The notes under the pieces: generated by a model | Databases searched by the model: none | Told to the model about the DNA's origin: nothing | Seen by the model: only the letters and a program-made list of their open reading frames with translations | Source: an uncultured Leifsonia sp. | GTDB lineage: Bacteria > Actinomycetota > Actinomycetes > Actinomycetales > Microbacteriaceae | Assembly (NCBI RefSeq): GCF_945957465.1 | Contig: NZ_CAMFLC010000017.1 | Span: 1-64,000, forward strand | DNA: 64,000 nt | Direction: 5' to 3' | Shown: one piece after another, positions 1 through 64,000 of the stretch | How the letters are laid out: each line of letters opens with the position of its first letter | Position numbering within the stretch: the stretch's first letter is position 1 | Position numbers and translations under genes: made by a program

Positions 1-234
1 GTCGTATTCGTCTCCGAGCCCGACCAGTCGGATGCAGCGGACGCACACCGACTCCAGCGACCAGGGCCGGGTGAGCGTTGCTGCGGTGAGGCGGACGGTC
101 AGCTCGGGGTCCATCACTTGGATGTGCGCCCAGTTGTTGGGCTGCGGGATGCGGCCGCAGAGGGTCTTCAATCCGTCGTAACTGAGGTGCGGGTGTCCGT
201 CCCCCTTCCGGATGGCGACGATCTCGGCGGTCAT
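1..234 (-). CDS. Hypothetical protein, truncated by left window edge (MTAEIVAIRKGDGHPHLSYDGLKTLCGRIPQ...VCVRCIRLVGLGDEYD)
   Basis: Read by eye on the minus strand: ATG at 234 open to position 1; overlaps the ArdC stop (ATGA); GC-rich third positions; CxxC motif. Not in the ORF track because it has no stop in the window. Confidence 0.6.
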   Translation of the reverse strand, partial: MTAEIVAIRKGDGHPHLSYDGLKTLCGRIPQPNNWAHIQVMDPELTVRLTAATLTRPWSLESVCVRCIRLVGLGDEYD

Positions 235-1100
235 GCCGCCTCCTGGATTTCGTCGGGGGTGAAGACGTCTGCGATGGTGTGCGCGGCTGCCAGGACGCGG
301 GCGGCGGTAGCGCGGACGACGTCCGCGTTTCCGTCGGCCCATCCGGCGATGTAGCCGATGCTGTAGGCGCTGGTGTCGAATCCGAGCATCCCGGCGACGA
401 CGTAGGCGACGGACTCGGCTTCGGTCTCCATGCGGCCGCGGTGCGCGCGGTACTCGTCGGCGTCGTCGACGTGTCCGAGGGTGATGTGCGCGGCCTCGTG
501 GATGAGGGTCTTGGCGGCCTGCTCGGGCGCGAGCTCATCGTGCAGGACGACGGTGTTCCGTTCCGGGTCGGCGTACCCGTTCGGGCCGTTCAAGTGTTCG
601 GTGGTGACGGTCCACCCGATGGCCTCCAGATGCGCGGTGAGGGGGACGAGTACGCCGTGGTCGTCGGTGCCGGTGAGCTGCGCGACGGGGTTGAGGATTT
701 CTGCGCCGTCGATCGGGTCGGTCTGGTCGATGTCGAACACGGACAGAACGGGGAATCGGGTGAGGCGCTTCTCCACCTCGTCGCCGGTCTCGGGGTCTTC
801 CTCGGTGATCTTCTTGGTCGAGTACCCGAAAATTTTGATCGCCTTCTCGCCGCGTCGGACCTGTCGACCCTTCGCCTGCCACTGACGGAATCCCGCGACC
901 GCGGATGCGTCGGGACGCTGGGAGAGGATCAGTAGGAGGTTGTTCAGGCTGTAGGTGTGGAAGGACCGGGTGAAGTCCAGGAACTTGCGCCACTGGTCGC
1001 TGTCGGTGAGCTGCTGCACCTGGTCTGCGATCGAGGCGTGAAGGGCCTCCGCCTGTGCCTTGCGCTCTTCCGGAGTCCGGCGGGTGACCTGCTTGCCCAT
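231..1100 (-). CDS. ardC: ArdC-like antirestriction protein with N-terminal ssDNA-binding-type domain and C-terminal metallopeptidase motif
   Basis: N-terminal block (FLDFTRSFHTYSLNNLLLILSQRPDASAVAGFRQWQAKGRQVRRGEKAIKIF) typical of ArdC; HExxH in LIHEAAHITLGH; start set at MGKQVTRR behind an AGAGGAAA Shine-Dalgarno (ORF extends to 1142). Confidence 0.85.
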   Translation of the reverse strand: MGKQVTRRTPEERKAQAEALHASIADQVQQLTDSDQWRKFLDFTRSFHTYSLNNLLLILSQRPDASAVAGFRQWQAKGRQVRRGEKAIKIFGYSTKKITEEDPETGDEVEKRLTRFPVLSVFDIDQTDPIDGAEILNPVAQLTGTDDHGVLVPLTAHLEAIGWTVTTEHLNGPNGYADPERNTVVLHDELAPEQAAKTLIHEAAHITLGHVDDADEYRAHRGRMETEAESVAYVVAGMLGFDTSAYSIGYIAGWADGNADVVRATAARVLAAAHTIADVFTPDEIQEAA

Positions 1101-1125
1101 GATCGTGGTTTCCTCTCCCTCGTTG

Positions 1126-1434
1126 TTTTGCCGTGAAGGCACGTAGTGCCGTTCAGGGAGAGCGGCCGGAGTGCAAGAGGTCGTGGAATACCGGAGTGAG
1201 TGAGCGCAGCGAGCGAGGGAGGATATGCCGCGAAAGCCTCTTGCGCGCAGGTCGCCGACCGTAGAATGCCGCAGGCTTCACGGCAAAAGAACTGGGGCCG
1301 AAGGCCTGGAGGGTGCCGCCGTAGGCGGCTCGTCGCGGCCGTTCCATCGGCCGCCGCCGGCGTCCGCCGGCTACTGGGGGAGCGCGAGGGGGCGGGTCCC
1401 CCTCGCGGGGCCGACCGGAGGCCGGCCCCGCTGC
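1126..1434. repeat. Structured intergenic element R4: 13-bp outer inverted repeat (TTTTGCCGTGAAG 1126-1138 / CTTCACGGCAAAA 1276-1288) enclosing and followed by GNA-loop mini-hairpins
   Basis: Visible hairpins: GCC-gca-GGC, GGCC-gaa-GGCC, GCCGCC-gta-GGCGGC, GCGAGGGGG-cgggt-CCCCCTCGC, GGGGCCG..CC-gga-GG..CCCC. Confidence 0.6.
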
Positions 1435-1438
1435 CCAG

Positions 1439-1732
1439 TCACTCCGCGATGTCGAGTGACTCGATCGTGTCGATGACGGCGAAGGTGTAGGTTTCCCAGC
1501 CGCCGATCATCTCGATCGCCAGCGACGAGCCGATGATGCTGTCGGTGTCGCGCAGACCGTCGGCCAGCTCGGTCTTGACCTCATCGCGAACGAATCCGAC
1601 GACGGCGAAGATGCCGGGGTCGTCGTCGTCGTGGAGGTTGTCGGCTCCGCGGAGAACCTTGCCGTCGCTGGTGAAGTCGACGATGAACTCGCGGAGGGTC
1701 CCTTGGTGCATTGCGGCGCGGTAAGCGGTCAT
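1439..1732 (-). CDS. Hypothetical protein, 97 aa
   Basis: ORF with coherent amphipathic sequence, in line with the minus-strand gene series. Confidence 0.7.
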   Translation of the reverse strand: MTAYRAAMHQGTLREFIVDFTSDGKVLRGADNLHDDDDPGIFAVVGFVRDEVKTELADGLRDTDSIIGSSLAIEMIGGWETYTFAVIDTIESLDIAE

Positions 1733-1757
1733 GTCGTTGTCCTTTCTGGTGTGCTGC

Positions 1758-2081
1758 TCAGGAGCGGCGGCGGGGGGCGCGTTCTGTCATCAGGTCGATG
1801 TAGGCGACGGCCGGGAGGATGAAGAGGAAGGTGCCGAGCGCGACCAGGAGGGCGATGCGGGTGCTCTCGGCCGCTGCGGGGTTACCGGTGTGGATGAAGT
1901 CGATGAAGGAGGCCGCGCCGATGGCGAGAGTGATGACCTCGGCCAGGATGATGGCGGCGTAGCTGGCGCGGAAGACGCGCTGCTGGTTGCTCCGCGTGCG
2001 CCGCGCGGCGACGACGATGCGTCGGAGGGCGACGACCTCGCGCCGCGTGACCTGGGTGGCGGGAGTGCTGGTGTTCGTCAT
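1758..2081 (-). CDS. Small membrane protein (3 predicted hydrophobic segments), MTNTSTPATQVTRREVVALRR...
   Basis: Hydrophobic stretches AAIILAEVITLAIGAASFI and IALLVALGTFLFILPAVAYI; start trimmed to MTNTS. Confidence 0.7.
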   Translation of the reverse strand: MTNTSTPATQVTRREVVALRRIVVAARRTRSNQQRVFRASYAAIILAEVITLAIGAASFIDFIHTGNPAAAESTRIALLVALGTFLFILPAVAYIDLMTERAPRRRS

Positions 2082-2151
2082 GTCGGTTCCCTTCGTGTCG
2101 TGAGCCGGGGCTGGGTGCTGAGCTGTCCGCTTCAGAACCCCCACCACGTTT

Positions 2152-2290
2152 TCTGCCGATTTCGGCCCGAAGGGTCGCTCCGCGGAGACCGCAGCCGTCA
2201 AGGGTGCGCGCAGCGCATCCCGCAGGGACGCCGGAGGCGCCCTTTACGGCTGCGGGCGGAGTGGAACGCTGGTCCAGCGAAATCGGCGAA
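2152..2290. repeat. Structured intergenic repeat R1 (139 bp), near-identical partner of R2; cloverleaf of GNA-triloop hairpins inside a GCCGATTTCG/CGAAATCGGC outer stem
   Basis: Direct comparison with 6192-6330: same length, no indels, 54-bp core with 2 differences. Confidence 0.85.
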
Positions 2291-2446
2291 AAGATGGTCG
2301 CGCCGCAGGCGCTCCATTGCGGGCGCTCCGTCGACCGCGCCGGCGGCCGCCGGCACCGGGGGGAGCGCGAGGGGGCGGGGCCTCCTCGCGGGCGTCCCAG
2401 CGGGACGGCCCGGGGCGACGACCGGTCAGGCCGCCGCCCCTTCCGT

Positions 2447-3922
2447 TCAGTCCTCGACCGGCTCGTCGTCCTCGTCGTCGCTCGACTCAACGGGGGCCGG
2501 GTCGTCGTTCGGCTCGGCGTACCCAGCGGCGATCCGCTCGACCTCGGTGAGGTGGTATCCCCAGGACTCCAGCGTGAGCAGGTAGGCCTCGTCCGTCTTG
2601 TTCGGCTGTCGCCAGGAGAACTCGCTGGTGTGGTTCTCCCGACCCGAGAGGGCGACGGCGAGATTGACGTGCTCGGCCTTCGCCGGGTTGTTCTCGACCA
2701 GGGTCGCCGCCTGGTTGCGCTCGTCGTAGCCCTCCAACCCGAGCAGCTTGCCGAGGATGGAGCTGTGCTCGCTGTTGATCGCCTCGTAGCGGAAGCGCGT
2801 GAGCGTGAAGGCGACGAACACATTCGCGTCGGCCGGGAGCTTCTTGCGGTTGACCAGTTCGCTCAGCCACTGCAGGCGGAGCTTGGTGGCGGAGCGCCAC
2901 ATGCGGTTGTACTTGACGACGCGGCGTCGCTCGCGGCGCTGGGCGTCCTTCTCGGCGTCCAGGCGCGCCTCGCGCTCCTCGTCGGTCTCGTCCACGGGGC
3001 CGGCGGTCGGGCGTGCCACGCTGGTGCCGATGCGCGGCTTGTGAAGCTCCGGGCTGCTGCACAGCTGGTCCAGGCGGTACCCGGTGTCCTCGGTTCCCCA
3101 GACCCGCAGATAGTAGATCGCTCCGGGGCAGGTGGCGTGCGACTCGGCGTCGAGCGAGGGCCGGTCCTCGGCGTCGACATCGGCATCGGTGAGGCTCCAG
3201 AGCTGGACTCCCGCGTTGTAGGAGCTTGCGATGGTCTTGCCCTCGGCCTGCAGCTTGGCGATCAGCGCCTCGGTGTACTCATCGAGTTCGCGGCGGTCGC
3301 GGAGCTGCTGGGCGATGAATTCCAGCTCCTCCTCGTCGGCGTCCGCGATGGCGCAGAGGGCGTCCTCGTCGTCGCCGAACTCGGCGGCATAGAGAGCGCG
3401 GTCGAGGGTGAGCTGGTAGGTGTCGATGGCGCGCAGCGCGACCTCGGACTTGGCCACCTTCACCGCCGCGTTGACATCGTCCTTGGACTGGCCGGTGCTG
3501 CGTGCAATCTTGGCGACGGAGACGCCTTCGAGGGTGAGCTGCTCGACGGCCTTGACGCGGTCGACCAGGTTGAGGTCTTCGCGGGTGAAGGTGCGGAGCT
3601 GGTCCAGGATGCGGTCTGCCTCGCTTCCGCTGTGGTCGCGGAGGCCGAAGACGGCGAGCATCTTCTCGACACCGGCTTCGCGTGCGGCGAGCAGTCGGCG
3701 CTGGCCGTCCCAGACGTACACCTCGCCGTTGTCGCCGCGACGTGCGCGGACCGGCTCCTGGACGCCTACCTCGCGGATGGAGTCGGTGAGGGTGTCGAGA
3801 CCGTCCAGGCGGGAGCGGACGTTGGGGTCCAGCTGGGCGGTTGCGGTGTCGATGACTTCGATGGTGATGGTGCCCGCCTGGATCAGGGCCGGGAGGTCGG
3901 TGTGGGCTTCGTGGGTGTTCAT
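2447..3922 (-). CDS. ParB/RepB-type nuclease-domain protein
   Basis: N-terminus MNTHEAHTDLPALIQAGTITIEVIDTATAQLDPNVRSRLDGLDTLTDSIREVGVQEPVRARRGDNGEVYVWDGQRRLLAAREAG resembles the ParB N-terminal fold, followed by HTH LEGVSVAKIARSTGQSKDDV. Confidence 0.8.
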   Translation of the reverse strand: MNTHEAHTDLPALIQAGTITIEVIDTATAQLDPNVRSRLDGLDTLTDSIREVGVQEPVRARRGDNGEVYVWDGQRRLLAAREAGVEKMLAVFGLRDHSGSEADRILDQLRTFTREDLNLVDRVKAVEQLTLEGVSVAKIARSTGQSKDDVNAAVKVAKSEVALRAIDTYQLTLDRALYAAEFGDDEDALCAIADADEEELEFIAQQLRDRRELDEYTEALIAKLQAEGKTIASSYNAGVQLWSLTDADVDAEDRPSLDAESHATCPGAIYYLRVWGTEDTGYRLDQLCSSPELHKPRIGTSVARPTAGPVDETDEEREARLDAEKDAQRRERRRVVKYNRMWRSATKLRLQWLSELVNRKKLPADANVFVAFTLTRFRYEAINSEHSSILGKLLGLEGYDERNQAATLVENNPAKAEHVNLAVALSGRENHTSEFSWRQPNKTDEAYLLTLESWGYHLTEVERIAAGYAEPNDDPAPVESSDDEDDEPVED

Positions 3923-3999
3923 CGTGCGATATCCTTTCGGGAGTTGGTCGGGCACCAAGGCACTTGCACTGCCTTGGTGCCCGACCTTTTTCTGTTCGA

Positions 4000-4386
4000 T
4001 CAGTGGGCGGTGACGGCGACCGGTGTCGGCTCGACCGACGCCTCTCGCCAGGCGGTGACGACGGCGATCTGCTGCTCGGTGGTCAGCGAGGTCGGGGTGC
4101 CGTCGGTAGGGTCCACGCCGAGGAACAGACCGCGACCGTGGATCGGTTCGGACCATTCGGGGTACGCCTTGCGGACCATGGCCGCGAGCAGGTGGTTCCG
4201 CTCGGAGCGGTAGGGGCCTTCGTCGTCGATCCAGACCTCGATGCCATCCGCGAAGCGCAGGGCGTACGGCTGTGCCGACTCCACCTGGTCTCGGATTCCG
4301 GCGGCCCGCTGCGCGTCGCTGGTGTTGTCCAGCTTCACGGCGCACAGGGTGTTGTCCAGGTCGATTCGGACGCCAGTGATGATCAT
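4000..4386 (-). CDS. Hypothetical protein, 128 aa
   Basis: Coherent ORF, MIITGVRIDLDNTLCAVKLDNTSD... Confidence 0.7.
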   Translation of the reverse strand: MIITGVRIDLDNTLCAVKLDNTSDAQRAAGIRDQVESAQPYALRFADGIEVWIDDEGPYRSERNHLLAAMVRKAYPEWSEPIHGRGLFLGVDPTDGTPTSLTTEQQIAVVTAWREASVEPTPVAVTAH

Positions 4387-4476
4387 TCGTTCTCCTTCTC
4401 CGTCGATCGTTTTTTGTTGCCATCTCGGCGAGACCTAACCTCTCCGCGGAAGGAGTGGAGGCCATAAGCGGGTTCA

Positions 4477-4550
4477 CTGCGGAGTTGCGGGAAAAGTTTT
4501 GACGGATAAGGCGCTTGCGCCCCGGCAAAAGTTTTCGTGCAACTCCGCAG
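4477..4550. repeat. Structured intergenic element R3: perfect 12-bp outer stem CTGCGGAGTTGC/GCAACTCCGCAG enclosing GGCGC-tt-GCGCC; adjacent GCGCCC-gga-GGGCGC and CCGCC-gca-GGCGG hairpins
   Basis: Inverted repeat read directly. Confidence 0.7.
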
Positions 4551-4748
4551 CGCCCGGAGGGCGCCCCGTTGGCCGGAGCGACTGGAGCGGATAGGTTCGG
4601 GCTGCCGTGAATGGCGGCAAAAGCAAAGAATCAGTGCCGGCCCTGGCCGGCTCCGCGCAGAGATAGGGGTCCGCCGCAGGCGGTCCTCTTCCGTCCTGGG
4701 CTCTGATTGCTGGGCGGCGACGTCGGCGCCGAACGCGCCCCAACGAGC

Positions 4749-4781
4749 GGGAGGGCCGCCCCTCGATGGGGCGGCCCTCCC
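4749..4781. terminator. 14-bp perfect hairpin GGGAGGGCCGCCCC-tcgat-GGGGCGGCCCTCCC downstream of the 4793-5422 gene
   Basis: Perfect inverted repeat just past a stop codon; no U-tract. Confidence 0.6.
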
Positions 4782-4792
4782 GGCGGCGGCCG

Positions 4793-5422
4793 TCAGGCGG
4801 CGAGATCGAATCCGCCCCAGGGGCTTCGGCCTGCGATGTGGCGGGGGGCTCGCGTCGGGCGCTCGGTGCGGATCGGTGCACCGTCGAACTGCCACGCCTC
4901 GGGGTAGCGGTCGAGCCACGCCTGGCCGCGGTGGCTGCTCTCGCCGCTCTGCAGCTTGATCCGCAGCGACTCGGGGAGGATCGGCAGCGATCGCCATCCG
5001 GGCATCGCGTGGTCGTGCCATGCCTCGACGACGCCGTTCTCGTCGGCGGCGATCGCATGCCAGCTGCACTGTTCACAGATCCCCTGGTGCATGAGGTCGC
5101 CGAGGCAGGTGCACGGGGTCTCCGACTGCCACCGGTGTCCGTCGCACAGGTAGCTGTGGCGGAGGTCGGCGGTGAAGGAGACGAGGGTGTGTCCGTTGGT
5201 GTCGGCGTGCGCGCCGGTGAGCCCGGTGCGGTTCCACATGTGGGAGAGCGGGACGCAGCCGAAGTGTCCTCGCTCGACCTGGTAGCGGCGGAAGGCCGCG
5301 TCGAGCTGACTGGGCGTGTAGTAGTCGGTCGTGAACCGAAGGGGCGCACCGTTCCAGGCGGGCATCTGCTGGACCTCGACCTCGTGGATCATCGCGTCGA
5401 TGTCGAAGGCGAGTTGACTCAC
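4793..5422 (-). CDS. Hypothetical protein with Cys cluster (CTCLGDLMHQGICEQC)
   Basis: GTG start overlaps upstream stop (GTGA); MSQLAFDIDAMIHEVEVQQMPAWNGAPLRFTTDYY... Confidence 0.7.
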   Translation of the reverse strand: MSQLAFDIDAMIHEVEVQQMPAWNGAPLRFTTDYYTPSQLDAAFRRYQVERGHFGCVPLSHMWNRTGLTGAHADTNGHTLVSFTADLRHSYLCDGHRWQSETPCTCLGDLMHQGICEQCSWHAIAADENGVVEAWHDHAMPGWRSLPILPESLRIKLQSGESSHRGQAWLDRYPEAWQFDGAPIRTERPTRAPRHIAGRSPWGGFDLAA

Positions 5423-5778
5423 TTGTCGCCCTCCTCGGCCTCGTACCAGGTCCACACCCCTGCGCCGATGGCGTAGAGGGTGACGTCGTCGACGTCGTGC
5501 CCGGTGACGACCTCGGGCTGGTAACCCTGCGACTCCAGGTCGGCGCTCTGCAGGATGTAGCCCTGCAGCTCGTCGTTCCATCGCACGAGCGTGCGGTACT
5601 CGTCAGGATCCCGTGCCTCCTGCGCGGCGAGGTCGGCCGCGAGCTGGTCCGCGACCTCGCGGGTGAACGACGGGAGGATCCAGCCGTTCCATCGGTGCGG
5701 AGCCACGGTGTGGGCGATGTAGACGCCGTATCCGTAGGTGACCGGGACGTTGTGGCGGATGGTGTCGGTGGTGTTCAT
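5419..5778 (-). CDS. Hypothetical protein, 119 aa
   Basis: Coherent ORF, translationally coupled to the downstream gene. Confidence 0.7.
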   Translation of the reverse strand: MNTTDTIRHNVPVTYGYGVYIAHTVAPHRWNGWILPSFTREVADQLAADLAAQEARDPDEYRTLVRWNDELQGYILQSADLESQGYQPEVVTGHDVDDVTLYAIGAGVWTWYEAEEGDK

Positions 5779-5835
5779 GTCTTCTCCTTGAGGTTGGCGG
5801 GGGCCGCCAGCGCGGCCCCCGCGAGGCTGAGCTGG

Positions 5836-6147
5836 TCAGATCGAGCGCCAGGCGCCGCTCTCGTCCCGGTACTGGATGGTGACCGCGCCCGCGTTCGGGG
5901 CGCCGTAGCAGAAGAGCGGCTGAAACTCCCACTCGACCGGGTCCCACGTCTGCTCGCGCTCGTCCTCGAGGATGCGCCCGTGGTAGTAGACGAACCCGTC
6001 GTCATCGAGCATCCGGAAGGCCCGGCCTTCCCCGGCGGCGAGCCGGTCGAGCGTGTCCTGCTGCGCGTCGCTCGGTCCCTGAACGCCGAAGCCGTAGCCC
6101 TCCTCGTCCTTCCGGGTGATGACGTCTCGTGTGATGAGGAATGCCAT
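5836..6147 (-). CDS. Hypothetical protein, 103 aa
   Basis: MAFLITRDVITRKDEEGYGFGVQGPSDAQQDTLDRL...; AAGGAGCGGCACATG start context. Confidence 0.7.
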   Translation of the reverse strand: MAFLITRDVITRKDEEGYGFGVQGPSDAQQDTLDRLAAGEGRAFRMLDDDGFVYYHGRILEDEREQTWDPVEWEFQPLFCYGAPNAGAVTIQYRDESGAWRSI

Positions 6148-6191
6148 GTGCCGCTCCTTCCGCTTTTGGTCCGTGGACCCCTGATCGTTCT

Positions 6192-6330
6192 TTTGCCGAT
6201 TTCGGCGCGGAGTGCCGATCCGCGCAGCGGACGGCAGTCAAGGGTGCGCGCAGCGCATCCCGGAGGGACGCCGCAGGCGCCCTTTACGGCCGGGCGTGGA
6301 GCGGAACGCTGGTACAGCGAAATCGGCGAA
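6192..6330. repeat. Structured intergenic repeat R2 (139 bp), partner of R1
   Basis: Same architecture as 2152-2290; similarity continues more weakly to about 6440 (and about 2400 in R1). Confidence 0.85.
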
Positions 6331-6585
6331 GAAGATGCCGCGCCCGGAGGGCGCTCCTTCGCGGGAGCTCCGTCGAGCGCGCCCGGCGAAGCCGGCGTCG
6401 GGAGCGCGAGGGTCGTCCCTCGCCGGCGTCCTGGAAGGCGCCGGGCGCAGCTGAAGGGCTCGTGCCGCGCATAGGTGTAGTGGAGGACGCGCCCGCGCTC
6501 TCCCAGCTGAACACCTAGAACCGCATACAACGGTCGTCTCACACCCGAACGGCCCTTGCCGCGCATAGAAGGAGGGAGAGCGCAT

Positions 6586-6777
6586 GTGCGGTCTCCCGGC
6601 TCAGCTGGTCAATCCGAGTGCACCTGGAGGCACATCATTCAGCACACCATTGTCATCAACGAGTTCAACGAGACGGTGACCGCCCTCGGCACCGACATGG
6701 TCGACGTCGAGCGATTGAGCGTCGCCGGAGAAGCGGTGACGGAGTATCGGACGACGTACTCACCCGCGAACCCCTAA
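6586..6777 (+). CDS. Small hypothetical protein (63 aa), GTG start behind AAGGAGGGAG
   Basis: GC-rich third positions in ...HIIQHTIVINEFNETVTALGTDMVDVERLSVAGEAVTEYRTTYSPANP; strong Shine-Dalgarno. Confidence 0.55.
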   Translation: MRSPGSAGQSECTWRHIIQHTIVINEFNETVTALGTDMVDVERLSVAGEAVTEYRTTYSPANP

Positions 6778-6781
6778 GCGA

Positions 6782-6810
6782 GATGGGGCGGCCCATCGGG
6801 TCGCCCCATC
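6782..6810. terminator. Hairpin GATGGGGCG-N11-CGCCCCATC between convergent genes
   Basis: Inverted repeat between the + stop at 6777 and the - stop at 6813. Confidence 0.65.
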
Positions 6811-6812
6811 GC

Positions 6813-9800
6813 TCATCGACCGAATCGGCTTCCCGTCGGCCGGCCCTGGCCGGTCGTATGAGGTGAGTTCGGGAGGCGGTTGCTGACCACGCCCGCGTGC
6901 GGTTTGGCCGGGACATCCGGAGCTTGCGGTCGCTCTGCTCCTTCTCTGGCGTCTGCTGCGGCGAGGGCGGCAAGGTCCGCCTCGACCCGGTCGAGACGTT
7001 CCTGAGCCGTCTGCAGCTCGTCGGCGTACTTGAAGGGGCGTCCGATGCGCTGCTCGGCCTCCGCGATCGTCTCCAGGGCTTCAGAGCGGCGCTGCTTCTG
7101 CTCATCGAGCAGACGCGGCAGCGAGTTCGCGAGGTTCTCGAGCCGGGTGACCATGCCGGACATGCCCTTGGTGAAGGAGTCGCGGGTGACGGCGATCGCC
7201 GCTACGGGCGCCTCCGACACCTCGGCGACGATCTGCAGCCCGAGAGTGCTGTACTGCGCGCGAGCGTTGATCGTGTACCCGCCGATCTCCGCCATCGTGC
7301 CCAGCTTGCGGTCGGTGTAGGACGGCAGCGAGGTGATGTAGTTGCGGTTCGCCCAGCTCTGCAGGGCGTCGGCTGCGTCCGTGCGCTTGGTGACGGTGCG
7401 CCCGTCGATGGTGGCCGCGAAGTGGTCGCCGTCCGTCGCGCGGGCCTTGGGGATCGCCGCCTCGAGCTCAGAGATGTTCCTGTCGATCGCGTCGAGCCGT
7501 CCGGTTGCCGATTTCTTCTGGTCGATCATGTTGCGCTGGCTGCGGGAGTGCGCTCGGTTCAGTCGCTGCAGCTTGGCGACCTCGTCGCGGGCGAGCGCCT
7601 GCTCGAGAAGGAGAGGGTTGCCGCTGGACAGTGCCTTGGTCTCGGCTGCGGAGAGGGCGACGTCGCCGATGTCGTCCATCTCGCGCACGTCGAGCTTGCC
7701 GCGCATGATCTGGGCGATGAACTTCGCCTTCCGTTCAACGGCCTGCCACATGTAGGCGTCGAAGGATCCCTCGACCACGTACCGGTGGATCTCCACCTCG
7801 CTGTTCTGGTTTCCCTGTCGAACGATCCGGCCGTCGCGCTGCTGGATGTCGGCCGGGCGCCACGGGCAGTCGACGTGGTGGAGTGCGATCGCGCGGGCCT
7901 GGACGTTCGTCCCGACGCCCATCTTCTGGGTCGATCCGAGGAGGACCGCCACGTGGCCGGCGCGGGCGGCGGCGAAGAGGCGTCCCTTCTCGGCGTCGTT
8001 CTTCGCCTGGTGGATGAACCGCACCTGGTCGGCGGGCATCCCGCCTGCGACCAGCAACGACTTGAGCTCGTTGTAGGCATCCCAGCGCTGCGGGTCCGGC
8101 GTCCCGAGGTCGCTGAACACCAGCTGCAGCGCGCCGGGCACTTCGGAGAGCTGCCCGCTGACGGTGTCGGTGTAGCGGTTGCCGCGGTTGGCCTCCCAGA
8201 TGGTGAGGATCTGCGAGGCGACGGCCGTGAGCTTGTTCTGGTCGGTCTGCTCATCGAAGCCGACCATGCGCATGTCCAGCGCGGCCTTCCGCCCATCGGT
8301 GGAGATTTTGAGCATGTTGTCGACCTCGGGCTTGACCATCTTGTTGGCCACCTGATCGGCGCGCTCGGCGATGTTCTCGATGTAGCGCTGCAGCAGCGGG
8401 GTGGGCGCCAACACGTGCGTGACGGGCAGCCGCTGCCCGTCAGGGCGTTCACGGAGGTCCGGGGTCGGGAGGTTGAGGTCCTCCGCGGTCTTCACGTCCG
8501 CGAACACGTGCCACATGCGCAGCATCTCGGGGACGTTCTGGAACTTGGCGAACCTGGTCTTCAGGCGGAAGTTGCCGCCGCCGGTCGGAGCCATCTCCAT
8601 CTCGGTCACGGTCTGGCCGAAGGTGGCGGCCCAGGCGTCGAAGTTGTGGACGCCGGCATCGCGCAGCAGGTCCGGGCGCAGGTACCGCTGCATGACGTGG
8701 GCCTCGGTGACGCTGTTGGCGATCGGCGTGGCCGTGGCGAGGGTGGCGACGCGGCCGCCGTGGCGGTGGCGGAGGTACTCGAGCTTCATGTGCAGGTCGG
8801 TGGCCTTGCCAGCGCCGGCGATGGATGCGCCGTCGATGTTGGAGTCCGTGGACAGGTTCTTGTACTCGTGCGCCTCGTCGACGATGACATAGTCGATGCC
8901 GGTCGAGTCGAAGGTGATGCCGGGATCCCGGGGGCGGTCGATCATCGCCTTCTGCTTCTCCTCCAGCCGCAGCAGCTTCTTCTCCAGCTGCTTGGTGGTG
9001 AGGCGGTCCTCGGCCTGGGAGCTTTCGACGACGGCGCGCAGCTCGTCGACGGCGCTCTGGATGTACTCCTGCTCGAAGTCTGGGGAGACAGGCAGGCGCT
9101 CGAACGCGGTGCGGGTTGCGATGATGGCGTCCCAGTCGTTGGCCGCTGCGCGGGCGACGAATAGGCGGCGCTTGTCGCCGGTGAGGTCGTCACTGGAGGC
9201 GGCGAGGATGCGTGCCTGGGGGTAGATCTGAAGCCACTCTCGGGCGAACTGCTCCAGCATGTGGTTCGGCACGACGACGACGGGCTTGGTGATGAGCCCC
9301 ATTCGCTTGAGCTCGGTGGCGCCCATGACCATCTCGGCGGTCTTGCCGGCTCCCACCTCGTGGAAGAGACCAACCGCGGGTTCAGCGATCATCCGCGCGA
9401 CGGCCGCCCGCTGGTGAGCGCGCGGGTTGAACGTGGCGGACATGCCGGGGAAGGTGAGGTAGTCGCCGGCGTCCGTGTAGTCGCGCAGCACGATCGAGTT
9501 GAAGCGGCGGTTGTACTCCTCCGTGAGGCGGGCTGCGCGGTCGGAGTCCTCCCAGACCCATTCGGAGAAGCGCTCCTGCATCTTCTCGGCCTTTTCGGTT
9601 GCCGCCTGCGTCTCCAGCGGATTCAGCACTCGACGGGTGCCCTCGGAGGTCTTGATCTCGTCGTAAACGGTCAGGCTGCGCTGCTCGAGCACGGCAGCTG
9701 CGATGTCGGGGGCCGGCCGTCGGGTGGTGCCCCACTCGTCGGTGGCGAGGATAGTGCGCCGGTTGCCGCGAACATCCCAGGTGCCCGGCAACGGGTTCTC

Positions 9801-12500
9801 CACGGTCAGGGACCGATCGCGCAGGATCTCCTGCAGGAACTCGAGGTGGGTGCCCTCGTCGATCCACACGGCGCCCATACGCGCCTGGATATCCTCCATG
9901 GTCAGAGGTGCGGGGATCACCTTCTCGAGTGCTTCAACGTTGGGACGGAACGCGGGATCCTCGGTAGCGGCCTGGCGGGCGGCGTCGAGCTTGACCCGGA
10001 CGTCGCCGGAAAGATATTCGGCGGCCGCGACCAGCTCGTGGCTGACCGGGTCGTCATAGACCAGGGATCCGAGCGCGGTGCGCGCCTCCGCCTCTTCTTC
10101 ACCGAGCAGATGAGCGATGGTCGGCAGGTCGATGCGGCCCAGACGGTCAAGGCTGACGGCGATCGCCTCGGCCGGGGTATCGACTCCCTGCACCTCGGGT
10201 CGAGTGCTCACGACCCGTTGGGTCAGGATCGCGGCGGGCTGCGCGATCTGCTTCTCTTCATCGAACAACTCGAGCGCCATGACCACAGGGCCGAACGGAT
10301 CGGAGCGGAGGATGCGGGTAGCGGTCGGGGAGACCCGTGCCAGGGTCTCTTCTCCGGTCTCCGGATCCACGCGGCCGGTGTTGCGGAGCGTGAAGCGGTT
10401 GAGCGGCCCGTACTTGGCCGTGTAGGCGTCGTACTGCGACCGCAGGTCACTGCGCGCGGCCGCGAGCTCTGCGGTCTCCTCGCGAGTTCCTGCCTCGGTC
10501 TCGAGCAGCTGCTTCGCGGTATCGCGGAGGCGCAGCAGGTGCCGCAGCTCGACGGAGACGGTCTTCGGGACCTTCAGCGGGTGCTGGCTGCCGCGCTCGA
10601 CGGTCGTGAACGTGCCATCGGGCTGCGCCAGGATTGTGCCGTCCCAGAGCGTGGCGTCGGCGGGCCGGTAGGCCGCGAGCTGCGCCTCGGAGCGCTCGGA
10701 ACGAGGGGTCATCAGCTGGCCGTTGTGTCGGGCATCGGCGACGACGCTGTCAAGAGCGCGCTCCAGTCGTTCGGGCACGGTCGCCAGATCCGACGTCACG
10801 TGGAGCGTGTCGTTGCCGAACATGCCGGTGCCGACGCTCAGCTCACCGAGGATGTGCTCAGGGCGCGTGTCGAAGTACGCGTTGATCTTGACGACGCTCT
10901 CTCCCACCTTGTGAGCGGAGACGGTCTCCCAGATGTCGGAGCGGGGCGGCTCGCCGACCTCGCGGCGACGGAAGATGAGGAGGTCGGTGACGACCTCGGT
11001 GCCGGCGGTCCGTCGGTGGGCTCCGGTGGGCAGGCGGACGGCGCCGACCAGGTCGGCCAGCTTGTTCATCTCTCGGCGCGCGGCGGGGTTCTGCGCGTCC
11101 ATCGTGTACGAGCTGGTGAGGACCGCAACCAGGCCTCCGGGGCGCGTGAGCGCGAGGGACTTGATGATGAAGTGGTTGTGCAGCGAGTGACGGCCCGCGT
11201 TGTGGATCGGGTCGTGGAGCTGGACGTTCCCGAAGGGGACGTTTCCGACTGCAGCGTCGAAGTAGCCCTCGGGCAGCTTCGTATCAGCGAACGACTCGGC
11301 GCGGATCTCCGCGCCCGGGTAGAGCGCGGCAGCGATGGTGGCGCTGGTCTGGTCGAGCTCGACGCCGACCATCCGCGCGTGCACAGGTGCCATCCCGATG
11401 AAAGTGCCGGATCCCGCGCCGGGCTCGAGCACCGTGCCGCCCTGGAAGCCGAGAGTGCGCATCGTCGACCAGATCGCCTCGACGTACGCGGTGTCCGTGT
11501 AATGGGCGTTGATCGTCGTGCGCCGGGCCTGGGAGTACGCCTCCTCGGAAAGAAGCGACTGCAGGAGGGCACGTTCGGTCGACCAATTCGCCTTGCTCTC
11601 GTCGAAGACGTCGGGGACGGCTCCCCATGAGGAGAACCGCGAGAGAATGACCTGCTCGCCGGGGGTTGCCGGTCGACCCTCGCCAGCGAGCCGGTTGGCG
11701 ACGCGAATGGCGTCGATGTTGGCGTCGAAGCGAGCCTTCGCGCCGCTCGGGGTGAGGTGGTCGCCGGCGTGCGGACGGAACGCTACTGGGGCGTGCTCGC
11801 CTTCCACCGAGCGAACCGTGCCGCCTCCGACTGCTGCAAGGTCTCCGTGCTGTTCAACAGGAACGTATACGGCTGCTCCTGCTCCACCAGGTGCTGCAGG
11901 AACGTGCGATCCAGCATCCACTCCTCCGCGACCATCTCGATCGGCTTCGCCCAGTCGGCCCCGTCCCTGGTCGCTTCCGCCCAGTCCGCCAGCGAGTCCA
12001 GCGACGGTTGCGTCGCCGCCCAGTTCTCCCGTACCTCCGCGTCCGTCTGCTCGGGCTGAACGGTCACCAGGTTCTCCCAGGCCACTTCCTCCGCCTGCTT
12101 CCGGGCGGCGTTCAACCGTCCGACCTTCTCCAGGTAGCTCTCGCCCTGCCTGTCCGGACCGGCCAGAGTCTGCTGCAGCTGGTCGACGACCGTCAGCATC
12201 TCCTCGCCCAGCTCCGTGAAGTACGTCTCCGGATCCTCGATCTGCCGATACTGCGTCGGAGCTACCCTCCGCCAGTGGTCCTCGATCCGCGTCCCGTACT
12301 GGTTCATCCGTCTCTCCTGCCGTTTGCTTGAAGAAGTCGTCAAAGCTCAACTGGCCATCGATCAGCGCCGCCTCGGTGCTGCTCGGTGCCGCCTCGCGTG
12401 CGTCGGTGACGCGTGCATCGGCGGCCTCTTCGGCCAATCCCCACAGGTCCAGTTCGACCTGATCGTTGGGGGTGGTCTTCTTGGGTCGTCGGCCAGCCAT
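6813..12500 (-). CDS. Very large N-6 adenine methylase / SNF2-type helicase, putative antirestriction or DNA-modification protein (DarB-like architecture)
   Basis: Methylase motifs VLEPGAGSGTF and AVGNVPFGN; helicase motifs GLFHEVGAGKTAEMVMGA, IVDEAHEYKNL, LATATPIANS, QQRDGRIVRQGNQ. N-terminal region overlaps another ORF (see findings). Confidence 0.85.
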   Translation of the reverse strand: MAGRRPKKTTPNDQVELDLWGLAEEAADARVTDAREAAPSSTEAALIDGQLSFDDFFKQTAGETDEPVRDADRGPLAEGSSDAVSADRGSGDVLHGAGRGDADGRRPAAADSGRSGQAGRELPGEGRTVERRPEAGGGSGLGEPGDRSARADGRGGTGELGGDATVAGLAGGLGGSDQGRGRLGEADRDGRGGVDAGSHVPAAPGGAGAAVYVPVEQHGDLAAVGGGTVRSVEGEHAPVAFRPHAGDHLTPSGAKARFDANIDAIRVANRLAGEGRPATPGEQVILSRFSSWGAVPDVFDESKANWSTERALLQSLLSEEAYSQARRTTINAHYTDTAYVEAIWSTMRTLGFQGGTVLEPGAGSGTFIGMAPVHARMVGVELDQTSATIAAALYPGAEIRAESFADTKLPEGYFDAAVGNVPFGNVQLHDPIHNAGRHSLHNHFIIKSLALTRPGGLVAVLTSSYTMDAQNPAARREMNKLADLVGAVRLPTGAHRRTAGTEVVTDLLIFRRREVGEPPRSDIWETVSAHKVGESVVKINAYFDTRPEHILGELSVGTGMFGNDTLHVTSDLATVPERLERALDSVVADARHNGQLMTPRSERSEAQLAAYRPADATLWDGTILAQPDGTFTTVERGSQHPLKVPKTVSVELRHLLRLRDTAKQLLETEAGTREETAELAAARSDLRSQYDAYTAKYGPLNRFTLRNTGRVDPETGEETLARVSPTATRILRSDPFGPVVMALELFDEEKQIAQPAAILTQRVVSTRPEVQGVDTPAEAIAVSLDRLGRIDLPTIAHLLGEEEAEARTALGSLVYDDPVSHELVAAAEYLSGDVRVKLDAARQAATEDPAFRPNVEALEKVIPAPLTMEDIQARMGAVWIDEGTHLEFLQEILRDRSLTVENPLPGTWDVRGNRRTILATDEWGTTRRPAPDIAAAVLEQRSLTVYDEIKTSEGTRRVLNPLETQAATEKAEKMQERFSEWVWEDSDRAARLTEEYNRRFNSIVLRDYTDAGDYLTFPGMSATFNPRAHQRAAVARMIAEPAVGLFHEVGAGKTAEMVMGATELKRMGLITKPVVVVPNHMLEQFAREWLQIYPQARILAASSDDLTGDKRRLFVARAAANDWDAIIATRTAFERLPVSPDFEQEYIQSAVDELRAVVESSQAEDRLTTKQLEKKLLRLEEKQKAMIDRPRDPGITFDSTGIDYVIVDEAHEYKNLSTDSNIDGASIAGAGKATDLHMKLEYLRHRHGGRVATLATATPIANSVTEAHVMQRYLRPDLLRDAGVHNFDAWAATFGQTVTEMEMAPTGGGNFRLKTRFAKFQNVPEMLRMWHVFADVKTAEDLNLPTPDLRERPDGQRLPVTHVLAPTPLLQRYIENIAERADQVANKMVKPEVDNMLKISTDGRKAALDMRMVGFDEQTDQNKLTAVASQILTIWEANRGNRYTDTVSGQLSEVPGALQLVFSDLGTPDPQRWDAYNELKSLLVAGGMPADQVRFIHQAKNDAEKGRLFAAARAGHVAVLLGSTQKMGVGTNVQARAIALHHVDCPWRPADIQQRDGRIVRQGNQNSEVEIHRYVVEGSFDAYMWQAVERKAKFIAQIMRGKLDVREMDDIGDVALSAAETKALSSGNPLLLEQALARDEVAKLQRLNRAHSRSQRNMIDQKKSATGRLDAIDRNISELEAAIPKARATDGDHFAATIDGRTVTKRTDAADALQSWANRNYITSLPSYTDRKLGTMAEIGGYTINARAQYSTLGLQIVAEVSEAPVAAIAVTRDSFTKGMSGMVTRLENLANSLPRLLDEQKQRRSEALETIAEAEQRIGRPFKYADELQTAQERLDRVEADLAALAAADAREGAERPQAPDVPAKPHAGVVSNRLPNSPHTTGQGRPTGSRFGR
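11783..12307 (-). CDS. Nested gene, 174 aa (MNQYGTRIEDHWRRVAPTQYRQIEDPETYFTELGEEML...)
   Basis: AGGAGAGACGG-ATG start signal; high GC3 in this frame, not in the enclosing frame; natural amino-acid composition. Confidence 0.75.
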   Translation of the reverse strand: MNQYGTRIEDHWRRVAPTQYRQIEDPETYFTELGEEMLTVVDQLQQTLAGPDRQGESYLEKVGRLNAARKQAEEVAWENLVTVQPEQTDAEVRENWAATQPSLDSLADWAEATRDGADWAKPIEMVAEEWMLDRTFLQHLVEQEQPYTFLLNSTETLQQSEAARFARWKASTPQ

Positions 12501-12646
12501 TCACTCGCTCCTCGTTGTCAGCTTCGTGGCCGACGTTAACAGAATCGAGTAGCTTTTAACAGACCCACTTTCTAGGGAAATACCTGATTAGCGCGGATTT
12601 TTACGCTTAGCACCCCCCTTATGTGCCGACCCTCGTGCCGCGCGCA

Positions 12647-13276
12647 TCAGTCGACCTCCAGATAGCCGATGGGGCCTCCGGACGAGGTCCGAATTCGCGA
12701 CGACATGATGGTTCGAACGTCGCTTTCGGACAGTGCAGGGGAGGACCGGACGTCCAACTCGAGAGTGTCGCCGAGCCGAGCCAGCAGGGCGCCGGCGAAG
12801 CGGTGGCGATCGAACTCTTCGTCACCAAAGCGCCGCTGATCGACGTGTTCGTGAAGCAGATAGAGCGCCACGGGGAACTCGGCAATCGTCACCACGAACA
12901 GTTCGTTGTACAGGACGCGGGCGGGTTTGCAGCGCCACCACCGCAGAGAGGCGTCTTCCAGCTCGACGTCCGTCATGGTGACGTCGAAGCCGAGCCACCT
13001 GCGCGGATCTTTCGGATAGACCGGCGGCGACGGCTCCTTGCTGTCCGTGCGCAGGACGGTCAGCTCACCGCTGGCGAGACCCAGAAACGGGCGACCCTCC
13101 CAGCGGGCTACGTCGGCGTCGGTGGGCGAGTCGGGGAGCAGCCCACAACGCATCATCTTGCGCAGCCCTCCGGAGGCGTTCACGTCCAATCGGCGGGCGG
13201 CTTCCGCTCGGGTCACCAGCCTTGTCGGGTCAGCGCCAGACGAATTGCGCGGCGGCCTGATCGTAGGAATGGGCAC
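12647..13276 (-). CDS. Hypothetical protein with HTH-like N-terminus (TRAEAARRLDVNASGGLRKMMRCGLLP)
   Basis: GTG start preceded by AAGGAGG; full-length coherent ORF. Confidence 0.65.
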   Translation of the reverse strand: MPIPTIRPPRNSSGADPTRLVTRAEAARRLDVNASGGLRKMMRCGLLPDSPTDADVARWEGRPFLGLASGELTVLRTDSKEPSPPVYPKDPRRWLGFDVTMTDVELEDASLRWWRCKPARVLYNELFVVTIAEFPVALYLLHEHVDQRRFGDEEFDRHRFAGALLARLGDTLELDVRSSPALSESDVRTIMSSRIRTSSGGPIGYLEVD

Positions 13277-13288
13277 TCGCTCCTCCTT

Positions 13289-13324
13289 GCCTTACACAAC
13301 GCACCGTTGTGCGTTGTGTAAGGC
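13289..13324. promoter_or_regulatory. Perfect 16-bp inverted repeat GCCTTACACAACGCAC-cgtt-GTGCGTTGTGTAAGGC directly upstream of the 12647-13276 gene
   Basis: Read directly; sits against the Shine-Dalgarno, no U-tract. Confidence 0.7.
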
Positions 13325-13369
13325 ACGTTAGCAGAAGGCCGGAATGGTCGCATCCCAGGCACGTGGACG

Positions 13370-14635
13370 TCACCGTGCGTGCGCGGTGACCAATTCCGCC
13401 CAGTGCGTCGTCGCTCTGGGGGAGAGCATCTCCCGTCGCATCTCGAAGCCGGCTCCGAGGCGCATTCCCGCCATGCCGAGTCCGATGACCTGCTCGCCGT
13501 GGCGGCGGTGCACCTTATCGAGGAGGTCGCCAACTCCGCGGTGGTCGTAGCTCGGCTGGAACATCGGGAGGAAGGAGTGCGAGCTGGCGGGGGAGAGTGC
13601 GTTGAGCATGACGCCGGCGCGGACGTACTTGACGCCGGGTCGCAGCTTGTCGCGCAGGCTCCCCGCGGCGGCCTTGGCGATCGCCACCGGGTCGTCGGTC
13701 GGCATCGCGAACGCTGCTTGCCCCCAGGCGGAGGTGTAGTTGTCCGCGTACGGCGAGGACGCAGCGAATGCCGAGACGAGGCCGGCAACGGACTTCTCCC
13801 GTCGCATGCGGGCCGTGGCGCGCTGCGCGTACACGGAGAGCACGTGCTCTACGGTGGCGGGATCGGTGACCGGGTGCCCGAACATCCGGGAGGAGATGAT
13901 CTGCTGCTTCGCCTTCCGCTCCGGCTCGATCTCAATGCAGGAGATCCCGTTGAGCTCGTAGACGATGCGCTGCACGACGACGCCGAACGCCTTTTTGATC
14001 ATCGCCGGGTCAGCGTTCTTGAGGTCCAGCATCGTGTGGATGTTCCGCTCGGCGAGCCGTCGCTCGAGGCGGCCGGCGATACCCCAGGTTTCGCTGGTCG
14101 GGTAGGAGGCGAGGATGCGCTCCTGCTGCTCGGCGGAGTAGTCCGTCCACGCGCAGACACCGTCCAGCTGCTTGTTTCGCTTGGCCCCGTGGTTGGCGAG
14201 CTTCGCCAGGACCTTGCTCGGCCCGAAGCCGACCGACACCGGGAGCCCGACGTGGCGACGCACGGCATGGCGGATGTCTCGGCCGAGCTGCGCGAGGTCG
14301 GTGCGTTCCTCGTTGACGTGCAAAAAGCACTCGTCGATGGAGTATTCCTCGACCCAGGCTCCGAACCGCCCGACCAGCTCGTGCATGCGGGCGCTCAGGT
14401 CGCCGTACAGCTCGTAGTTGCTGGATTTCGCGGTCAAATTCCAGTGATCAGCGGCGCCCTTGATCTTGAACCAGGGCGTCCCCATCTTGATGCCGAGGGC
14501 CTTCGCCTCGGCCGAAAGCGCAACGACGCATCCGTCATTGTTGGACAGCACGACGACGGCCCGCGAAGCGAGGGAGGGGTCGAACACCCGCTCGCAGCTC
14601 GCGTAGAAATTGTTGCAGTCGACGAGTCCGATCAT
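13370..14635 (-). CDS. umuC: Y-family DNA polymerase, UmuC-like
   Basis: [67 protein letters not shown]. Confidence 0.92.
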
Positions 14636-15084
14636 CGGTGGCGGTGGATGTTGAAGGTGACGACGCCCCAGATCACCATCTCGGTCTCGCCTTCGAGCGG
14701 GATGGATCGGAACGCGGGGTTCTCGGCGCGGAGGATCCAGCCACCGCTCGAGCGCGCGAGCGTTTTCAGCGTCAGTTCGCCGTCGACGATCGCGACTACG
14801 ACGTCGCCGACGTCGGGTTCGATGCTGCGGTCGACCAGGATCTGGTCGCCGTCGAAAATGCCGGCCCCGATCATCGAGTCGCCGGCCACGTTCAGGATGA
14901 ACGTCGAGGTCCGGTCGAGGATCAGATTCTCGTTGAGGTCGATGGGACCCCGGTAGTGGTCCTGGGCAGGGGAGGGGAAGCCCGCCGAGACGGCGGCCGA
15001 GACCGGAGTGAGCACCCCACCTGGTGGAGCGAGCTCGTCGACCCGCCCGAGGACCTGCAGCACGGCGACTCCATCTTTGAACAC
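14632..15084 (-). CDS. umuD: UmuD-like S24 peptidase
   Basis: [24 protein letters not shown]...[33 protein letters not shown] overlap with umuC. Confidence 0.9.
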
Positions 15085-15100
15085 TCGAACGTTTGTTCGA
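15085..15100. promoter_or_regulatory. LexA/SOS box TCGAAC-GTTT-GTTCGA
   Basis: Perfect match to the Gram-positive/actinobacterial LexA palindrome at the umuD start. Confidence 0.85.
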
Positions 15101-15184
15101 TACTGGGGAGTGTACGTCGCACCATCGACACGTCAAAAGTGGACAGGCGCGGGCTTGTCTGCATCACGCCACAGGGAGGTCAGA

Positions 15185-15535
15185 ATGCACGTGCTGCGGC
15201 CGGGGGAGCGCGTCTGGCTGGTGCTCGACGACTCTCTGAAGATCCGGTTCCAGATCGAGTACCGGCTCGCGGTGCGCACGGACACTCACGAGTCGCTCAT
15301 GATGTACCGCGTCGATCACTGGGTACTTCAGCGCGATCAGCGCTGGCCTCTCGGCTTCTACGATGAGTTGTCGCAAGCACTCGACGCCTGCGCCTTGGCG
15401 CTGGGGATGCCGAACTTCTTCACTCCGGCAACGGCCCCGGACGGCTCGATCGTGACTCCCGAAGAGCAGCGCGCCCGGTGGCGGGCAGGGTTGGATCCGC
15501 GGACTGGGCGTCCGCGGACGCCGGCGAGGTCGTAG
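15185..15535 (+). CDS. Hypothetical protein, 116 aa
   Basis: ATG behind GGGAGGTCAGA; coherent sequence; divergent from umuDC. Confidence 0.65.
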   Translation: MHVLRPGERVWLVLDDSLKIRFQIEYRLAVRTDTHESLMMYRVDHWVLQRDQRWPLGFYDELSQALDACALALGMPNFFTPATAPDGSIVTPEEQRARWRAGLDPRTGRPRTPARS

Positions 15536-15553
15536 CGTTCGCTGGCCGCTTTG

Positions 15554-15976
15554 CTAGCGGGCCTGTGTCGGACGCTCGCGGAGCCAGTCGAGGAGACCGC
15601 AGAGCACTGCGCCAGCGATCGCGACCACGGCAATCCAATGCGCGACCATGAGGTAGACCGGGACGAGGACCGCTGTGAGGGATCCGCTCTGCCAGCTGGG
15701 CAGGAGCGTGCGAGTCAGGAGAGGTACGCCGAAGCCCATGGCGACTGCGAGCAGGAGGAGGCCGGGCCAGTCGAGCTCGTCGACGCCGAAGAGTGTCGCT
15801 CGCTTCGTCTGATTCTTGGCCACGGTCTGACCATAGCTCTCGCCGTCGCTGCCACCTGTATCCGCCGGCCTCGCCTTCCCAACGGAAGTCGTGTCCTCCT
15901 TGATCCCTGCGGTGTTAGGCGCAGGGGCCGGGGGTGCGGGGATCGGTCCCCGCTGGTCGGTGGTCGGCCGCGTCAC
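15554..15976 (-). CDS. Membrane protein, 140 aa
   Basis: GTGA overlap with upstream FHA gene; two hydrophobic segments. Confidence 0.65.
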   Translation of the reverse strand: MTRPTTDQRGPIPAPPAPAPNTAGIKEDTTSVGKARPADTGGSDGESYGQTVAKNQTKRATLFGVDELDWPGLLLLAVAMGFGVPLLTRTLLPSWQSGSLTAVLVPVYLMVAHWIAVVAIAGAVLCGLLDWLRERPTQAR

Positions 15977-16824
15977 AGCGTGCTCACGATGAACGTCACG
16001 TCGCCGATTTCTACGGTGCTGCCGGCCTCGACCTCGTACCGGCGCCCCGGGTCGCAGATCCGGCCGACACCGTGCGGGGTGACAAGGACCGTTCCGTTGG
16101 AGGACCACCTGTCTGAGATCCAGAGGGTCCCGTTCTCGATTCCCAGCTCGAGGTGGGTCTTCGATACCGAGCGCTCGGGATCGGAGATAGTGATGAGCCG
16201 GGGCGACTCGTCTCCGGGCTGCGGTGTCGGTCGTCGACCGAGGATCGAGTGGCCGACCACCTGGTGATCCTCACCGTTCCCGAACGTGAGCCGGAATCGC
16301 ACGCGCGGGGTGCGCACCACGATACGGGTCTGGTCGACCCCGTCTGCGAGCGTGGTGGGCGTTGGCTCGAGCAGTGCAGGCGGCACGAATGCCTCCTGCT
16401 GTGGTTCTGGAAGTGCAGGTTCAAATGACCGTCCCCGTGAAGTCGGGGCCGGCTCGACGTCGGTGATGGGCTCCGCTTCTGGCATCGGGTCCAGGCTGAG
16501 CAGGGCGGCTGCACCAGCGGTGTGCGCGGTGGCTCGTTTGGGGAGTGCGGTGACGTTCGTGGGACGGGACTTCGATGCGCGGGAGACTCGGGCGGGTCGG
16601 GGTTCGACCGCGGGAGGCGAGCTGATGGGCACCTCATGGGCTGTCGGGATGGGCTGCTCATCGGCCTCGGCGACGGGAGCATCGTCATCCTCGGTACGCA
16701 GTTCGAGCCGGGTGGTGGTGGCGGCATCGCCTTCTGCCGCGCGAATGAGGAGGACCGCGCTGCCGCACTCGATGCAGCTGCGGGCGGCAGGTGAGAGCTG
16801 GCTGCCGCAGACTCGGCAGTTCAT
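15973..16824 (-). CDS. Zinc-ribbon plus FHA-domain protein
   Basis: MNCRVCGSQLSPAARSCIECG; FHA signature LGRRP...SVSKTHLELGIENGTLWISDRWSSNGTVL. Confidence 0.85.
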   Translation of the reverse strand: MNCRVCGSQLSPAARSCIECGSAVLLIRAAEGDAATTTRLELRTEDDDAPVAEADEQPIPTAHEVPISSPPAVEPRPARVSRASKSRPTNVTALPKRATAHTAGAAALLSLDPMPEAEPITDVEPAPTSRGRSFEPALPEPQQEAFVPPALLEPTPTTLADGVDQTRIVVRTPRVRFRLTFGNGEDHQVVGHSILGRRPTPQPGDESPRLITISDPERSVSKTHLELGIENGTLWISDRWSSNGTVLVTPHGVGRICDPGRRYEVEAGSTVEIGDVTFIVSTL

Positions 16825-17189
16825 CGGTGTGCCCCGTGGCCGGCGCGGGCGAAGAGCCCCAGCGAGGGGTGCTCATGACGCCAGTTTTCGTTGTTCAGGT
16901 GCACGGCGGGAGAGTCGACGTGTGACCAGACTTCGTGATGGATCTGGTCGAAGATGCCGCGCGCTACCGCGTTGCCGGGTGCCGGGAACGAGACGTCGCT
17001 GCGGAGCTGTACTTCCACCTGCGCGACGGTAAGCCCCGTCTCGGTGGCGATCTCCTCGTGGGTCATGTGTCGGCTGAGCTGCTTTACAGCGTTGCGGAGG
17101 GCGAGGTCGCACGCCTGTCGACTGGCCCGTCGGAGGACCGCCGCCCGGCGTGCTGCCTCGACCAGGTCGTGAGGGTCCACTGCGTTCAT
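16821..17189 (-). CDS. Hypothetical protein with HTH-like segment (MTHEEIATETGLTVAQVEVQL)
   Basis: ATGA overlap with the FHA gene. Confidence 0.65.
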   Translation of the reverse strand: MNAVDPHDLVEAARRAAVLRRASRQACDLALRNAVKQLSRHMTHEEIATETGLTVAQVEVQLRSDVSFPAPGNAVARGIFDQIHHEVWSHVDSPAVHLNNENWRHEHPSLGLFARAGHGAHR

Positions 17190-17385
17190 CGTCCCGCCTT
17201 TCGCTATAGGAGCCGTTGGGTCCGTATCGCTGGTTCTTGTCGGCGACCCCCCGAAAGCGGCGCGCAGACTTTCGGCGGGGCCGGCCGTGCTGCATGGGCG
17301 GATCGGTGATCGATCCAGCCCGGGAATGACCCCCGCAACATCCCGGGCGGACAGTAGCGACGGTGGTCCGATCTAGCCTGAATGC

Positions 17386-17679
17386 ATGCACATTCGGGGC
17401 CTAATCCAATCAACCGTGGTCGACGAGGTCACGGCCGAGGCCGACGATGCTCAGTCGGCTCGCGCGCTGATCGAGGCGCAGGTGCCCGCCGGGTACGAGC
17501 TGATCCAGGTTCATAACTCCATGCCGCGAGGCGGCCGCGTCATTGCGACCGGACGCATCCGTAGCGCAGCCACTCGTGAGCTCGACGCCGAGGGCCAGGA
17601 CTACCGCAGCGCTCGCGAGGCGCTGGAGGCATCGATTCCCGCCGATCACCGGCTGCTATACGTGCTCTCTGTCGATTGA
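17386..17679 (+). CDS. Hypothetical protein with internal tandem duplication
   Basis: TAEADDAQSARALIEAQVPAGYELIQV and DAEGQDYRSAREALEASIPADHRLLYV align. Confidence 0.65.
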   Translation: MHIRGLIQSTVVDEVTAEADDAQSARALIEAQVPAGYELIQVHNSMPRGGRVIATGRIRSAATRELDAEGQDYRSAREALEASIPADHRLLYVLSVD

Positions 17680-17710
17680 GCGAAGCGTTTCCGGCGAGGA
17701 ACTCGAGCCG

Positions 17711-17962
17711 TTAGTCCTGGCTCTGCCGCGCTGCGAACTTGCGGCGGCCCACCTCGACCAGCGCGAAGCCCGCTGCCAATGGCACTGCGCCGATCGCGGC
17801 TGCGATCAACACGTCGGACGATGAGAGCGCGCCGACCGCAACGTTCCGGGCCAGGGCGTAGCCGAAGCCGAGAGCGGCGCCGACGACGAGGCCAGCGTAG
17901 GCGAAGGCCCACCACCCGGAGTCTTCGGGTAGCTCGACGGTTTCCTTCTTAGATCGCAGCAC
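17711..17962 (-). CDS. Small membrane protein
   Basis: Two hydrophobic segments; coherent ORF. Confidence 0.6.
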   Translation of the reverse strand: MLRSKKETVELPEDSGWWAFAYAGLVVGAALGFGYALARNVAVGALSSSDVLIAAAIGAVPLAAGFALVEVGRRKFAARQSQD

Positions 17963-18024
17963 AGCGGGATCCTTTCACGAGGGGCGGACATTGCCGTTTG
18001 GGCGTTGCCCAGGGGAAAAGACGC

Positions 18025-18633
18025 CTAGATGACGGTCAGAGACTTGAGCGTGGGTGGGCCGGCGACGACGATGCCGGACGCTTCGCAGGCCTCCGGGCCG
18101 GTCATGTGGCGCGCCTCAGTGAAGCGTGGGCCCGGCGAGCCGGCGCTACCGAACAGCGCCAGAGCCGTCGCGCTTCCGGTGGTGTAGGCGGAGGCGTAGT
18201 AGATCCCCTCGAACGAGTTGGCCTGGATGGTCTCAGCCCACTGCTGCGGGATCGCGTAGTTCTCCATGGTGACCAGCTCGCGGACGATCCCGAATCGGAC
18301 CGCGCGCTCGGAGCTGACGGCAGCGCACTTGTAGTCGACTGGTGCTGCCATGGTCGAGACCTGGAAGGAGTCGGCTAGCGCTCGCGAGACGACATTCGAC
18401 TCGCTCACGGCGTCTCGGACCTTCTCGCGCACCGCGGTCTCGACCTTCGTAGCCGCGTAGCAGGTTCCCGACGGGGCCGGGAGGTTGAAGCGGCCGTTGC
18501 GACTGCTATCAAACCACCATGCGCCGCGCGCAGTGTTGTGCGCCCGGTACATCTGGGTCTCCGCGGACACTGTGTGTCGCGGCATCCTGCGGTAGTCCTG
18601 CCCTGGGACCGGCGCCCCTTGAGTGGCGGTCAC
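18025..18633 (-). CDS. RES-domain toxin
   Basis: YRAHNTARGAWWFDSSRNGRFNLPAPSGTCYAATKVETAVRE matches RES pattern; overlaps partner gene (ATGA). Confidence 0.8.
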   Translation of the reverse strand: MTATQGAPVPGQDYRRMPRHTVSAETQMYRAHNTARGAWWFDSSRNGRFNLPAPSGTCYAATKVETAVREKVRDAVSESNVVSRALADSFQVSTMAAPVDYKCAAVSSERAVRFGIVRELVTMENYAIPQQWAETIQANSFEGIYYASAYTTGSATALALFGSAGSPGPRFTEARHMTGPEACEASGIVVAGPPTLKSLTVI

Positions 18634-19208
18634 GCGGCCCAGCTCGCAGCCGTGCGCGCAGCAGACGTGACGACCGCGTCCACCTCGCCGGCGATCAACC
18701 GGTCGATGTTCCGGCGGCGGTTGCTCACATCCTCGGAGGACTGGTCAGGAACCGGGGTGTTGAGCCACTGCGCCCAGGTCCACTCGTCGTCGATTCCCCG
18801 CCGGAGTTCGCTGAGCACCTCACGCATGCCGGGGACAATCGCGCCGTTCACGACCTGGAACGCCGGATACACCGTCTGACCGTCCGCGGTGCGCAGCCGC
18901 AGCAGCCGCAACTCGGCGACGGCTTTGGAGACGGCCGCGCGGCCGCGTCCCAGCTCCTTTTGCAGCGATCCACTGGTGTAGCAGGGCCCAACGATTTCCA
19001 CCCACGGGCTGACCGCGATCGGCAGCCGCTCGACGACCTGCTCGGCGACCTCATCGGCGTCGCCGAGGTTGGTCAGTTCTTCGCCACGGTCGACCCGCTC
19101 GAGAAGTCGTGCCCGGACGGCGGCCACGATCTCGTCCACCGCGTGCTCCTGCACCTGGCGCGGCCCGGCCGTCCGCCGGCGACGACGTTCTGGTGCTGCA
19201 GTGCTCAT
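18630..19208 (-). CDS. Xre/MbcA/ParS-like antitoxin partner of RES toxin
   Basis: C-terminal WLNTPVPD...LIAGEVDAVVTSAARTAA pattern; gene order antitoxin-toxin. Confidence 0.7.
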   Translation of the reverse strand: MSTAAPERRRRRTAGPRQVQEHAVDEIVAAVRARLLERVDRGEELTNLGDADEVAEQVVERLPIAVSPWVEIVGPCYTSGSLQKELGRGRAAVSKAVAELRLLRLRTADGQTVYPAFQVVNGAIVPGMREVLSELRRGIDDEWTWAQWLNTPVPDQSSEDVSNRRRNIDRLIAGEVDAVVTSAARTAASWAA

Positions 19209-19222
19209 GGGTGACCTCCCAA

Positions 19223-19271
19223 GTCAACTATGTCAACCAATTCTCTCAGTCGCATGTCAACCATGTCAACC
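19223..19271. promoter_or_regulatory. Operator-like array: two GTCAACnATGTCAACC pairs whose starts are 33 bp apart, upstream of the toxin-antitoxin operon
   Basis: GTCAAC at 19223, 19232, 19256, 19265. Confidence 0.7.
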
Positions 19272-19384
19272 GCCGTGAGGGCGAAAACCCCTTTCGCGGA
19301 TAACGGATAACGCACGTTATGACAGCTTTGGAGCATCCTGCTAGTCCACTAGCGATATGCCCTTTCGCTTGCTAGCGTGTTCCT

Positions 19385-20011
19385 ATGGCGCGTAAACGAC
19401 TCCCCCTGCAGCAGGACCTTCTCTCCAACCTGCTGGTGATCACCCGCACTCGCGAGGACGTTGAGCATCTGCTCGAGCACGTGACGAGACTGCAGTCCGA
19501 GGCGATCGCTGTGGCGGCCGCCTACGGGGTATCCCAGACCGAATTGGCTGATGTCAGCCTGCTCAGTCGCCAGCGGGTTGGACAGCTCGTCAACGCCACC
19601 GAAGCTTCACGGGTCGACATAGGTGCACTCATTGACCAGATTCAGCAGGTCGATGACCATCCGCAGGATGTGATGGGCGCAGTCTCGACCGAGGCGATCC
19701 TGGCGTTGGATGTCGACGTGAGAGACGCGCTTGTGGACCGTCAGATTGAGGTGGTTTACGGGCCTGAGGAGTCCGCCCGTCGGGCAGGGTTTCGACGGAA
19801 GGCTCGTGAGGATGCCGAGCATGACCCGGAGCGTCGTGCAGCAGCTGAAGAGCGCGCTCGGCGTCGAGCACGAGCCATTTTTGGGAACCGGGAGCCAGCC
19901 CGGGAGGCGTTGCGCCCCGTGCTCGCTGTCTACTTCCCCGAGCCTCCTGCCGCCTGCGCCGGGGGCACCTGTGGCCGGTGCGAGGAGTGTTTGTCGAGGG
20001 GCGAACAGTGA
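19385..20011 (+). CDS. Hypothetical HTH-containing protein
   Basis: AYGVSQTELADVSLLSRQRVGQLV resembles HTH; C-terminal CAGGTCGRCEEC. Confidence 0.65.
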   Translation: MARKRLPLQQDLLSNLLVITRTREDVEHLLEHVTRLQSEAIAVAAAYGVSQTELADVSLLSRQRVGQLVNATEASRVDIGALIDQIQQVDDHPQDVMGAVSTEAILALDVDVRDALVDRQIEVVYGPEESARRAGFRRKAREDAEHDPERRAAAEERARRRARAIFGNREPAREALRPVLAVYFPEPPAACAGGTCGRCEECLSRGEQ

Positions 20012-20056
20012 TCCATCCGTCCACGCCAGGTTCCCGAAGACGACGGGACCTCGATC

Positions 20057-20662
20057 ATGGTTGAGCTACCTCGCCCCGGCCGACCGGATCCGTCGAAGCC
20101 GCGCGTACCACCGAGTGACACCGATCGCATCGTGATGTTCCTGTCCCTCGCTGACGAGTACGCCGGCCTTCTGGACTTCCTGAACGCACCTAACCGAGTC
20201 GTGATGGGACCGCCACGAACGGAGGCCGATCGTACCGCGCACTGGCACCGCCTTCTTCGCGCAGCTGTCTCCCGGAAATTCATCACGCAGGGGGACGGCG
20301 CCTATCTCGGCGACGTGTTCACCAGCATGGCGAGGCTTCGATCTTCCGAGTCCCCTCCCGTGGCGGTCCAGGATCTGCAGGAGCGGCTGAACCGCATAAG
20401 AACCGACTCCCTTGGAAGCTACGTCTTGGCGGGTCACCCGCCGACGTCGGAACCGGAGATCTTCTGGGACGTAATCTACGGGCAACTCATGCATGGGGAC
20501 TACGAGCGCTGGTACCGGAGCAATGCCCGCGCCGGCACCGGCTGGGATGTCAATGCGGTCGCGATGGTCCTGTCTCAGGTAGAGCAACTGGTCCTCGGGA
20601 CGCGAACCGCGATCGTAGAAGGACTCGAGCGCGGCTACCTGCGACTCGGAGGGAGCACTTAG
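20057..20662 (+). CDS. Hypothetical protein, 201 aa
   Basis: Coherent ORF. Confidence 0.65.
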   Translation: MVELPRPGRPDPSKPRVPPSDTDRIVMFLSLADEYAGLLDFLNAPNRVVMGPPRTEADRTAHWHRLLRAAVSRKFITQGDGAYLGDVFTSMARLRSSESPPVAVQDLQERLNRIRTDSLGSYVLAGHPPTSEPEIFWDVIYGQLMHGDYERWYRSNARAGTGWDVNAVAMVLSQVEQLVLGTRTAIVEGLERGYLRLGGST

Positions 20663-21582
20663 GCGTCGGCGCCGGCAGACCTGGCCGCACCTTCGCGCTT
20701 GAGAGAAATCAGCATCCTGTCGAAGAGACCCGGCTCAAGCGGCCAGTCCACTCCGACGAAGCGGTTCAATCCGATCGCACGGATGGGAGCACCGTTCTTA
20801 CGCTTCCCTGTGAGGAAGGCGACCTCACCGGGGATCGGTTTCTCGGCTGTGCGCGCCAATGTGACTCGGGAAGCTACTGGGCCGAGCTTGAGCGAGGATC
20901 GTCGCGGGAGGTCTCGAGCCGCAACGAGTTCGGCTCGAAGGGCGCGCGCCTTCTTGGTCACTGGCACCGTTCCGAGGATCGCGCAGGCGATCAGATATAC
21001 GGTCTTGGCTGCAGCGATCGTCACGGCGGCCATGTCGTAATCTCTGCCATGCATGCTGACCCGTCCTCCTTCGAGCACCTGCTGTACGGCCGGGTCTCCT
21101 CCCCCGACGCCGAACAAGACGAACTCTCCTTCTGGGGTCTCGCGGTAGAGATACCGCCCGGCCTTGCGTGCGCCCGGAACGGTATCGCCCTCGAAACGCA
21201 CCGGCGGGAGAGCCAGCTCATACCAGTCCTTGAACTCGGCCTCATATCGCGAGCCAAACTCGTTGTTACAGCGGGCACACGTCGTGACCAGCGGCCGTCC
21301 CCCGATTCCGTCCGGCGGAACGTGGTCGATGGTGGTGGGGTCGGCCGCACCGCAGATCGGACACTCGCTCAGCTCCAGCCTGGTCAGCTGCACCGACCAG
21401 GTCTTGAGCTCCGTCCGCTCCCCTTGCGGCTTGGGCATCTGGATGCTGAGGCCGTCAGTCAACTCGCCGCTGAAAAACTCCGGGATCGCGCGATGCTCTG
21501 CTCTCCCCACGACCGAACTGATGCGAGCGTCGCGGCCGCGCGTCGGCTCTGGCCTTCGGAAGGATTCTCCGGAGCCAGTCAT
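20659..21582 (-). CDS. HNH-endonuclease-like protein
   Basis: CPICGAADPTTIDHVPPDGIGGRPLVTTCARCNNEFGSRYEAEF. Confidence 0.7.
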   Translation of the reverse strand: MTGSGESFRRPEPTRGRDARISSVVGRAEHRAIPEFFSGELTDGLSIQMPKPQGERTELKTWSVQLTRLELSECPICGAADPTTIDHVPPDGIGGRPLVTTCARCNNEFGSRYEAEFKDWYELALPPVRFEGDTVPGARKAGRYLYRETPEGEFVLFGVGGGDPAVQQVLEGGRVSMHGRDYDMAAVTIAAAKTVYLIACAILGTVPVTKKARALRAELVAARDLPRRSSLKLGPVASRVTLARTAEKPIPGEVAFLTGKRKNGAPIRAIGLNRFVGVDWPLEPGLFDRMLISLKREGAARSAGADA

Positions 21583-21869
21583 GGCGCGCCCGGATCGTGA
21601 GTGTGTGCAGCAATGTGGTCGATTAGCTGTGACCACGCCGAGTGGGCCTGACCGACGTCTAGGTACCTTCCAAGTCGCCAACGCCCTTCGGGCAGCCCCT
21701 GAAGCTTGTAGTCGACCACCAGCTCGACGTCATGCTCGCCCTGCAGGGTGACCGGAATGAGACTGGTGATGTGGTCTGGGTTGATCCAACGCGACGGCGG
21801 CGGCCCTCCGAGGGCGGCATGCACCAGCGGTGCGTCCGCAGCTGCCGGCGGGATCGGGATGAGCGCCAC
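21579..21869 (-). CDS. Hypothetical protein, 96 aa
   Basis: ATGA overlap with HNH-like gene. Confidence 0.6.
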   Translation of the reverse strand: MALIPIPPAAADAPLVHAALGGPPPSRWINPDHITSLIPVTLQGEHDVELVVDYKLQGLPEGRWRLGRYLDVGQAHSAWSQLIDHIAAHTHDPGAP

Positions 21870-21935
21870 GCGCCACAGCGTAGCGGTAGCCCGCGCAGCC
21901 TCCCCGTTTCAGGTGGTCGGCGGTACGGTCGTGCC

Positions 21936-23813
21936 ATGCCAGCGACACCGCTTGTCGACGTCGACGGCAGACGTTTGCGCCTAACGAACCTGGATAAGGT
22001 GCTGTACCCGGAGACGGGGACCACCAAGGGCGATGTCATTCACTACTACGCGACCATCGCACCGGCACTCCTCCCCCACCTGGCTGAGCGCCCAGTCACG
22101 CGCAAGCGCTGGCCTGACGGCGTCGGTTCGGCCACCGCGCCCATCGAGGCATTCTTCGAGAAGGATCTCGGCATGGGCGTGCCGAATTGGGTGCTGCGCC
22201 AGACGATCCTTCACTCCGGCGGCGAGAAGCGCTATCCGGTGGTCACCGATCGCGCGACGCTCGTCTGGCTCGCGCAGAGCGCGGCGCTCGAGCTGCACGT
22301 GCCGCAGTGGCGCTTCGACACTGATCGCCGGCCGACGCGGATGGTGCTCGACTTCGACCCTGGAGAAGGAACCGGTCTTGCCGAGTGCGCTCAGGTGGCG
22401 TTGTGGGCGAAGGCGATCCTCGACGACATGGGGCTTCCGACTTTCCCCGTGACTTCCGGCAGCAAGGGCGTCCACGTCTATGTTCCTCTCGATGGCCGGC
22501 TCTCCTCAGACCAGGTGTCCGACGTCGCCCGCGAGCTCGCTCGGGCGCTTGAGGCTGACCACCCCGCCGAGGTGATCTCGACCATGCCGAAGGCACGTCG
22601 AGTGGGCAAGGTGTTCATCGGCTGGTCCCAGAACAACGCCAAAAAGACGACCATCTCCCCCTACTCGCTGCGCGGCACCGCGCGACCGTTCGCGGCCGCG
22701 CCTCGCACCTGGGAAGAGATTGCCGCACCAGGACTCGAGCAGCTGGACTTTTCCGAGGTCCTCGACCGATTCGAGGATGCGGGTGATCTGCTTGCCGCCC
22801 TCGACCACTCCCCCGCTGTACGCCCGCCTGAGCCTCTGCGAGGCCAGATCGACCTAGCTCTCGCCAAAGCCTCCGAACGCGTCCCAGAAGCCGCAGCGCT
22901 GCCCGGAGGAAGCCGTTACGAGCCGAAGCTGGACGGTTGGCGGACTGCGGCGGTCGTCGACGTCGACCGGGTGACACTCTGGTCGCGCCAGAAAACGAAC
23001 CTAACCGAAGCGTTCCCCGACGTCGCCACGGCGATCGCCGAGCAGGCGGATGCCGGCGTCGTCCTCGACGGCGAGCTCGTGCGCTGGAACGACGGGCGAC
23101 TCGAGTTCGACGCCCTGCAGCGCCGTTTCGCCTCAGGCAAGCAGCGCCGCCGGCAGCTGGTCGATGAGGAACCGATCGACTTCGTGGTCTTTGACATCCT
23201 CGCTGCAGGTGGCCGCGACCTGCGCGGCCTGCCCTACGACGAACGTCGCCACGCCCTCGAACAGCTCGCGGCCGGCTGGCGGCCGCCACTGAGCTTGATC
23301 GCCGCCACTACCGATGCCGATGAGGGCAGGAGGTGGTTCGAGGAGTTGACCGTCCGCGGGATCGAGGGCGTGGTGGTCAAGGGCGGCGCGCAGCCGTACC
23401 GCGGCGGCCAGCGCGATTGGATCAAGGTGAAGCACCGCGACACATTTGAAGTCGTTGCGGGCGCGGTCACCGGTACGTTGACTCAGCCGGGCGAGCTGAT
23501 CCTCGGTCGGTTTGAGGGCGACGAGCTGCGGATCATTGGCCGCACGACACCCCTGCGGCCTACGGCTGCCCGCGCGCTCACTCCCCTACTGCGACCCGCA
23601 CCTGCGGATCATCCGTGGCCCGACGTCATCTCGTCTCGCACCTACGACCGCTTCCAGCCCAAACGCGAAACAAAGCTCACGCTGATCGAGCCACTCACTG
23701 TCGAAATCTCTGCGGACACTTCGATCGTTGGCGGCACAATTCGCCACGCAGCACGGTTCGTCAGGGCTCGCCCAGAGGTATCTCCCGACGAGGTGAGTTG
23801 GCCGCGCTCCTAA
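21936..23813 (+). CDS. ligD: LigD-like polymerase + ATP-dependent DNA ligase
   Basis: LTNLDKVLYPETGTTKGDVIHYY (LigD polymerase domain); GGSRYEPKLDGWRTAAVVD (ligase motif I, EPKLDG); EGVVVKGGAQPYRGG. Confidence 0.88.
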   Translation: MPATPLVDVDGRRLRLTNLDKVLYPETGTTKGDVIHYYATIAPALLPHLAERPVTRKRWPDGVGSATAPIEAFFEKDLGMGVPNWVLRQTILHSGGEKRYPVVTDRATLVWLAQSAALELHVPQWRFDTDRRPTRMVLDFDPGEGTGLAECAQVALWAKAILDDMGLPTFPVTSGSKGVHVYVPLDGRLSSDQVSDVARELARALEADHPAEVISTMPKARRVGKVFIGWSQNNAKKTTISPYSLRGTARPFAAAPRTWEEIAAPGLEQLDFSEVLDRFEDAGDLLAALDHSPAVRPPEPLRGQIDLALAKASERVPEAAALPGGSRYEPKLDGWRTAAVVDVDRVTLWSRQKTNLTEAFPDVATAIAEQADAGVVLDGELVRWNDGRLEFDALQRRFASGKQRRRQLVDEEPIDFVVFDILAAGGRDLRGLPYDERRHALEQLAAGWRPPLSLIAATTDADEGRRWFEELTVRGIEGVVVKGGAQPYRGGQRDWIKVKHRDTFEVVAGAVTGTLTQPGELILGRFEGDELRIIGRTTPLRPTAARALTPLLRPAPADHPWPDVISSRTYDRFQPKRETKLTLIEPLTVEISADTSIVGGTIRHAARFVRARPEVSPDEVSWPRS

Positions 23814-24298
23814 ACTCTGTTAGTTACAGAGTCCCGGAGTTGCGCCTCGTCGTTTCCATTGAGCTCGTTGAGGTGCGGGATCAGGAGGTCGATCGCGATC
23901 CGGATGAGGGTGTTCTCGGTGATCCGCTCCCCCGCCCCAGGCGTCTTTGCTCGATTCAGCTTGCGCGCGTACTCCGTGAGCGTCTCGTACTGCTCCTCGC
24001 GAAGACGCGTCTCCTTGCGAACGAACCGCAGATACAGGGGCTCTCCCCCGGCCGGCGCCGGGACGACAGGGGCCGGCGCCGCGGCCGCGGCGGGCTCGGC
24101 AGTCTTCTTGGCCTGTGCAGGCTGCCGCTTTCGAGGCGGCGCTGACTTGACCCGGGGCGTTTCGACCTCCGGAGCGGCTACCGCCTGCGGGGCCACGGCA
24201 GGGTCAGAAGCCGGCGATGCGTCGCCCTGTCGCTGCAGCGGTTCGACGTCATCAGTGTCGATCTTTTCGAGCAGCGTCGAGAGGTCCTTGCGGCTCAT
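23810..24298 (-). CDS. Putative RHH-type partition protein (small ParB analogue)
   Basis: C-terminal YLRFVRKETRLREEQYETLTEYARKLNRAKTPGAGERITENTLIRIAIDLLI; overlaps parA. Confidence 0.65.
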   Translation of the reverse strand: MSRKDLSTLLEKIDTDDVEPLQRQGDASPASDPAVAPQAVAAPEVETPRVKSAPPRKRQPAQAKKTAEPAAAAAPAPVVPAPAGGEPLYLRFVRKETRLREEQYETLTEYARKLNRAKTPGAGERITENTLIRIAIDLLIPHLNELNGNDEAQLRDSVTNRV

Positions 24299-24960
24299 CA
24301 GATTGCTCCTGCCTGAACGGGGGCGTTTGCCCAGATGGATTGAAGCTCGAGCGCGACCGAGTTGTAGTCGAAGATCGCGGCCCGGTTCTGTCGCGTATCC
24401 GTGTAGTCCGTTACGACGCGACCATTTACGGGCGCGTCAGTGACGCTCGCAGATTTGCGGACGTGGTTCTTGAACCGAGCGAGACCCAGGTTGTCGACGA
24501 TGGACTCCCACTCCTGGAGGTGTGCGTCGCCGCGTCGTCGGTCGATGTTGTTCAGCAATACGCGATAGTCGAGCTGACGAGGCTCTACAAGGGACTTCAC
24601 GGTCCGCACCAGCGGCTGGATCGCAAGCGGCTCAGGGGCGAGAGGAAGGATGACGAAATCCGCGGAGTCGAGGACGGCAGAGAGCGTCGCGGTTGCTTCC
24701 AGATTGCCGGGCGTGTCGACAAAGACGAGGTCATAGGGCAGCTCTCGCAGGCGAGCGAGGTTCTTGGGATCTACGTCGGGAGCGAAGTCGAAAGGTAGGT
24801 CCTCCCCCGCGTTGCCGGCCCACCATGTGGTCGACCGCTGCCCATCGGCGTCAACCACGAGGACATCATTCCCGGCCTTGGCGAGCACAGCCGGCAAGTT
24901 CATGACCGTCGTCGTCTTGCCTATGCCGCCCTTCTGGCCCGCTACAGCAACGATTTTCAT
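24298..24960 (-). CDS. parA: ParA-family partition ATPase
   Basis: Deviant Walker A MKIVAVAGQKGGIGKTTTVMNLPAVLAK; DLVFVDTPGN. Confidence 0.92.
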   Translation of the reverse strand: MKIVAVAGQKGGIGKTTTVMNLPAVLAKAGNDVLVVDADGQRSTTWWAGNAGEDLPFDFAPDVDPKNLARLRELPYDLVFVDTPGNLEATATLSAVLDSADFVILPLAPEPLAIQPLVRTVKSLVEPRQLDYRVLLNNIDRRRGDAHLQEWESIVDNLGLARFKNHVRKSASVTDAPVNGRVVTDYTDTRQNRAAIFDYNSVALELQSIWANAPVQAGAI

Positions 24961-24977
24961 AGTGACATCCAATCTGT

Positions 24978-25303
24978 AGGTTCGGAAGTTACAGAGTTGC
25001 GCCCGCGGCGTTTTGCAAACTCTGTATGTTCGTGAGTTTGGAAGTCTGCGAGTTCGCGACTAACAGACTTCGAGAGTTCGTGACTTTGTAAGTTACAGAT
25101 AGTACCCGGGACTACACTCTGTAAGTTCCGAAGTCTGGCACTTCCGTACTTCCGTACTTCCGTACTTCCGTACTTCCGTACTTCCGTACTTCCGTAGTTC
25201 CGCACTTCCGTACTTCGGAACTCTGTAACTCCATGAGTAGGCTACCACGCGCGGAGCCCGAAGTTACAGACTTCGTGACTTCGTGACTTACAGAGTTTGT
25301 AAC
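24978..25303. repeat. Centromere-like array of 8-bp repeats: perfect cttccgta x7 at 25141-25196 plus degenerate NASTTNNN octamers on both sides
   Basis: 8-bp phase readable, e.g. aagttaca gacttcgt gacttcgt gacttaca gagtttgt aacttaca. Confidence 0.8.
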
Positions 25304-26938
25304 TTACAACTGACGGAAGAGTTCGCCGAGGGTGACAGCTCGGTCGCTGTGAGCAGATCCGGCCTTGTTCACTACGTACGTGTCGTGGTCATCGGCGGTC
25401 GCCGGGGGAGCGAAGCGGATCGTAGTCGAAGTGTTCAGATCAGCTTCGTCTGGGATCTCAGCCTTCTGCTCCGGGTTGATCCAGACGATGTCGCCGTGGT
25501 CGAGCTCGACGTGGTCGAGCTGCCAGCCCCGGGTGATGAGGAGTTCGTGTACCTGCTGCACTTCCGTGTGGAGCTTGCGTACGACGGCGGGGAAGTCGGC
25601 GGGATGCATTCCTTCGCCGAGGAGCACGTCGGTGATGCGCCGCCGTTCGGTGGCGCGCCGTGTGCGCTGCGCCTGGAGCTCGTCGGCGCTCTGCTGATGG
25701 ATCTCGCGGATGGTGGTGTCGACCGTCTGGCGTTCCGCGGCTGTCGGCGCCGGCGGCCGGCTTCCGTCGTCTCGGGCGGGGGAGGGGGTGGCGTGCTGGA
25801 CGGGGGTGGTGCGGATGATGGTGCGGGGCCTCTCGCCGGGGGTGATGACCTGTTTGACCATCCAGATGAAGTAGCGCAGTGGGTCGGCGGCCGCGGTGAT
25901 CTTCTGCTGGGCGGTGGTCTTGTCGCCGGAGTGGCGGGCGTCGACCAGGTCGGCGATCTGCCACCAGGTCCAGGCGTCGAGGTCTACGCCTGCGGCGGTG
26001 AGGGCGTGGTCGAGCTGCCCGATGTGGCGGGTAAGCAGCTTTCCGGTCTTGCCGAGTCGGGGACCGGCGAGAGAGCCGCCGTAGTGCCGGTCGAGATGCG
26101 CGAGAAGTCGCAGTCTGTCGAGGGATCGTGCCTTCTCGGGGACGTTTGCTGACTGATCGTCAGAAAAACCCCTGTTCCTATTTGGCCTGGCGCGCGTAGC
26201 GCGCTCCATTCCCCTTGGGGATTGTTGTTCTAGATCTACCGAGGAAGAAGGTTTTGACGGGACGGAAGCGGTTAGGCCCAAAACGGGATCTACAGATGCC
26301 GGGTTATCCACAGCCTTGGGGGCGGGGAGCGTGAGCGCCATGACGTTCGCGGCCTGCTCCTGGTGGCCGCCGTGCGTCTCAAAGGCTTCGGCCTTCTCCT
26401 CCCGGGAGAGCAGGTTCCGGCCGGTGGCGTGGACGTGGACGAACCCGCCGGCCTCGAGCGTGCGGATGGCCAGGCGCACGCTCTCGTCCGCCTTGAGTCG
26501 GATGGTGCGCCCTTCAGCGGCCTCGGTGTTGGCCTGCACGCGGGCGCGGATGGTGGCGTAGGAGAGGGTGACGTGGCGTCCGGTGGCGGGTTCGGCGGCG
26601 TAGCGGAGCACGTGCGCGATCGCCAGCAGGGTGGCGTCGGCGACGTGCCAGCGCTGCCGGGCCTTCTCTCGCTCGGGGGTGAGCATCCAGTCCATGAGGG
26701 TGTCGAACCAGTGCGCCCCGGACCACCAGGCGGGGATCTTCGCCCATTCCTCGGCCGGGACGTGGATCGCCCAGCTGCGCGGGGCCGGCTCATCCTTCAG
26801 CGAGGGGGGCTGCACCGTGTCATGTGCCTCCTGAGCGTGGAGGGCTTCGGCGACCTCGGCCGGGGTGGGGAGCCATGAGCGGTCGCCAGCGTCGGCCGCG
26901 CGACGGCGGCCGCGCATCGGGGCGACGGGTGTTCTCAT
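25304..26938 (-). CDS. Putative plasmid replication initiator
   Basis: Large ORF upstream of the parA array; winged-helix-like segment (VTLSYATIRARVQANTEAAEGRTIRLKADESVRLAIRTLEAGGFVHV); position inference. Confidence 0.5.
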   Translation of the reverse strand: MRTPVAPMRGRRRAADAGDRSWLPTPAEVAEALHAQEAHDTVQPPSLKDEPAPRSWAIHVPAEEWAKIPAWWSGAHWFDTLMDWMLTPEREKARQRWHVADATLLAIAHVLRYAAEPATGRHVTLSYATIRARVQANTEAAEGRTIRLKADESVRLAIRTLEAGGFVHVHATGRNLLSREEKAEAFETHGGHQEQAANVMALTLPAPKAVDNPASVDPVLGLTASVPSKPSSSVDLEQQSPRGMERATRARPNRNRGFSDDQSANVPEKARSLDRLRLLAHLDRHYGGSLAGPRLGKTGKLLTRHIGQLDHALTAAGVDLDAWTWWQIADLVDARHSGDKTTAQQKITAAADPLRYFIWMVKQVITPGERPRTIIRTTPVQHATPSPARDDGSRPPAPTAAERQTVDTTIREIHQQSADELQAQRTRRATERRRITDVLLGEGMHPADFPAVVRKLHTEVQQVHELLITRGWQLDHVELDHGDIVWINPEQKAEIPDEADLNTSTTIRFAPPATADDHDTYVVNKAGSAHSDRAVTLGELFRQL

Positions 26939-27384
26939 GGCTTGTGGTGACCTCTCCGGCCTGAAAATGGGCGCAGCAAAGCTGCCGGTATGTGCTCGGC
27001 TCTGTTTTTGGGCGCACCAGAATCGCCGACTGTGACTCGGCGTTCCTTCGATGCGATGCGTCGGGGCCGCTGTGCGGGTCCGACCGGTGCGGGTGAGGGC
27101 GGGCGTCGGGCGCCGGCCGCGGTCTCTGCGCTAGATCAGGTGACCGTCCTCCTCACCATGAGGAGCTGCGCGCACGCGCCGTCGACCAGGTCGATGGGGC
27201 GTGCAGGATGTGACCCGTCAGCGGCCGCGCACGTCGTTGTGGCGGGGCGGGACGGGGAAGTAGTGGGGGAGAGGGACAGCGGAAGCTCGACGTCGACGAG
27301 ACGGGCGACGGAGCGGGGTGCGGCCGACACGCCGACACGCGGATCGCGTGCGCACGTGCAGGAACCCGAAATCTGGGTTACGAT

Positions 27385-27530
27385 GCTGCCAACTCCTCTC
27401 CGAGGGTACGGAAAAGCCTCCGGGCATTTCCGGCTTACTTAGGGAAGAAGCTCGAACCTCGCTCCCGCCAAGAATTGAGGGTTTGAGCTCCAGATTTTCC
27501 GGGCCCGCCGCAAGGCGGGCCCGATTCTGT
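27385..27530 (+). ncRNA. Candidate small RNA ending in a strong GC hairpin
   Basis: TACGAT -10-like box near 27380; folded segment; CGGGCCCGCC-gcaa-GGCGGGCCCG (27500-27523) followed by ATTCTGTTT. Confidence 0.3.
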
Positions 27531-27785
27531 TTAAGCGGCTGCCGTGGTCGACACCTCCGTCGTCGTGATCAGGGAGGCCGGTACAGGCGGAAGGGCGCCG
27601 TGCTCTGCGACGTAGTCGCGGATGAACAGCTCGAGGTACAGCGCGGGGGAGTAGTTGCCCGACTCTTCCGCTGCAGCGTTGACCTGGTCCCGGATGAAGC
27701 CGGAGAAGGTCAGTTCGGAGTGCCACGCGGTTTCGTCGCCGCGAGCGAAGACGTTGCGCTTCTTGCCTGCGTTGCTACCAGCCAT
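27531..27785 (-). CDS. Hypothetical protein, 84 aa (or 118 aa from 27887)
   Basis: MAGSNAGKKRNVFARGDETAWHSELTFSGFIRDQVNAAAEE... Confidence 0.65.
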   Translation of the reverse strand: MAGSNAGKKRNVFARGDETAWHSELTFSGFIRDQVNAAAEESGNYSPALYLELFIRDYVAEHGALPPVPASLITTTEVSTTAAA

Positions 27786-27908
27786 GCGCTCATCTTGTCC
27801 GGTTAAGACCGGCTTTAATGGAAGGCTCGCGGGCGTGTTGGATGCCTGGTCTACGTCTTCGGGGTCGAAGAGGGCCTCGTGATGCATGACAGCACCTTAT
27901 CCGATATG

Positions 27909-27939
27909 GGTAGACAGGCCTGTATCTGTATTGGTAGAG
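27909..27939. promoter_or_regulatory. Operator-like site B: GGTAGACAGGCCTGTATCTGTATTGGTAGAG
   Basis: Same motif and 24-bp spacing as site A at 31309-31339. Confidence 0.65.
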
Positions 27940-27941
27940 GG

Positions 27942-29075
27942 TCAGCGTGTCAGCTGCTGCTGGCACCAGGCGACGATCGCCGCGTTGAAGCCGGCTGCGT
28001 CGACGTTGTACTCCCACGCGTGGGCCGCTCCGGGGAACTCGGTCAGCGTGACGATTCCCGGATGCGCTGCAGCGAAGCGGCGAGAGAGCTCGACGGGGAT
28101 CTCTTGGTCGCCGTCTGAGTGGATCACGAGCGCAGGTACGGACAGCCGGGCGAACCGGGTGAAGTCGAGCGCATCGAAGTCGATGGGGAAGGGGAGGCCG
28201 ACGATGCGGCTGATGAGGCGTCCCTGCAGCGCGTGGATGGCCGCTGAGCCGAGGAATCGGGGAAGGTGGGCCTTCTGCGCGCCATGCCGGATTGCGGTCC
28301 GCCAGTCGGTCGCGGGAGCGATCAGGATCAGGCCGGCGATCGCGTCGCGGTGCGCGCTGTGCTCTGTGAGCTGCAGCGCGATGCTGGCGCCCATCGACCA
28401 CGCGAACAGGACGACGCGCTGCGCGCCGTGCGCGAGTGCGTAAGCGATCGCGGCGTCGACGTCCGGCCATTCGCCGAGGCCGAGAGTGGATGCGCCGTTG
28501 AGGACCTCTGGACCTTCGGTATCGCCACGGAAGGAGACCACGAGCGACGTGTAGCCGAGTTCGTCGGCCGCGGGGACCGAGCGGAGGGCGGTGATGCGGG
28601 TGGTCCGGACGCCGTGGATGTGAATGGCCCAGGTCTCCGGCTGAACCGGGTGCTGCGGTCTGATGAGCCACGCTGGAGCGTCTCCGCCTGGAACCGAGAC
28701 GTCGACGTCCTCAACGCTGAGCTCGAGCGCGCGCGGATGGGGGAACACGTGTCCGGTCCAACGCCCCTCGCCAGCAGCCAGCTCTCCGGCTGTGACAGTG
28801 AGGATCTGCCGCGTGACGGTGCCAGCCGCGGGGTCGCGGGAGAGGACCGGGCCGATAAGGGCGTGGCCGTCCTGACCGAACCAGAGCCCGAATTGGCCGG
28901 CGTGATCCGTCTTCCCGTCGTCCTGGAGCGTCACGGTTCCGTCGCCGGCTTCGTGAATGGTGATGACCCTGGGGGAGCCGGGCATGACGACGCGGCGCGC
29001 AAGCAGGATAGTCAGCGCGCCGAGGGCGAGGGCGAGAACGACGAGGATCGCCAGGATGACGATGATCCAGATCAT
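27942..29075 (-). CDS. Membrane-anchored alpha/beta hydrolase
   Basis: N-terminal TM; FAWSMGAS nucleophile elbow; VIHSDGDQEIP; GAAHAWEYN. Confidence 0.8.
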   Translation of the reverse strand: MIWIIVILAILVVLALALGALTILLARRVVMPGSPRVITIHEAGDGTVTLQDDGKTDHAGQFGLWFGQDGHALIGPVLSRDPAAGTVTRQILTVTAGELAAGEGRWTGHVFPHPRALELSVEDVDVSVPGGDAPAWLIRPQHPVQPETWAIHIHGVRTTRITALRSVPAADELGYTSLVVSFRGDTEGPEVLNGASTLGLGEWPDVDAAIAYALAHGAQRVVLFAWSMGASIALQLTEHSAHRDAIAGLILIAPATDWRTAIRHGAQKAHLPRFLGSAAIHALQGRLISRIVGLPFPIDFDALDFTRFARLSVPALVIHSDGDQEIPVELSRRFAAAHPGIVTLTEFPGAAHAWEYNVDAAGFNAAIVAWCQQQLTR

Positions 29076-30034
29076 GATGTGGCTCCGTAGCTGAGGGAGT
29101 ACGAGTCGGGCGTTGTAGGGGCGTTGCTGGCGAGGTGTCGGCTGATGATCCGTTCGGATCGCTTCACCAAGCCCAGCTCGGCGGGGATAAGCGTCAACTG
29201 CTGCATCGCCTGGCGATCGCGGATGGCGATGACGTGGTCATACACCGCTCCGAGAAGGTCGCTCCGGTCTTCCACTGGGGGAGGGGTGAAGCCCCGCCGG
29301 AGGAGCACTCGTCGCAGCCAGAACAGCTTGTGGCGCAGGTTCAGCACCCGAAGTGCCCGGACGACGGTGAAGGAGGCGATGCCGGCGACGATGAGGATCA
29401 CGCCGACGTAGAAGAACAGGTCGAACAGGCGATACAGCACGTCCACCACAATCCCCGGGCCGAGGTTGAACCGGGCGATGGTGAGGTATGCGATTTCGTC
29501 CACGCACGCCAGGATTACGATGGCCGCGCCGACGCGGAAGAAGCGGTAGGCGCGGGCAGGGCGCCCGCGGACTCCGAGGATCAGGCTGACGGAGATGCTG
29601 GCGATCGTCGCCATGTAGATCGAGGCGTAGAGCCACATCGCCGTCTGCCCGGTGCGGTGAGGGATGAAGTAGTAGTCGGTCGATCCGCGGTCGACGATGA
29701 AGAGGAAGGGCACGGTGAAGGCTGCGAGGGCCGCGATGAGCGGCCACCAGCGCAGTGTCCGTCGACGTCCATCCTGCGAGATAGCAGCCTGTGTGACCAG
29801 CCAGAACGCGACGGTGCAGAGCACGTTCTGCACCAGATTGAGCCAGTTCTGGCCGCCGATCCAACCGTCCAGGACCGGCTGTGGGATCGCCGTCCCGAGG
29901 GTCAGCAGCGCCAGCGTCCCCGCCCCGGACGCAAGCCACGACAGCCGGCTTCGAGGCTCGCGCACGGCGGACACGGTGCGAGCGAGGAAGACGACTGCGA
30001 GGATGAGGAGGGCGGCGGTTTGCAGCCCGCGCAT
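29072..30034 (-). CDS. Polytopic membrane protein with cytoplasmic tail (possibly MAB_1171c-like)
   Basis: About 7 hydrophobic segments then charged tail; coupled to ImmA-like and hydrolase genes. Confidence 0.65.
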   Translation of the reverse strand: MRGLQTAALLILAVVFLARTVSAVREPRSRLSWLASGAGTLALLTLGTAIPQPVLDGWIGGQNWLNLVQNVLCTVAFWLVTQAAISQDGRRRTLRWWPLIAALAAFTVPFLFIVDRGSTDYYFIPHRTGQTAMWLYASIYMATIASISVSLILGVRGRPARAYRFFRVGAAIVILACVDEIAYLTIARFNLGPGIVVDVLYRLFDLFFYVGVILIVAGIASFTVVRALRVLNLRHKLFWLRRVLLRRGFTPPPVEDRSDLLGAVYDHVIAIRDRQAMQQLTLIPAELGLVKRSERIISRHLASNAPTTPDSYSLSYGATS

Positions 30035-30570
30035 TACCCGAAGATCCGCTCGTCCGCCTGGTGGCGCGGGCGCAGCAGCCGGCGCGCGAGAAGGTAGGCG
30101 AGGCTTTCGGCTTCGCCCTCGATGATCGCTGACGCGCCCTCGACCTCAGTCAGCTCGCCGCTTTCGAGGGCGAGGATCCGCCCTCGGACCTTGTCGGAGA
30201 AGTCGCTGTGGGCCATGGCCGGCGCCGTCGCCTTCGCTGTGCGACAACCGGGGTGGTTGTAGATGACGTGCGCGAGCTCGTGGAGAATACAGTGATTCTG
30301 GTAGATCTCTGAGTCGTCGTGGCGAATCAGGATGTTGGCGCTCTCGGCGGTCTCGACCAGAAGAGCCGTGAGTGTTTCCCACTTCTCGTTGCCGACCGGC
30401 TCGATGCGGATGGGCTTTCCGATCCGCTCCTCGGCCCGCCGAATGACGTACGCGAGGTCGGCATCCGGAGTCAGATCCAGCGAGGAGAACTTGTCTGCGG
30501 AGCGTTGCTTGATTTGAGCCGCTGTGGGCCAGATGGTTTGTTGCCTGACGTCACCCGAATTGACGTACAT
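30034..30570 (-). CDS. ImmA/IrrE-type metallopeptidase
   Basis: HExxH in CILHELAHVIYNHPGC; downstream of XRE regulator. Confidence 0.82.
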   Translation of the reverse strand: MYVNSGDVRQQTIWPTAAQIKQRSADKFSSLDLTPDADLAYVIRRAEERIGKPIRIEPVGNEKWETLTALLVETAESANILIRHDDSEIYQNHCILHELAHVIYNHPGCRTAKATAPAMAHSDFSDKVRGRILALESGELTEVEGASAIIEGEAESLAYLLARRLLRPRHQADERIFG

Positions 30571-30574
30571 GAAC

Positions 30575-31258
30575 CTAGTTTCGTTTCGTAATGTCCTTGA
30601 TCGATTTCGCTACTTCTCGGAGAGCCGAGGGTGACATCTCTCCGAGGGACCGCGCGGACACGCTCTTGGCTCCAGCCTTGTGGAGCGCACTCTCGAGTGC
30701 GAGCTCTGCCTCTGTTCGCTCCGTGACCTCCACGTGGTGGAAGTTCACGAGGTAGAGGGGGTCGACGCCGAAGAACTCGGCGATCGCCACCATGAGCGAC
30801 TCCGCAATGCGGACGGGCGCGGTCTCTTCCGTGAGGGAGGACCAACGCTCGGCAGTGAACGCAATTCCCCGGTCTTCCAGGCTCTTCGCGAGTGCCGCAG
30901 CGCGGAACTCGTCGCCACCTTGGACGGGGGCGCTTGCCAGCTGGCGGAGTCGTCGGGCCAACTCCGGGCCATCAAGTCGCAGGATGGGGTCTTCGGTCGG
31001 AACCGCAGTGAGGTCATCGGGTGTGACACCCAGAGCCTTCGCCAGTGCGGTGATGTCATTGACGTTGAACGGCTTCTCGTACCGCATGCGAATGTAGAAG
31101 TAGTTCTCGCTGAGGCCGGCTGCTTTCGCAAGGTCACGATTGGTGAGAACGACCTTCTTAGTCCGGTTCGTCTGCTCGGGATTGTCGCGGAAGCGCTCGA
31201 TGTTGAGCACGATGCGACGCGAGAACTCATCTGCGCCGTCGACCTGTGCTCGAACCAT
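30575..31258 (-). CDS. XRE-family regulator (EspR-like double HTH)
   Basis: LTNRDLAKAAGLSENYFYIRMRYEKPFNVNDITALAKALGVTPDDL and AESLMVAIAEFFGVDPLYL. Confidence 0.8.
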   Translation of the reverse strand: MVRAQVDGADEFSRRIVLNIERFRDNPEQTNRTKKVVLTNRDLAKAAGLSENYFYIRMRYEKPFNVNDITALAKALGVTPDDLTAVPTEDPILRLDGPELARRLRQLASAPVQGGDEFRAAALAKSLEDRGIAFTAERWSSLTEETAPVRIAESLMVAIAEFFGVDPLYLVNFHHVEVTERTEAELALESALHKAGAKSVSARSLGEMSPSALREVAKSIKDITKRN

Positions 31259-31283
31259 GCCAAAAACCTACCGGCAGAGTGCA

Positions 31284-31339
31284 CCGAATCACGGTATCTC
31301 TCTGATTCGGTAGACATGTCTCTATCTATTTCGGTAGAG
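31284..31339. promoter_or_regulatory. Operator region A: CCGAATCA/TGATTCGG inverted repeat plus GGTAGACATGTCTCTATCTATTTCGGTAGAG
   Basis: Divergent intergenic region; shared motif with site B. Confidence 0.7.
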
Positions 31340-31346
31340 TGCTCGC

Positions 31347-31796
31347 GTGCGGGGACAAACTGACATCCAATCCAGCGATTTGGAGCTGTGTGCGGAGCGC
31401 CGGGAAACGGTGCTGAATTGGGTCAGGGATCCTCGCCTAAGCACGGCGGAACGTAACAGCATCCTGAAACAGGTCGAACGGTTCAGCAATCCCCAATCCG
31501 GGGACCGTGCCTTCAAGCGCGCGGAGGAGCTGTACGCCAAGGCGATCCTCGCCCCGTCGACACTTGCCGCGGCCGAAGATGCCCGCAAGGTCGACCGAGT
31601 TGTGGAGGGGCTTTCGCGCATCGAAGCGGTCGTGTCTCAGACCAGCCCGGACGAGTTTGCGGCCGCCCTGCTCTCGAGCAACGAGAACCTGATGGACTGG
31701 GAAGCCACGATCAGCGGCTTCATGCGCGTTCTCGAGTTCCACGACCAGGTGTCCCGGCATCTATCTCTGCACGCCCCGGCATCGGTGAGCGCGTGA
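31347..31796 (+). CDS. Hypothetical protein, 149 aa
   Basis: Coherent ORF divergent from XRE gene. Confidence 0.65.
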   Translation: MRGQTDIQSSDLELCAERRETVLNWVRDPRLSTAERNSILKQVERFSNPQSGDRAFKRAEELYAKAILAPSTLAAAEDARKVDRVVEGLSRIEAVVSQTSPDEFAAALLSSNENLMDWEATISGFMRVLEFHDQVSRHLSLHAPASVSA

Positions 31797-32587
31797 ACGC
31801 GGCGCGCGAGGAGCAGTTTCGCGCCTCGATCGCCCGCCTCTCCCAGGACCCCTCCGCGTTCCTGGCGTCCGACGATCTCGCCCCTTTCATCGAGGACCTC
31901 CGCCGCGAGCTGATTCCCTCGGTGCACCTCATCACCCAGCGCAACGGACCCCGATATCGGAAAGAGCACGACGACGACGACCTCGTCAACCTGCTGCTCG
32001 TCGCCATGATCGGCGACCCGGAGAAGTGCCGATACCTGGCGGAAAACGCTGCGTCCCCGTTCTCCTACGCACGCACCTTCCTTCCCGTCTGGCTTGGCGC
32101 GGAGACCGGTCATCGCCGCAACAAGGTCTCCATCGTCATGGAGTGGGTCGAAGACGCCAGCATCGTGATGCCAGCCTGGACCGTTCTGGATCCCGTCGAG
32201 ATTGTGGAGCGCGAGGGCGCGACGGTGGATGAGGCGGTGGCTCTCACCGTCCGCACCCTGCTCCCCAGGACACCCGCCGGCCTCGCCGAGCAGCTTCCCC
32301 GAATCGTCGACTGGATGACCGACAACACTCCCACGCACTCCGGCCACGAAGGCGCGAAGCTCGAAGAGGCCGCGGCGATCTTCCCCAGCGTGAGCAAGAT
32401 CGAACTGCAGGCGATCGGCAACATCACCTGGGGCGGCCGCGGCCGCGAACGCGAAACCTCGCTCCTGGGAGCGTTCCTGCTCAACCGCGACTTCGATCCG
32501 CGCACGTCCGCGACACATCGAGTCGCGCTGCGTCTCTACGCCAGCCGCGTCCGCCAGCTGAGGGTTCTCGCCGGTCTCGCTCGCTGA
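31793..32587 (+). CDS. Hypothetical protein with weak sigma region-2-like segment
   Basis: DLVNLLLVAMIGDPEKCRYLAENAASPFSYARTFLPVWLGAETGHRRN; ATGA coupling. Confidence 0.55.
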   Translation: MNAAREEQFRASIARLSQDPSAFLASDDLAPFIEDLRRELIPSVHLITQRNGPRYRKEHDDDDLVNLLLVAMIGDPEKCRYLAENAASPFSYARTFLPVWLGAETGHRRNKVSIVMEWVEDASIVMPAWTVLDPVEIVEREGATVDEAVALTVRTLLPRTPAGLAEQLPRIVDWMTDNTPTHSGHEGAKLEEAAAIFPSVSKIELQAIGNITWGGRGRERETSLLGAFLLNRDFDPRTSATHRVALRLYASRVRQLRVLAGLAR

Positions 32588-32590
32588 AAA

Positions 32591-32630
32591 GTGTGCGACT
32601 GCGCGCCTCGGCCCATCTAGAGGTGAAGGC
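32591..32630 (+). promoter_or_regulatory. Promoter-like motif copy 1
   Basis: gtgtgcgaCTGCGCG-cctcggcc-CATCTAGAGGTGAAGGC. Confidence 0.75.
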
Positions 32631-32692
32631 GGGAACCCTAGCTCCTGCCCTGACCTCCGCCTCCACCCGAGCGGGAAAGGACCAGTCGCAGT

Positions 32693-35455
32693 ATGAAATC
32701 CGGGAACGAGAACATCCGACGGCGCCGGTTTGCCGGCCTGTCACCCGAGCGAGGGCGGCACACGCCGCTACCGCGACGCCGGCATCGCAAGTCGCCGATC
32801 ATGAAGCGACTGCAGCGGCTCGCGCTCAGCATCGGCGCGTTCGCCGTCGTCGGCGCCATCGGCATGGGGACGCTCGCTCCCGCTGAGGCAGCATCCACCG
32901 GCGCCGGCTACAGCGGGATCACTCCCGAGGGCGGGTACCTGGGCAACTACATCGTCCCGGACGGCTCTCGCGCCTACTGCATGGATTCGTCAGCTGACTG
33001 GCCGAGCGGAGCCACCGGGGGCGCCTCTCTGGTCGGCGCGCTGACCACCGAGATGGGTGACCCTCTGAGCAGCTCCGTGCTGCAGCGGCTCAACTACGCA
33101 CTCACCAGGTGGGGCCAGACCGCCGACGCCACCCAGGCGGCCGCGGTGAACGCCTACGTTTACGCGTACACGTCCACCTGGGCGCACTACAACGGCCAGG
33201 GCTACAACACCGGCGTCCACTACATCGACGGCAACCAGACAGTGCTCGGCGCGTTCAACTACATCTGGGACCAGACAGAGACCCAGTACAACCAGCCCCA
33301 GAACGTTCCCGCCCTAACCGGCTCGATGAGCTTCAGCGTCGACAACAACAACTACACGGGCTCGCTGCGGGTGGTGAACCTCCCAGCCGGAGCGACCGTC
33401 AACCTGCAGCTGACCAACGGCATCTTCACCGATTCGGGGAGCAGCGCCAAGAACGGTGTCGGCAACGGCACCTACCCCGTCAACGGCGTCCCGACCGACG
33501 GCACCCCGTTCTACAAGATCAGCGCCACGGGCAACGTCAACGCACCAGCCGGGTGGACCTACGACGGCAACGTCACGATCTACTACACCGGCGGCCAGCA
33601 GCGCGTCATCAAGGCGGGAACGACGAGCCCGCAGCGCGCCAACTACACCATCAGCGCCAGCGACCCCGTCGAGCGCTCCACCCTGTTCTCCCCGGTCGTC
33701 ACGACCGCCGTTCAGGGCCGATTCGTCGCCGAGGGAGGCAGCTTCACCGACACTCTGCAGGCCGACGTCGCGGCCGACTCGCAGCCTTGGCGGCAGACCA
33801 CGTCTGGGCGCTACATCCCCGTCGTTGCCAAGGGCACGCTCTACGGGCCGTTCGCCGACCAGCCCACGCCGTCAGCGACCGTCCCGGTTGATGCACCGGT
33901 GGCCGGCACCGCGACGGTGACCCTCAACGGCCCGGGCCAGTACACGGCCCCCTCCGTGCTCGCAGCCAACCACGCGCCCGGTTTCTACCAGTGGGTCTGG
34001 GACATCGACGCCACCGATTCGTCTGTCGGAGCGCAGCTGTTCATGCCTGACGGATACCGGTGGGCCGATCAGTTCGGCCTGCAGGCAGAAGCGCACGTCG
34101 TCGCCGCCAAGCTCTCCGGGGTCTCGAAGGTGTCCGCGGACGAGGTCGGGTTCGGGCACGAGGTCTCGGACACGCTGACCGTTTCGCTCGACCAGGGCCT
34201 GTGGCCGACCATCGGTGGCGCACCGATCCCTGCGCACTTCCAGAACAAGACGTACTGGGTGGAGGGCGACGCCGCGCCCACTTCTGGTGACAGCATCCCG
34301 GCCGAGGCGAAGCTGTTCCACACGACGGACGTCACCGTGACCGCGCCCGGCGACTACAGCTCTGACAAGATCACCGCTCCACCGACGGCTGCTGGCTACC
34401 TGGTGAACGTGTGGTCGATCATTCAGGACGGTCCCGGGGCCGGGTACTTCGCGGACTGGACTGACGGATGGGCGACTCAGGGTGAGGTCACCAAGGTCTC
34501 CCCGCCCACGGTGTCGACGGAGGCGATCGCCTCGGTTGCGCTCGGCGACGAGACGAACGACACCGCCATCGTTGACGGCCAGATCCCCGCCCCTTACTGC
34601 GGCACTAGCCAGCCTGCTGACGGTGCAACGAGCTGCCCGAGCACGGTCACTTTCGCCGCCTACCTGCAGCACGACCTGGGCGACCAGCCGGTGTGCGAGG
34701 CGGACAACGAGGTGTTCAACTCCGGATATGTCCCTGAGGCCGAGCAGCCCGTTGCGCCGAACGCTGCGGCCGCAGGAACGCCGTCGCCCACGCCGACAGC
34801 TCCGGTCGAGCGCGACCCGGTGTACTTCTACAACAAGCCGGTCCCTGTCGATCAGGCGGGACGGTTCCCGTCCGCCGACGTGATCTTCAAGAAGGTCGGC
34901 GTCTACTACTGGGTGGCCACCTTCCGGACCGGTGACGGCACCGTCATCAACACGGGGGAGTGCGGCGACCAGAAGGAGAAGACCGTCGTTGCGGAAGACG
35001 ACGTGGTGACGAAGGCGACGCCTCGGGTGAGCATCGGCTCGAAGGGTCACGACACCGCCATGGTCACCGGAGTCATCCCGAAGAACGCCACGATCGAATT
35101 CGCCGTCTACAAGCAGCAGGGCTCCACCCCGGTCTGCACGGCGACGAACGAGGTGAAGGTGGGCAAGCCGCAGCCACTTCCCGCCACCGGCGAGTACGCG
35201 TCGGACGACTACACGTTCACCGACGCGGGCACCTTCTTCTGGGTGGAGACCGTTCGCAATGCGCGCGGCGAGGTCACCCACCAAGGCAAGTGCGGTGCCG
35301 ACGGTGAAACCACCATCGTCGACGCCCTCGCCCAGACCGGTTCCGACGAAGCGGCCTACCTGCCTATCGGTCTGGCCTTGGTCGGGATCCTCGGAGCGGC
35401 TGGGACCGTTCTCCTGGTCGCCACCCGTCGCAGCAAGCGCACCTCCACCAAGTAA
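32693..35455 (+). CDS. Cell-wall thioester (TQxA-type) adhesin with LAxTG sorting signal
   Basis: Cys in SRAYCMDSS and ATQAAAVNAYVYAY (TQxA); C-terminus LAQTGSDEAAYLPIGLALVGILGAAGTVLLVATRRSKR. Confidence 0.85.
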   Translation: MKSGNENIRRRRFAGLSPERGRHTPLPRRRHRKSPIMKRLQRLALSIGAFAVVGAIGMGTLAPAEAASTGAGYSGITPEGGYLGNYIVPDGSRAYCMDSSADWPSGATGGASLVGALTTEMGDPLSSSVLQRLNYALTRWGQTADATQAAAVNAYVYAYTSTWAHYNGQGYNTGVHYIDGNQTVLGAFNYIWDQTETQYNQPQNVPALTGSMSFSVDNNNYTGSLRVVNLPAGATVNLQLTNGIFTDSGSSAKNGVGNGTYPVNGVPTDGTPFYKISATGNVNAPAGWTYDGNVTIYYTGGQQRVIKAGTTSPQRANYTISASDPVERSTLFSPVVTTAVQGRFVAEGGSFTDTLQADVAADSQPWRQTTSGRYIPVVAKGTLYGPFADQPTPSATVPVDAPVAGTATVTLNGPGQYTAPSVLAANHAPGFYQWVWDIDATDSSVGAQLFMPDGYRWADQFGLQAEAHVVAAKLSGVSKVSADEVGFGHEVSDTLTVSLDQGLWPTIGGAPIPAHFQNKTYWVEGDAAPTSGDSIPAEAKLFHTTDVTVTAPGDYSSDKITAPPTAAGYLVNVWSIIQDGPGAGYFADWTDGWATQGEVTKVSPPTVSTEAIASVALGDETNDTAIVDGQIPAPYCGTSQPADGATSCPSTVTFAAYLQHDLGDQPVCEADNEVFNSGYVPEAEQPVAPNAAAAGTPSPTPTAPVERDPVYFYNKPVPVDQAGRFPSADVIFKKVGVYYWVATFRTGDGTVINTGECGDQKEKTVVAEDDVVTKATPRVSIGSKGHDTAMVTGVIPKNATIEFAVYKQQGSTPVCTATNEVKVGKPQPLPATGEYASDDYTFTDAGTFFWVETVRNARGEVTHQGKCGADGETTIVDALAQTGSDEAAYLPIGLALVGILGAAGTVLLVATRRSKRTSTK

Positions 35456-35526
35456 CGAGACCAGGGCGCGGACGGCCACCACCGTCCGCGCCCTCTGGTC
35501 TCATCAGCCACACGGAAGGATCAACC

Positions 35527-36714
35527 ATGACTCTGCTCGAAGACACCTATGCACCGGCGGTCGCCCCGGCAGTCCCAGCGACGGAGACCCCGTTCGACGC
35601 GGCCCTGGCGCAAATCCGGGACGGGTCACTCTCCGACTACACCGGCGATGTGTTGTCTGCGCTGATCGAAGCCGGAAGCCATGACGTCCACCTGACCATG
35701 AGCTCCGGCAAGGCCGGCACCCGTCAGATGCGGGTGCAGGTGCGATTCGAGGGCGAGATTCACGACGTCGTTACCTACGACGCGGAGGCTTCTGCTCGCC
35801 TGTTCGGCTCCGTCAAGAACCAGGCCGCCCTCGGAAGTCAGGCAGACTCGCCCAACTCCGTTAGCGGCAGCCTGCGCTTCACCCACAACGGGCGCGAGGT
35901 ACGGGCTCGCGCCGAACGACTCCCGCTCGTCGACGGAGGGGAGAAGGTGAACCTGCGTCTCCCGGAGTCTCGTCCGCTCCGTTCCATCGACGAGCTCTCC
36001 TTCACGACCATCAACCGGGCGCAGGTGGACGCGTGCCTCCGCATGCCGCGTGGCCTGTTCCTCGTCGCTGGGCCGATGAACGAAGGCAAGTCATCCACGG
36101 CGCAGACCCTGCTTCTGGACACCCTCAACCGGATCGGGGGAATAGCCGTGTCGGTGGAAGACCCGCCGGAGCGCATCCTCCCGGGCGTCGACCAGATCCC
36201 AGTCGTCGACACCGGAGACGCGGCCGCTACCTACGCGCACCACCTCGAGCACATCGTCCGGTCCGATGCCGACGTCATCTACATTGGCGAGATCCGCAAT
36301 GCCGCGACTGCGCGCATTGCGCAGCAGCTGTCCGAAGCGGGACGGCTCGTCATCTCCACGATCCATGCCAATGACGGCCTGACCGCGATGCGACGCATGC
36401 TCGAACTTTCCGAAGCGCCGCCCCTGGCGACCCTCAGCAGCATCATCGGCGTCCTCTCGCAGCGCCTCGTGCGCAAGGTGGCCTCCCGCGACGCTGGCAG
36501 GCGATACGTGGGGCGGCAGCCCATTCACGAAGTCCTGGTCAACAACGACCAGCTCGTCGACGCCATGGTCGAAGGCACGTCCGCCAGCGTGCTGCGCCAG
36601 ATGACCGCGGCCGCGTCCACGTCATTCGACCAGAACCTGCAGGAGCTGATCCGCGCCGGCGTCACCGATCAGGATCAGGCCGTGCGCACCATCGGCCGAG
36701 AGGTCGCCCTGTGA
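35527..36714 (+). CDS. PilT/GspE-family ATPase 1
   Basis: FLVAGPMNEGKSSTAQTLL; VIYIGEIRNAATARIAQQLSEAGRLVISTIHAND. Confidence 0.88.
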   Translation: MTLLEDTYAPAVAPAVPATETPFDAALAQIRDGSLSDYTGDVLSALIEAGSHDVHLTMSSGKAGTRQMRVQVRFEGEIHDVVTYDAEASARLFGSVKNQAALGSQADSPNSVSGSLRFTHNGREVRARAERLPLVDGGEKVNLRLPESRPLRSIDELSFTTINRAQVDACLRMPRGLFLVAGPMNEGKSSTAQTLLLDTLNRIGGIAVSVEDPPERILPGVDQIPVVDTGDAAATYAHHLEHIVRSDADVIYIGEIRNAATARIAQQLSEAGRLVISTIHANDGLTAMRRMLELSEAPPLATLSSIIGVLSQRLVRKVASRDAGRRYVGRQPIHEVLVNNDQLVDAMVEGTSASVLRQMTAAASTSFDQNLQELIRAGVTDQDQAVRTIGREVAL

Positions 36715-37817
36715 GCATCGCCCAGATCACCGAATGGATCGACCGCTTCGGCCGCGCGGACTACTCCGACCTACACCTGCTGGAGGGCCGCGCATTGTTC
36801 GCTGTGAAGCACCAGCAGACCCTCGCGGCGACCGAGGAGCCCCGGCTGGCCGATCATGCGGTCCGGGAGCTGGCGGACCTGCTCGTGCCCGGCGGCGCGT
36901 CCGCCCTGAATGCGAGCGGCTCGAAGCAGGCATTCGCATCGTTCGACGGCGGTCAGGCATTCCGTGCCCGCGTGACGTTCCGTACGGAGCTCGGCGGCCT
37001 CATGGCCACCTGCCGGCTCATCAACCGCTCTCTCCCGACGATCGAGAAGCTGGGGATCCCGTGGGCCATCGTCGAACAGGCAACCCAGCCCTCCGGGCTG
37101 ATCCTGTTCGCCGGGCCGACCAACTCCGGCAAGTCCAGCGCAATCGCCGCGATCGTCAACGCGATCAACCTCGAGCACGCCGTGCACATCACCACCATCG
37201 AGGAGCCGATCGAGTTCCAGTACCCGCACGCCACTGCCCTGGTGACCCAGCGGGAGGTGGGCACCCACGTCGACAGTTATGCCTCTGCCATCGAGAGCGC
37301 CAAGGGCGCGAATCCGCGCATCATCGTCGTGGGCGAGATCCGCAACACGGCGATCGCCAAAGCGGCGCTGTCAGCGGCGCTCTCCGGTCACCTGGTCATT
37401 TCCACCGTCCACGCCGGATCGGTCGAGGATGCCATCGCCGCGATGATCGCCTACTACCCGGCCGATGAGCAGCACCTGGCACGCGTCCAGCTCGCCCAGG
37501 CGCTGCGCACCGTCGTCGTTCAGAACCTTGTGCGCAAGGACGGCCCTTCGGTCGGCCACGACGAGCATCCTCTGGCCATGGTGCGCGAGTACGCCTTCAA
37601 CGACCTCTCCCTGGCCGCCATGATCCGCGGCGGATCCGGCAGCGACCTGCATCACATCCGGCAGCACCTCCACGGAGAGGGCCGGAAGCGGGGAATGGTC
37701 ACCAAAGAGGCGTCGCTGGCCGAGCTGGTCCGCGCCGGGAAGCTCAACGAGGCCACCGCGCGTGCACAGCTGACCGACCCCGACCGGCTCACGTCGGCGC
37801 TGCTACGGGCGGCCTGA
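36711..37817 (+). CDS. PilT/GspE-family ATPase 2
   Basis: LFAGPTNSGKSSAIAAI; TTIEEPIEFQYPH; IIVVGEIRNTAIAKAALSAALSGHLVISTVHAGS. Confidence 0.9.
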   Translation: MSIAQITEWIDRFGRADYSDLHLLEGRALFAVKHQQTLAATEEPRLADHAVRELADLLVPGGASALNASGSKQAFASFDGGQAFRARVTFRTELGGLMATCRLINRSLPTIEKLGIPWAIVEQATQPSGLILFAGPTNSGKSSAIAAIVNAINLEHAVHITTIEEPIEFQYPHATALVTQREVGTHVDSYASAIESAKGANPRIIVVGEIRNTAIAKAALSAALSGHLVISTVHAGSVEDAIAAMIAYYPADEQHLARVQLAQALRTVVVQNLVRKDGPSVGHDEHPLAMVREYAFNDLSLAAMIRGGSGSDLHHIRQHLHGEGRKRGMVTKEASLAELVRAGKLNEATARAQLTDPDRLTSALLRAA

Positions 37818-37848
37818 CTCCGGAGGCATTCGCTCAGAGCACGAAAAC

Positions 37849-37887
37849 GTGCTGAGTGCGCGGGCAGGCACATCTAGAGGTGAAGGC
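37849..37887 (+). promoter_or_regulatory. Promoter-like motif copy 2
   Basis: gtgctgaGTGCGCG-ggcaggca-CATCTAGAGGTGAAGGC. Confidence 0.75.
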
Positions 37888-37922
37888 GAAGGAACAAGCA
37901 GCCTGCACCCGGAAGGAAGCCC

Positions 37923-39083
37923 ATGAGCGACGTACTCACTCTCGCCCGCCCGAGCGATCCCGCACCCGAGGCATCCTCGGACGTGACCATCGCGGCTCCT
38001 GCAGCTGAGGCCACGACGGACGCGCGAAAGAAGCGCCGACGCAAGACGCGGCCCCAGGACATGGCCCGCGTCCTGAAGGATCTCGCCAATCAGCTCGAGG
38101 CGGGTGTGCCCGAACGGGATGCATTGCAGAAGCTGGGGGAGCGGTCCAGCTCCGAGGTGATCGCCAGGTCGTACCTCGCAGCTGCCAAGGCCATGGATGC
38201 TGGCGACTCCATCGCCGACGCCCTCGGCGCGCAGACGGCCATCATCCCGCCGGTGGCGCGCGAGCTCATCAAGGCGGGTGTGACGCCGGCGACGCTGCAC
38301 GCCAACCTGCGGCGCGCTGCAGAGAACATCATCAAGTCGGCCGACGTGCGCGGAACGCTCAACCGGCAGCTGCGCAAGCCGATTGGCCTCCTGGCGCTGA
38401 CCATCGCCACGTTCTGGGGCATCATCTCCTTCGCCTTCCCGGACACGACGACGATGGGCAGCCAGACGGAGCTGATCATCCAGATCATGCGTGCGACAGC
38501 CAACACACTGGTGGTCGCCACGATCGCGGCACTGGTCATCGGCCTCGCCGTCCGCGCCTGGTGGAAGGCGTCCGGCAGCAAGAACCCGGCCTACCAACTC
38601 AAACTCGACCGGCTCCAGTTCCGGATCCCCACGGTCCGGGACATCCTGCGCCTGGACGCGGCATCGAAGCTGAGCGCGGTCCTGGCGGCCGCGCTCGACG
38701 CGGGACTGCCCGAAACAGAAGCGCTCCGGATCGCAGGGGAGGCCTCCGGCAGCCCCGCCGTCGCCCACCATGTCGCCGCTCACCTCGAGCGGATGGAGAA
38801 GGACGGTGCGCCACTGGTGGAGGTCCTCGACACCGAATACCTGCCCTGGACTCTCGCCGACCGAGTTGCCGGGCAGCTGACCCCCGCCAAGCGCGCCGAG
38901 GTGTTGTTCGCCTGCGCCGATGACTTCCAGACGCAGGCGTTCGAGGAGATGGCGGACTTTGGCAAGAAGGTCGCCGATCGCGTCGAGACCACCAGTCTGG
39001 TGCTGCTCGGAGCGATGATGATCGCGGTCATCGTCCCCCAGGTCATGGCGATTCTGTTCCAGGTGCAACAGATCAATGTCTGA
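37923..39083 (+). CDS. PilC/GspF-type inner-membrane platform protein
   Basis: Duplicated T2SSF-like halves; gene context. Confidence 0.82.
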   Translation: MSDVLTLARPSDPAPEASSDVTIAAPAAEATTDARKKRRRKTRPQDMARVLKDLANQLEAGVPERDALQKLGERSSSEVIARSYLAAAKAMDAGDSIADALGAQTAIIPPVARELIKAGVTPATLHANLRRAAENIIKSADVRGTLNRQLRKPIGLLALTIATFWGIISFAFPDTTTMGSQTELIIQIMRATANTLVVATIAALVIGLAVRAWWKASGSKNPAYQLKLDRLQFRIPTVRDILRLDAASKLSAVLAAALDAGLPETEALRIAGEASGSPAVAHHVAAHLERMEKDGAPLVEVLDTEYLPWTLADRVAGQLTPAKRAEVLFACADDFQTQAFEEMADFGKKVADRVETTSLVLLGAMMIAVIVPQVMAILFQVQQINV

Positions 39084-39576
39084 CCTCGTTGCGGGCGCTC
39101 CGCTGGCGGTCCTCCTGGTCACCGCCGGCCTACTGGTCGTCGCGGTGATCGACATCAAGACTCACGCGATCCACGGCGTCACGATTGTGTGCCTGGCCGC
39201 GGTCGCCATCCTCGGCCTCCAGGTCGACGGAGCATCGCCCGCGCAGCTGACCACCGGAGTTGTCGCCGGTTTGGCCGCGGTGGGCCTCCTGCTCGAGTAC
39301 ACCATCAACGCTCAGCCAGCCCTCGACGCACAGGGGCGCGGCACCGAGCAACAGATTGGCGCCGGTGACATCAAGGTGATCGGGATCCCGGTTGCTGTGT
39401 TCGCGGCCAGCAACCTCCCACTGGCGGCCATCTTCCTGGCGCTCTCGACCACGCTGCAGGCGGGACTGATCCGCGTCAGCGGCTCCCGCGCGCTGCCGAT
39501 GGGGCCCGCGCTGGCGATCTCCGCGTGCGTGAGCCTCTACTGGCTCACCCACGGCCTGTTCGGGGAGGTGATCTAA
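39076..39576 (+). CDS. A24-type prepilin peptidase
   Basis: VAVIDIKTHAIHGVTI and GAGDIKVIG aspartate motifs; multiple TM. Confidence 0.82.
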   Translation: MSDLVAGAPLAVLLVTAGLLVVAVIDIKTHAIHGVTIVCLAAVAILGLQVDGASPAQLTTGVVAGLAAVGLLLEYTINAQPALDAQGRGTEQQIGAGDIKVIGIPVAVFAASNLPLAAIFLALSTTLQAGLIRVSGSRALPMGPALAISACVSLYWLTHGLFGEVI

Positions 39577-39646
39577 CTCCCCGACAGCGACCAGCACCCA
39601 CCCGACCAACCCGACAAACCGACCCATCCACTAAGGAGAAACCCAC

Positions 39647-40048
39647 ATGCCCGCACTCAACTCAAAAGAAGGCATCGTCATGATGATCGTCTCCGCGATC
39701 ATCATCGGAATCGTTGGCTTCGCCTTCGGTCCCGGCTTCATCAACAGCTTCAAGGACAACGGCGCGTCGTCCTTCGTGTCCTCGGTCAACAGCCAGGAGA
39801 AGCTCTACAGCTCGACCCACGACGGCTACGCCGACGCGTCGACGCTCACCAGCACCGCCAACGGCGCCCCGCTCGTCGAGGTGCCCAAGGGCTACACGCT
39901 GAACGTCGCCGCCAGCGACACCGCCTTCTGCGCGGCCGTCAAGTCCGACAGCGGCCGCACGTTCTGGACGCATGGCAACAGCTCCAAGTCCTTCGACAGC
40001 CAGCCGTCGGCCGCGGACGCGGGGATTGCCTGCCCCGCAGCAGCCTGA
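39647..40048 (+). CDS. Type IV pilin-like protein (probable major pilin)
   Basis: LNSKEG|IVMMIVSAIIIGIVGFAFG N-terminus; Cys pair; own Shine-Dalgarno. Confidence 0.72.
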   Translation: MPALNSKEGIVMMIVSAIIIGIVGFAFGPGFINSFKDNGASSFVSSVNSQEKLYSSTHDGYADASTLTSTANGAPLVEVPKGYTLNVAASDTAFCAAVKSDSGRTFWTHGNSSKSFDSQPSAADAGIACPAAA

Positions 40049-40106
40049 CCCGACGCCTTGGGGGCCGGCCTCGGCCGGCCCCCATTCAGCTTGCAGAGAG
40101 GACACG

Positions 40107-40916
40107 ATGAACAAGCAGACCAGGACCGCAACCGGCACCATCCGGCGCGCCCTGCGCGGTAACCGCGGCAGCATCCAGGACGTCATCTTCCTGGCTCTCG
40201 TCGGTACGCTGATCGCCGCAGCCAGCACGCGCGTCCTGCCGGGCGCGGCAGCGGTCCTCACTGCAACGGGGCTGCAAGCTGAGCGGCAGGCAGCGATCGA
40301 CGCGCTGGTCAGCGACAAGCGCAACGACACCGACTGGGGCACGGCCGCCGCGCCCACGACAATCCCGCTGACCGTACCCAGCGGCAAGAGCGTCAACGCC
40401 GCGGTATGGGCAACCAGCGACACGACAGGCATCACCTACTTCGCGGCCGCACCGAAGGAGCGGACCCCGAAGCCGGGGGCGTGCACCGGACCCTCGGCCG
40501 GTATCGATGACACCTGCCTGCACGCGCAACTCTTCCGCGCCTACGACGCAACCACTCTCATCCCCGCGCCGATCGTGCGCAAAGACCCGTCCGCGCCTAC
40601 TGCGATCGGCACGGTAAACACCAGCGTTGCCACCACCTCACCGATCCCGACCGACTCCTCGGTGCTGTCGCAGGTCGCGCCGGCGACCCCGCGCGCCTGG
40701 CGCTACCTGCTGAATGCCGCCTCCGTCGGCGCAGGCGGCGAACTCCGCTTCATCCAAGACGGAACCGTCCTTGCGACGATCCCGCTGGACAACACGGCCT
40801 CGAACTACTTCGGCACCATCCCGGCCCGCCCTGGCGGCGGAATCTGGCTGCAGGTCTCCGATGGCCCCGTACTCGTCAAGACCGTCCTCATCTACGACGC
40901 AGGAGTCATCTCATGA
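40107..40916 (+). CDS. Minor pilin-like protein
   Basis: GNRG|SIQDVIFLALVGTLIAAAS. Confidence 0.65.
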   Translation: MNKQTRTATGTIRRALRGNRGSIQDVIFLALVGTLIAAASTRVLPGAAAVLTATGLQAERQAAIDALVSDKRNDTDWGTAAAPTTIPLTVPSGKSVNAAVWATSDTTGITYFAAAPKERTPKPGACTGPSAGIDDTCLHAQLFRAYDATTLIPAPIVRKDPSAPTAIGTVNTSVATTSPIPTDSSVLSQVAPATPRAWRYLLNAASVGAGGELRFIQDGTVLATIPLDNTASNYFGTIPARPGGGIWLQVSDGPVLVKTVLIYDAGVIS

Positions 40917-42526
40917 GCCCTCTCACTCGCCGCCGCGCCCTGACCGGCCGCGCTGGGACCATGATCGGCGGGGTCGCCCTCTTCCTCGCCTCCACCCTGG
41001 CGATCGGCACCATCGGCGTCACAGCCTTCTCCGCCGCCACCCAGGCCAAGCGGACCGCCACCTACGACACCCTCGCCCTCGCCGTGGAGAGTCGAGCGCA
41101 GCATTACGCTGCCGCGCTCGACTCGTCGTTGAGCGCTCCCGCCGTTCCCTATAGCGGCCGCGACTGCGTCCCCAGCGGCAGCGTCTGCACGACCGTGCTC
41201 CCTGACCCGCTGCCCGCCACCGACACCACACGCACCCTGCGCATCCAGGCCGACGACATGGACACGCATCTGACCATGACCCGGGACGTGCAGCTGCAGG
41301 CAACCGCCGCGACACATGTCACCGCGATCAGCTCCGACGGAAAGCCGACGTGGGCGGCCGCCGAGGAGGGCCACGTCTTCACAATCTGGGGAGTCGCCGG
41401 CGGGACCGTGACCAAGGTCACCGCGAGCCAGATGTCAGGACCGGCAGCGGGCACCCGCTGGGTCGACGCGTCGCCGCGCAACGGGATCGACAGCGCCGGG
41501 CGCGCCTGGGTCTACGGAGCCAACAACGCCTGCCAGGCGGGAACCGGGGCGACCTCGACGGGTGTGGCCGCCACAGCCCTGACGGCCCCGCAGAATGTAC
41601 GCGACGCGGTCTCCAGCGCCGATTCCGCCTTCTTCCTCGACGCGAGCGGCACGGCGTGGGGCTACGGGGCCAACTCGAGCGGGCAGCTCGGCCTCGGCAA
41701 CACATCGACGGCCTGCAGCCCTACAGCGATCAAGGGAATCAAGTTCATCGCGGTCGCCACGGCGAACGGATCAAGCTTCGGCATCGACATCACGCACCGA
41801 CTGTGGGCCTGGGGCAACGGGACCGGCGGCCAGCTCGGCGACGGGAAGAAGACCTCGTACCTGGTCCCGACTCAGATCGCCCCGTCGACCAAGTTCGTCG
41901 CCGTGGCGACCAACGGTGCGAGCAGCTGGGCAATCGACGAGCTGGGCCGCTTGTGGTCGTGGGGCAAGAACACGTCTGGTCAGCTCGGAACCGGGACGAC
42001 CGTCGACTCCGCCACGGCGACGCAGCTCAGCACCTCCACCATGTTCACTCGCATCGCCGCCGGCGCAGCCAGCATCTACGCGCTCGACAAGAGCGGCCAG
42101 CTCTGGGCAGCCGGGGAGAACAGCACCGGCGAGCTCGGGGACACGACGACAACCGATCGGCTGAGCCTGACCCGGGTCGGCGTCGGAAAGACCATCGTCG
42201 ACGTCGCCGCCGGCCGCAGCCGCGGCTTCGCGCTCGACAGCGCGGGCCACCTTTGGGCCTGGGGAGAAGCGAGCTCCGGCCGACTCGGCATCGGCTGGGA
42301 CGCCACCGTCGTGAAGACCCTGACCCCCGTGAACTCGGCCACGACCTTCCGCTCGATCAACGGCGCCCCGGACCTCGACACCGCGGCCGCCGTCGACACC
42401 GACGGCAACCTCTGGGGCATCGGAACCGGCGGAAATGGCCTGTGGAGCGCATCCCTGGCCACGAACCCGCTGACCCCCACGCGAATGCCGCGACCCACCG
42501 GCTTCACCGCACCGATCTGGAAGTGA
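40913..42526 (+). CDS. Pilin-like N-terminus fused to RCC1 beta-propeller repeats
   Basis: GRAG|TMIGGVALFLASTLAIGTIGVTAFSAAT then repeats such as DITHRLWAWGNGTGGQLGDGKKTS. Confidence 0.82.
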   Translation: MSPLTRRRALTGRAGTMIGGVALFLASTLAIGTIGVTAFSAATQAKRTATYDTLALAVESRAQHYAAALDSSLSAPAVPYSGRDCVPSGSVCTTVLPDPLPATDTTRTLRIQADDMDTHLTMTRDVQLQATAATHVTAISSDGKPTWAAAEEGHVFTIWGVAGGTVTKVTASQMSGPAAGTRWVDASPRNGIDSAGRAWVYGANNACQAGTGATSTGVAATALTAPQNVRDAVSSADSAFFLDASGTAWGYGANSSGQLGLGNTSTACSPTAIKGIKFIAVATANGSSFGIDITHRLWAWGNGTGGQLGDGKKTSYLVPTQIAPSTKFVAVATNGASSWAIDELGRLWSWGKNTSGQLGTGTTVDSATATQLSTSTMFTRIAAGAASIYALDKSGQLWAAGENSTGELGDTTTTDRLSLTRVGVGKTIVDVAAGRSRGFALDSAGHLWAWGEASSGRLGIGWDATVVKTLTPVNSATTFRSINGAPDLDTAAAVDTDGNLWGIGTGGNGLWSASLATNPLTPTRMPRPTGFTAPIWK

Positions 42527-42534
42527 GAGAACCC

Positions 42535-44550
42535 GTGAAGAGCAACTTCCTCTCCCATCGCCTGCGCTTCCTGCGTGGCCGCGCTGGTATCAGCGTCAAC
42601 GCCCGCGAGGAGGCGATCACCACACCGATCCGCGCAGCCCAGCTGTTGCTGATCGGTGGAGTCGTCGTCGCACTCGCAGGGGCGGGCAGCATCCTGGGTG
42701 CGTCTGCCAGCGTTTCGGCCCACGCCGACGCATCGCGGATCCAGTTCGAGCGGGATGTCCGTGCCGCCTCCGTCGTGCGCGGTCTCGATGACGACACGGT
42801 CGCCCTGTTTTCCCCTGACGGCGCCTCGTGCAAGATCACGACATGGTCAATCGCGGGAAGCTCGCCGGAAAGAACCGTCCGCGTCAGCAGCGACACCACC
42901 GCGGGCGCCTGCAGTAGCACGACCCCGATCGCGCGTCCGGCAGGTGGCGACATGCAGGCCGACCAGCTCGCCGCCGCCGCGTTCACGTACGAGAACCTCG
43001 GGCATCGGACGCTGACCTTCGATGCATCCGGCGCTCCCCACCTTGAGTCGGGAGCGCGGCCGGCGAACGTCGCCGACGCCGACTGGAACGACCTTCGCCC
43101 GTACAGCGTCAGCCTGACGATCACGAGCGCAGTGAAGGACCTGACGGTGGGATCGCGCGAGCGGGTCTTCACCGGCACCACGGCCATCACGAATCTGCCC
43201 GCCGCAGACCCGAACCTCCGCTACGTCCCTCCGACTTCGCAGATACCCACCCCGTCCACGCTGCGCATCGCCAGCATCGTGCGCTCACAGGCCACCGGTA
43301 CCGCCTACTCCGGCGCCCGTGAGGGAATCACGGTGACCTTCGTCGGCGGGGTGTGCGCCGCGCAGCCCACCACCCTCACGCTCGCGTACGCGGCAAGCGC
43401 CCCAGCGGGCCTGGCCCCGGTCAACACGGTCACCGCGATGAGCTTGACCGGCGCAGCAGCGAGCCTCGAGCTGGCCGGTGTGCAGAACGGCAGCAGCGGC
43501 CTGGTCACCATCACCGCGGCGTGCGGGACGGGCAGCATGACCACCGACGCATCCGCCAACTACCACCAGGACCTCCCCTCCGCGGTTCTGTCCGTCCGAC
43601 AGGGCGCGAACGACTGGACGCACACCGTCAGCTGGACGGCAGTGTCGAGTCTCCCGACGACCTTCCAGCTGGGCCTTGGGTCGAGCAAGGTCCCAAGCGT
43701 CGGTGCTCCGGTCATTGCGACAACGACCGCTCTCACGTACAACGTGCAGTGGACGCAGGGCTGGACGTACGGAGCCGACGCCAACTACTACCTGACCGCG
43801 ATCGTCGACTCCGACAGCGCTGCCTCGACTCCTGTCGTCTTCACGACCCCGTGGCCGACCGCCCCGGCGGGAGCGAATATGACCTATACGCGCACCGGCT
43901 ACAACGGCAACTACGCATCGGGCAACGTGAAGTGGAACTTCACCGGCACCTGCCCGGCCGGGACGACGCTGCAGGCGTCTCAGCTCGAGAACCACGCGGG
44001 CACCACCAGCAGGACCTACAACGACGCAGTCCAGTACCAGGGCCCCTTCACGAACAACCTCACCCAGGTCAACTGGGGGCCGTCGTACGCGATGCAGGGC
44101 TACCCCTATGGGATGGGCCTCCAGACGCGCTGCGCGTCGCCCAACGGGCTCTACAGCCCCGTCGTGCAGGTGCAATCGCGCGAGTGGATCACGCCGATGG
44201 CGCAGCCCGGCGCGCCGGTCTGGAACGCGTACAACATCTACACCTACACCGCCCCGATCTACTGGACGCATTCGACGTGCAACGCGCCCAGCGGCTGCTC
44301 GTCGCTCGCGGTGAACTACCTCACCTACTGCGCCGCCGGGTCGAACCTGAACTCCAACGGCTGGATGTCCACCGACTGGAACGGGTCGACCTACTGGCAC
44401 AACTTCGGGTTCGGTGACTACTGGGACACCCGGGGCACGCAGCGAAACGTGACGTATACCAACGCCCAGTACAACTGCGCGACACCATGGGGCTACGTCA
44501 GTCCGATGAGTCCTCTCGGTGGCGGCGTGACGGTGACGGTGTTCCCGTGA
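42535..44550 (+). CDS. Large pilin-like/adhesin protein, 671 aa
   Basis: GTG start; RGRAGISVNAREEAITTPIRAAQLLLIGGVVVALAGAG; large Thr/Ser-rich ectodomain. Confidence 0.68.
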   Translation: MKSNFLSHRLRFLRGRAGISVNAREEAITTPIRAAQLLLIGGVVVALAGAGSILGASASVSAHADASRIQFERDVRAASVVRGLDDDTVALFSPDGASCKITTWSIAGSSPERTVRVSSDTTAGACSSTTPIARPAGGDMQADQLAAAAFTYENLGHRTLTFDASGAPHLESGARPANVADADWNDLRPYSVSLTITSAVKDLTVGSRERVFTGTTAITNLPAADPNLRYVPPTSQIPTPSTLRIASIVRSQATGTAYSGAREGITVTFVGGVCAAQPTTLTLAYAASAPAGLAPVNTVTAMSLTGAAASLELAGVQNGSSGLVTITAACGTGSMTTDASANYHQDLPSAVLSVRQGANDWTHTVSWTAVSSLPTTFQLGLGSSKVPSVGAPVIATTTALTYNVQWTQGWTYGADANYYLTAIVDSDSAASTPVVFTTPWPTAPAGANMTYTRTGYNGNYASGNVKWNFTGTCPAGTTLQASQLENHAGTTSRTYNDAVQYQGPFTNNLTQVNWGPSYAMQGYPYGMGLQTRCASPNGLYSPVVQVQSREWITPMAQPGAPVWNAYNIYTYTAPIYWTHSTCNAPSGCSSLAVNYLTYCAAGSNLNSNGWMSTDWNGSTYWHNFGFGDYWDTRGTQRNVTYTNAQYNCATPWGYVSPMSPLGGGVTVTVFP

Positions 44551-45290
44551 GCGCGCACAGGAAGGGAATGTCGTCGCGGCGCAAAGCCTTTGCCGTGGCG
44601 GGGGTCGCCGCGGCCGTTGTGGCGGCCGCGGCCGCGGGCCTCTACTTCGGTGTGGGTGCGCTGAGCGCTCAGTCCGCGGCGGAGCGCGTGTACGCGCAGC
44701 ACCATCCGGTGGGGGAGACGGAAGAGACACGCGCTGCGGCTGAGCTCAAGGTGAAGCAGGAGGCGGCGGCAGCGGAGAAGAAGCGTGAGGAGGCCAATGC
44801 GAAGTCGGCCGCGACTCCGGATTCGGTCTACACGCCGCCTCCGCAGCCGCAGGTTGCCTCGAACCGCACGCTGCCGGTAGGTGCAGCGGACCCGACGTCG
44901 CCGGCGCGGTCGACGACGGGTATCTATGCTGACTCGTTCGCGAAGGAGCTGTTGATGGCGCGCGCGATGGTGAGCGGTTCCGCGGCGCAGCCCATTGCGC
45001 CGGCGCTGGCCCCGGATGCGTGCATGGAGTCCTGGGTTCGTGAGCATGTCCACGACTACGACGGACGGACTGCCTTCGGCGTCTCGCCGGTGTGCGGAAG
45101 GCAGGTCGCGTTGATCGCGGGAGCTGGCGGCATCGACGAGAAGATCCTGCTCTTCGGCTCTGCGCAGAAGGACGGCCCCGCCGATGTGCGGCAACTGCTC
45201 CTGGCGTCGACGGGCACCGAGGTGTCATTCGCTTCGGCGTCGACGGAGGACGGTCGCACCGTGGTGATGATCGCGGCCGTCGCGTCCTGA
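44547..45290 (+). CDS. Membrane-anchored extracytoplasmic protein, end of pilus operon
   Basis: GTGA overlap; N-terminal TM AFAVAGVAAAVVAAAAAGLYFGVGAL. Confidence 0.68.
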   Translation: MSAHRKGMSSRRKAFAVAGVAAAVVAAAAAGLYFGVGALSAQSAAERVYAQHHPVGETEETRAAAELKVKQEAAAAEKKREEANAKSAATPDSVYTPPPQPQVASNRTLPVGAADPTSPARSTTGIYADSFAKELLMARAMVSGSAAQPIAPALAPDACMESWVREHVHDYDGRTAFGVSPVCGRQVALIAGAGGIDEKILLFGSAQKDGPADVRQLLLASTGTEVSFASASTEDGRTVVMIAAVAS

Positions 45291-45298
45291 CCCGAGCA

Positions 45299-45341
45299 AC
45301 AAGAGAACCCCGCGAGCCACTGGCTCGCGGGGTTCTCTTGT
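45299..45341. terminator. 21-bp-arm perfect hairpin, bidirectional terminator
   Basis: acaagagaaccccgcgagcca-c-tggctcgcggggttctcttgt between convergent genes. Confidence 0.88.
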
Positions 45342-45401
45342 GGGGGTGGCGCCCCGCCAAGGGGGAGGACGAGGCGCCGGGCGCCGCTTGCGCGGCGCGG
45401 C

Positions 45402-46658
<1,257 letters not shown>

Positions 46659-46781
46659 GGTGATTCCCCCTTGGTTAGGTTAGAGCGCTCGGCTCTCGTG
46701 ATGCGCCACAGAGGCGCGCTGGTGAGTGGTCGAGAGGCGAGATGGATCTCTTCTCTCTGTCGGCCGTGCAGCCGCGACCGG

Positions 46782-47072
46782 TTAGTTGACGGCGTAGAGG
46801 CGTGGCGACTCGTCGGCCCGGTCGGGGGCCACGAGCTTGTCGACGATGTAGTAGTGACGGGAGCCTTCGTGATAGTCGCCGCCTTCGTAGCCGATATGAC
46901 GCCAGCCGCGCTCCTGGAGGGAGCGGAGAGTGGCGGCGCGGGTACGGAGCAGTTCGGTGCGACGCTCGGACCCCATTCGGTCACGGGGGATCGACTGTGT
47001 CACCAGGCGATCGATGATCGGATCCTTGTCTATCTGCGGCGATCTGGTCGCCGCTTCCTTCTTCTGCTTCAA
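46782..47072 (-). CDS. Small hypothetical protein (DUF4177-like fold suspected)
   Basis: LRSLQERGWRHIGYEGGDYHEGSRHYYIVDKL. Confidence 0.6.
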   Translation of the reverse strand: MKQKKEAATRSPQIDKDPIIDRLVTQSIPRDRMGSERRTELLRTRAATLRSLQERGWRHIGYEGGDYHEGSRHYYIVDKLVAPDRADESPRLYAVN

Positions 47073-47091
47073 AGGTCACCTCCCGGTTTCT

Positions 47092-47154
47092 GTAGACCAA
47101 TAACTGAAACCGTAGACCAATAACGACGAGAGTGTCAACGTTTCTGGTCTACGG
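47092..47154. promoter_or_regulatory. Operator-like repeats: GTAGACCAATAAC x2 (20-bp step) and inverted GGTCTAC
   Basis: Copies at 47092-47104, 47112-47124, inverted at 47146-47152. Confidence 0.7.
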
Positions 47155-47167
47155 ATATACTCGCGTC

Positions 47168-47386
47168 ATGCCACGGCCACCGAAGAAGGACGACGAGCGG
47201 CTCTCCGCCGACAACCATGTGCGAATGAGCGCGCTACAGCAGGCGTTCATCGAGCGGGCTGCGGCGCGCGCCGGGGAGAAGCCGTCACCGTTCTTGCGGA
47301 CGGCGGGACTATCGCGCGCGAGCGAGGTCTTGGGGGAGCCCATCCCGGGAGAGGCCCCGACAGGCGAAGCTGCCGCGGAGACCTGA
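47168..47386 (+). CDS. RHH-like small DNA-binding protein (MobC-like or regulator)
   Basis: DDERLSADNHVRMSALQQAFIERAAARAGEKPSPFLRTAGLSRA. Confidence 0.6.
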   Translation: MPRPPKKDDERLSADNHVRMSALQQAFIERAAARAGEKPSPFLRTAGLSRASEVLGEPIPGEAPTGEAAAET

Positions 47387-47439
47387 GTCTCGAAGGTCGC
47401 GAACGTTACAGCTGCTGCTCATCTCTCAGGAAGGCCCAC

Positions 47440-49656
47440 GTGCAACCGTCGACTGGTTCGCTGTCCAAGGCAGGCTCGCTCATCGCTGCCGCCGCACTGC
47501 TACTCGTAGGAGTGATGGCCTCGGCTCCAGCGGTAGCCGACACCGGGACATTCCCGGTCGGCAAGAACCCTGCGTCGGTGGTGTACTCACCTGACGGCTC
47601 GACCGCGTATGTCACCAACGACCTCGACGCGGAGAACCCCGGCAGCGTGTCGGTGATCAACCCGAACACAGGTCAGGTCGCAGCCACCATCCCCGTGGGG
47701 ATCAACCCCCACGGCGTGAGCGTGAGCAAGAGCGGCGCCAAGGTGTACGTGGCCAACTACGGCAGCCACACCGTCTCGGTGATCGACGCCGCCAGCAACA
47801 CGGTCACTGCAACGATCACCGGGTTCAAGTATCCCGAGCGGATCGCACTCACCGCTGATGGTTCGACCGCCTACGTGAGCAACGGCTCGCCGGGGACCAC
47901 TCAGCAGGGGACCAAGACGGTGTCGGTGGTGAACCTGAGCACCAACACCATTACCGCCGCCATCCCGGTAGGGGAGTGGCCCACGGCGCTGGCGCTGACT
48001 CCTGACGGCACCCAGCTGTATGCGCTCAACCACGTGGACTCCACCATCTCGGTGATCAGCACGGCGAGCAACACGGTCACCGGCACGATCACGTTGCCCT
48101 GGTATCCGCAGGACGTGAAGTTCTCTCCTGATGGGAGCAAGGCATACGTCTCGGAGCAGGGCGCGTCCAGCAACTCCTACACCGCCTCGCTGTCGGTGAT
48201 CGACGTCGCCACCGCTCGGGTGATCCAGACGATCAGCTACGCCCCTGCGACGTACTTCCCGACTCCGAACGGCGGAGCCGACCGAGGACAGCTGGCGCTG
48301 ACTCCCGACGGCCAGAGCGCCTACATCACCAATCTGGTCGCCGGCACTGTCTCGGTGATCAACCTGGGCACGATTAAGGAGGGCGCTCCCGTCGCCGCCG
48401 GCAAGTATCCGCGGGACATCGCCATCGCGCCCACTGGGAACGCGGCGCTGGTCACCAACGGCGGCTCAGCATCGGTGACTCGACTCTCGTTGGCCTCCAC
48501 CGCGCCACCGGCGACCGCGCGAGTCAGTGGAGGGGATCGCTTCACCACTGCGGTGAGCATCTCCCAGAAGTCCTATCCGAGTACCGCTCCGGTGGTCTAC
48601 GTCGCCTCCGGCCTCGGTTACCCCGACGCGCTGGGCGCAGGCCCTGCCGCGGTCAAGCAGGGCGGCCCGCTGCTGCTCACCACAAGCTGGTCGCTTCCTG
48701 ACGCCACTGCGACGGAGATCCAGCGACTCCAGCCCAGCCAGATCGTCGTTGTGGGCGGCCCGAACAGCGTGAGCGACAGCGTGTACTCAACGCTTTCCAA
48801 ACTGGCCCCGTCGATCACACGCGTCACCGGCGGGGACCGGTTCGCCACCAACAAGGCGCTGCTCTCCTACGCGTTCCCTGGCAACAACGACACTGTGTAC
48901 GTCGCCTCGGGCCTGAACTTCCCCGACGCACTGTCCGCCTCCGCCATCTCCGGGTCAACCGGTTCGCCGGTGGTGCTGATCAACACCAACCTGGGGCACA
49001 TCGATGCGGAGACGATGAACCTGATCCGCTCGATGGCTCCGTTCAACATCGTCACGGCGGGTGGAGGTATCAGCATGCCGCCCTACCTGGTCAACGATCT
49101 GCGCAGCATCGCTAACGTGACCGAGAACGATGGCTCTGACCGCTTCGCCACCTCGCAGATGCTCAACGAGGGCAAGTACAGCGCGGCGAACCCGCCCAAG
49201 AACGTGTATCTGGCCAACGGGCTGAACTTCCCCGACGCGCTGGCCGGGGGAGCCCTGGCAGCGAAAGAGGGTTCCGCGCTGCTCACGGTGCCCGGCTGGT
49301 GCATTCCGCAGCGCACTTTGGCCGACATTCAGGGATGGGGCATCAAGAGCGTAACCCTGCTTGGTGGCAACGCCTCGCTCAGTACAGAGGTGGCCAACTT
49401 GACCGCCTGCGGCGCGAACATCGGGGGCGCGACCTCCGGGGCTGTACCCATCCCGGACAAGCCGACACGGGCCGCCTACGCGGGCATGAACAGCTACTAC
49501 CTGCCGTTCTCGCAGTGCCCCGACCCGGTCCAGTTCGCGACTCACGATCCCGGCCCCCAGGGCAACGCCTACGAGTCCTATGACTTCAGCTTCCCCTGGA
49601 GCTACAACCTCAGCGGAAGCACCTTCCGATTCTTCTACTGCTTCAGCGGGTTCTGA
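47440..49656 (+). CDS. Secreted YVTN beta-propeller protein with cell-wall-binding type 2 repeats
   Basis: Signal peptide; NTGQVAATIPVGINPHGVSVSKSGAKVYVANYGSHTVSVIDAAS repeats; RVSGGDRFTTAVSISQKSYP/VTGGDRFATNKALL. Confidence 0.88.
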   Translation: MQPSTGSLSKAGSLIAAAALLLVGVMASAPAVADTGTFPVGKNPASVVYSPDGSTAYVTNDLDAENPGSVSVINPNTGQVAATIPVGINPHGVSVSKSGAKVYVANYGSHTVSVIDAASNTVTATITGFKYPERIALTADGSTAYVSNGSPGTTQQGTKTVSVVNLSTNTITAAIPVGEWPTALALTPDGTQLYALNHVDSTISVISTASNTVTGTITLPWYPQDVKFSPDGSKAYVSEQGASSNSYTASLSVIDVATARVIQTISYAPATYFPTPNGGADRGQLALTPDGQSAYITNLVAGTVSVINLGTIKEGAPVAAGKYPRDIAIAPTGNAALVTNGGSASVTRLSLASTAPPATARVSGGDRFTTAVSISQKSYPSTAPVVYVASGLGYPDALGAGPAAVKQGGPLLLTTSWSLPDATATEIQRLQPSQIVVVGGPNSVSDSVYSTLSKLAPSITRVTGGDRFATNKALLSYAFPGNNDTVYVASGLNFPDALSASAISGSTGSPVVLINTNLGHIDAETMNLIRSMAPFNIVTAGGGISMPPYLVNDLRSIANVTENDGSDRFATSQMLNEGKYSAANPPKNVYLANGLNFPDALAGGALAAKEGSALLTVPGWCIPQRTLADIQGWGIKSVTLLGGNASLSTEVANLTACGANIGGATSGAVPIPDKPTRAAYAGMNSYYLPFSQCPDPVQFATHDPGPQGNAYESYDFSFPWSYNLSGSTFRFFYCFSGF

Positions 49657-49787
49657 GTCGCGGGCCGCCCGCGCTCGGCGGTCGTCCGCCGGCGAGAGAC
49701 GTGGTCTCTCACGTACCAACCGATCATGAAGATGGCGATACCGATCGTGAGCCCGAGGCCGACCCAGTCGCTCCAGTGCACCTGCAT
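49635..49787 (-). CDS. Small single-TM protein, 50 aa
   Basis: MQVHWSDWVGLGLTIGIAIFMIGWYVRDHVSRRR. Confidence 0.55.
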   Translation of the reverse strand: MQVHWSDWVGLGLTIGIAIFMIGWYVRDHVSRRRTTAERGRPATQNPLKQ

Positions 49788-49791
49788 CGGA

Positions 49792-50229
49792 TCAGGCTCC
49801 CAACGGCTCGTCGCTGGCCTGCGGGTGGTTCCACATGTCGCCGGGGTCTCCGTCCGCGGCCGGGGACTGGGCGCGGGTGACCTGTGCGGTGGCGTAGCGC
49901 AGCGACGGCCCGATCTCATCGATCTCGAGCTCGATGCTGGTGCGCTTCTCGCCTTCCTTCGTCTCGTAGGAGCGCTGCTTGAGGCGGCCCTGCGCGATGA
50001 CGCGCGACCCCTTGGTCAGCGAACCGGCGACGTGCTCCGCGAACTCGCGCCAGACGCTGGCGCGGAGGAACAGAGCCTCGCCGTCCTTCCACTCGTTCGC
50101 CTGACGGTCGAACGTGCGGGGAGTGGACGCGATGGTGAAGTTGGCGACTGCCAGCCCGTTCTGCGTGTAACGCAGCTCGGGGTCGGCGGTGAGGTTGCCC
50201 ACCACGGTGATGACGGTCTCGCCGGCCAT
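49792..50229 (-). CDS. ssb: Single-stranded DNA-binding protein
   Basis: [71 protein letters not shown]. Confidence 0.93.
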
Positions 50230-50243
50230 CGTGATTCCTTTCG

Positions 50244-50657
50244 TTAGGCGCCGACGGTGCGACGCGATCGTGGGGTGACGACGGTGTCGTCGTCGACGGG
50301 TGCCGCCTCTGCCGTAAGAGAACGAGCGGGAGTGTTTGCGGCTGCTCGAGAGCGCACGGGTGCCGTTCGATAGCGGACGGTTATTACGCCCCTGTCGAGC
50401 AGGACTTCGCGGATGGGGATCGCAATGAAGAGAGGCCCGGTTATCGCCGCCGCCCACAGGGCCGGCCCAACGGGCACGGTCCACAGGATGATGAGCATGG
50501 ACACCCACCAGGGCAGCGAGCTCAGCTCCTTGGAGGCAGAGAACGCGGTCGGCGTCAGCAAAAAGACGAGGGCGAGCACAGCCAGCCAGCACAGAACAAG
50601 GGCGACGGCGAGCTGGCTCGAGCGGATCACAGACCCGTGGCTCACTGGTCCGGGCAC
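50244..50657 (-). CDS. Membrane protein, 137 aa
   Basis: Several hydrophobic segments. Confidence 0.65.
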
Positions 50658-50905
50658 TTGTCCTCCGGAGCCAACTCGACTCGTCGCAGCTGATTGAAGA
50701 TCCGGTATGTTCCTCGGCGCCGGTCTTCCATTCGGTTGACCTTCACCAGCTCCCAGCCGTCTTCCTCCAGCTGCTTCATCTGCCGGTCCCAGTCGTCGAC
50801 GAGAGCCCGTTCGACTCGCTTCTTGTCGTCCGACGCTGGTTGCAGCGGAATTTCGGGGGAGAGGCGGGAGATCTCGTCGACGTCGTAGTCGAGCGTCGCC
50901 CTCAT
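50642..50905 (-). CDS. Small hypothetical protein (DUF4177-like suspected)
   Basis: [36 protein letters not shown] coupled to upstream micro-ORF. Confidence 0.65.
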
Positions 50906-51027
50906 TGGCAGCTGTCGCACTGCAGGAGGTCCATCGGATCCACAGGGACCGCGTAGCCGCCGGCTGTCGTCAGGCCGGCGTCCGCGGCAGGGGCGGTGTT
51001 ACCGCCCGGGTCGTGCACGTCGCTCAT
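50902..51027 (-). CDS. 41-aa micro-[44 protein letters not shown]
   Basis: AGGAAGGA-tccct-ATG; high GC3; coupled to next gene; downstream of promoter motif copy 4. Confidence 0.75.
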   Translation of the reverse strand: MSDVHDPGGNTAPAADAGLTTAGGYAVPVDPMDLLQCDSCQ

Positions 51028-51062
51028 AGGGATCCTTCCTGTCGCTGCGGGTTCTTTCCACC

Positions 51063-51100
51063 GCCTCACCTCTAGATGCGCCCGCCCGCGCAGTCACCAC
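51063..51100 (-). promoter_or_regulatory. Promoter-like motif copy 4 (minus strand)
   Basis: Reverse complement gtggtgaCTGCGCG-ggcgggcg-CATCTAGAGGTGAGGC. Confidence 0.75.
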
Positions 51101-51110
51101 ATTTCGTGAC

Positions 51111-51150
51111 GTGTGCGAGTGCGCGCCCAAGGCCATCTAGAGGTGAAGGC
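51111..51150 (+). promoter_or_regulatory. Promoter-like motif copy 3
   Basis: gtgtgcgaGTGCGCG-cccaaggc-CATCTAGAGGTGAAGGC. Confidence 0.75.
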
Positions 51151-51194
51151 AGCCGTCCGGCCTCGCCTTGGCAGTAACCGACGGGAGTTGACCA

Positions 51195-52022
51195 ATGCAG
51201 CAGACGCAACGGAAGGCGTCAGACGTGCACCGACGGACCACCGGAACGTTCTTCTGGCGTGCGACTAGCACGGGAGTTACCGCCATCGCGGTCGGCGGCT
51301 TCGTGCTGTCTTTCTCTACGCTGCGCGACCTCGCGATCCGCAGCGGCATCCCTCCGGAGCTCGCCTTCATCTGGCCGCTGATCGTCGACGGATTCATCCT
51401 GGTCGCCACGGCCGCCGCGTGGGCGCTGCGAAACCAGGCGCGCGGCACGTGGTATCCGTGGGCGGCACTTGTCCTGTTCTCGGGGATAAGTGTTGCGGGA
51501 AACGCGCTGCACGCGAGCATGGTCCGCACGGTCGATGTGAACTACTGGGTCGCGACCGTCGTCTCGGCGATTCCCTCGGTCGCGCAGATCCTGGCCTCGC
51601 ATCTCTTGGTTGTGATGGCACGTGCGCGCGAGACGCAGCGACAGGTCAGCCAGGAGACGGCGTCTGAGAGCGCGCCCGTAACGATGCCGGCGACGCCTGA
51701 AGCGGATGCGCGCCCTGCGCTTGACTCCCCGCCGCGCCGACCTCTCGAGGCTGTGACCACGGCGGAGCAGCCGGCCGCCGCGAGGGTGCCGCGGACGCCG
51801 ACCGTGGCGGCCGTCTTGAAGCAGAGCGAGCCGTCCGTCGATGACGAGCTGGCCCAGCTGGCCGCTCGCGTGCGCGAGGCGCGTTCGGGCGGTGAAGAGG
51901 TCAGCGGCGCGCTGGTGGCTCGTCTCGCTGGCGTCTCGGAGCGCACGGGACGTCGCCGACTGACCGAGTTGCGCAGCTCGTTCCCCGACCTGTTCACCGA
52001 GCCGGAGGAGGTGTCGGCGTGA
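51195..52022 (+). CDS. DUF2637-type membrane protein (actinobacterial plasmid transfer/spread type)
   Basis: TLRDLAIRSGIPPELAFIWPLIVDGFILVATAAAWALRN; C-terminal HTH-like tail. Confidence 0.8.
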   Translation: MQQTQRKASDVHRRTTGTFFWRATSTGVTAIAVGGFVLSFSTLRDLAIRSGIPPELAFIWPLIVDGFILVATAAAWALRNQARGTWYPWAALVLFSGISVAGNALHASMVRTVDVNYWVATVVSAIPSVAQILASHLLVVMARARETQRQVSQETASESAPVTMPATPEADARPALDSPPRRPLEAVTTAEQPAAARVPRTPTVAAVLKQSEPSVDDELAQLAARVREARSGGEEVSGALVARLAGVSERTGRRRLTELRSSFPDLFTEPEEVSA

Positions 52023-52783
52023 GCCTGCTCAGCCTCTCCACCCACACCCTCGATACAGACCGCATCGAGACCGCCGTGCGAGCGACCCGGCCGTTCGTGA
52101 TCCGGCGATTGCTGGAAGCGGGATGCGGCGGCGAGGTCGACGGCGCCCTGCAAGAGGTACGCGAAGTGCTGTGGCGGCGCGCGGGCGACTTCGACCCGGC
52201 ACGCGGAACACTCGATGCGTACACATTCGGTATCGCACGCAACGTCATCCAGGCGACCGTGCGGACCACGTCCCGACAACGCGCTCAAGTCGAGCTGCCC
52301 GGGGGAGAGGAGACGTGGACCTCGCAGACGGATGATCCGCTGGAGTCCATGGTGGACTCGTTCGCCCAGCGGCGTCTGCTGGAGTACATCGCCGACGCGG
52401 TCAGCGCCCGCGATTGGGAGATCGCCACTGCTTTCGCCCTTGACGAGGGTGCATCACCGGCTGCGGTCGCCGCGGAATTCGGCGTGTCCGATCGCCAGCT
52501 GCGCGCGTCGCGGGCATGGGTGCGTCAGGTGGCCTCCACGGCGCGCGCTGCGCTCGAGGCGGCAGATGCGGGGAAGCGTCCGGATCGGGCGCTGATTCTC
52601 GGCTGCCTGCCCGACAGCGACGGTCTGAGGACGGTCGCTGTGTTCGTGCCCGCGCTGCAGCACGCCGTCTCGGTGATCGCTGCGCAAACCGGACTGAGCG
52701 AAGGCCGCGTCCGTTCGCGGTTGCCGAAAGCCCGGGCGCTGCTGCAGCTCGCGGAGCGCATCCTCCACGCGGAGGGGTGCTGA
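52019..52783 (+). CDS. ECF-sigma-like protein
   Basis: DFDPARGTLDAYTFGIARNVIQATVR (region 2-like); AVAAEFGVSDRQLRASRAWVRQ and LSEGRVRSRLPKARALLQLAERIL (region 4-like). Confidence 0.65.
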   Translation: MSLLSLSTHTLDTDRIETAVRATRPFVIRRLLEAGCGGEVDGALQEVREVLWRRAGDFDPARGTLDAYTFGIARNVIQATVRTTSRQRAQVELPGGEETWTSQTDDPLESMVDSFAQRRLLEYIADAVSARDWEIATAFALDEGASPAAVAAEFGVSDRQLRASRAWVRQVASTARAALEAADAGKRPDRALILGCLPDSDGLRTVAVFVPALQHAVSVIAAQTGLSEGRVRSRLPKARALLQLAERILHAEGC

Positions 52784-53988
52784 TGGCGGCCGCGGCGATC
52801 GGCAAGGCGGCGTTAGCCGTCGCAAAATCGAAGCGGCTACGCCGAGCGATCGGCGTCATTCTCATTGCGCTGCTGGTAGGGCTGATCATGTTCGCCGCTC
52901 TGCCGGCGTTCATGGTCGCTCTGGTCGCACCGTCCGCCTCTGCGGTGACGAGCGCCTTCTGTAACGCTGCGGGGGGCGCTGCCCCAGGAACACCGCAGCC
53001 TGTCGCACTCACGCCGGAGCAAGCGACGCTCGTGGCCCAGATCCGCCAGGCAGCCATGGCCGCATCCGAGGACCCCAAGGCGCAGCTCGCGGCTCTGACC
53101 GCCGCGTTCGCCGCGACCGGCCTCGTTCCGCCAACGGCGCCCGCGACGACCGAGGACAGCCCTGTCGGCGTGTACGGCCTCACGGCTCGATCCGGATGGG
53201 GGACGGGCGACTCGATCAGCGACGCTGCGAAGGCCACCACCCTGATCCTGAAGGGCCTCCCCAGCAAACCCGGGATCCTTGGTCTAGCAGCATGGTCAAC
53301 GCTGCCGTCCGGACGCTGGCTGTCCGCCGTTGGAATCAACAAGAATCCCGACCAGGTCGCCGCCGCCGAGACGACCGCCCGAACCGTTCTGCTCCAAGTG
53401 GACCCCTCCCTGAAGGAGGAGGACCTCCACAGCGGGAGCGCGTGCGGCTTCGTTCCGATCACGGGGGATGTGAAGGCTCTCGCGACCGCGCTGATGCCGG
53501 CGATCGCCTCGGGCAAGCTCTACGGCTACTCGGGCGTCGACCAGATCAAGGCGATCGCGGACGGGACGGCGACCGCCAAGTGCGGCATCGACGTCCGGAT
53601 CCTCCAGATTGTCACCATCGCGGTCAACAACTTCGACAAGGTCGGAGTCAGCGACATCAACCGGTACTGCACCGGCTCCCTCGAGGGGGCAGGCAAGGAA
53701 TCGGCGCACTACAAGGACGGCGGCGGCCACGCGGTCGATTTCATGACGCTCAACGGGAAGGCGATCAACGGCGCGGATGGGTACTCGCTGCAGCTGATTC
53801 GCATCCTCGACCCGATCGTCCCCAAGGGCTCACGCATCGGTCAAAAGGATGTGCGAGCCGCGCACGGAGTGAGCATCGCCACACAGAACTTCACGCAGTT
53901 CGACGACACCCCAGACCACCTCCACGTCGACGTGCTCTCCGCCAAGGGCGGACTCCAGCTGCCGGGGTCGCCGGCGCCTACCGGGTGA
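52783..53988 (+). CDS. Membrane-anchored protein with M15/hedgehog-like peptidase signature, possible transfer murein hydrolase
   Basis: GGGHAVDFM...TPDHLHVDVLSAKGG; N-terminal TM; operon context. Confidence 0.55.
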   Translation: MAAAAIGKAALAVAKSKRLRRAIGVILIALLVGLIMFAALPAFMVALVAPSASAVTSAFCNAAGGAAPGTPQPVALTPEQATLVAQIRQAAMAASEDPKAQLAALTAAFAATGLVPPTAPATTEDSPVGVYGLTARSGWGTGDSISDAAKATTLILKGLPSKPGILGLAAWSTLPSGRWLSAVGINKNPDQVAAAETTARTVLLQVDPSLKEEDLHSGSACGFVPITGDVKALATALMPAIASGKLYGYSGVDQIKAIADGTATAKCGIDVRILQIVTIAVNNFDKVGVSDINRYCTGSLEGAGKESAHYKDGGGHAVDFMTLNGKAINGADGYSLQLIRILDPIVPKGSRIGQKDVRAAHGVSIATQNFTQFDDTPDHLHVDVLSAKGGLQLPGSPAPTG

Positions 53989-54307
53989 CGCGAGGGGCGG
54001 CCGCGGCCGCGTGCACCGACTGCCAGTACTGCGCGGCGGCGACGTCGCGACGGTACTGGCGCTTGGGCTTGTTGACCTCCCACAGGCCGAACCCGACGAG
54101 GTGCAGAACGAACGTGGTCGCTGCGACAACCGCGGCCGGGACCACGGTCGGGTCGGTCACCGCGGCGAGGATCAGCGCGGTCATCACGACCGCATGCACG
54201 AGCAGCCAGCCGAGCCAGTGGGTGAGCGCCCAGATCACCGTGAGCAGCACGGCGATAGGCCACAGCGGAGGCAGCAGCCAGAGCAAGGGCTTCACGGGAT
54301 AGCGCAT
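53978..54307 (-). CDS. Membrane protein, 109 aa
   Basis: MRYPVKPLLWLLPPLWPIAVLLTVIWALTHWLGW... Confidence 0.6.
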   Translation of the reverse strand: MRYPVKPLLWLLPPLWPIAVLLTVIWALTHWLGWLLVHAVVMTALILAAVTDPTVVPAAVVAATTFVLHLVGFGLWEVNKPKRQYRRDVAAAQYWQSVHAAAAAPRVTR

Positions 54308-54415
54308 GTCAGAAGTGTCCCATCTGCCACCGACGAGCGCGCAAGTCTGCGCGCCGCTTCCCGCATCGCAGGACAAGTACCAGTGAGGGCGGCCACCGCC
54401 CAGGAAGGAGCACCG

Positions 54416-55024
54416 ATGAGACGCATTCTCGCCGCAGCGGTTGCTGCAGGGTTGGCCGTGGGGCTGACCGCATGCGCGTCACCGAGCGACGCGCAGAAGC
54501 CTGCCGCTAGCCACAGCACCATCCCGAAGCCGACACCGACCAGCACGGGGTCCACGCAACCCGCCGACCTTGCCTCCACCAGCGACCTCGGCATCGCCAT
54601 CTATGACGCAGGCACCTACCTGACGGGCAAGGACTCCGGATACGCGACCGACGGCTCCAGCACGGATGCGTTCCCGATGCACAGCCGAGTGCAGATGGTC
54701 CGAGTCTCGCTAGATGGCTCCTCGCCCGCCGGCGACGTCGACGTCACCGGTCTCACGGTGAAGGACTCCCGGTGGGAGGGCGACCCGAACCTGGCCGTCC
54801 TCGACACAAACGAAGGGCCGGCGCACGCGCGATCGCTGGGCCTTCCGTGGTTGGCGGAGGGCGCCTTCGACTCCTCCAGCAAATGGAAGCTGACCAACCA
54901 CAAGCTCGTCAACTTCCTGCTCGCGTTCTACGTCCCGACCTCGGCGACCGTCCTCCACCTGGTGGTCAACGTCCCCTCCCAGCAAGTTCCCCTCACTCTC
55001 AACCTCACGCTCGCAAGCGACTGA
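54416..55024 (+). CDS. Lipoprotein, transfer operon
   Basis: MRRILAAAVAAGLAVGLTACASPSD lipobox; GGAAGGAG start signal. Confidence 0.75.
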   Translation: MRRILAAAVAAGLAVGLTACASPSDAQKPAASHSTIPKPTPTSTGSTQPADLASTSDLGIAIYDAGTYLTGKDSGYATDGSSTDAFPMHSRVQMVRVSLDGSSPAGDVDVTGLTVKDSRWEGDPNLAVLDTNEGPAHARSLGLPWLAEGAFDSSSKWKLTNHKLVNFLLAFYVPTSATVLHLVVNVPSQQVPLTLNLTLASD

Positions 55025-55038
55025 TCGAAAGGAAAACC

Positions 55039-55365
55039 ATGTCCATCATTCACCAGCTCCACGCCCGAATTGTCGAGGCGTTCCCGACCGACGTCAACGT
55101 CCCGCAGCCCGCTCCGGACTTCAGCGGACCCGGGACCGCAGCCCTCCGCAAGCTGTCCGGGCAGCTGCTCGGTGGTGCGGTCACGGCGTCCGTGCTCTTC
55201 GGAATCGCAGCCGCCATCCTGCTGATGGTCGGCTTCTTCGGCGCAAGCCGCAAGTTCCTCGTCATGGGCTTCTCCAGCCTTGCCTGCACCGTCCTCGGCG
55301 TAATCGTCGCGCTGAACTCGGCGAACATCGTCAACTGGGGCTCCGGCTTCGGTCTGTTCGGCTGA
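55039..55365 (+). CDS. Small membrane protein, transfer operon
   Basis: Two TM segments; AAAGGAAA start signal. Confidence 0.68.
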   Translation: MSIIHQLHARIVEAFPTDVNVPQPAPDFSGPGTAALRKLSGQLLGGAVTASVLFGIAAAILLMVGFFGASRKFLVMGFSSLACTVLGVIVALNSANIVNWGSGFGLFG

Positions 55366-55384
55366 TCGAGGGATCGAGGACACC

Positions 55385-56377
55385 ATGCTGCGACTCGAAG
55401 GGTTCCCTGAGCCCAACTTCGGCTGTTTCCCTACTGACATCCCCTGCATCTCGCAGGAGACTGTCGCCCGCATGCTGACCTCGACGCTCAACGGGCTCGG
55501 CAACTTCATGACGGACATGCTGGTCAACGCGTTCAAGGGATCGCGCCTCGGCGAGAACAGCTGGACCATCGCGGATCAGCAGTTCTGGTTCTGGATCGCC
55601 GTGATGGGACTGGTCCTCACCTGTGTGGCCGTGTTCCAGCTGCTGCCCGCCATGGTCCTCGGCGACCTCAAGCGCATGGCACAGATCGCCGCGGGCCTCG
55701 CCTTCGCAGTCCCTGCCAGCGTCCTGCTGGTGTGGTTTATGAAGCAGGTGTCCGCCGTCGGCAATTCGGTCACCGATGCGATCACGAACGCGCTGCAGGG
55801 AGAGGGGCTCTCCGCCGCAATCATGCGGATGTTCGGGTTCCGGGTGGTCAGCGACAAGGGCTCGATCAACATGGACGGAGCCCTGATGAAGCTGACCGGC
55901 GGCCTCAATGGGGCACAGGTCATCGGCCCGCTGCTGATCTGTCTGCTTCTGCTGCTCGTGATGAGCATCGCCGCCGTGTTCCTCTACATCTCCATGGCCC
56001 TGCGCGCCTTCGGTCTCCTCGCGCTGGCGGCCATGGCGCCCGTGGGGACCATGATGATCGGGCAGCCCAAGCTCGCCGTCTGGGCCGTCCGCTGGGTCAA
56101 CTTGGCGGTGGGGCTGATTCTTGCCGAACCGCTGGCCGCAGGAGTGCTGCTGCTGGCAGCTCGACTCTTGGGCAATGGGACCGACATGGGCCCGGTGATC
56201 GTCGCGATCGGCGCTGTGTTCGCGGCCGCGTTTGCGCCGGCCTGGGCCGTCAAGCTCGTCTCCTTCGCAGGGAACGAGGTCGGTACGGCGATTCAGAACC
56301 GGCCTTCGACGACCAACGTCATCTACAAGGTCCGCACGATCACCGGTGGGGGCTGGCTTCCGAAGGGCGTCAAATGA
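55385..56377 (+). CDS. Polytopic T4SS membrane protein (VirB6/TrbL-like)
   Basis: Multiple TMs; position before SCO6880-like and VirB4-like genes. Confidence 0.7.
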   Translation: MLRLEGFPEPNFGCFPTDIPCISQETVARMLTSTLNGLGNFMTDMLVNAFKGSRLGENSWTIADQQFWFWIAVMGLVLTCVAVFQLLPAMVLGDLKRMAQIAAGLAFAVPASVLLVWFMKQVSAVGNSVTDAITNALQGEGLSAAIMRMFGFRVVSDKGSINMDGALMKLTGGLNGAQVIGPLLICLLLLLVMSIAAVFLYISMALRAFGLLALAAMAPVGTMMIGQPKLAVWAVRWVNLAVGLILAEPLAAGVLLLAARLLGNGTDMGPVIVAIGAVFAAAFAPAWAVKLVSFAGNEVGTAIQNRPSTTNVIYKVRTITGGGWLPKGVK

Positions 56378-57906
56378 GCACGGTCGAACTCGAAGAGGGC
56401 GCCCCGCGCGTCCGCATGGGGCGCCGCGAACGGAACGGCGTCCTACTCGGACTGACCGCGGTTCAGATCCTAATCGCCTCGGTGACCCTCGGCAGCGGAA
56501 TGCTCTGGATGCTGATCGACACGACGTCGTTCTGGGGCTACGGATTCTGGCCCGTGGTCCTCATCGTCGTCTTTGCGGTGGGCAGCTACCACCGGCAATC
56601 CTTCGCACTCATCACCTTCCAGGTCGCCGCGTACTACGTGCGTGTAGCCGGCGGGCAGCACAAGTTCATCCGGGACATCTGGAGAAAGGACGATCACGTC
56701 ACCATGAAGAAAGGACGCGTGCCCGCAGGGCGCACCGCTCCCACTCGGGAAGGGCACTTCGATCTGCCGGGGGCCAACGCCGGCGTCGTGACCTACCAGA
56801 CCGATAACGCCGGAGCCTTCACGATCGACGAAAAGGCTCGGACCGCGGCGATCACGGTCGACCTCGTCAGCAGCGCCTGGGCGATGGAAGACCGCTCGCA
56901 GCAGAAGGCTTCCTACGACGGGTTCGTGTCGTGGCTGAGCAGCCTGGAGACCATCATCGGCTTGGTCGAGATGACTATCCGGGTCCGGGTCGACGCTCAG
57001 CCGGCGACCGAGATGGCCGAGTACGTCGTGACGCGCGAGGCCGCGATGGGAGACTCGCACCCCATCAGCGACGAGTTGCGGAAGAACTACTGGAACGTCA
57101 TCAAGGACGGCGCGCGCCGGTCGATGGGGTTCTCCAACCAGGTCACGCTCACCTTCAACCTGCAGGCCCTGCGCTCCACCGTCCGCGCGAACGGTGGCGG
57201 CCTATGGGGACTCGGCGTGTACTTCGACCAGCTCCTGCCCTCGATCGAGGAGAGTGCCAAGCGATCCGGCCTGCAGATGCAGGGCTGGCTGCCGGCGCAG
57301 CAACTGGAGGCCGCGACCGCGCGCGCCTTCGACCCCATCTCATTCACGGGTCGGATGCGGGCAACGTCCCCCGACCAGCGGATCGGCGTGCTGCACCCGC
57401 CGGTGATGGGCATCCACGAACACCGCGATCGCATCGAGATCGACGGAAGCGTCCACCAGGTGCTGTGGATAGCCGAGTGGCCCAGAACGGAGCGCAACAC
57501 GGGCTTCATGGAGCGGCTGCTCTACGCCACCGACACCACCCGCACATTGACGCTTCAGATCCGACCTGTCGAGACGGAGAAGGCGCTGCAGCGGATCGCA
57601 CGCCACAAGACCGGACTGGAGATGGCAAACATCCTGCGCGAGCGTCGCGGGATGCCGCGTAGCGCCGAGAAGGACCGCGAGATGCAGGAGGTCGAGGAGC
57701 GCGAGGAGCGCCTCGCCGACGGCTTCGCCGACGTCGAGTTCCGTGGCTTCGTCACCATCTCGGCGACCTCACGCGAGGAGCTGAACCGCGCCCGCACCTC
57801 CCTGGAGCAGACCGGGCGCAGCAGCGGACTCCGCCTCACCCCCATGTTCTTTCAGCAGGCGGCCGCATTCAGCACCGCGGTTCTGCCCGTCAACGGAAAG
57901 GCCTGA
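56374..57906 (+). CDS. SCO6880-family conjugation protein
   Basis: Two N-terminal TMs then FDLPGANAGVVTYQTDNAGAFTIDEKARTAAITVDL... Confidence 0.75.
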   Translation: MSTVELEEGAPRVRMGRRERNGVLLGLTAVQILIASVTLGSGMLWMLIDTTSFWGYGFWPVVLIVVFAVGSYHRQSFALITFQVAAYYVRVAGGQHKFIRDIWRKDDHVTMKKGRVPAGRTAPTREGHFDLPGANAGVVTYQTDNAGAFTIDEKARTAAITVDLVSSAWAMEDRSQQKASYDGFVSWLSSLETIIGLVEMTIRVRVDAQPATEMAEYVVTREAAMGDSHPISDELRKNYWNVIKDGARRSMGFSNQVTLTFNLQALRSTVRANGGGLWGLGVYFDQLLPSIEESAKRSGLQMQGWLPAQQLEAATARAFDPISFTGRMRATSPDQRIGVLHPPVMGIHEHRDRIEIDGSVHQVLWIAEWPRTERNTGFMERLLYATDTTRTLTLQIRPVETEKALQRIARHKTGLEMANILRERRGMPRSAEKDREMQEVEEREERLADGFADVEFRGFVTISATSREELNRARTSLEQTGRSSGLRLTPMFFQQAAAFSTAVLPVNGKA

Positions 57907-57910
57907 ACAC

Positions 57911-59368
57911 ATGGTCAGCACGCACACCGCCGGATTCGTGCCCTCCGGGTCGCGTCGCGAGGCGGAGAAGGAGCGCAAGCGGCTCGCTCGCGAATTGCGC
58001 AAGAGCACGGCCACACCCTTGGAACTGGTCACCGACTGGCCGGCCAGCAAGATGCCCGCAAGCGGTCACCGCCGCCCGAACAACCTCCGCGGTCCCCGAC
58101 TGGCCAACCCGCCCGCACACCGCGGCAGCTCGGACCAGGTAGGCGGCGCGTACCTGACCCTCGCCGCGACCGGTGAGCCATTCACCGGACCGTACATCGG
58201 AGACGACCTGCTCTCGCTCGGCCCGTTCTCCTTCGACAGCTGGGACGCCTACGCGGCCGGCAAAATCCGTTCTCAGTCCACCTGCATCATCGGCGTCAAG
58301 GGCACAGGAAAGTCGATGCTCGGCAAGTCGTGGGCTTCCCGATCGATTCGGTTGGGCCGGAAGGTGGCTGTTCCCCACGACCCCAACGGCGAGTGGGGCC
58401 GTGTTGCCGACTACGTCGGGGGAGTCACACTGCGCCTCGGACCCGGCCACGCGGCTCGGATCAACTTGCTCGATCCGGGCCTGCGGCCGCAGGGCATCAG
58501 CGACGACGACTGGAACTTCGACGTCCTGCAGTACCGTCGCCGAGTCCTCCGCGCCGCGATCGCCCTCCTGCGCGGCACCACCATTCTGGCCGACGAGGAG
58601 CACACGGCCCTCGACCTCGCGGTGGAGTACGCGCAGCGCCGCAACTCCGAGCTGATCCTTCCCATGCTGTACGACGAGGTCACGAACCCCGACCCCGCGT
58701 ACGCCGCGAAGGTCGGGGATGCGGGAGTGCGCCTCGGTCACACGCTCCGCCGCCTGGTCGAAGGGGACGTCAGCGGGCAACTGGACCGCCCCACCACAGT
58801 CCGCTTCGACGCGCAGACACCGATGGTCGTCGTCGACGACTCGGCCGTCTCCTCGGCCTCCGACACGACCCGCGCTCTCATTCGGATGGCAACGACGAAC
58901 TGGATCGACCGCGGAACCCCGGTCGGACGAGACCAAACGCGAATCGTGATTCACGAAGAGGCCGCTGCCGCGCTTCTCGGCGAGGTCGCATCCGGCAGCT
59001 CACTCACCGAGCGGGTCGCCGACGAGAAGGTCGCCCGACACCACGGCAAGTCCAACTGGTACCTCATCCACCGCATCGCGGACTTCGACTCGCTCGGCGA
59101 CGCCGGCTCAGCCATGCATTCCCGCGCGCTCGGGCTGTTAGCCGACTGCGAAATCCGCGTGAGCTACGCACAGCACGTCGGAGAGCTCGAGCGCAGCGCC
59201 AAGGTGCTCGGCTGGAACCAGACGCAAACAGAGATGGTCGGCGGCCTCCGCATCGGCGAAGGCTTCTGGCAGATCGGACAGAACGCCGAAGCGAAGGTCC
59301 GCAACGTCATCCACCCGAACGAGATGCCCCACTTCACCACCGACGCGAAAGCAGGTCAGCGCGGATGA
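57911..59368 (+). CDS. VirB4/TraC-like conjugation ATPase
   Basis: STCIIGVKGTGKSMLGKSWASRS; VPHDPNGEWGRVADY; MVVVDDSAVS. Confidence 0.82.
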   Translation: MVSTHTAGFVPSGSRREAEKERKRLARELRKSTATPLELVTDWPASKMPASGHRRPNNLRGPRLANPPAHRGSSDQVGGAYLTLAATGEPFTGPYIGDDLLSLGPFSFDSWDAYAAGKIRSQSTCIIGVKGTGKSMLGKSWASRSIRLGRKVAVPHDPNGEWGRVADYVGGVTLRLGPGHAARINLLDPGLRPQGISDDDWNFDVLQYRRRVLRAAIALLRGTTILADEEHTALDLAVEYAQRRNSELILPMLYDEVTNPDPAYAAKVGDAGVRLGHTLRRLVEGDVSGQLDRPTTVRFDAQTPMVVVDDSAVSSASDTTRALIRMATTNWIDRGTPVGRDQTRIVIHEEAAAALLGEVASGSSLTERVADEKVARHHGKSNWYLIHRIADFDSLGDAGSAMHSRALGLLADCEIRVSYAQHVGELERSAKVLGWNQTQTEMVGGLRIGEGFWQIGQNAEAKVRNVIHPNEMPHFTTDAKAGQRG

Positions 59369-61140
59369 AACAGTTCGCCCCCACACTTGTATTCATCCTG
59401 CTGGGGCTCTGCGCGGCCGCCGCGATCCTCACCGGTGTCGCCAACATCGCGTTCCTCGTCCAGTGCGGTGCAACACCCACCGGCGAGCACCCCTTCAGCG
59501 GCTTCGGGTTCCTCCTGAGCGCCAACACCAACGCGTTCGGCCTCGCACCGGCTGGCTGCGTCCCTGACGCCAGCGGCATCTACATGACGTACCTGATCGC
59601 CGCCGTGATGATTGGTCTCCTGGTCTTCGGCCTGTCGATGGGGTGGCTACGCGTTCGCGACTCCGACTGGTACTTCCGACTGCAGCTGCTCTTCCGCGAC
59701 GGCTTCGCCCGCGCCGGCGAAATCCGGAAGAACGTCTCTGCCCGATCGCTGCTGCGCCGGGCGCGGCAGCTGCGCCCCGCCCTGAAGAAGCCGACTCCCG
59801 ACCAACTCGGCGTCCGCCTCGGACGCGCACGCGGGATGGACGTGATGGTCAGCGTCGAAGACTCGATGGTCCTGTCGGCCGCCCCGCGCGGCGGCAAGGG
59901 ATTCCGCTTCGTGATCTCCTCGATCCTGGACTGGGACGGCCCACTCATCACGACCTCAACCCGCAACGACAACCTCTCCGCAACGTATGAAGCGCGCAAG
60001 CGAATGGGCGAGGTCACCGTCGTCGACCCGCAGGGGCTGTCGGGCATCAAGTCCCGGAAGCGCCCCGCGCTCCACACCGGCTGCGAGGATCCACTGATCG
60101 CCGAGATGCGTGGCCGGGCGATGATCGCCGGAAGCGCACTCGGCCAGTCGGCCACGAACCAGGAATGGGCCGGCATCTCCGCAGGCCTTCTCGCCGCGCT
60201 GCTGCAGGCGGCCGCGCTCTCCGGAGAAGGCACCGCTGCTCTGCGCCGTTGGACGCAGAACCCGGCACTGTGCGACCCGGCGATCGCCATCTTGAAGGAC
60301 CAGGGCGCACCGGGCTGGTCGCAGATGCTCGAGAGCACGGTCAAAGGTGACCCCGAGCTGCTGGCGAACTCCTGGATCGGCGTTCGGGAGGCTGGCAAGC
60401 CGCTACTGATCCCCGGGATCTACGACGCGCTCAGCCCCGAAGGAGATGCGGTGCTGGACCCGCGCGAGTTTCTCGAGGGACACAACACGCTCTACCTGAT
60501 CGGCACCGGCTCTGGCGCCGGAGCGACCGGTGGATACCTCGCCGCGATCCTGGACGACATCGTGGAACAGGCGCGCCGGAAGGCTCTGGCGTCGCAGGGC
60601 GGCCGCCTCGACCCGCCGCTCGGCCTCATCCTCGACGAGCTCGCCAACATGTTTGTCTGGCCCGCGCTGCCCACCGTCCTCAGCGACGGTGGCGGCATCG
60701 GCATCTTCACGCAGGTCGTGTTCCAGTCAATGTCTCAGGCCGCAACGGTGTGGTCGGAGTCGGAGGCGCAAACCATCTGGAACTCCGCCATCGTGAAGGT
60801 GCTGCTCGGCGGCTCGACCGACGTCCGGCACATGCAGGACATCTCGAACATGCTCGGGGAGCGCAAAGTGCTGCACAGGGGTCGCTCCTGGTCGGAAGAG
60901 TCGACCACGCACTCCGAGCAGCGGGCCACGGCCCCGGTCCTCAGCGTTGACGAGCTGCGCCGCCTCCCAACAGGGATGGCGGTCCTCGCCTACAAGAACA
61001 TCCGTCCCGTTCTGCTGGACGCCAAGGGGTGGACCAAGCGTTCGGACGCTTCGCAGATCCACGCCGACCGCCGCTCGACGGAGCTGGAGCAGCTGAGCGA
61101 GTTCCAGCGTCAGTACGCGCGACGGACGACCGATGTCTAA
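59365..61140 (+). CDS. Type IV coupling protein, VirD4/TraG-like
   Basis: N-terminal TMs; APRGGKGFRFVISSILDWDGPLITTSTRNDN; GLILDELANMFVWPALPTVLSDGGGIGIFTQVVFQS. Confidence 0.88.
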   Translation: MKQFAPTLVFILLGLCAAAAILTGVANIAFLVQCGATPTGEHPFSGFGFLLSANTNAFGLAPAGCVPDASGIYMTYLIAAVMIGLLVFGLSMGWLRVRDSDWYFRLQLLFRDGFARAGEIRKNVSARSLLRRARQLRPALKKPTPDQLGVRLGRARGMDVMVSVEDSMVLSAAPRGGKGFRFVISSILDWDGPLITTSTRNDNLSATYEARKRMGEVTVVDPQGLSGIKSRKRPALHTGCEDPLIAEMRGRAMIAGSALGQSATNQEWAGISAGLLAALLQAAALSGEGTAALRRWTQNPALCDPAIAILKDQGAPGWSQMLESTVKGDPELLANSWIGVREAGKPLLIPGIYDALSPEGDAVLDPREFLEGHNTLYLIGTGSGAGATGGYLAAILDDIVEQARRKALASQGGRLDPPLGLILDELANMFVWPALPTVLSDGGGIGIFTQVVFQSMSQAATVWSESEAQTIWNSAIVKVLLGGSTDVRHMQDISNMLGERKVLHRGRSWSEESTTHSEQRATAPVLSVDELRRLPTGMAVLAYKNIRPVLLDAKGWTKRSDASQIHADRRSTELEQLSEFQRQYARRTTDV

Positions 61141-61528
61141 CCGGCGACGCCCCGCGCGCGGCAACCGGTACCGCAGCGGCTACCTGACCTCAATCGAGTG
61201 GTTCCGTCGCCGCGCGCGGTGGTTTCGGGAGGAAGCAGAGACCTACGGTGTCGTGCGCTGCGCGGTCTGCCTCGGCCGCGGCACGTCCAGCACACTTGAG
61301 CTGCACCACCTCGACTACCAAGGGGTCGCAGAAGTGCCCGGCGGCGGGTGGCGTGCCGGAGAGGAGCACGCCGACCTCCTGGCCGTCCATCCGGACCATC
61401 ACCGGATGCTGCACCAGCTGCTGGACAGCGACAAGGTGCTCGGAAAGATGCGCAACCGCAGGGACGCCAGCATGCAGGCCATCGCCAAGCTCCGTCGCCG
61501 AATCATCCGGGCGGTGATGGCCGCATGA
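61133..61528 (+). CDS. HNH-like small protein
   Basis: CAVCLGRGTSSTLELHHLDYQG...HPDHHRMLHQLL. Confidence 0.65.
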   Translation: MSNRRRPARGNRYRSGYLTSIEWFRRRARWFREEAETYGVVRCAVCLGRGTSSTLELHHLDYQGVAEVPGGGWRAGEEHADLLAVHPDHHRMLHQLLDSDKVLGKMRNRRDASMQAIAKLRRRIIRAVMAA

Positions 61529-62028
61529 GCGCGGACGAGTTCGGAGCGCTTCCTGTCGCCTCCGAGATCCCGCTGCGCACGCCCGCCGCGTCGCCAGCGG
61601 CGCCCGCCGATGAGGACCTCCCCTCGACGGTGCTCGTCGTCAACTGGCGCACTCTCACCAACCGGGAGGCGGCAGAGGCATGGGAGAAGCTGGCCGACTG
61701 GGTCGGCTGGCTCTACCGCCGCTACCCGCTGCCCGACGACGTGATTCGCAACTGCTGGTACCGCCACGGAGGGGTCGTCGAGGAGCTTTCCGCACTGCAC
61801 GCGTGCTGGCAAGCCTCGTTCGACGAGTCCGACAGCGGCTACGGCCCGATCGGTTTTCACGAGCGCTTAGACCTCGCGCGAAATCGACTCCGTACACTGC
61901 AGGGCAGCTGCGGTGAAGATCACGTCGAGGACCGCATCCGCGACCTGCCGCTCCCGTCCGACTGGTCCGACTGGATTCGAAAGAGCCATGCCCACCCGAA
62001 GCCCGATGAAAGGAACCAGCCGAGATGA
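61525..62028 (+). CDS. Hypothetical protein, 167 aa
   Basis: ATGA coupling; coherent sequence. Confidence 0.68.
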   Translation: MSADEFGALPVASEIPLRTPAASPAAPADEDLPSTVLVVNWRTLTNREAAEAWEKLADWVGWLYRRYPLPDDVIRNCWYRHGGVVEELSALHACWQASFDESDSGYGPIGFHERLDLARNRLRTLQGSCGEDHVEDRIRDLPLPSDWSDWIRKSHAHPKPDERNQPR

Positions 62029-62990
62029 CCGATGAACCCTTCGACCGTCCTACCGTGGATGCGGATGTCTTCCTGCGGTACGTGGAGCGGTTCACGCTCG
62101 CGGCTATCGACCGCTACACCGACGTCCCGACCGAGCGCGAAGCGCTGCGTCAGAACCTCTCGACCGGCGTCGAGCCGATCGGGGACGCTGAATGGGAGGC
62201 CTTGGGCGACGTCGCGGACGAGCTGATCGGAGAGGCGGCGCAGGACCTCGAGCTCTCAGATCGTCCGCGCAGCATGTGGACGACGTCCATTGCCCAAGCA
62301 GTCGTCGAAGCGCGGCTGACGCAGGAGGAACGAGAGACGGCAATGCAGGTCCGGATCGCCGAGCTCGCCGCCGAGACCGGGATGCCCACCATCAGCACGG
62401 CCGAGTGGCAAGGGTATGTCGATCGTGCGCGCGACGTCGACAGCGCGGAGGCTCGCGCGATCCCCGACGTCCAGTGGGACGCGGTGGTGGATACTCCCGG
62501 CGCGGAGTTCGGCTTCGTCAGCTTGGGGAATCCTCGCGGCGTGGACGAAAGCGCCTTGGCGCGGTCGATTGCGCTCGCCCATGACACGCGCCCTGGTGGG
62601 GCTATCACGTTCGAGAACGAGAACCGCCGCTGGGATTCGGTCTGGCTGGCACGACGAGACTACGTCGAGACGGAGCGGCATTCTCGGCTGCAGCAGTTGC
62701 GTGAGGCCGGCGTCTCGGTGATTCCCGGCTCTCCCCAAGCCCGCTACCTGACGCGCGACCTCCAGGATCCCGAGCCGGTGGTATCGCGGCGTGAGGTGGC
62801 CGAACGTCAGGCTCGATATGGAACCCCCACTCCATCGGCAGATCCTGCCCGGCAGGACAACGCCGCTCGTTCAGAGCGCGTAGCTGCGGCGCTGCGGACC
62901 CCGGAAGCTGACGCGTCGCGGATGTCACCGGCAGTTCAGCAGCAACAGCAGCAGCGCACGTCCCTCTTTCGCCGGATGAGTCGTCGCTGA
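62025..62990 (+). CDS. Hypothetical protein, 321 aa
   Basis: ATGA coupling; end of transfer operon. Confidence 0.7.
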   Translation: MTDEPFDRPTVDADVFLRYVERFTLAAIDRYTDVPTEREALRQNLSTGVEPIGDAEWEALGDVADELIGEAAQDLELSDRPRSMWTTSIAQAVVEARLTQEERETAMQVRIAELAAETGMPTISTAEWQGYVDRARDVDSAEARAIPDVQWDAVVDTPGAEFGFVSLGNPRGVDESALARSIALAHDTRPGGAITFENENRRWDSVWLARRDYVETERHSRLQQLREAGVSVIPGSPQARYLTRDLQDPEPVVSRREVAERQARYGTPTPSADPARQDNAARSERVAAALRTPEADASRMSPAVQQQQQQRTSLFRRMSRR

Positions 62991-62997
62991 CCCTCAC

Positions 62998-63037
62998 GCA
63001 TGATGCCCCGGAGCCAATCGGCTCCGGGGCATCATGC
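62998..63037. terminator. 18-bp-arm hairpin GCATGATGCCCCGGAGCC-aatc-GGCTCCGGGGCATCATGC
   Basis: Perfect inverted repeat between convergent genes. Confidence 0.88.
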
Positions 63038-63068
63038 GTTCTAAGGGGTCAGCGACAGGGCTTGCGAT

Positions 63069-64000
63069 CTACCGAGCGCGCGGGCCAGCGCGGCGCGCGG
63101 CCGGACGGGCGACTGGTCCAGTCGCTGCAGGGTTCGCCGGGCCGACCGGACGTGTCGGCGCAGCCGATCCGGCTTGGGCGCGCTCCTGGTTCTCGGCAGC
63201 GAGCTCGTCGACGCTGAGCCGGTCGCGGAGCGCCTTCTCCTGCTGCATGAGTTCGAGGGAGCGTTCGGCGGTCCGTCGTGCGGCCGCGAGGTCATGCAGT
63301 TCCTCGTGTGCCTTCTTCACGCGGTCGCGGAGGACGTGCAGCTTCTCGGCGACTTCCGCGTCGACGGTCTTGCCGTGGGTGGCAGCATCCTGAGCGCTGA
63401 GCTTCTGGATGCGCTGTTCGGCAACGGTGATCGAGTCCTGCAGCCAGCCGGTGCGGGCACGGTTGTCCTGCAGGGAGGCGTCGAGAGCGACTGCCTTCTG
63501 CTCGAGGTCGACCAGGTGGCCGACGGGGCGCTCGGTGCTGTTCCATGCGGGGATGGGCTTGGCGATCGGCGCGGCGGGCCGGGCTGCCCGGTGCAGTTCG
63601 GTGCGGGCGGCGATGCGGGAGTCGTCGATGGTGAGTTCGGCGCGGCCGCGGCGCATCGTCTCGACGAGTTCGTCGATGACCTTGTCCTCATTCGCGGCGG
63701 TGGAAACGTAGGTGTTCTCGTACTTGCCGCGGGTGACGCCGACGTAGAGGCCGGCGGCGTCGACGCCGGGGCCGGTGATCGAGGCCCAGTTGGTTTCGCC
63801 CTGCTCACCGTGGACGGTAGAGGCGTAGGCGAGGTGTGCGTGGTCGGCGAAGTAGTCGGCCTGGACGGTGCGGGTGACACCGTTGGTGGCGAGCGAGGCG
63901 AGGCGGACACTGCCGTCGACGTTGATCGCGTCCACGGTCCAGAGATCGCGGTTGTTGACGCCGGTCTCGGCGTCGTTGCGGCGGGTCTGCACGGTCTCGC
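63069..64000 (-). CDS. TrwC/TraA-type (MOBF) relaxase-helicase, C-terminal part, truncated by right edge
   Basis: HLAYASTVHGEQGETNWAS and GLYVGVTRGKYENTYVS (RecD-like helicase motifs V/VI). Confidence 0.8.
   Translation of the reverse strand, partial: ETVQTRRNDAETGVNNRDLWTVDAINVDGSVRLASLATNGVTRTVQADYFADHAHLAYASTVHGEQGETNWASITGPGVDAAGLYVGVTRGKYENTYVSTAANEDKVIDELVETMRRGRAELTIDDSRIAARTELHRAARPAAPIAKPIPAWNSTERPVGHLVDLEQKAVALDASLQDNRARTGWLQDSITVAEQRIQKLSAQDAATHGKTVDAEVAEKLHVLRDRVKKAHEELHDLAAARRTAERSLELMQQEKALRDRLSVDELAAENQERAQAGSAAPTRPVGPANPAATGPVARPAARRAGPRAR

Follow-up and report, generated by a model that had tools for sequence, protein, structure and literature searches.

We analysed two elements in the probable leading region of a Leifsonia plasmid, R2 and R3, and consider it fairly likely, judging from sequence and predicted folds, that they serve in the recipient as promoters on single-stranded DNA (ssDNA), and probably also as primer sites. 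By computation we observed a conserved fold, a strand bias of its loops, a promoter signature at fixed spacing, an open -10 hexamer, placement upstream of leading genes, and a circular MOBF plasmid as carrier. The family to which R2 and R3 belong is predicted to comprise Frpo-like single-strand promoter and primer sites with a GNA cloverleaf cap upstream of the -35; its members probably fold in ssDNA and rebuild a promoter there, so that incoming plasmid DNA would be readable before the second strand is present.

Plasmid setting and features

The window is the whole stretch of DNA that was analysed (64,000 nucleotides), and positions refer to it unless a contig or locus is named. The contig is 69,389 bases long with an end overlap of 55 bases, giving a circle of 69,334 bp. 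At about 64-66.3 kb of the contig, immediately ahead of the leading region, the - strand encodes a MOBF relaxase; the genes that follow it across the contig joint into the window are likewise all on the - strand and code for ArdC, small proteins, a ParB-like protein, DUF3846 and DUF6349 proteins and an 1895-aa SNF2 protein. In the usual geometry of conjugation the transfer genes enter last, and from this geometry and the position of the relaxase gene we infer that R1-R5 lie in the leading region and that it is the + strand which is transferred. A similarity search for oriT upstream of the relaxase gene returned short matches only. Leading regions carry anti-defence and establishment genes, which the ArdC, ParB-like and SNF2 genes resemble (PMC11541004). 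Five hairpins, R1-R5, occupy this region, each upstream of a - strand gene start; R2 precedes a leading gene with its start near 2081 (-) and R3 a 103-aa gene at 5836-6147 (-). The features are as follows.

231-1100, - strand: ArdC-like anti-restriction gene of the leading region (Pfam ArdcN, 4e-14)
1126-1288, + strand: R1, a hairpin of the related "type A", situated upstream of ardC (DNA fold z -3.8)
1241-1246 and 1262-1267, + strand: TTGCGC and TAGAAT of R1, separated by N15, read from the sequence
About 2150-2292, + strand: whole folded element R2 (DNA fold -56.3 kcal/mol, z -6.2, 0/200 shuffles)
2155-2164/2278-2287, + strand: outer stem of R2, read from the sequence
2197-2247, + strand: R2 cloverleaf, with closing arms GTCAAGGG (2197-2204) and CCCTTTAC (2240-2247) and three abutting GNA hairpins
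2243-2248, + strand: candidate -35 of R2, TTTACG, on the 3' arm; the facing arm has CGTCAA, which is TTGACG as template
2265-2270, + strand: candidate -10 of R2, AACGCT, at spacing 16, predicted unpaired
2447-3922, - strand: ParB-like leading gene (Pfam ParB_N)
4411-4622, + strand: R4, hairpin upstream of the DUF3846 gene at 4000-4386 (-) (DNA fold z -8.2)
4569-4574 and 4592-4597, + strand: TTGGCC and TAGGTT of R4, separated by N17, read from the sequence
About 6190-6332, + strand: R3, the second cloverleaf element (DNA fold z -3.2)
6237-6287, + strand: R3 cloverleaf core with closing arms, from the sequence and the structure search
6283-6310, + strand: candidate promoter of R3, TTTACG-N16-AACGCT, read from the sequence, with the same signature as R2
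6813-12500, - strand: 1895-aa SNF2/helicase protein of the leading region (Pfam SNF2-rel_dom, Helicase_C)
Contig about 68,744-68,910: R5, a near-copy of R1 just outside the window

The plasmid also carries genes for a UmuC-like polymerase (13370-15136), a RES-domain, toxin-like protein (18025-18633) and a LigD-like primase-polymerase/ligase (21732-23813), and a secretion ATPase pair (T2SSE) with a T2SSF gene (35527-39083) that forms a Tad-like or transfer-related cluster.

Structure of the cloverleaves

Both cloverleaves reported in the preliminary description were recovered letter for letter (2200-2244 and 6240-6284), and the two copies differ, as it had claimed, only at loop centres, in 2 positions. 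The 45-nt cloverleaf that it drew is present in folds of the full-length element and backed by covariation, but the isolated 45-mer has another fold as its nearest-neighbour minimum; the closing stem also exists, but is really 8 bp long (GTCAAGGG/CCCTTTAC) with one C-T mismatch in the window plasmid. What had been overlooked is that each cloverleaf is the apex, a mere cap, of a larger hairpin of about 140 nt with -35/-10 signals.

We then searched both strands of all DNA collected for the structure, blind to its sequence, requiring a closing stem and three abutting hairpins of which at least 2 had GNA triloops. Only R2, R3 and true homologues, located in other plasmids, were returned, with closing arms all of the GTCAAGGG/CCCTTGAC type, which excludes chance.

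Distribution and covariation of the family

A covariance model built from the cloverleaf gave matches in 78 of the 395 Actinomycetes genomes searched and in further genomes of the same phylum outside this class. The window's own genome holds three further copies, at L079:9005 (C32), L080:7163 (C4) and L081:4910 (C53), the first of which resembles the arrangement in a Leifsonia MOBP plasmid. A search of viral contigs with one exact core pattern gave no match.

In the model alignment 98.2% of cells were paired and G-U cells were almost absent (about 8/1186); double changes numbered 115 vs 30.6 in shuffles (0/500), and slid controls fell far below the real alignment in covariation. Since this alignment was fitted to the model, the covariation counts lean its way; a separate parse of the cores, which admits Watson-Crick pairs only, agrees with them. 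This parse gave 53 distinct cores in which most loops were GNA, with all four N occurring, on 22, 10 and 7 different stems. The stems of homologues thus vary with compensation, the opposite of the uncompensated change that would have spoken against structure, and this supports the earlier proposal of selection on the folded form. A simple mobile repeat lacking structure is ruled out by the same covariation.

Promoter signature and predicted folding

On the 3' arm of the cloverleaf family, TTGAC followed after 15-18 nt by NANNNT was present in 24 of 35 non-redundant elements, with 10 of the NANNNT cases at spacing 16 and 9 at spacing 17 vs 0.76 per other position; the 5' arm read outward had no NANNNT peak. 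WANNNT at 16-18 occurred in 8 elements (shuffle mean 0.72). An early impression that the cloverleaf family had no -10 came from a query with TANNNT only and was discarded, as NANNNT peaks. NANNNT was picked after TANNNT alone had given little, so the held-out set matters: in this previously unused set, tested afterwards and including other classes, 6 of 8 elements had the signature. A second core common to many leading-region hairpins, type A, carried TTGNNN-N16-TANNNT on the 3' arm in 10/10 found.

By partition-function folding we obtained 27.0 pairs with an element's own 5' arm and 13.7 with a swapped foreign arm; pairing was 0.65 in the spacer, 0.13 at the A of the -10 and 0.58 downstream. 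As modelled, the layout is that of a promoter pre-melted at the -10 and existing only in the fold, the -35/-10 pair being rebuilt inside the hairpin at the level of sequence signature and predicted fold. The -10 of R4, predicted to be mostly paired, counts against the promoter reading.

Strand bias of GNA loops

GNA hairpins were counted at a stem of at least 5. In the leading region of the window plasmid, 12 fell on + and 0 on -. Across seven annotated plasmids of other strains, in which we counted hairpins between co-oriented genes, intergenic GNA hairpins were on the template strand in 39 cases and on the coding strand in 3 (sign test 3e-9, the elements being partly homologous and the cases not all independent), with C-G closure in 37/39 and 0/3 respectively. 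An independent set of ardC loci showed a weaker bias (16:6). GNA loops, and with them the fold, thus fall on the strand that templates the leading genes (12:0; 39:3), which would also be the transferred strand. Because the GNA loops come with a C-G closing pair and on one strand only, and G-U pairs are almost absent, a structure formed in ssDNA is favoured over one in RNA. In the F plasmid at 52.0-66.0 kb (L169), five GNA triloop hairpins (stem at least 5 bp) were seen on the transferred strand and one on the other; hairpins of this kind may mark transferred strands more generally.

Proposed mechanism

In the proposed mechanism, the transferred + strand would enter the recipient as ssDNA and each segment of about 140 nt would fold on itself. 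The GNA cloverleaf would nucleate and cap this fold at the upstream edge of the -35 duplex, which its own closing stem (TTGAC type) would provide; GNA loops are exceptionally stable in DNA. Pairing of the two arms would form the spacer duplex but spare the -10 hexamer in the 3' arm, which would stay unpaired. The host's RNA polymerase, carrying its housekeeping sigma factor, would bind and, with the 5' arm as template, transcribe away from the element into the left-hand gene. Once the DNA had become double-stranded, the fold would be lost and the promoter switched off. That + is the transferred strand, that polymerase recognises the fold and that expression follows entry is what we infer.

Relation to known systems

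The claim that no named element has this design was not supported, being preceded by Streptomyces telomere overhangs (PMC4513846) and single-strand promoters (PMC9849209; PMC11541004). The latter are a known class of leading regions, Frpo (PMC9849209; PMC11541004). Like Frpo/ssi of F and ColIb-P9, R2 and R3 are long imperfect hairpins duplicated a few kb apart, probably in a leading region and upstream of putative establishment genes, Frpo being active on the transferred strand and rebuilding -35 and -10 in ssDNA; unlike them, our elements are actinobacterial, with a GNA hairpin cloverleaf as cap, a -10 predicted to be open and covariation across a phylum. BLASTN of the F region upstream of ssb against the window gave 17-nt matches only, and the R1 model had no match in the F leading region. 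The best reading is that the elements would work like Frpo with unrelated sequence. We found no description of actinobacterial single-strand promoters among the open-access papers searched. Work on single-strand promoters has centred on enterobacterial plasmids.

In the 3' overhangs of Streptomyces telomeres, hairpins are packed together and sheared G:A pairs close their GCA loops (PMC4513846), so this structural vocabulary is known. Palindromes II-III of these overhangs are, like our elements, tightly packed ssDNA hairpins with GCA loops, but they sit at replicon ends and are bound by Tap/Tpg, whereas ours carry the promoter signature and R2 and R3 are internal in a circularising contig. Small hairpins with GNA-type loops on the template strand are also the promoter signal of the virion RNA polymerase of phage N4. 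The N4 promoters differ in having a single hairpin and a phage polymerase as reader, and no N4-type polymerase was recognised among the annotated genes of the window plasmid.

Alternative explanations

The nearest rival, which we regard as possible, is a single-strand initiation site for complementary-strand synthesis, at which the fold would recruit RNA polymerase (or primase) for a primer on incoming or displaced ssDNA and expression would be secondary; one fold may also combine both functions. With flanking genes called by a simple GC-frame method, the left gene across the whole family starts at the element in 16 cases and ends there in 16, and the right gene in 12 and 19. Transcription of the neighbouring gene is therefore not a family-wide rule, and primer synthesis would be indifferent to orientation. 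In MOBP plasmids, moreover, a single cloverleaf is flanked by a serine recombinase gene and by mobC and occupies the other strand than the type A elements, presumed to be the retained one; this favours a primer site and counts against a promoter. The loci are as follows.

L009:31157-31207, L010:25794-25844 and L044:19895-19945: MOBP-type single cloverleaves by a serine recombinase gene near mobC

Frpo itself is called both promoter and primer site in the title of Masai & Arai 1997, as cited in PMC11541004. Against a primer site stand the location, here and in type A, tightly upstream of leading genes and on their template strand, and the number of sites, as five in about 7 kb exceed what a primer origin needs.

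Unlikely, in our judgement, is that the elements are the ends of mobile gene cassettes, that is, terminal inverted repeats for a recombinase or transposase. This reading draws on a Streptomyces-like genome, G538, in which inverted pairs of cloverleaf hairpins bound eleven cassettes of about 1.1-3.8 kb.

L082, L083, L099-L103 and L105-L108: cassette loci of G538

Their cargo is unrelated from one cassette to another (NUDIX, HAD, APH, GntR-UTRA, DDE transposase), and in the pairs whose two ends were compared these proved nearly identical (up to about 96%). One pair lies between genes that are adjacent in congeners lacking it, so in G538 the element acts like a terminus of an inserted cassette; copies elsewhere are found near integrases and serine recombinases. 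R2 and R3, however, are direct rather than inverted and enclose several operons, many genomes have one or few copies, no transposase is common to the cassettes examined, and the -35/-10 signature and open -10 would be left unaccounted for.

We find even less probable an ordinary promoter in duplex DNA with an extruded hairpin, firing rightward. The same -35/-10 hexamers would read rightward in duplex DNA, and at phage N4 promoters supercoiling extrudes C(GNA)G hairpins. Gene orientation disfavours this reading, as the genes whose 3' ends lie to the right of R2 and R3 are directed towards these elements, and across the family only 12/31 right-hand genes begin at the element; the matched 5' arm and the open -10 would also be purposeless. 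A structured RNA, whether a leader of the leading-gene mRNA or an antisense RNA, is very improbable, as although the element lies upstream of start codons and its RNA forms fold too, an Rfam scan of the window gave 0 matches above the gathering score, loops of the sense RNA would be UNC, G-U pairs are scarce and GNA occurs on the non-mRNA strand only.

Significance

The reading of R2 and R3 as single-strand promoters does not explain the orientation neutrality outside plasmid leading regions or the inverted ends in G538, and these facts, with the MOBP copies, would allow for a wider role in elements that have an ssDNA stage. We tentatively suggest, as a somewhat improbable extension, that the cloverleaf-capped elements are phylum-wide ssDNA promoter/primer modules serving conjugative plasmids, integrated elements and also undescribed mobile cassettes that pass through ssDNA, in which the inverted pairs would provide both strands with a GNA cloverleaf close to their 3' ends.

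If the promoter reading is true, a covarying family across Actinomycetota would extend entry-coupled early anti-defence expression to a major phylum, its GNA loops, marking the transferred strand, would supply a sequence rule for transfer polarity, and the elements would offer biochemistry a compact, pre-opened promoter.
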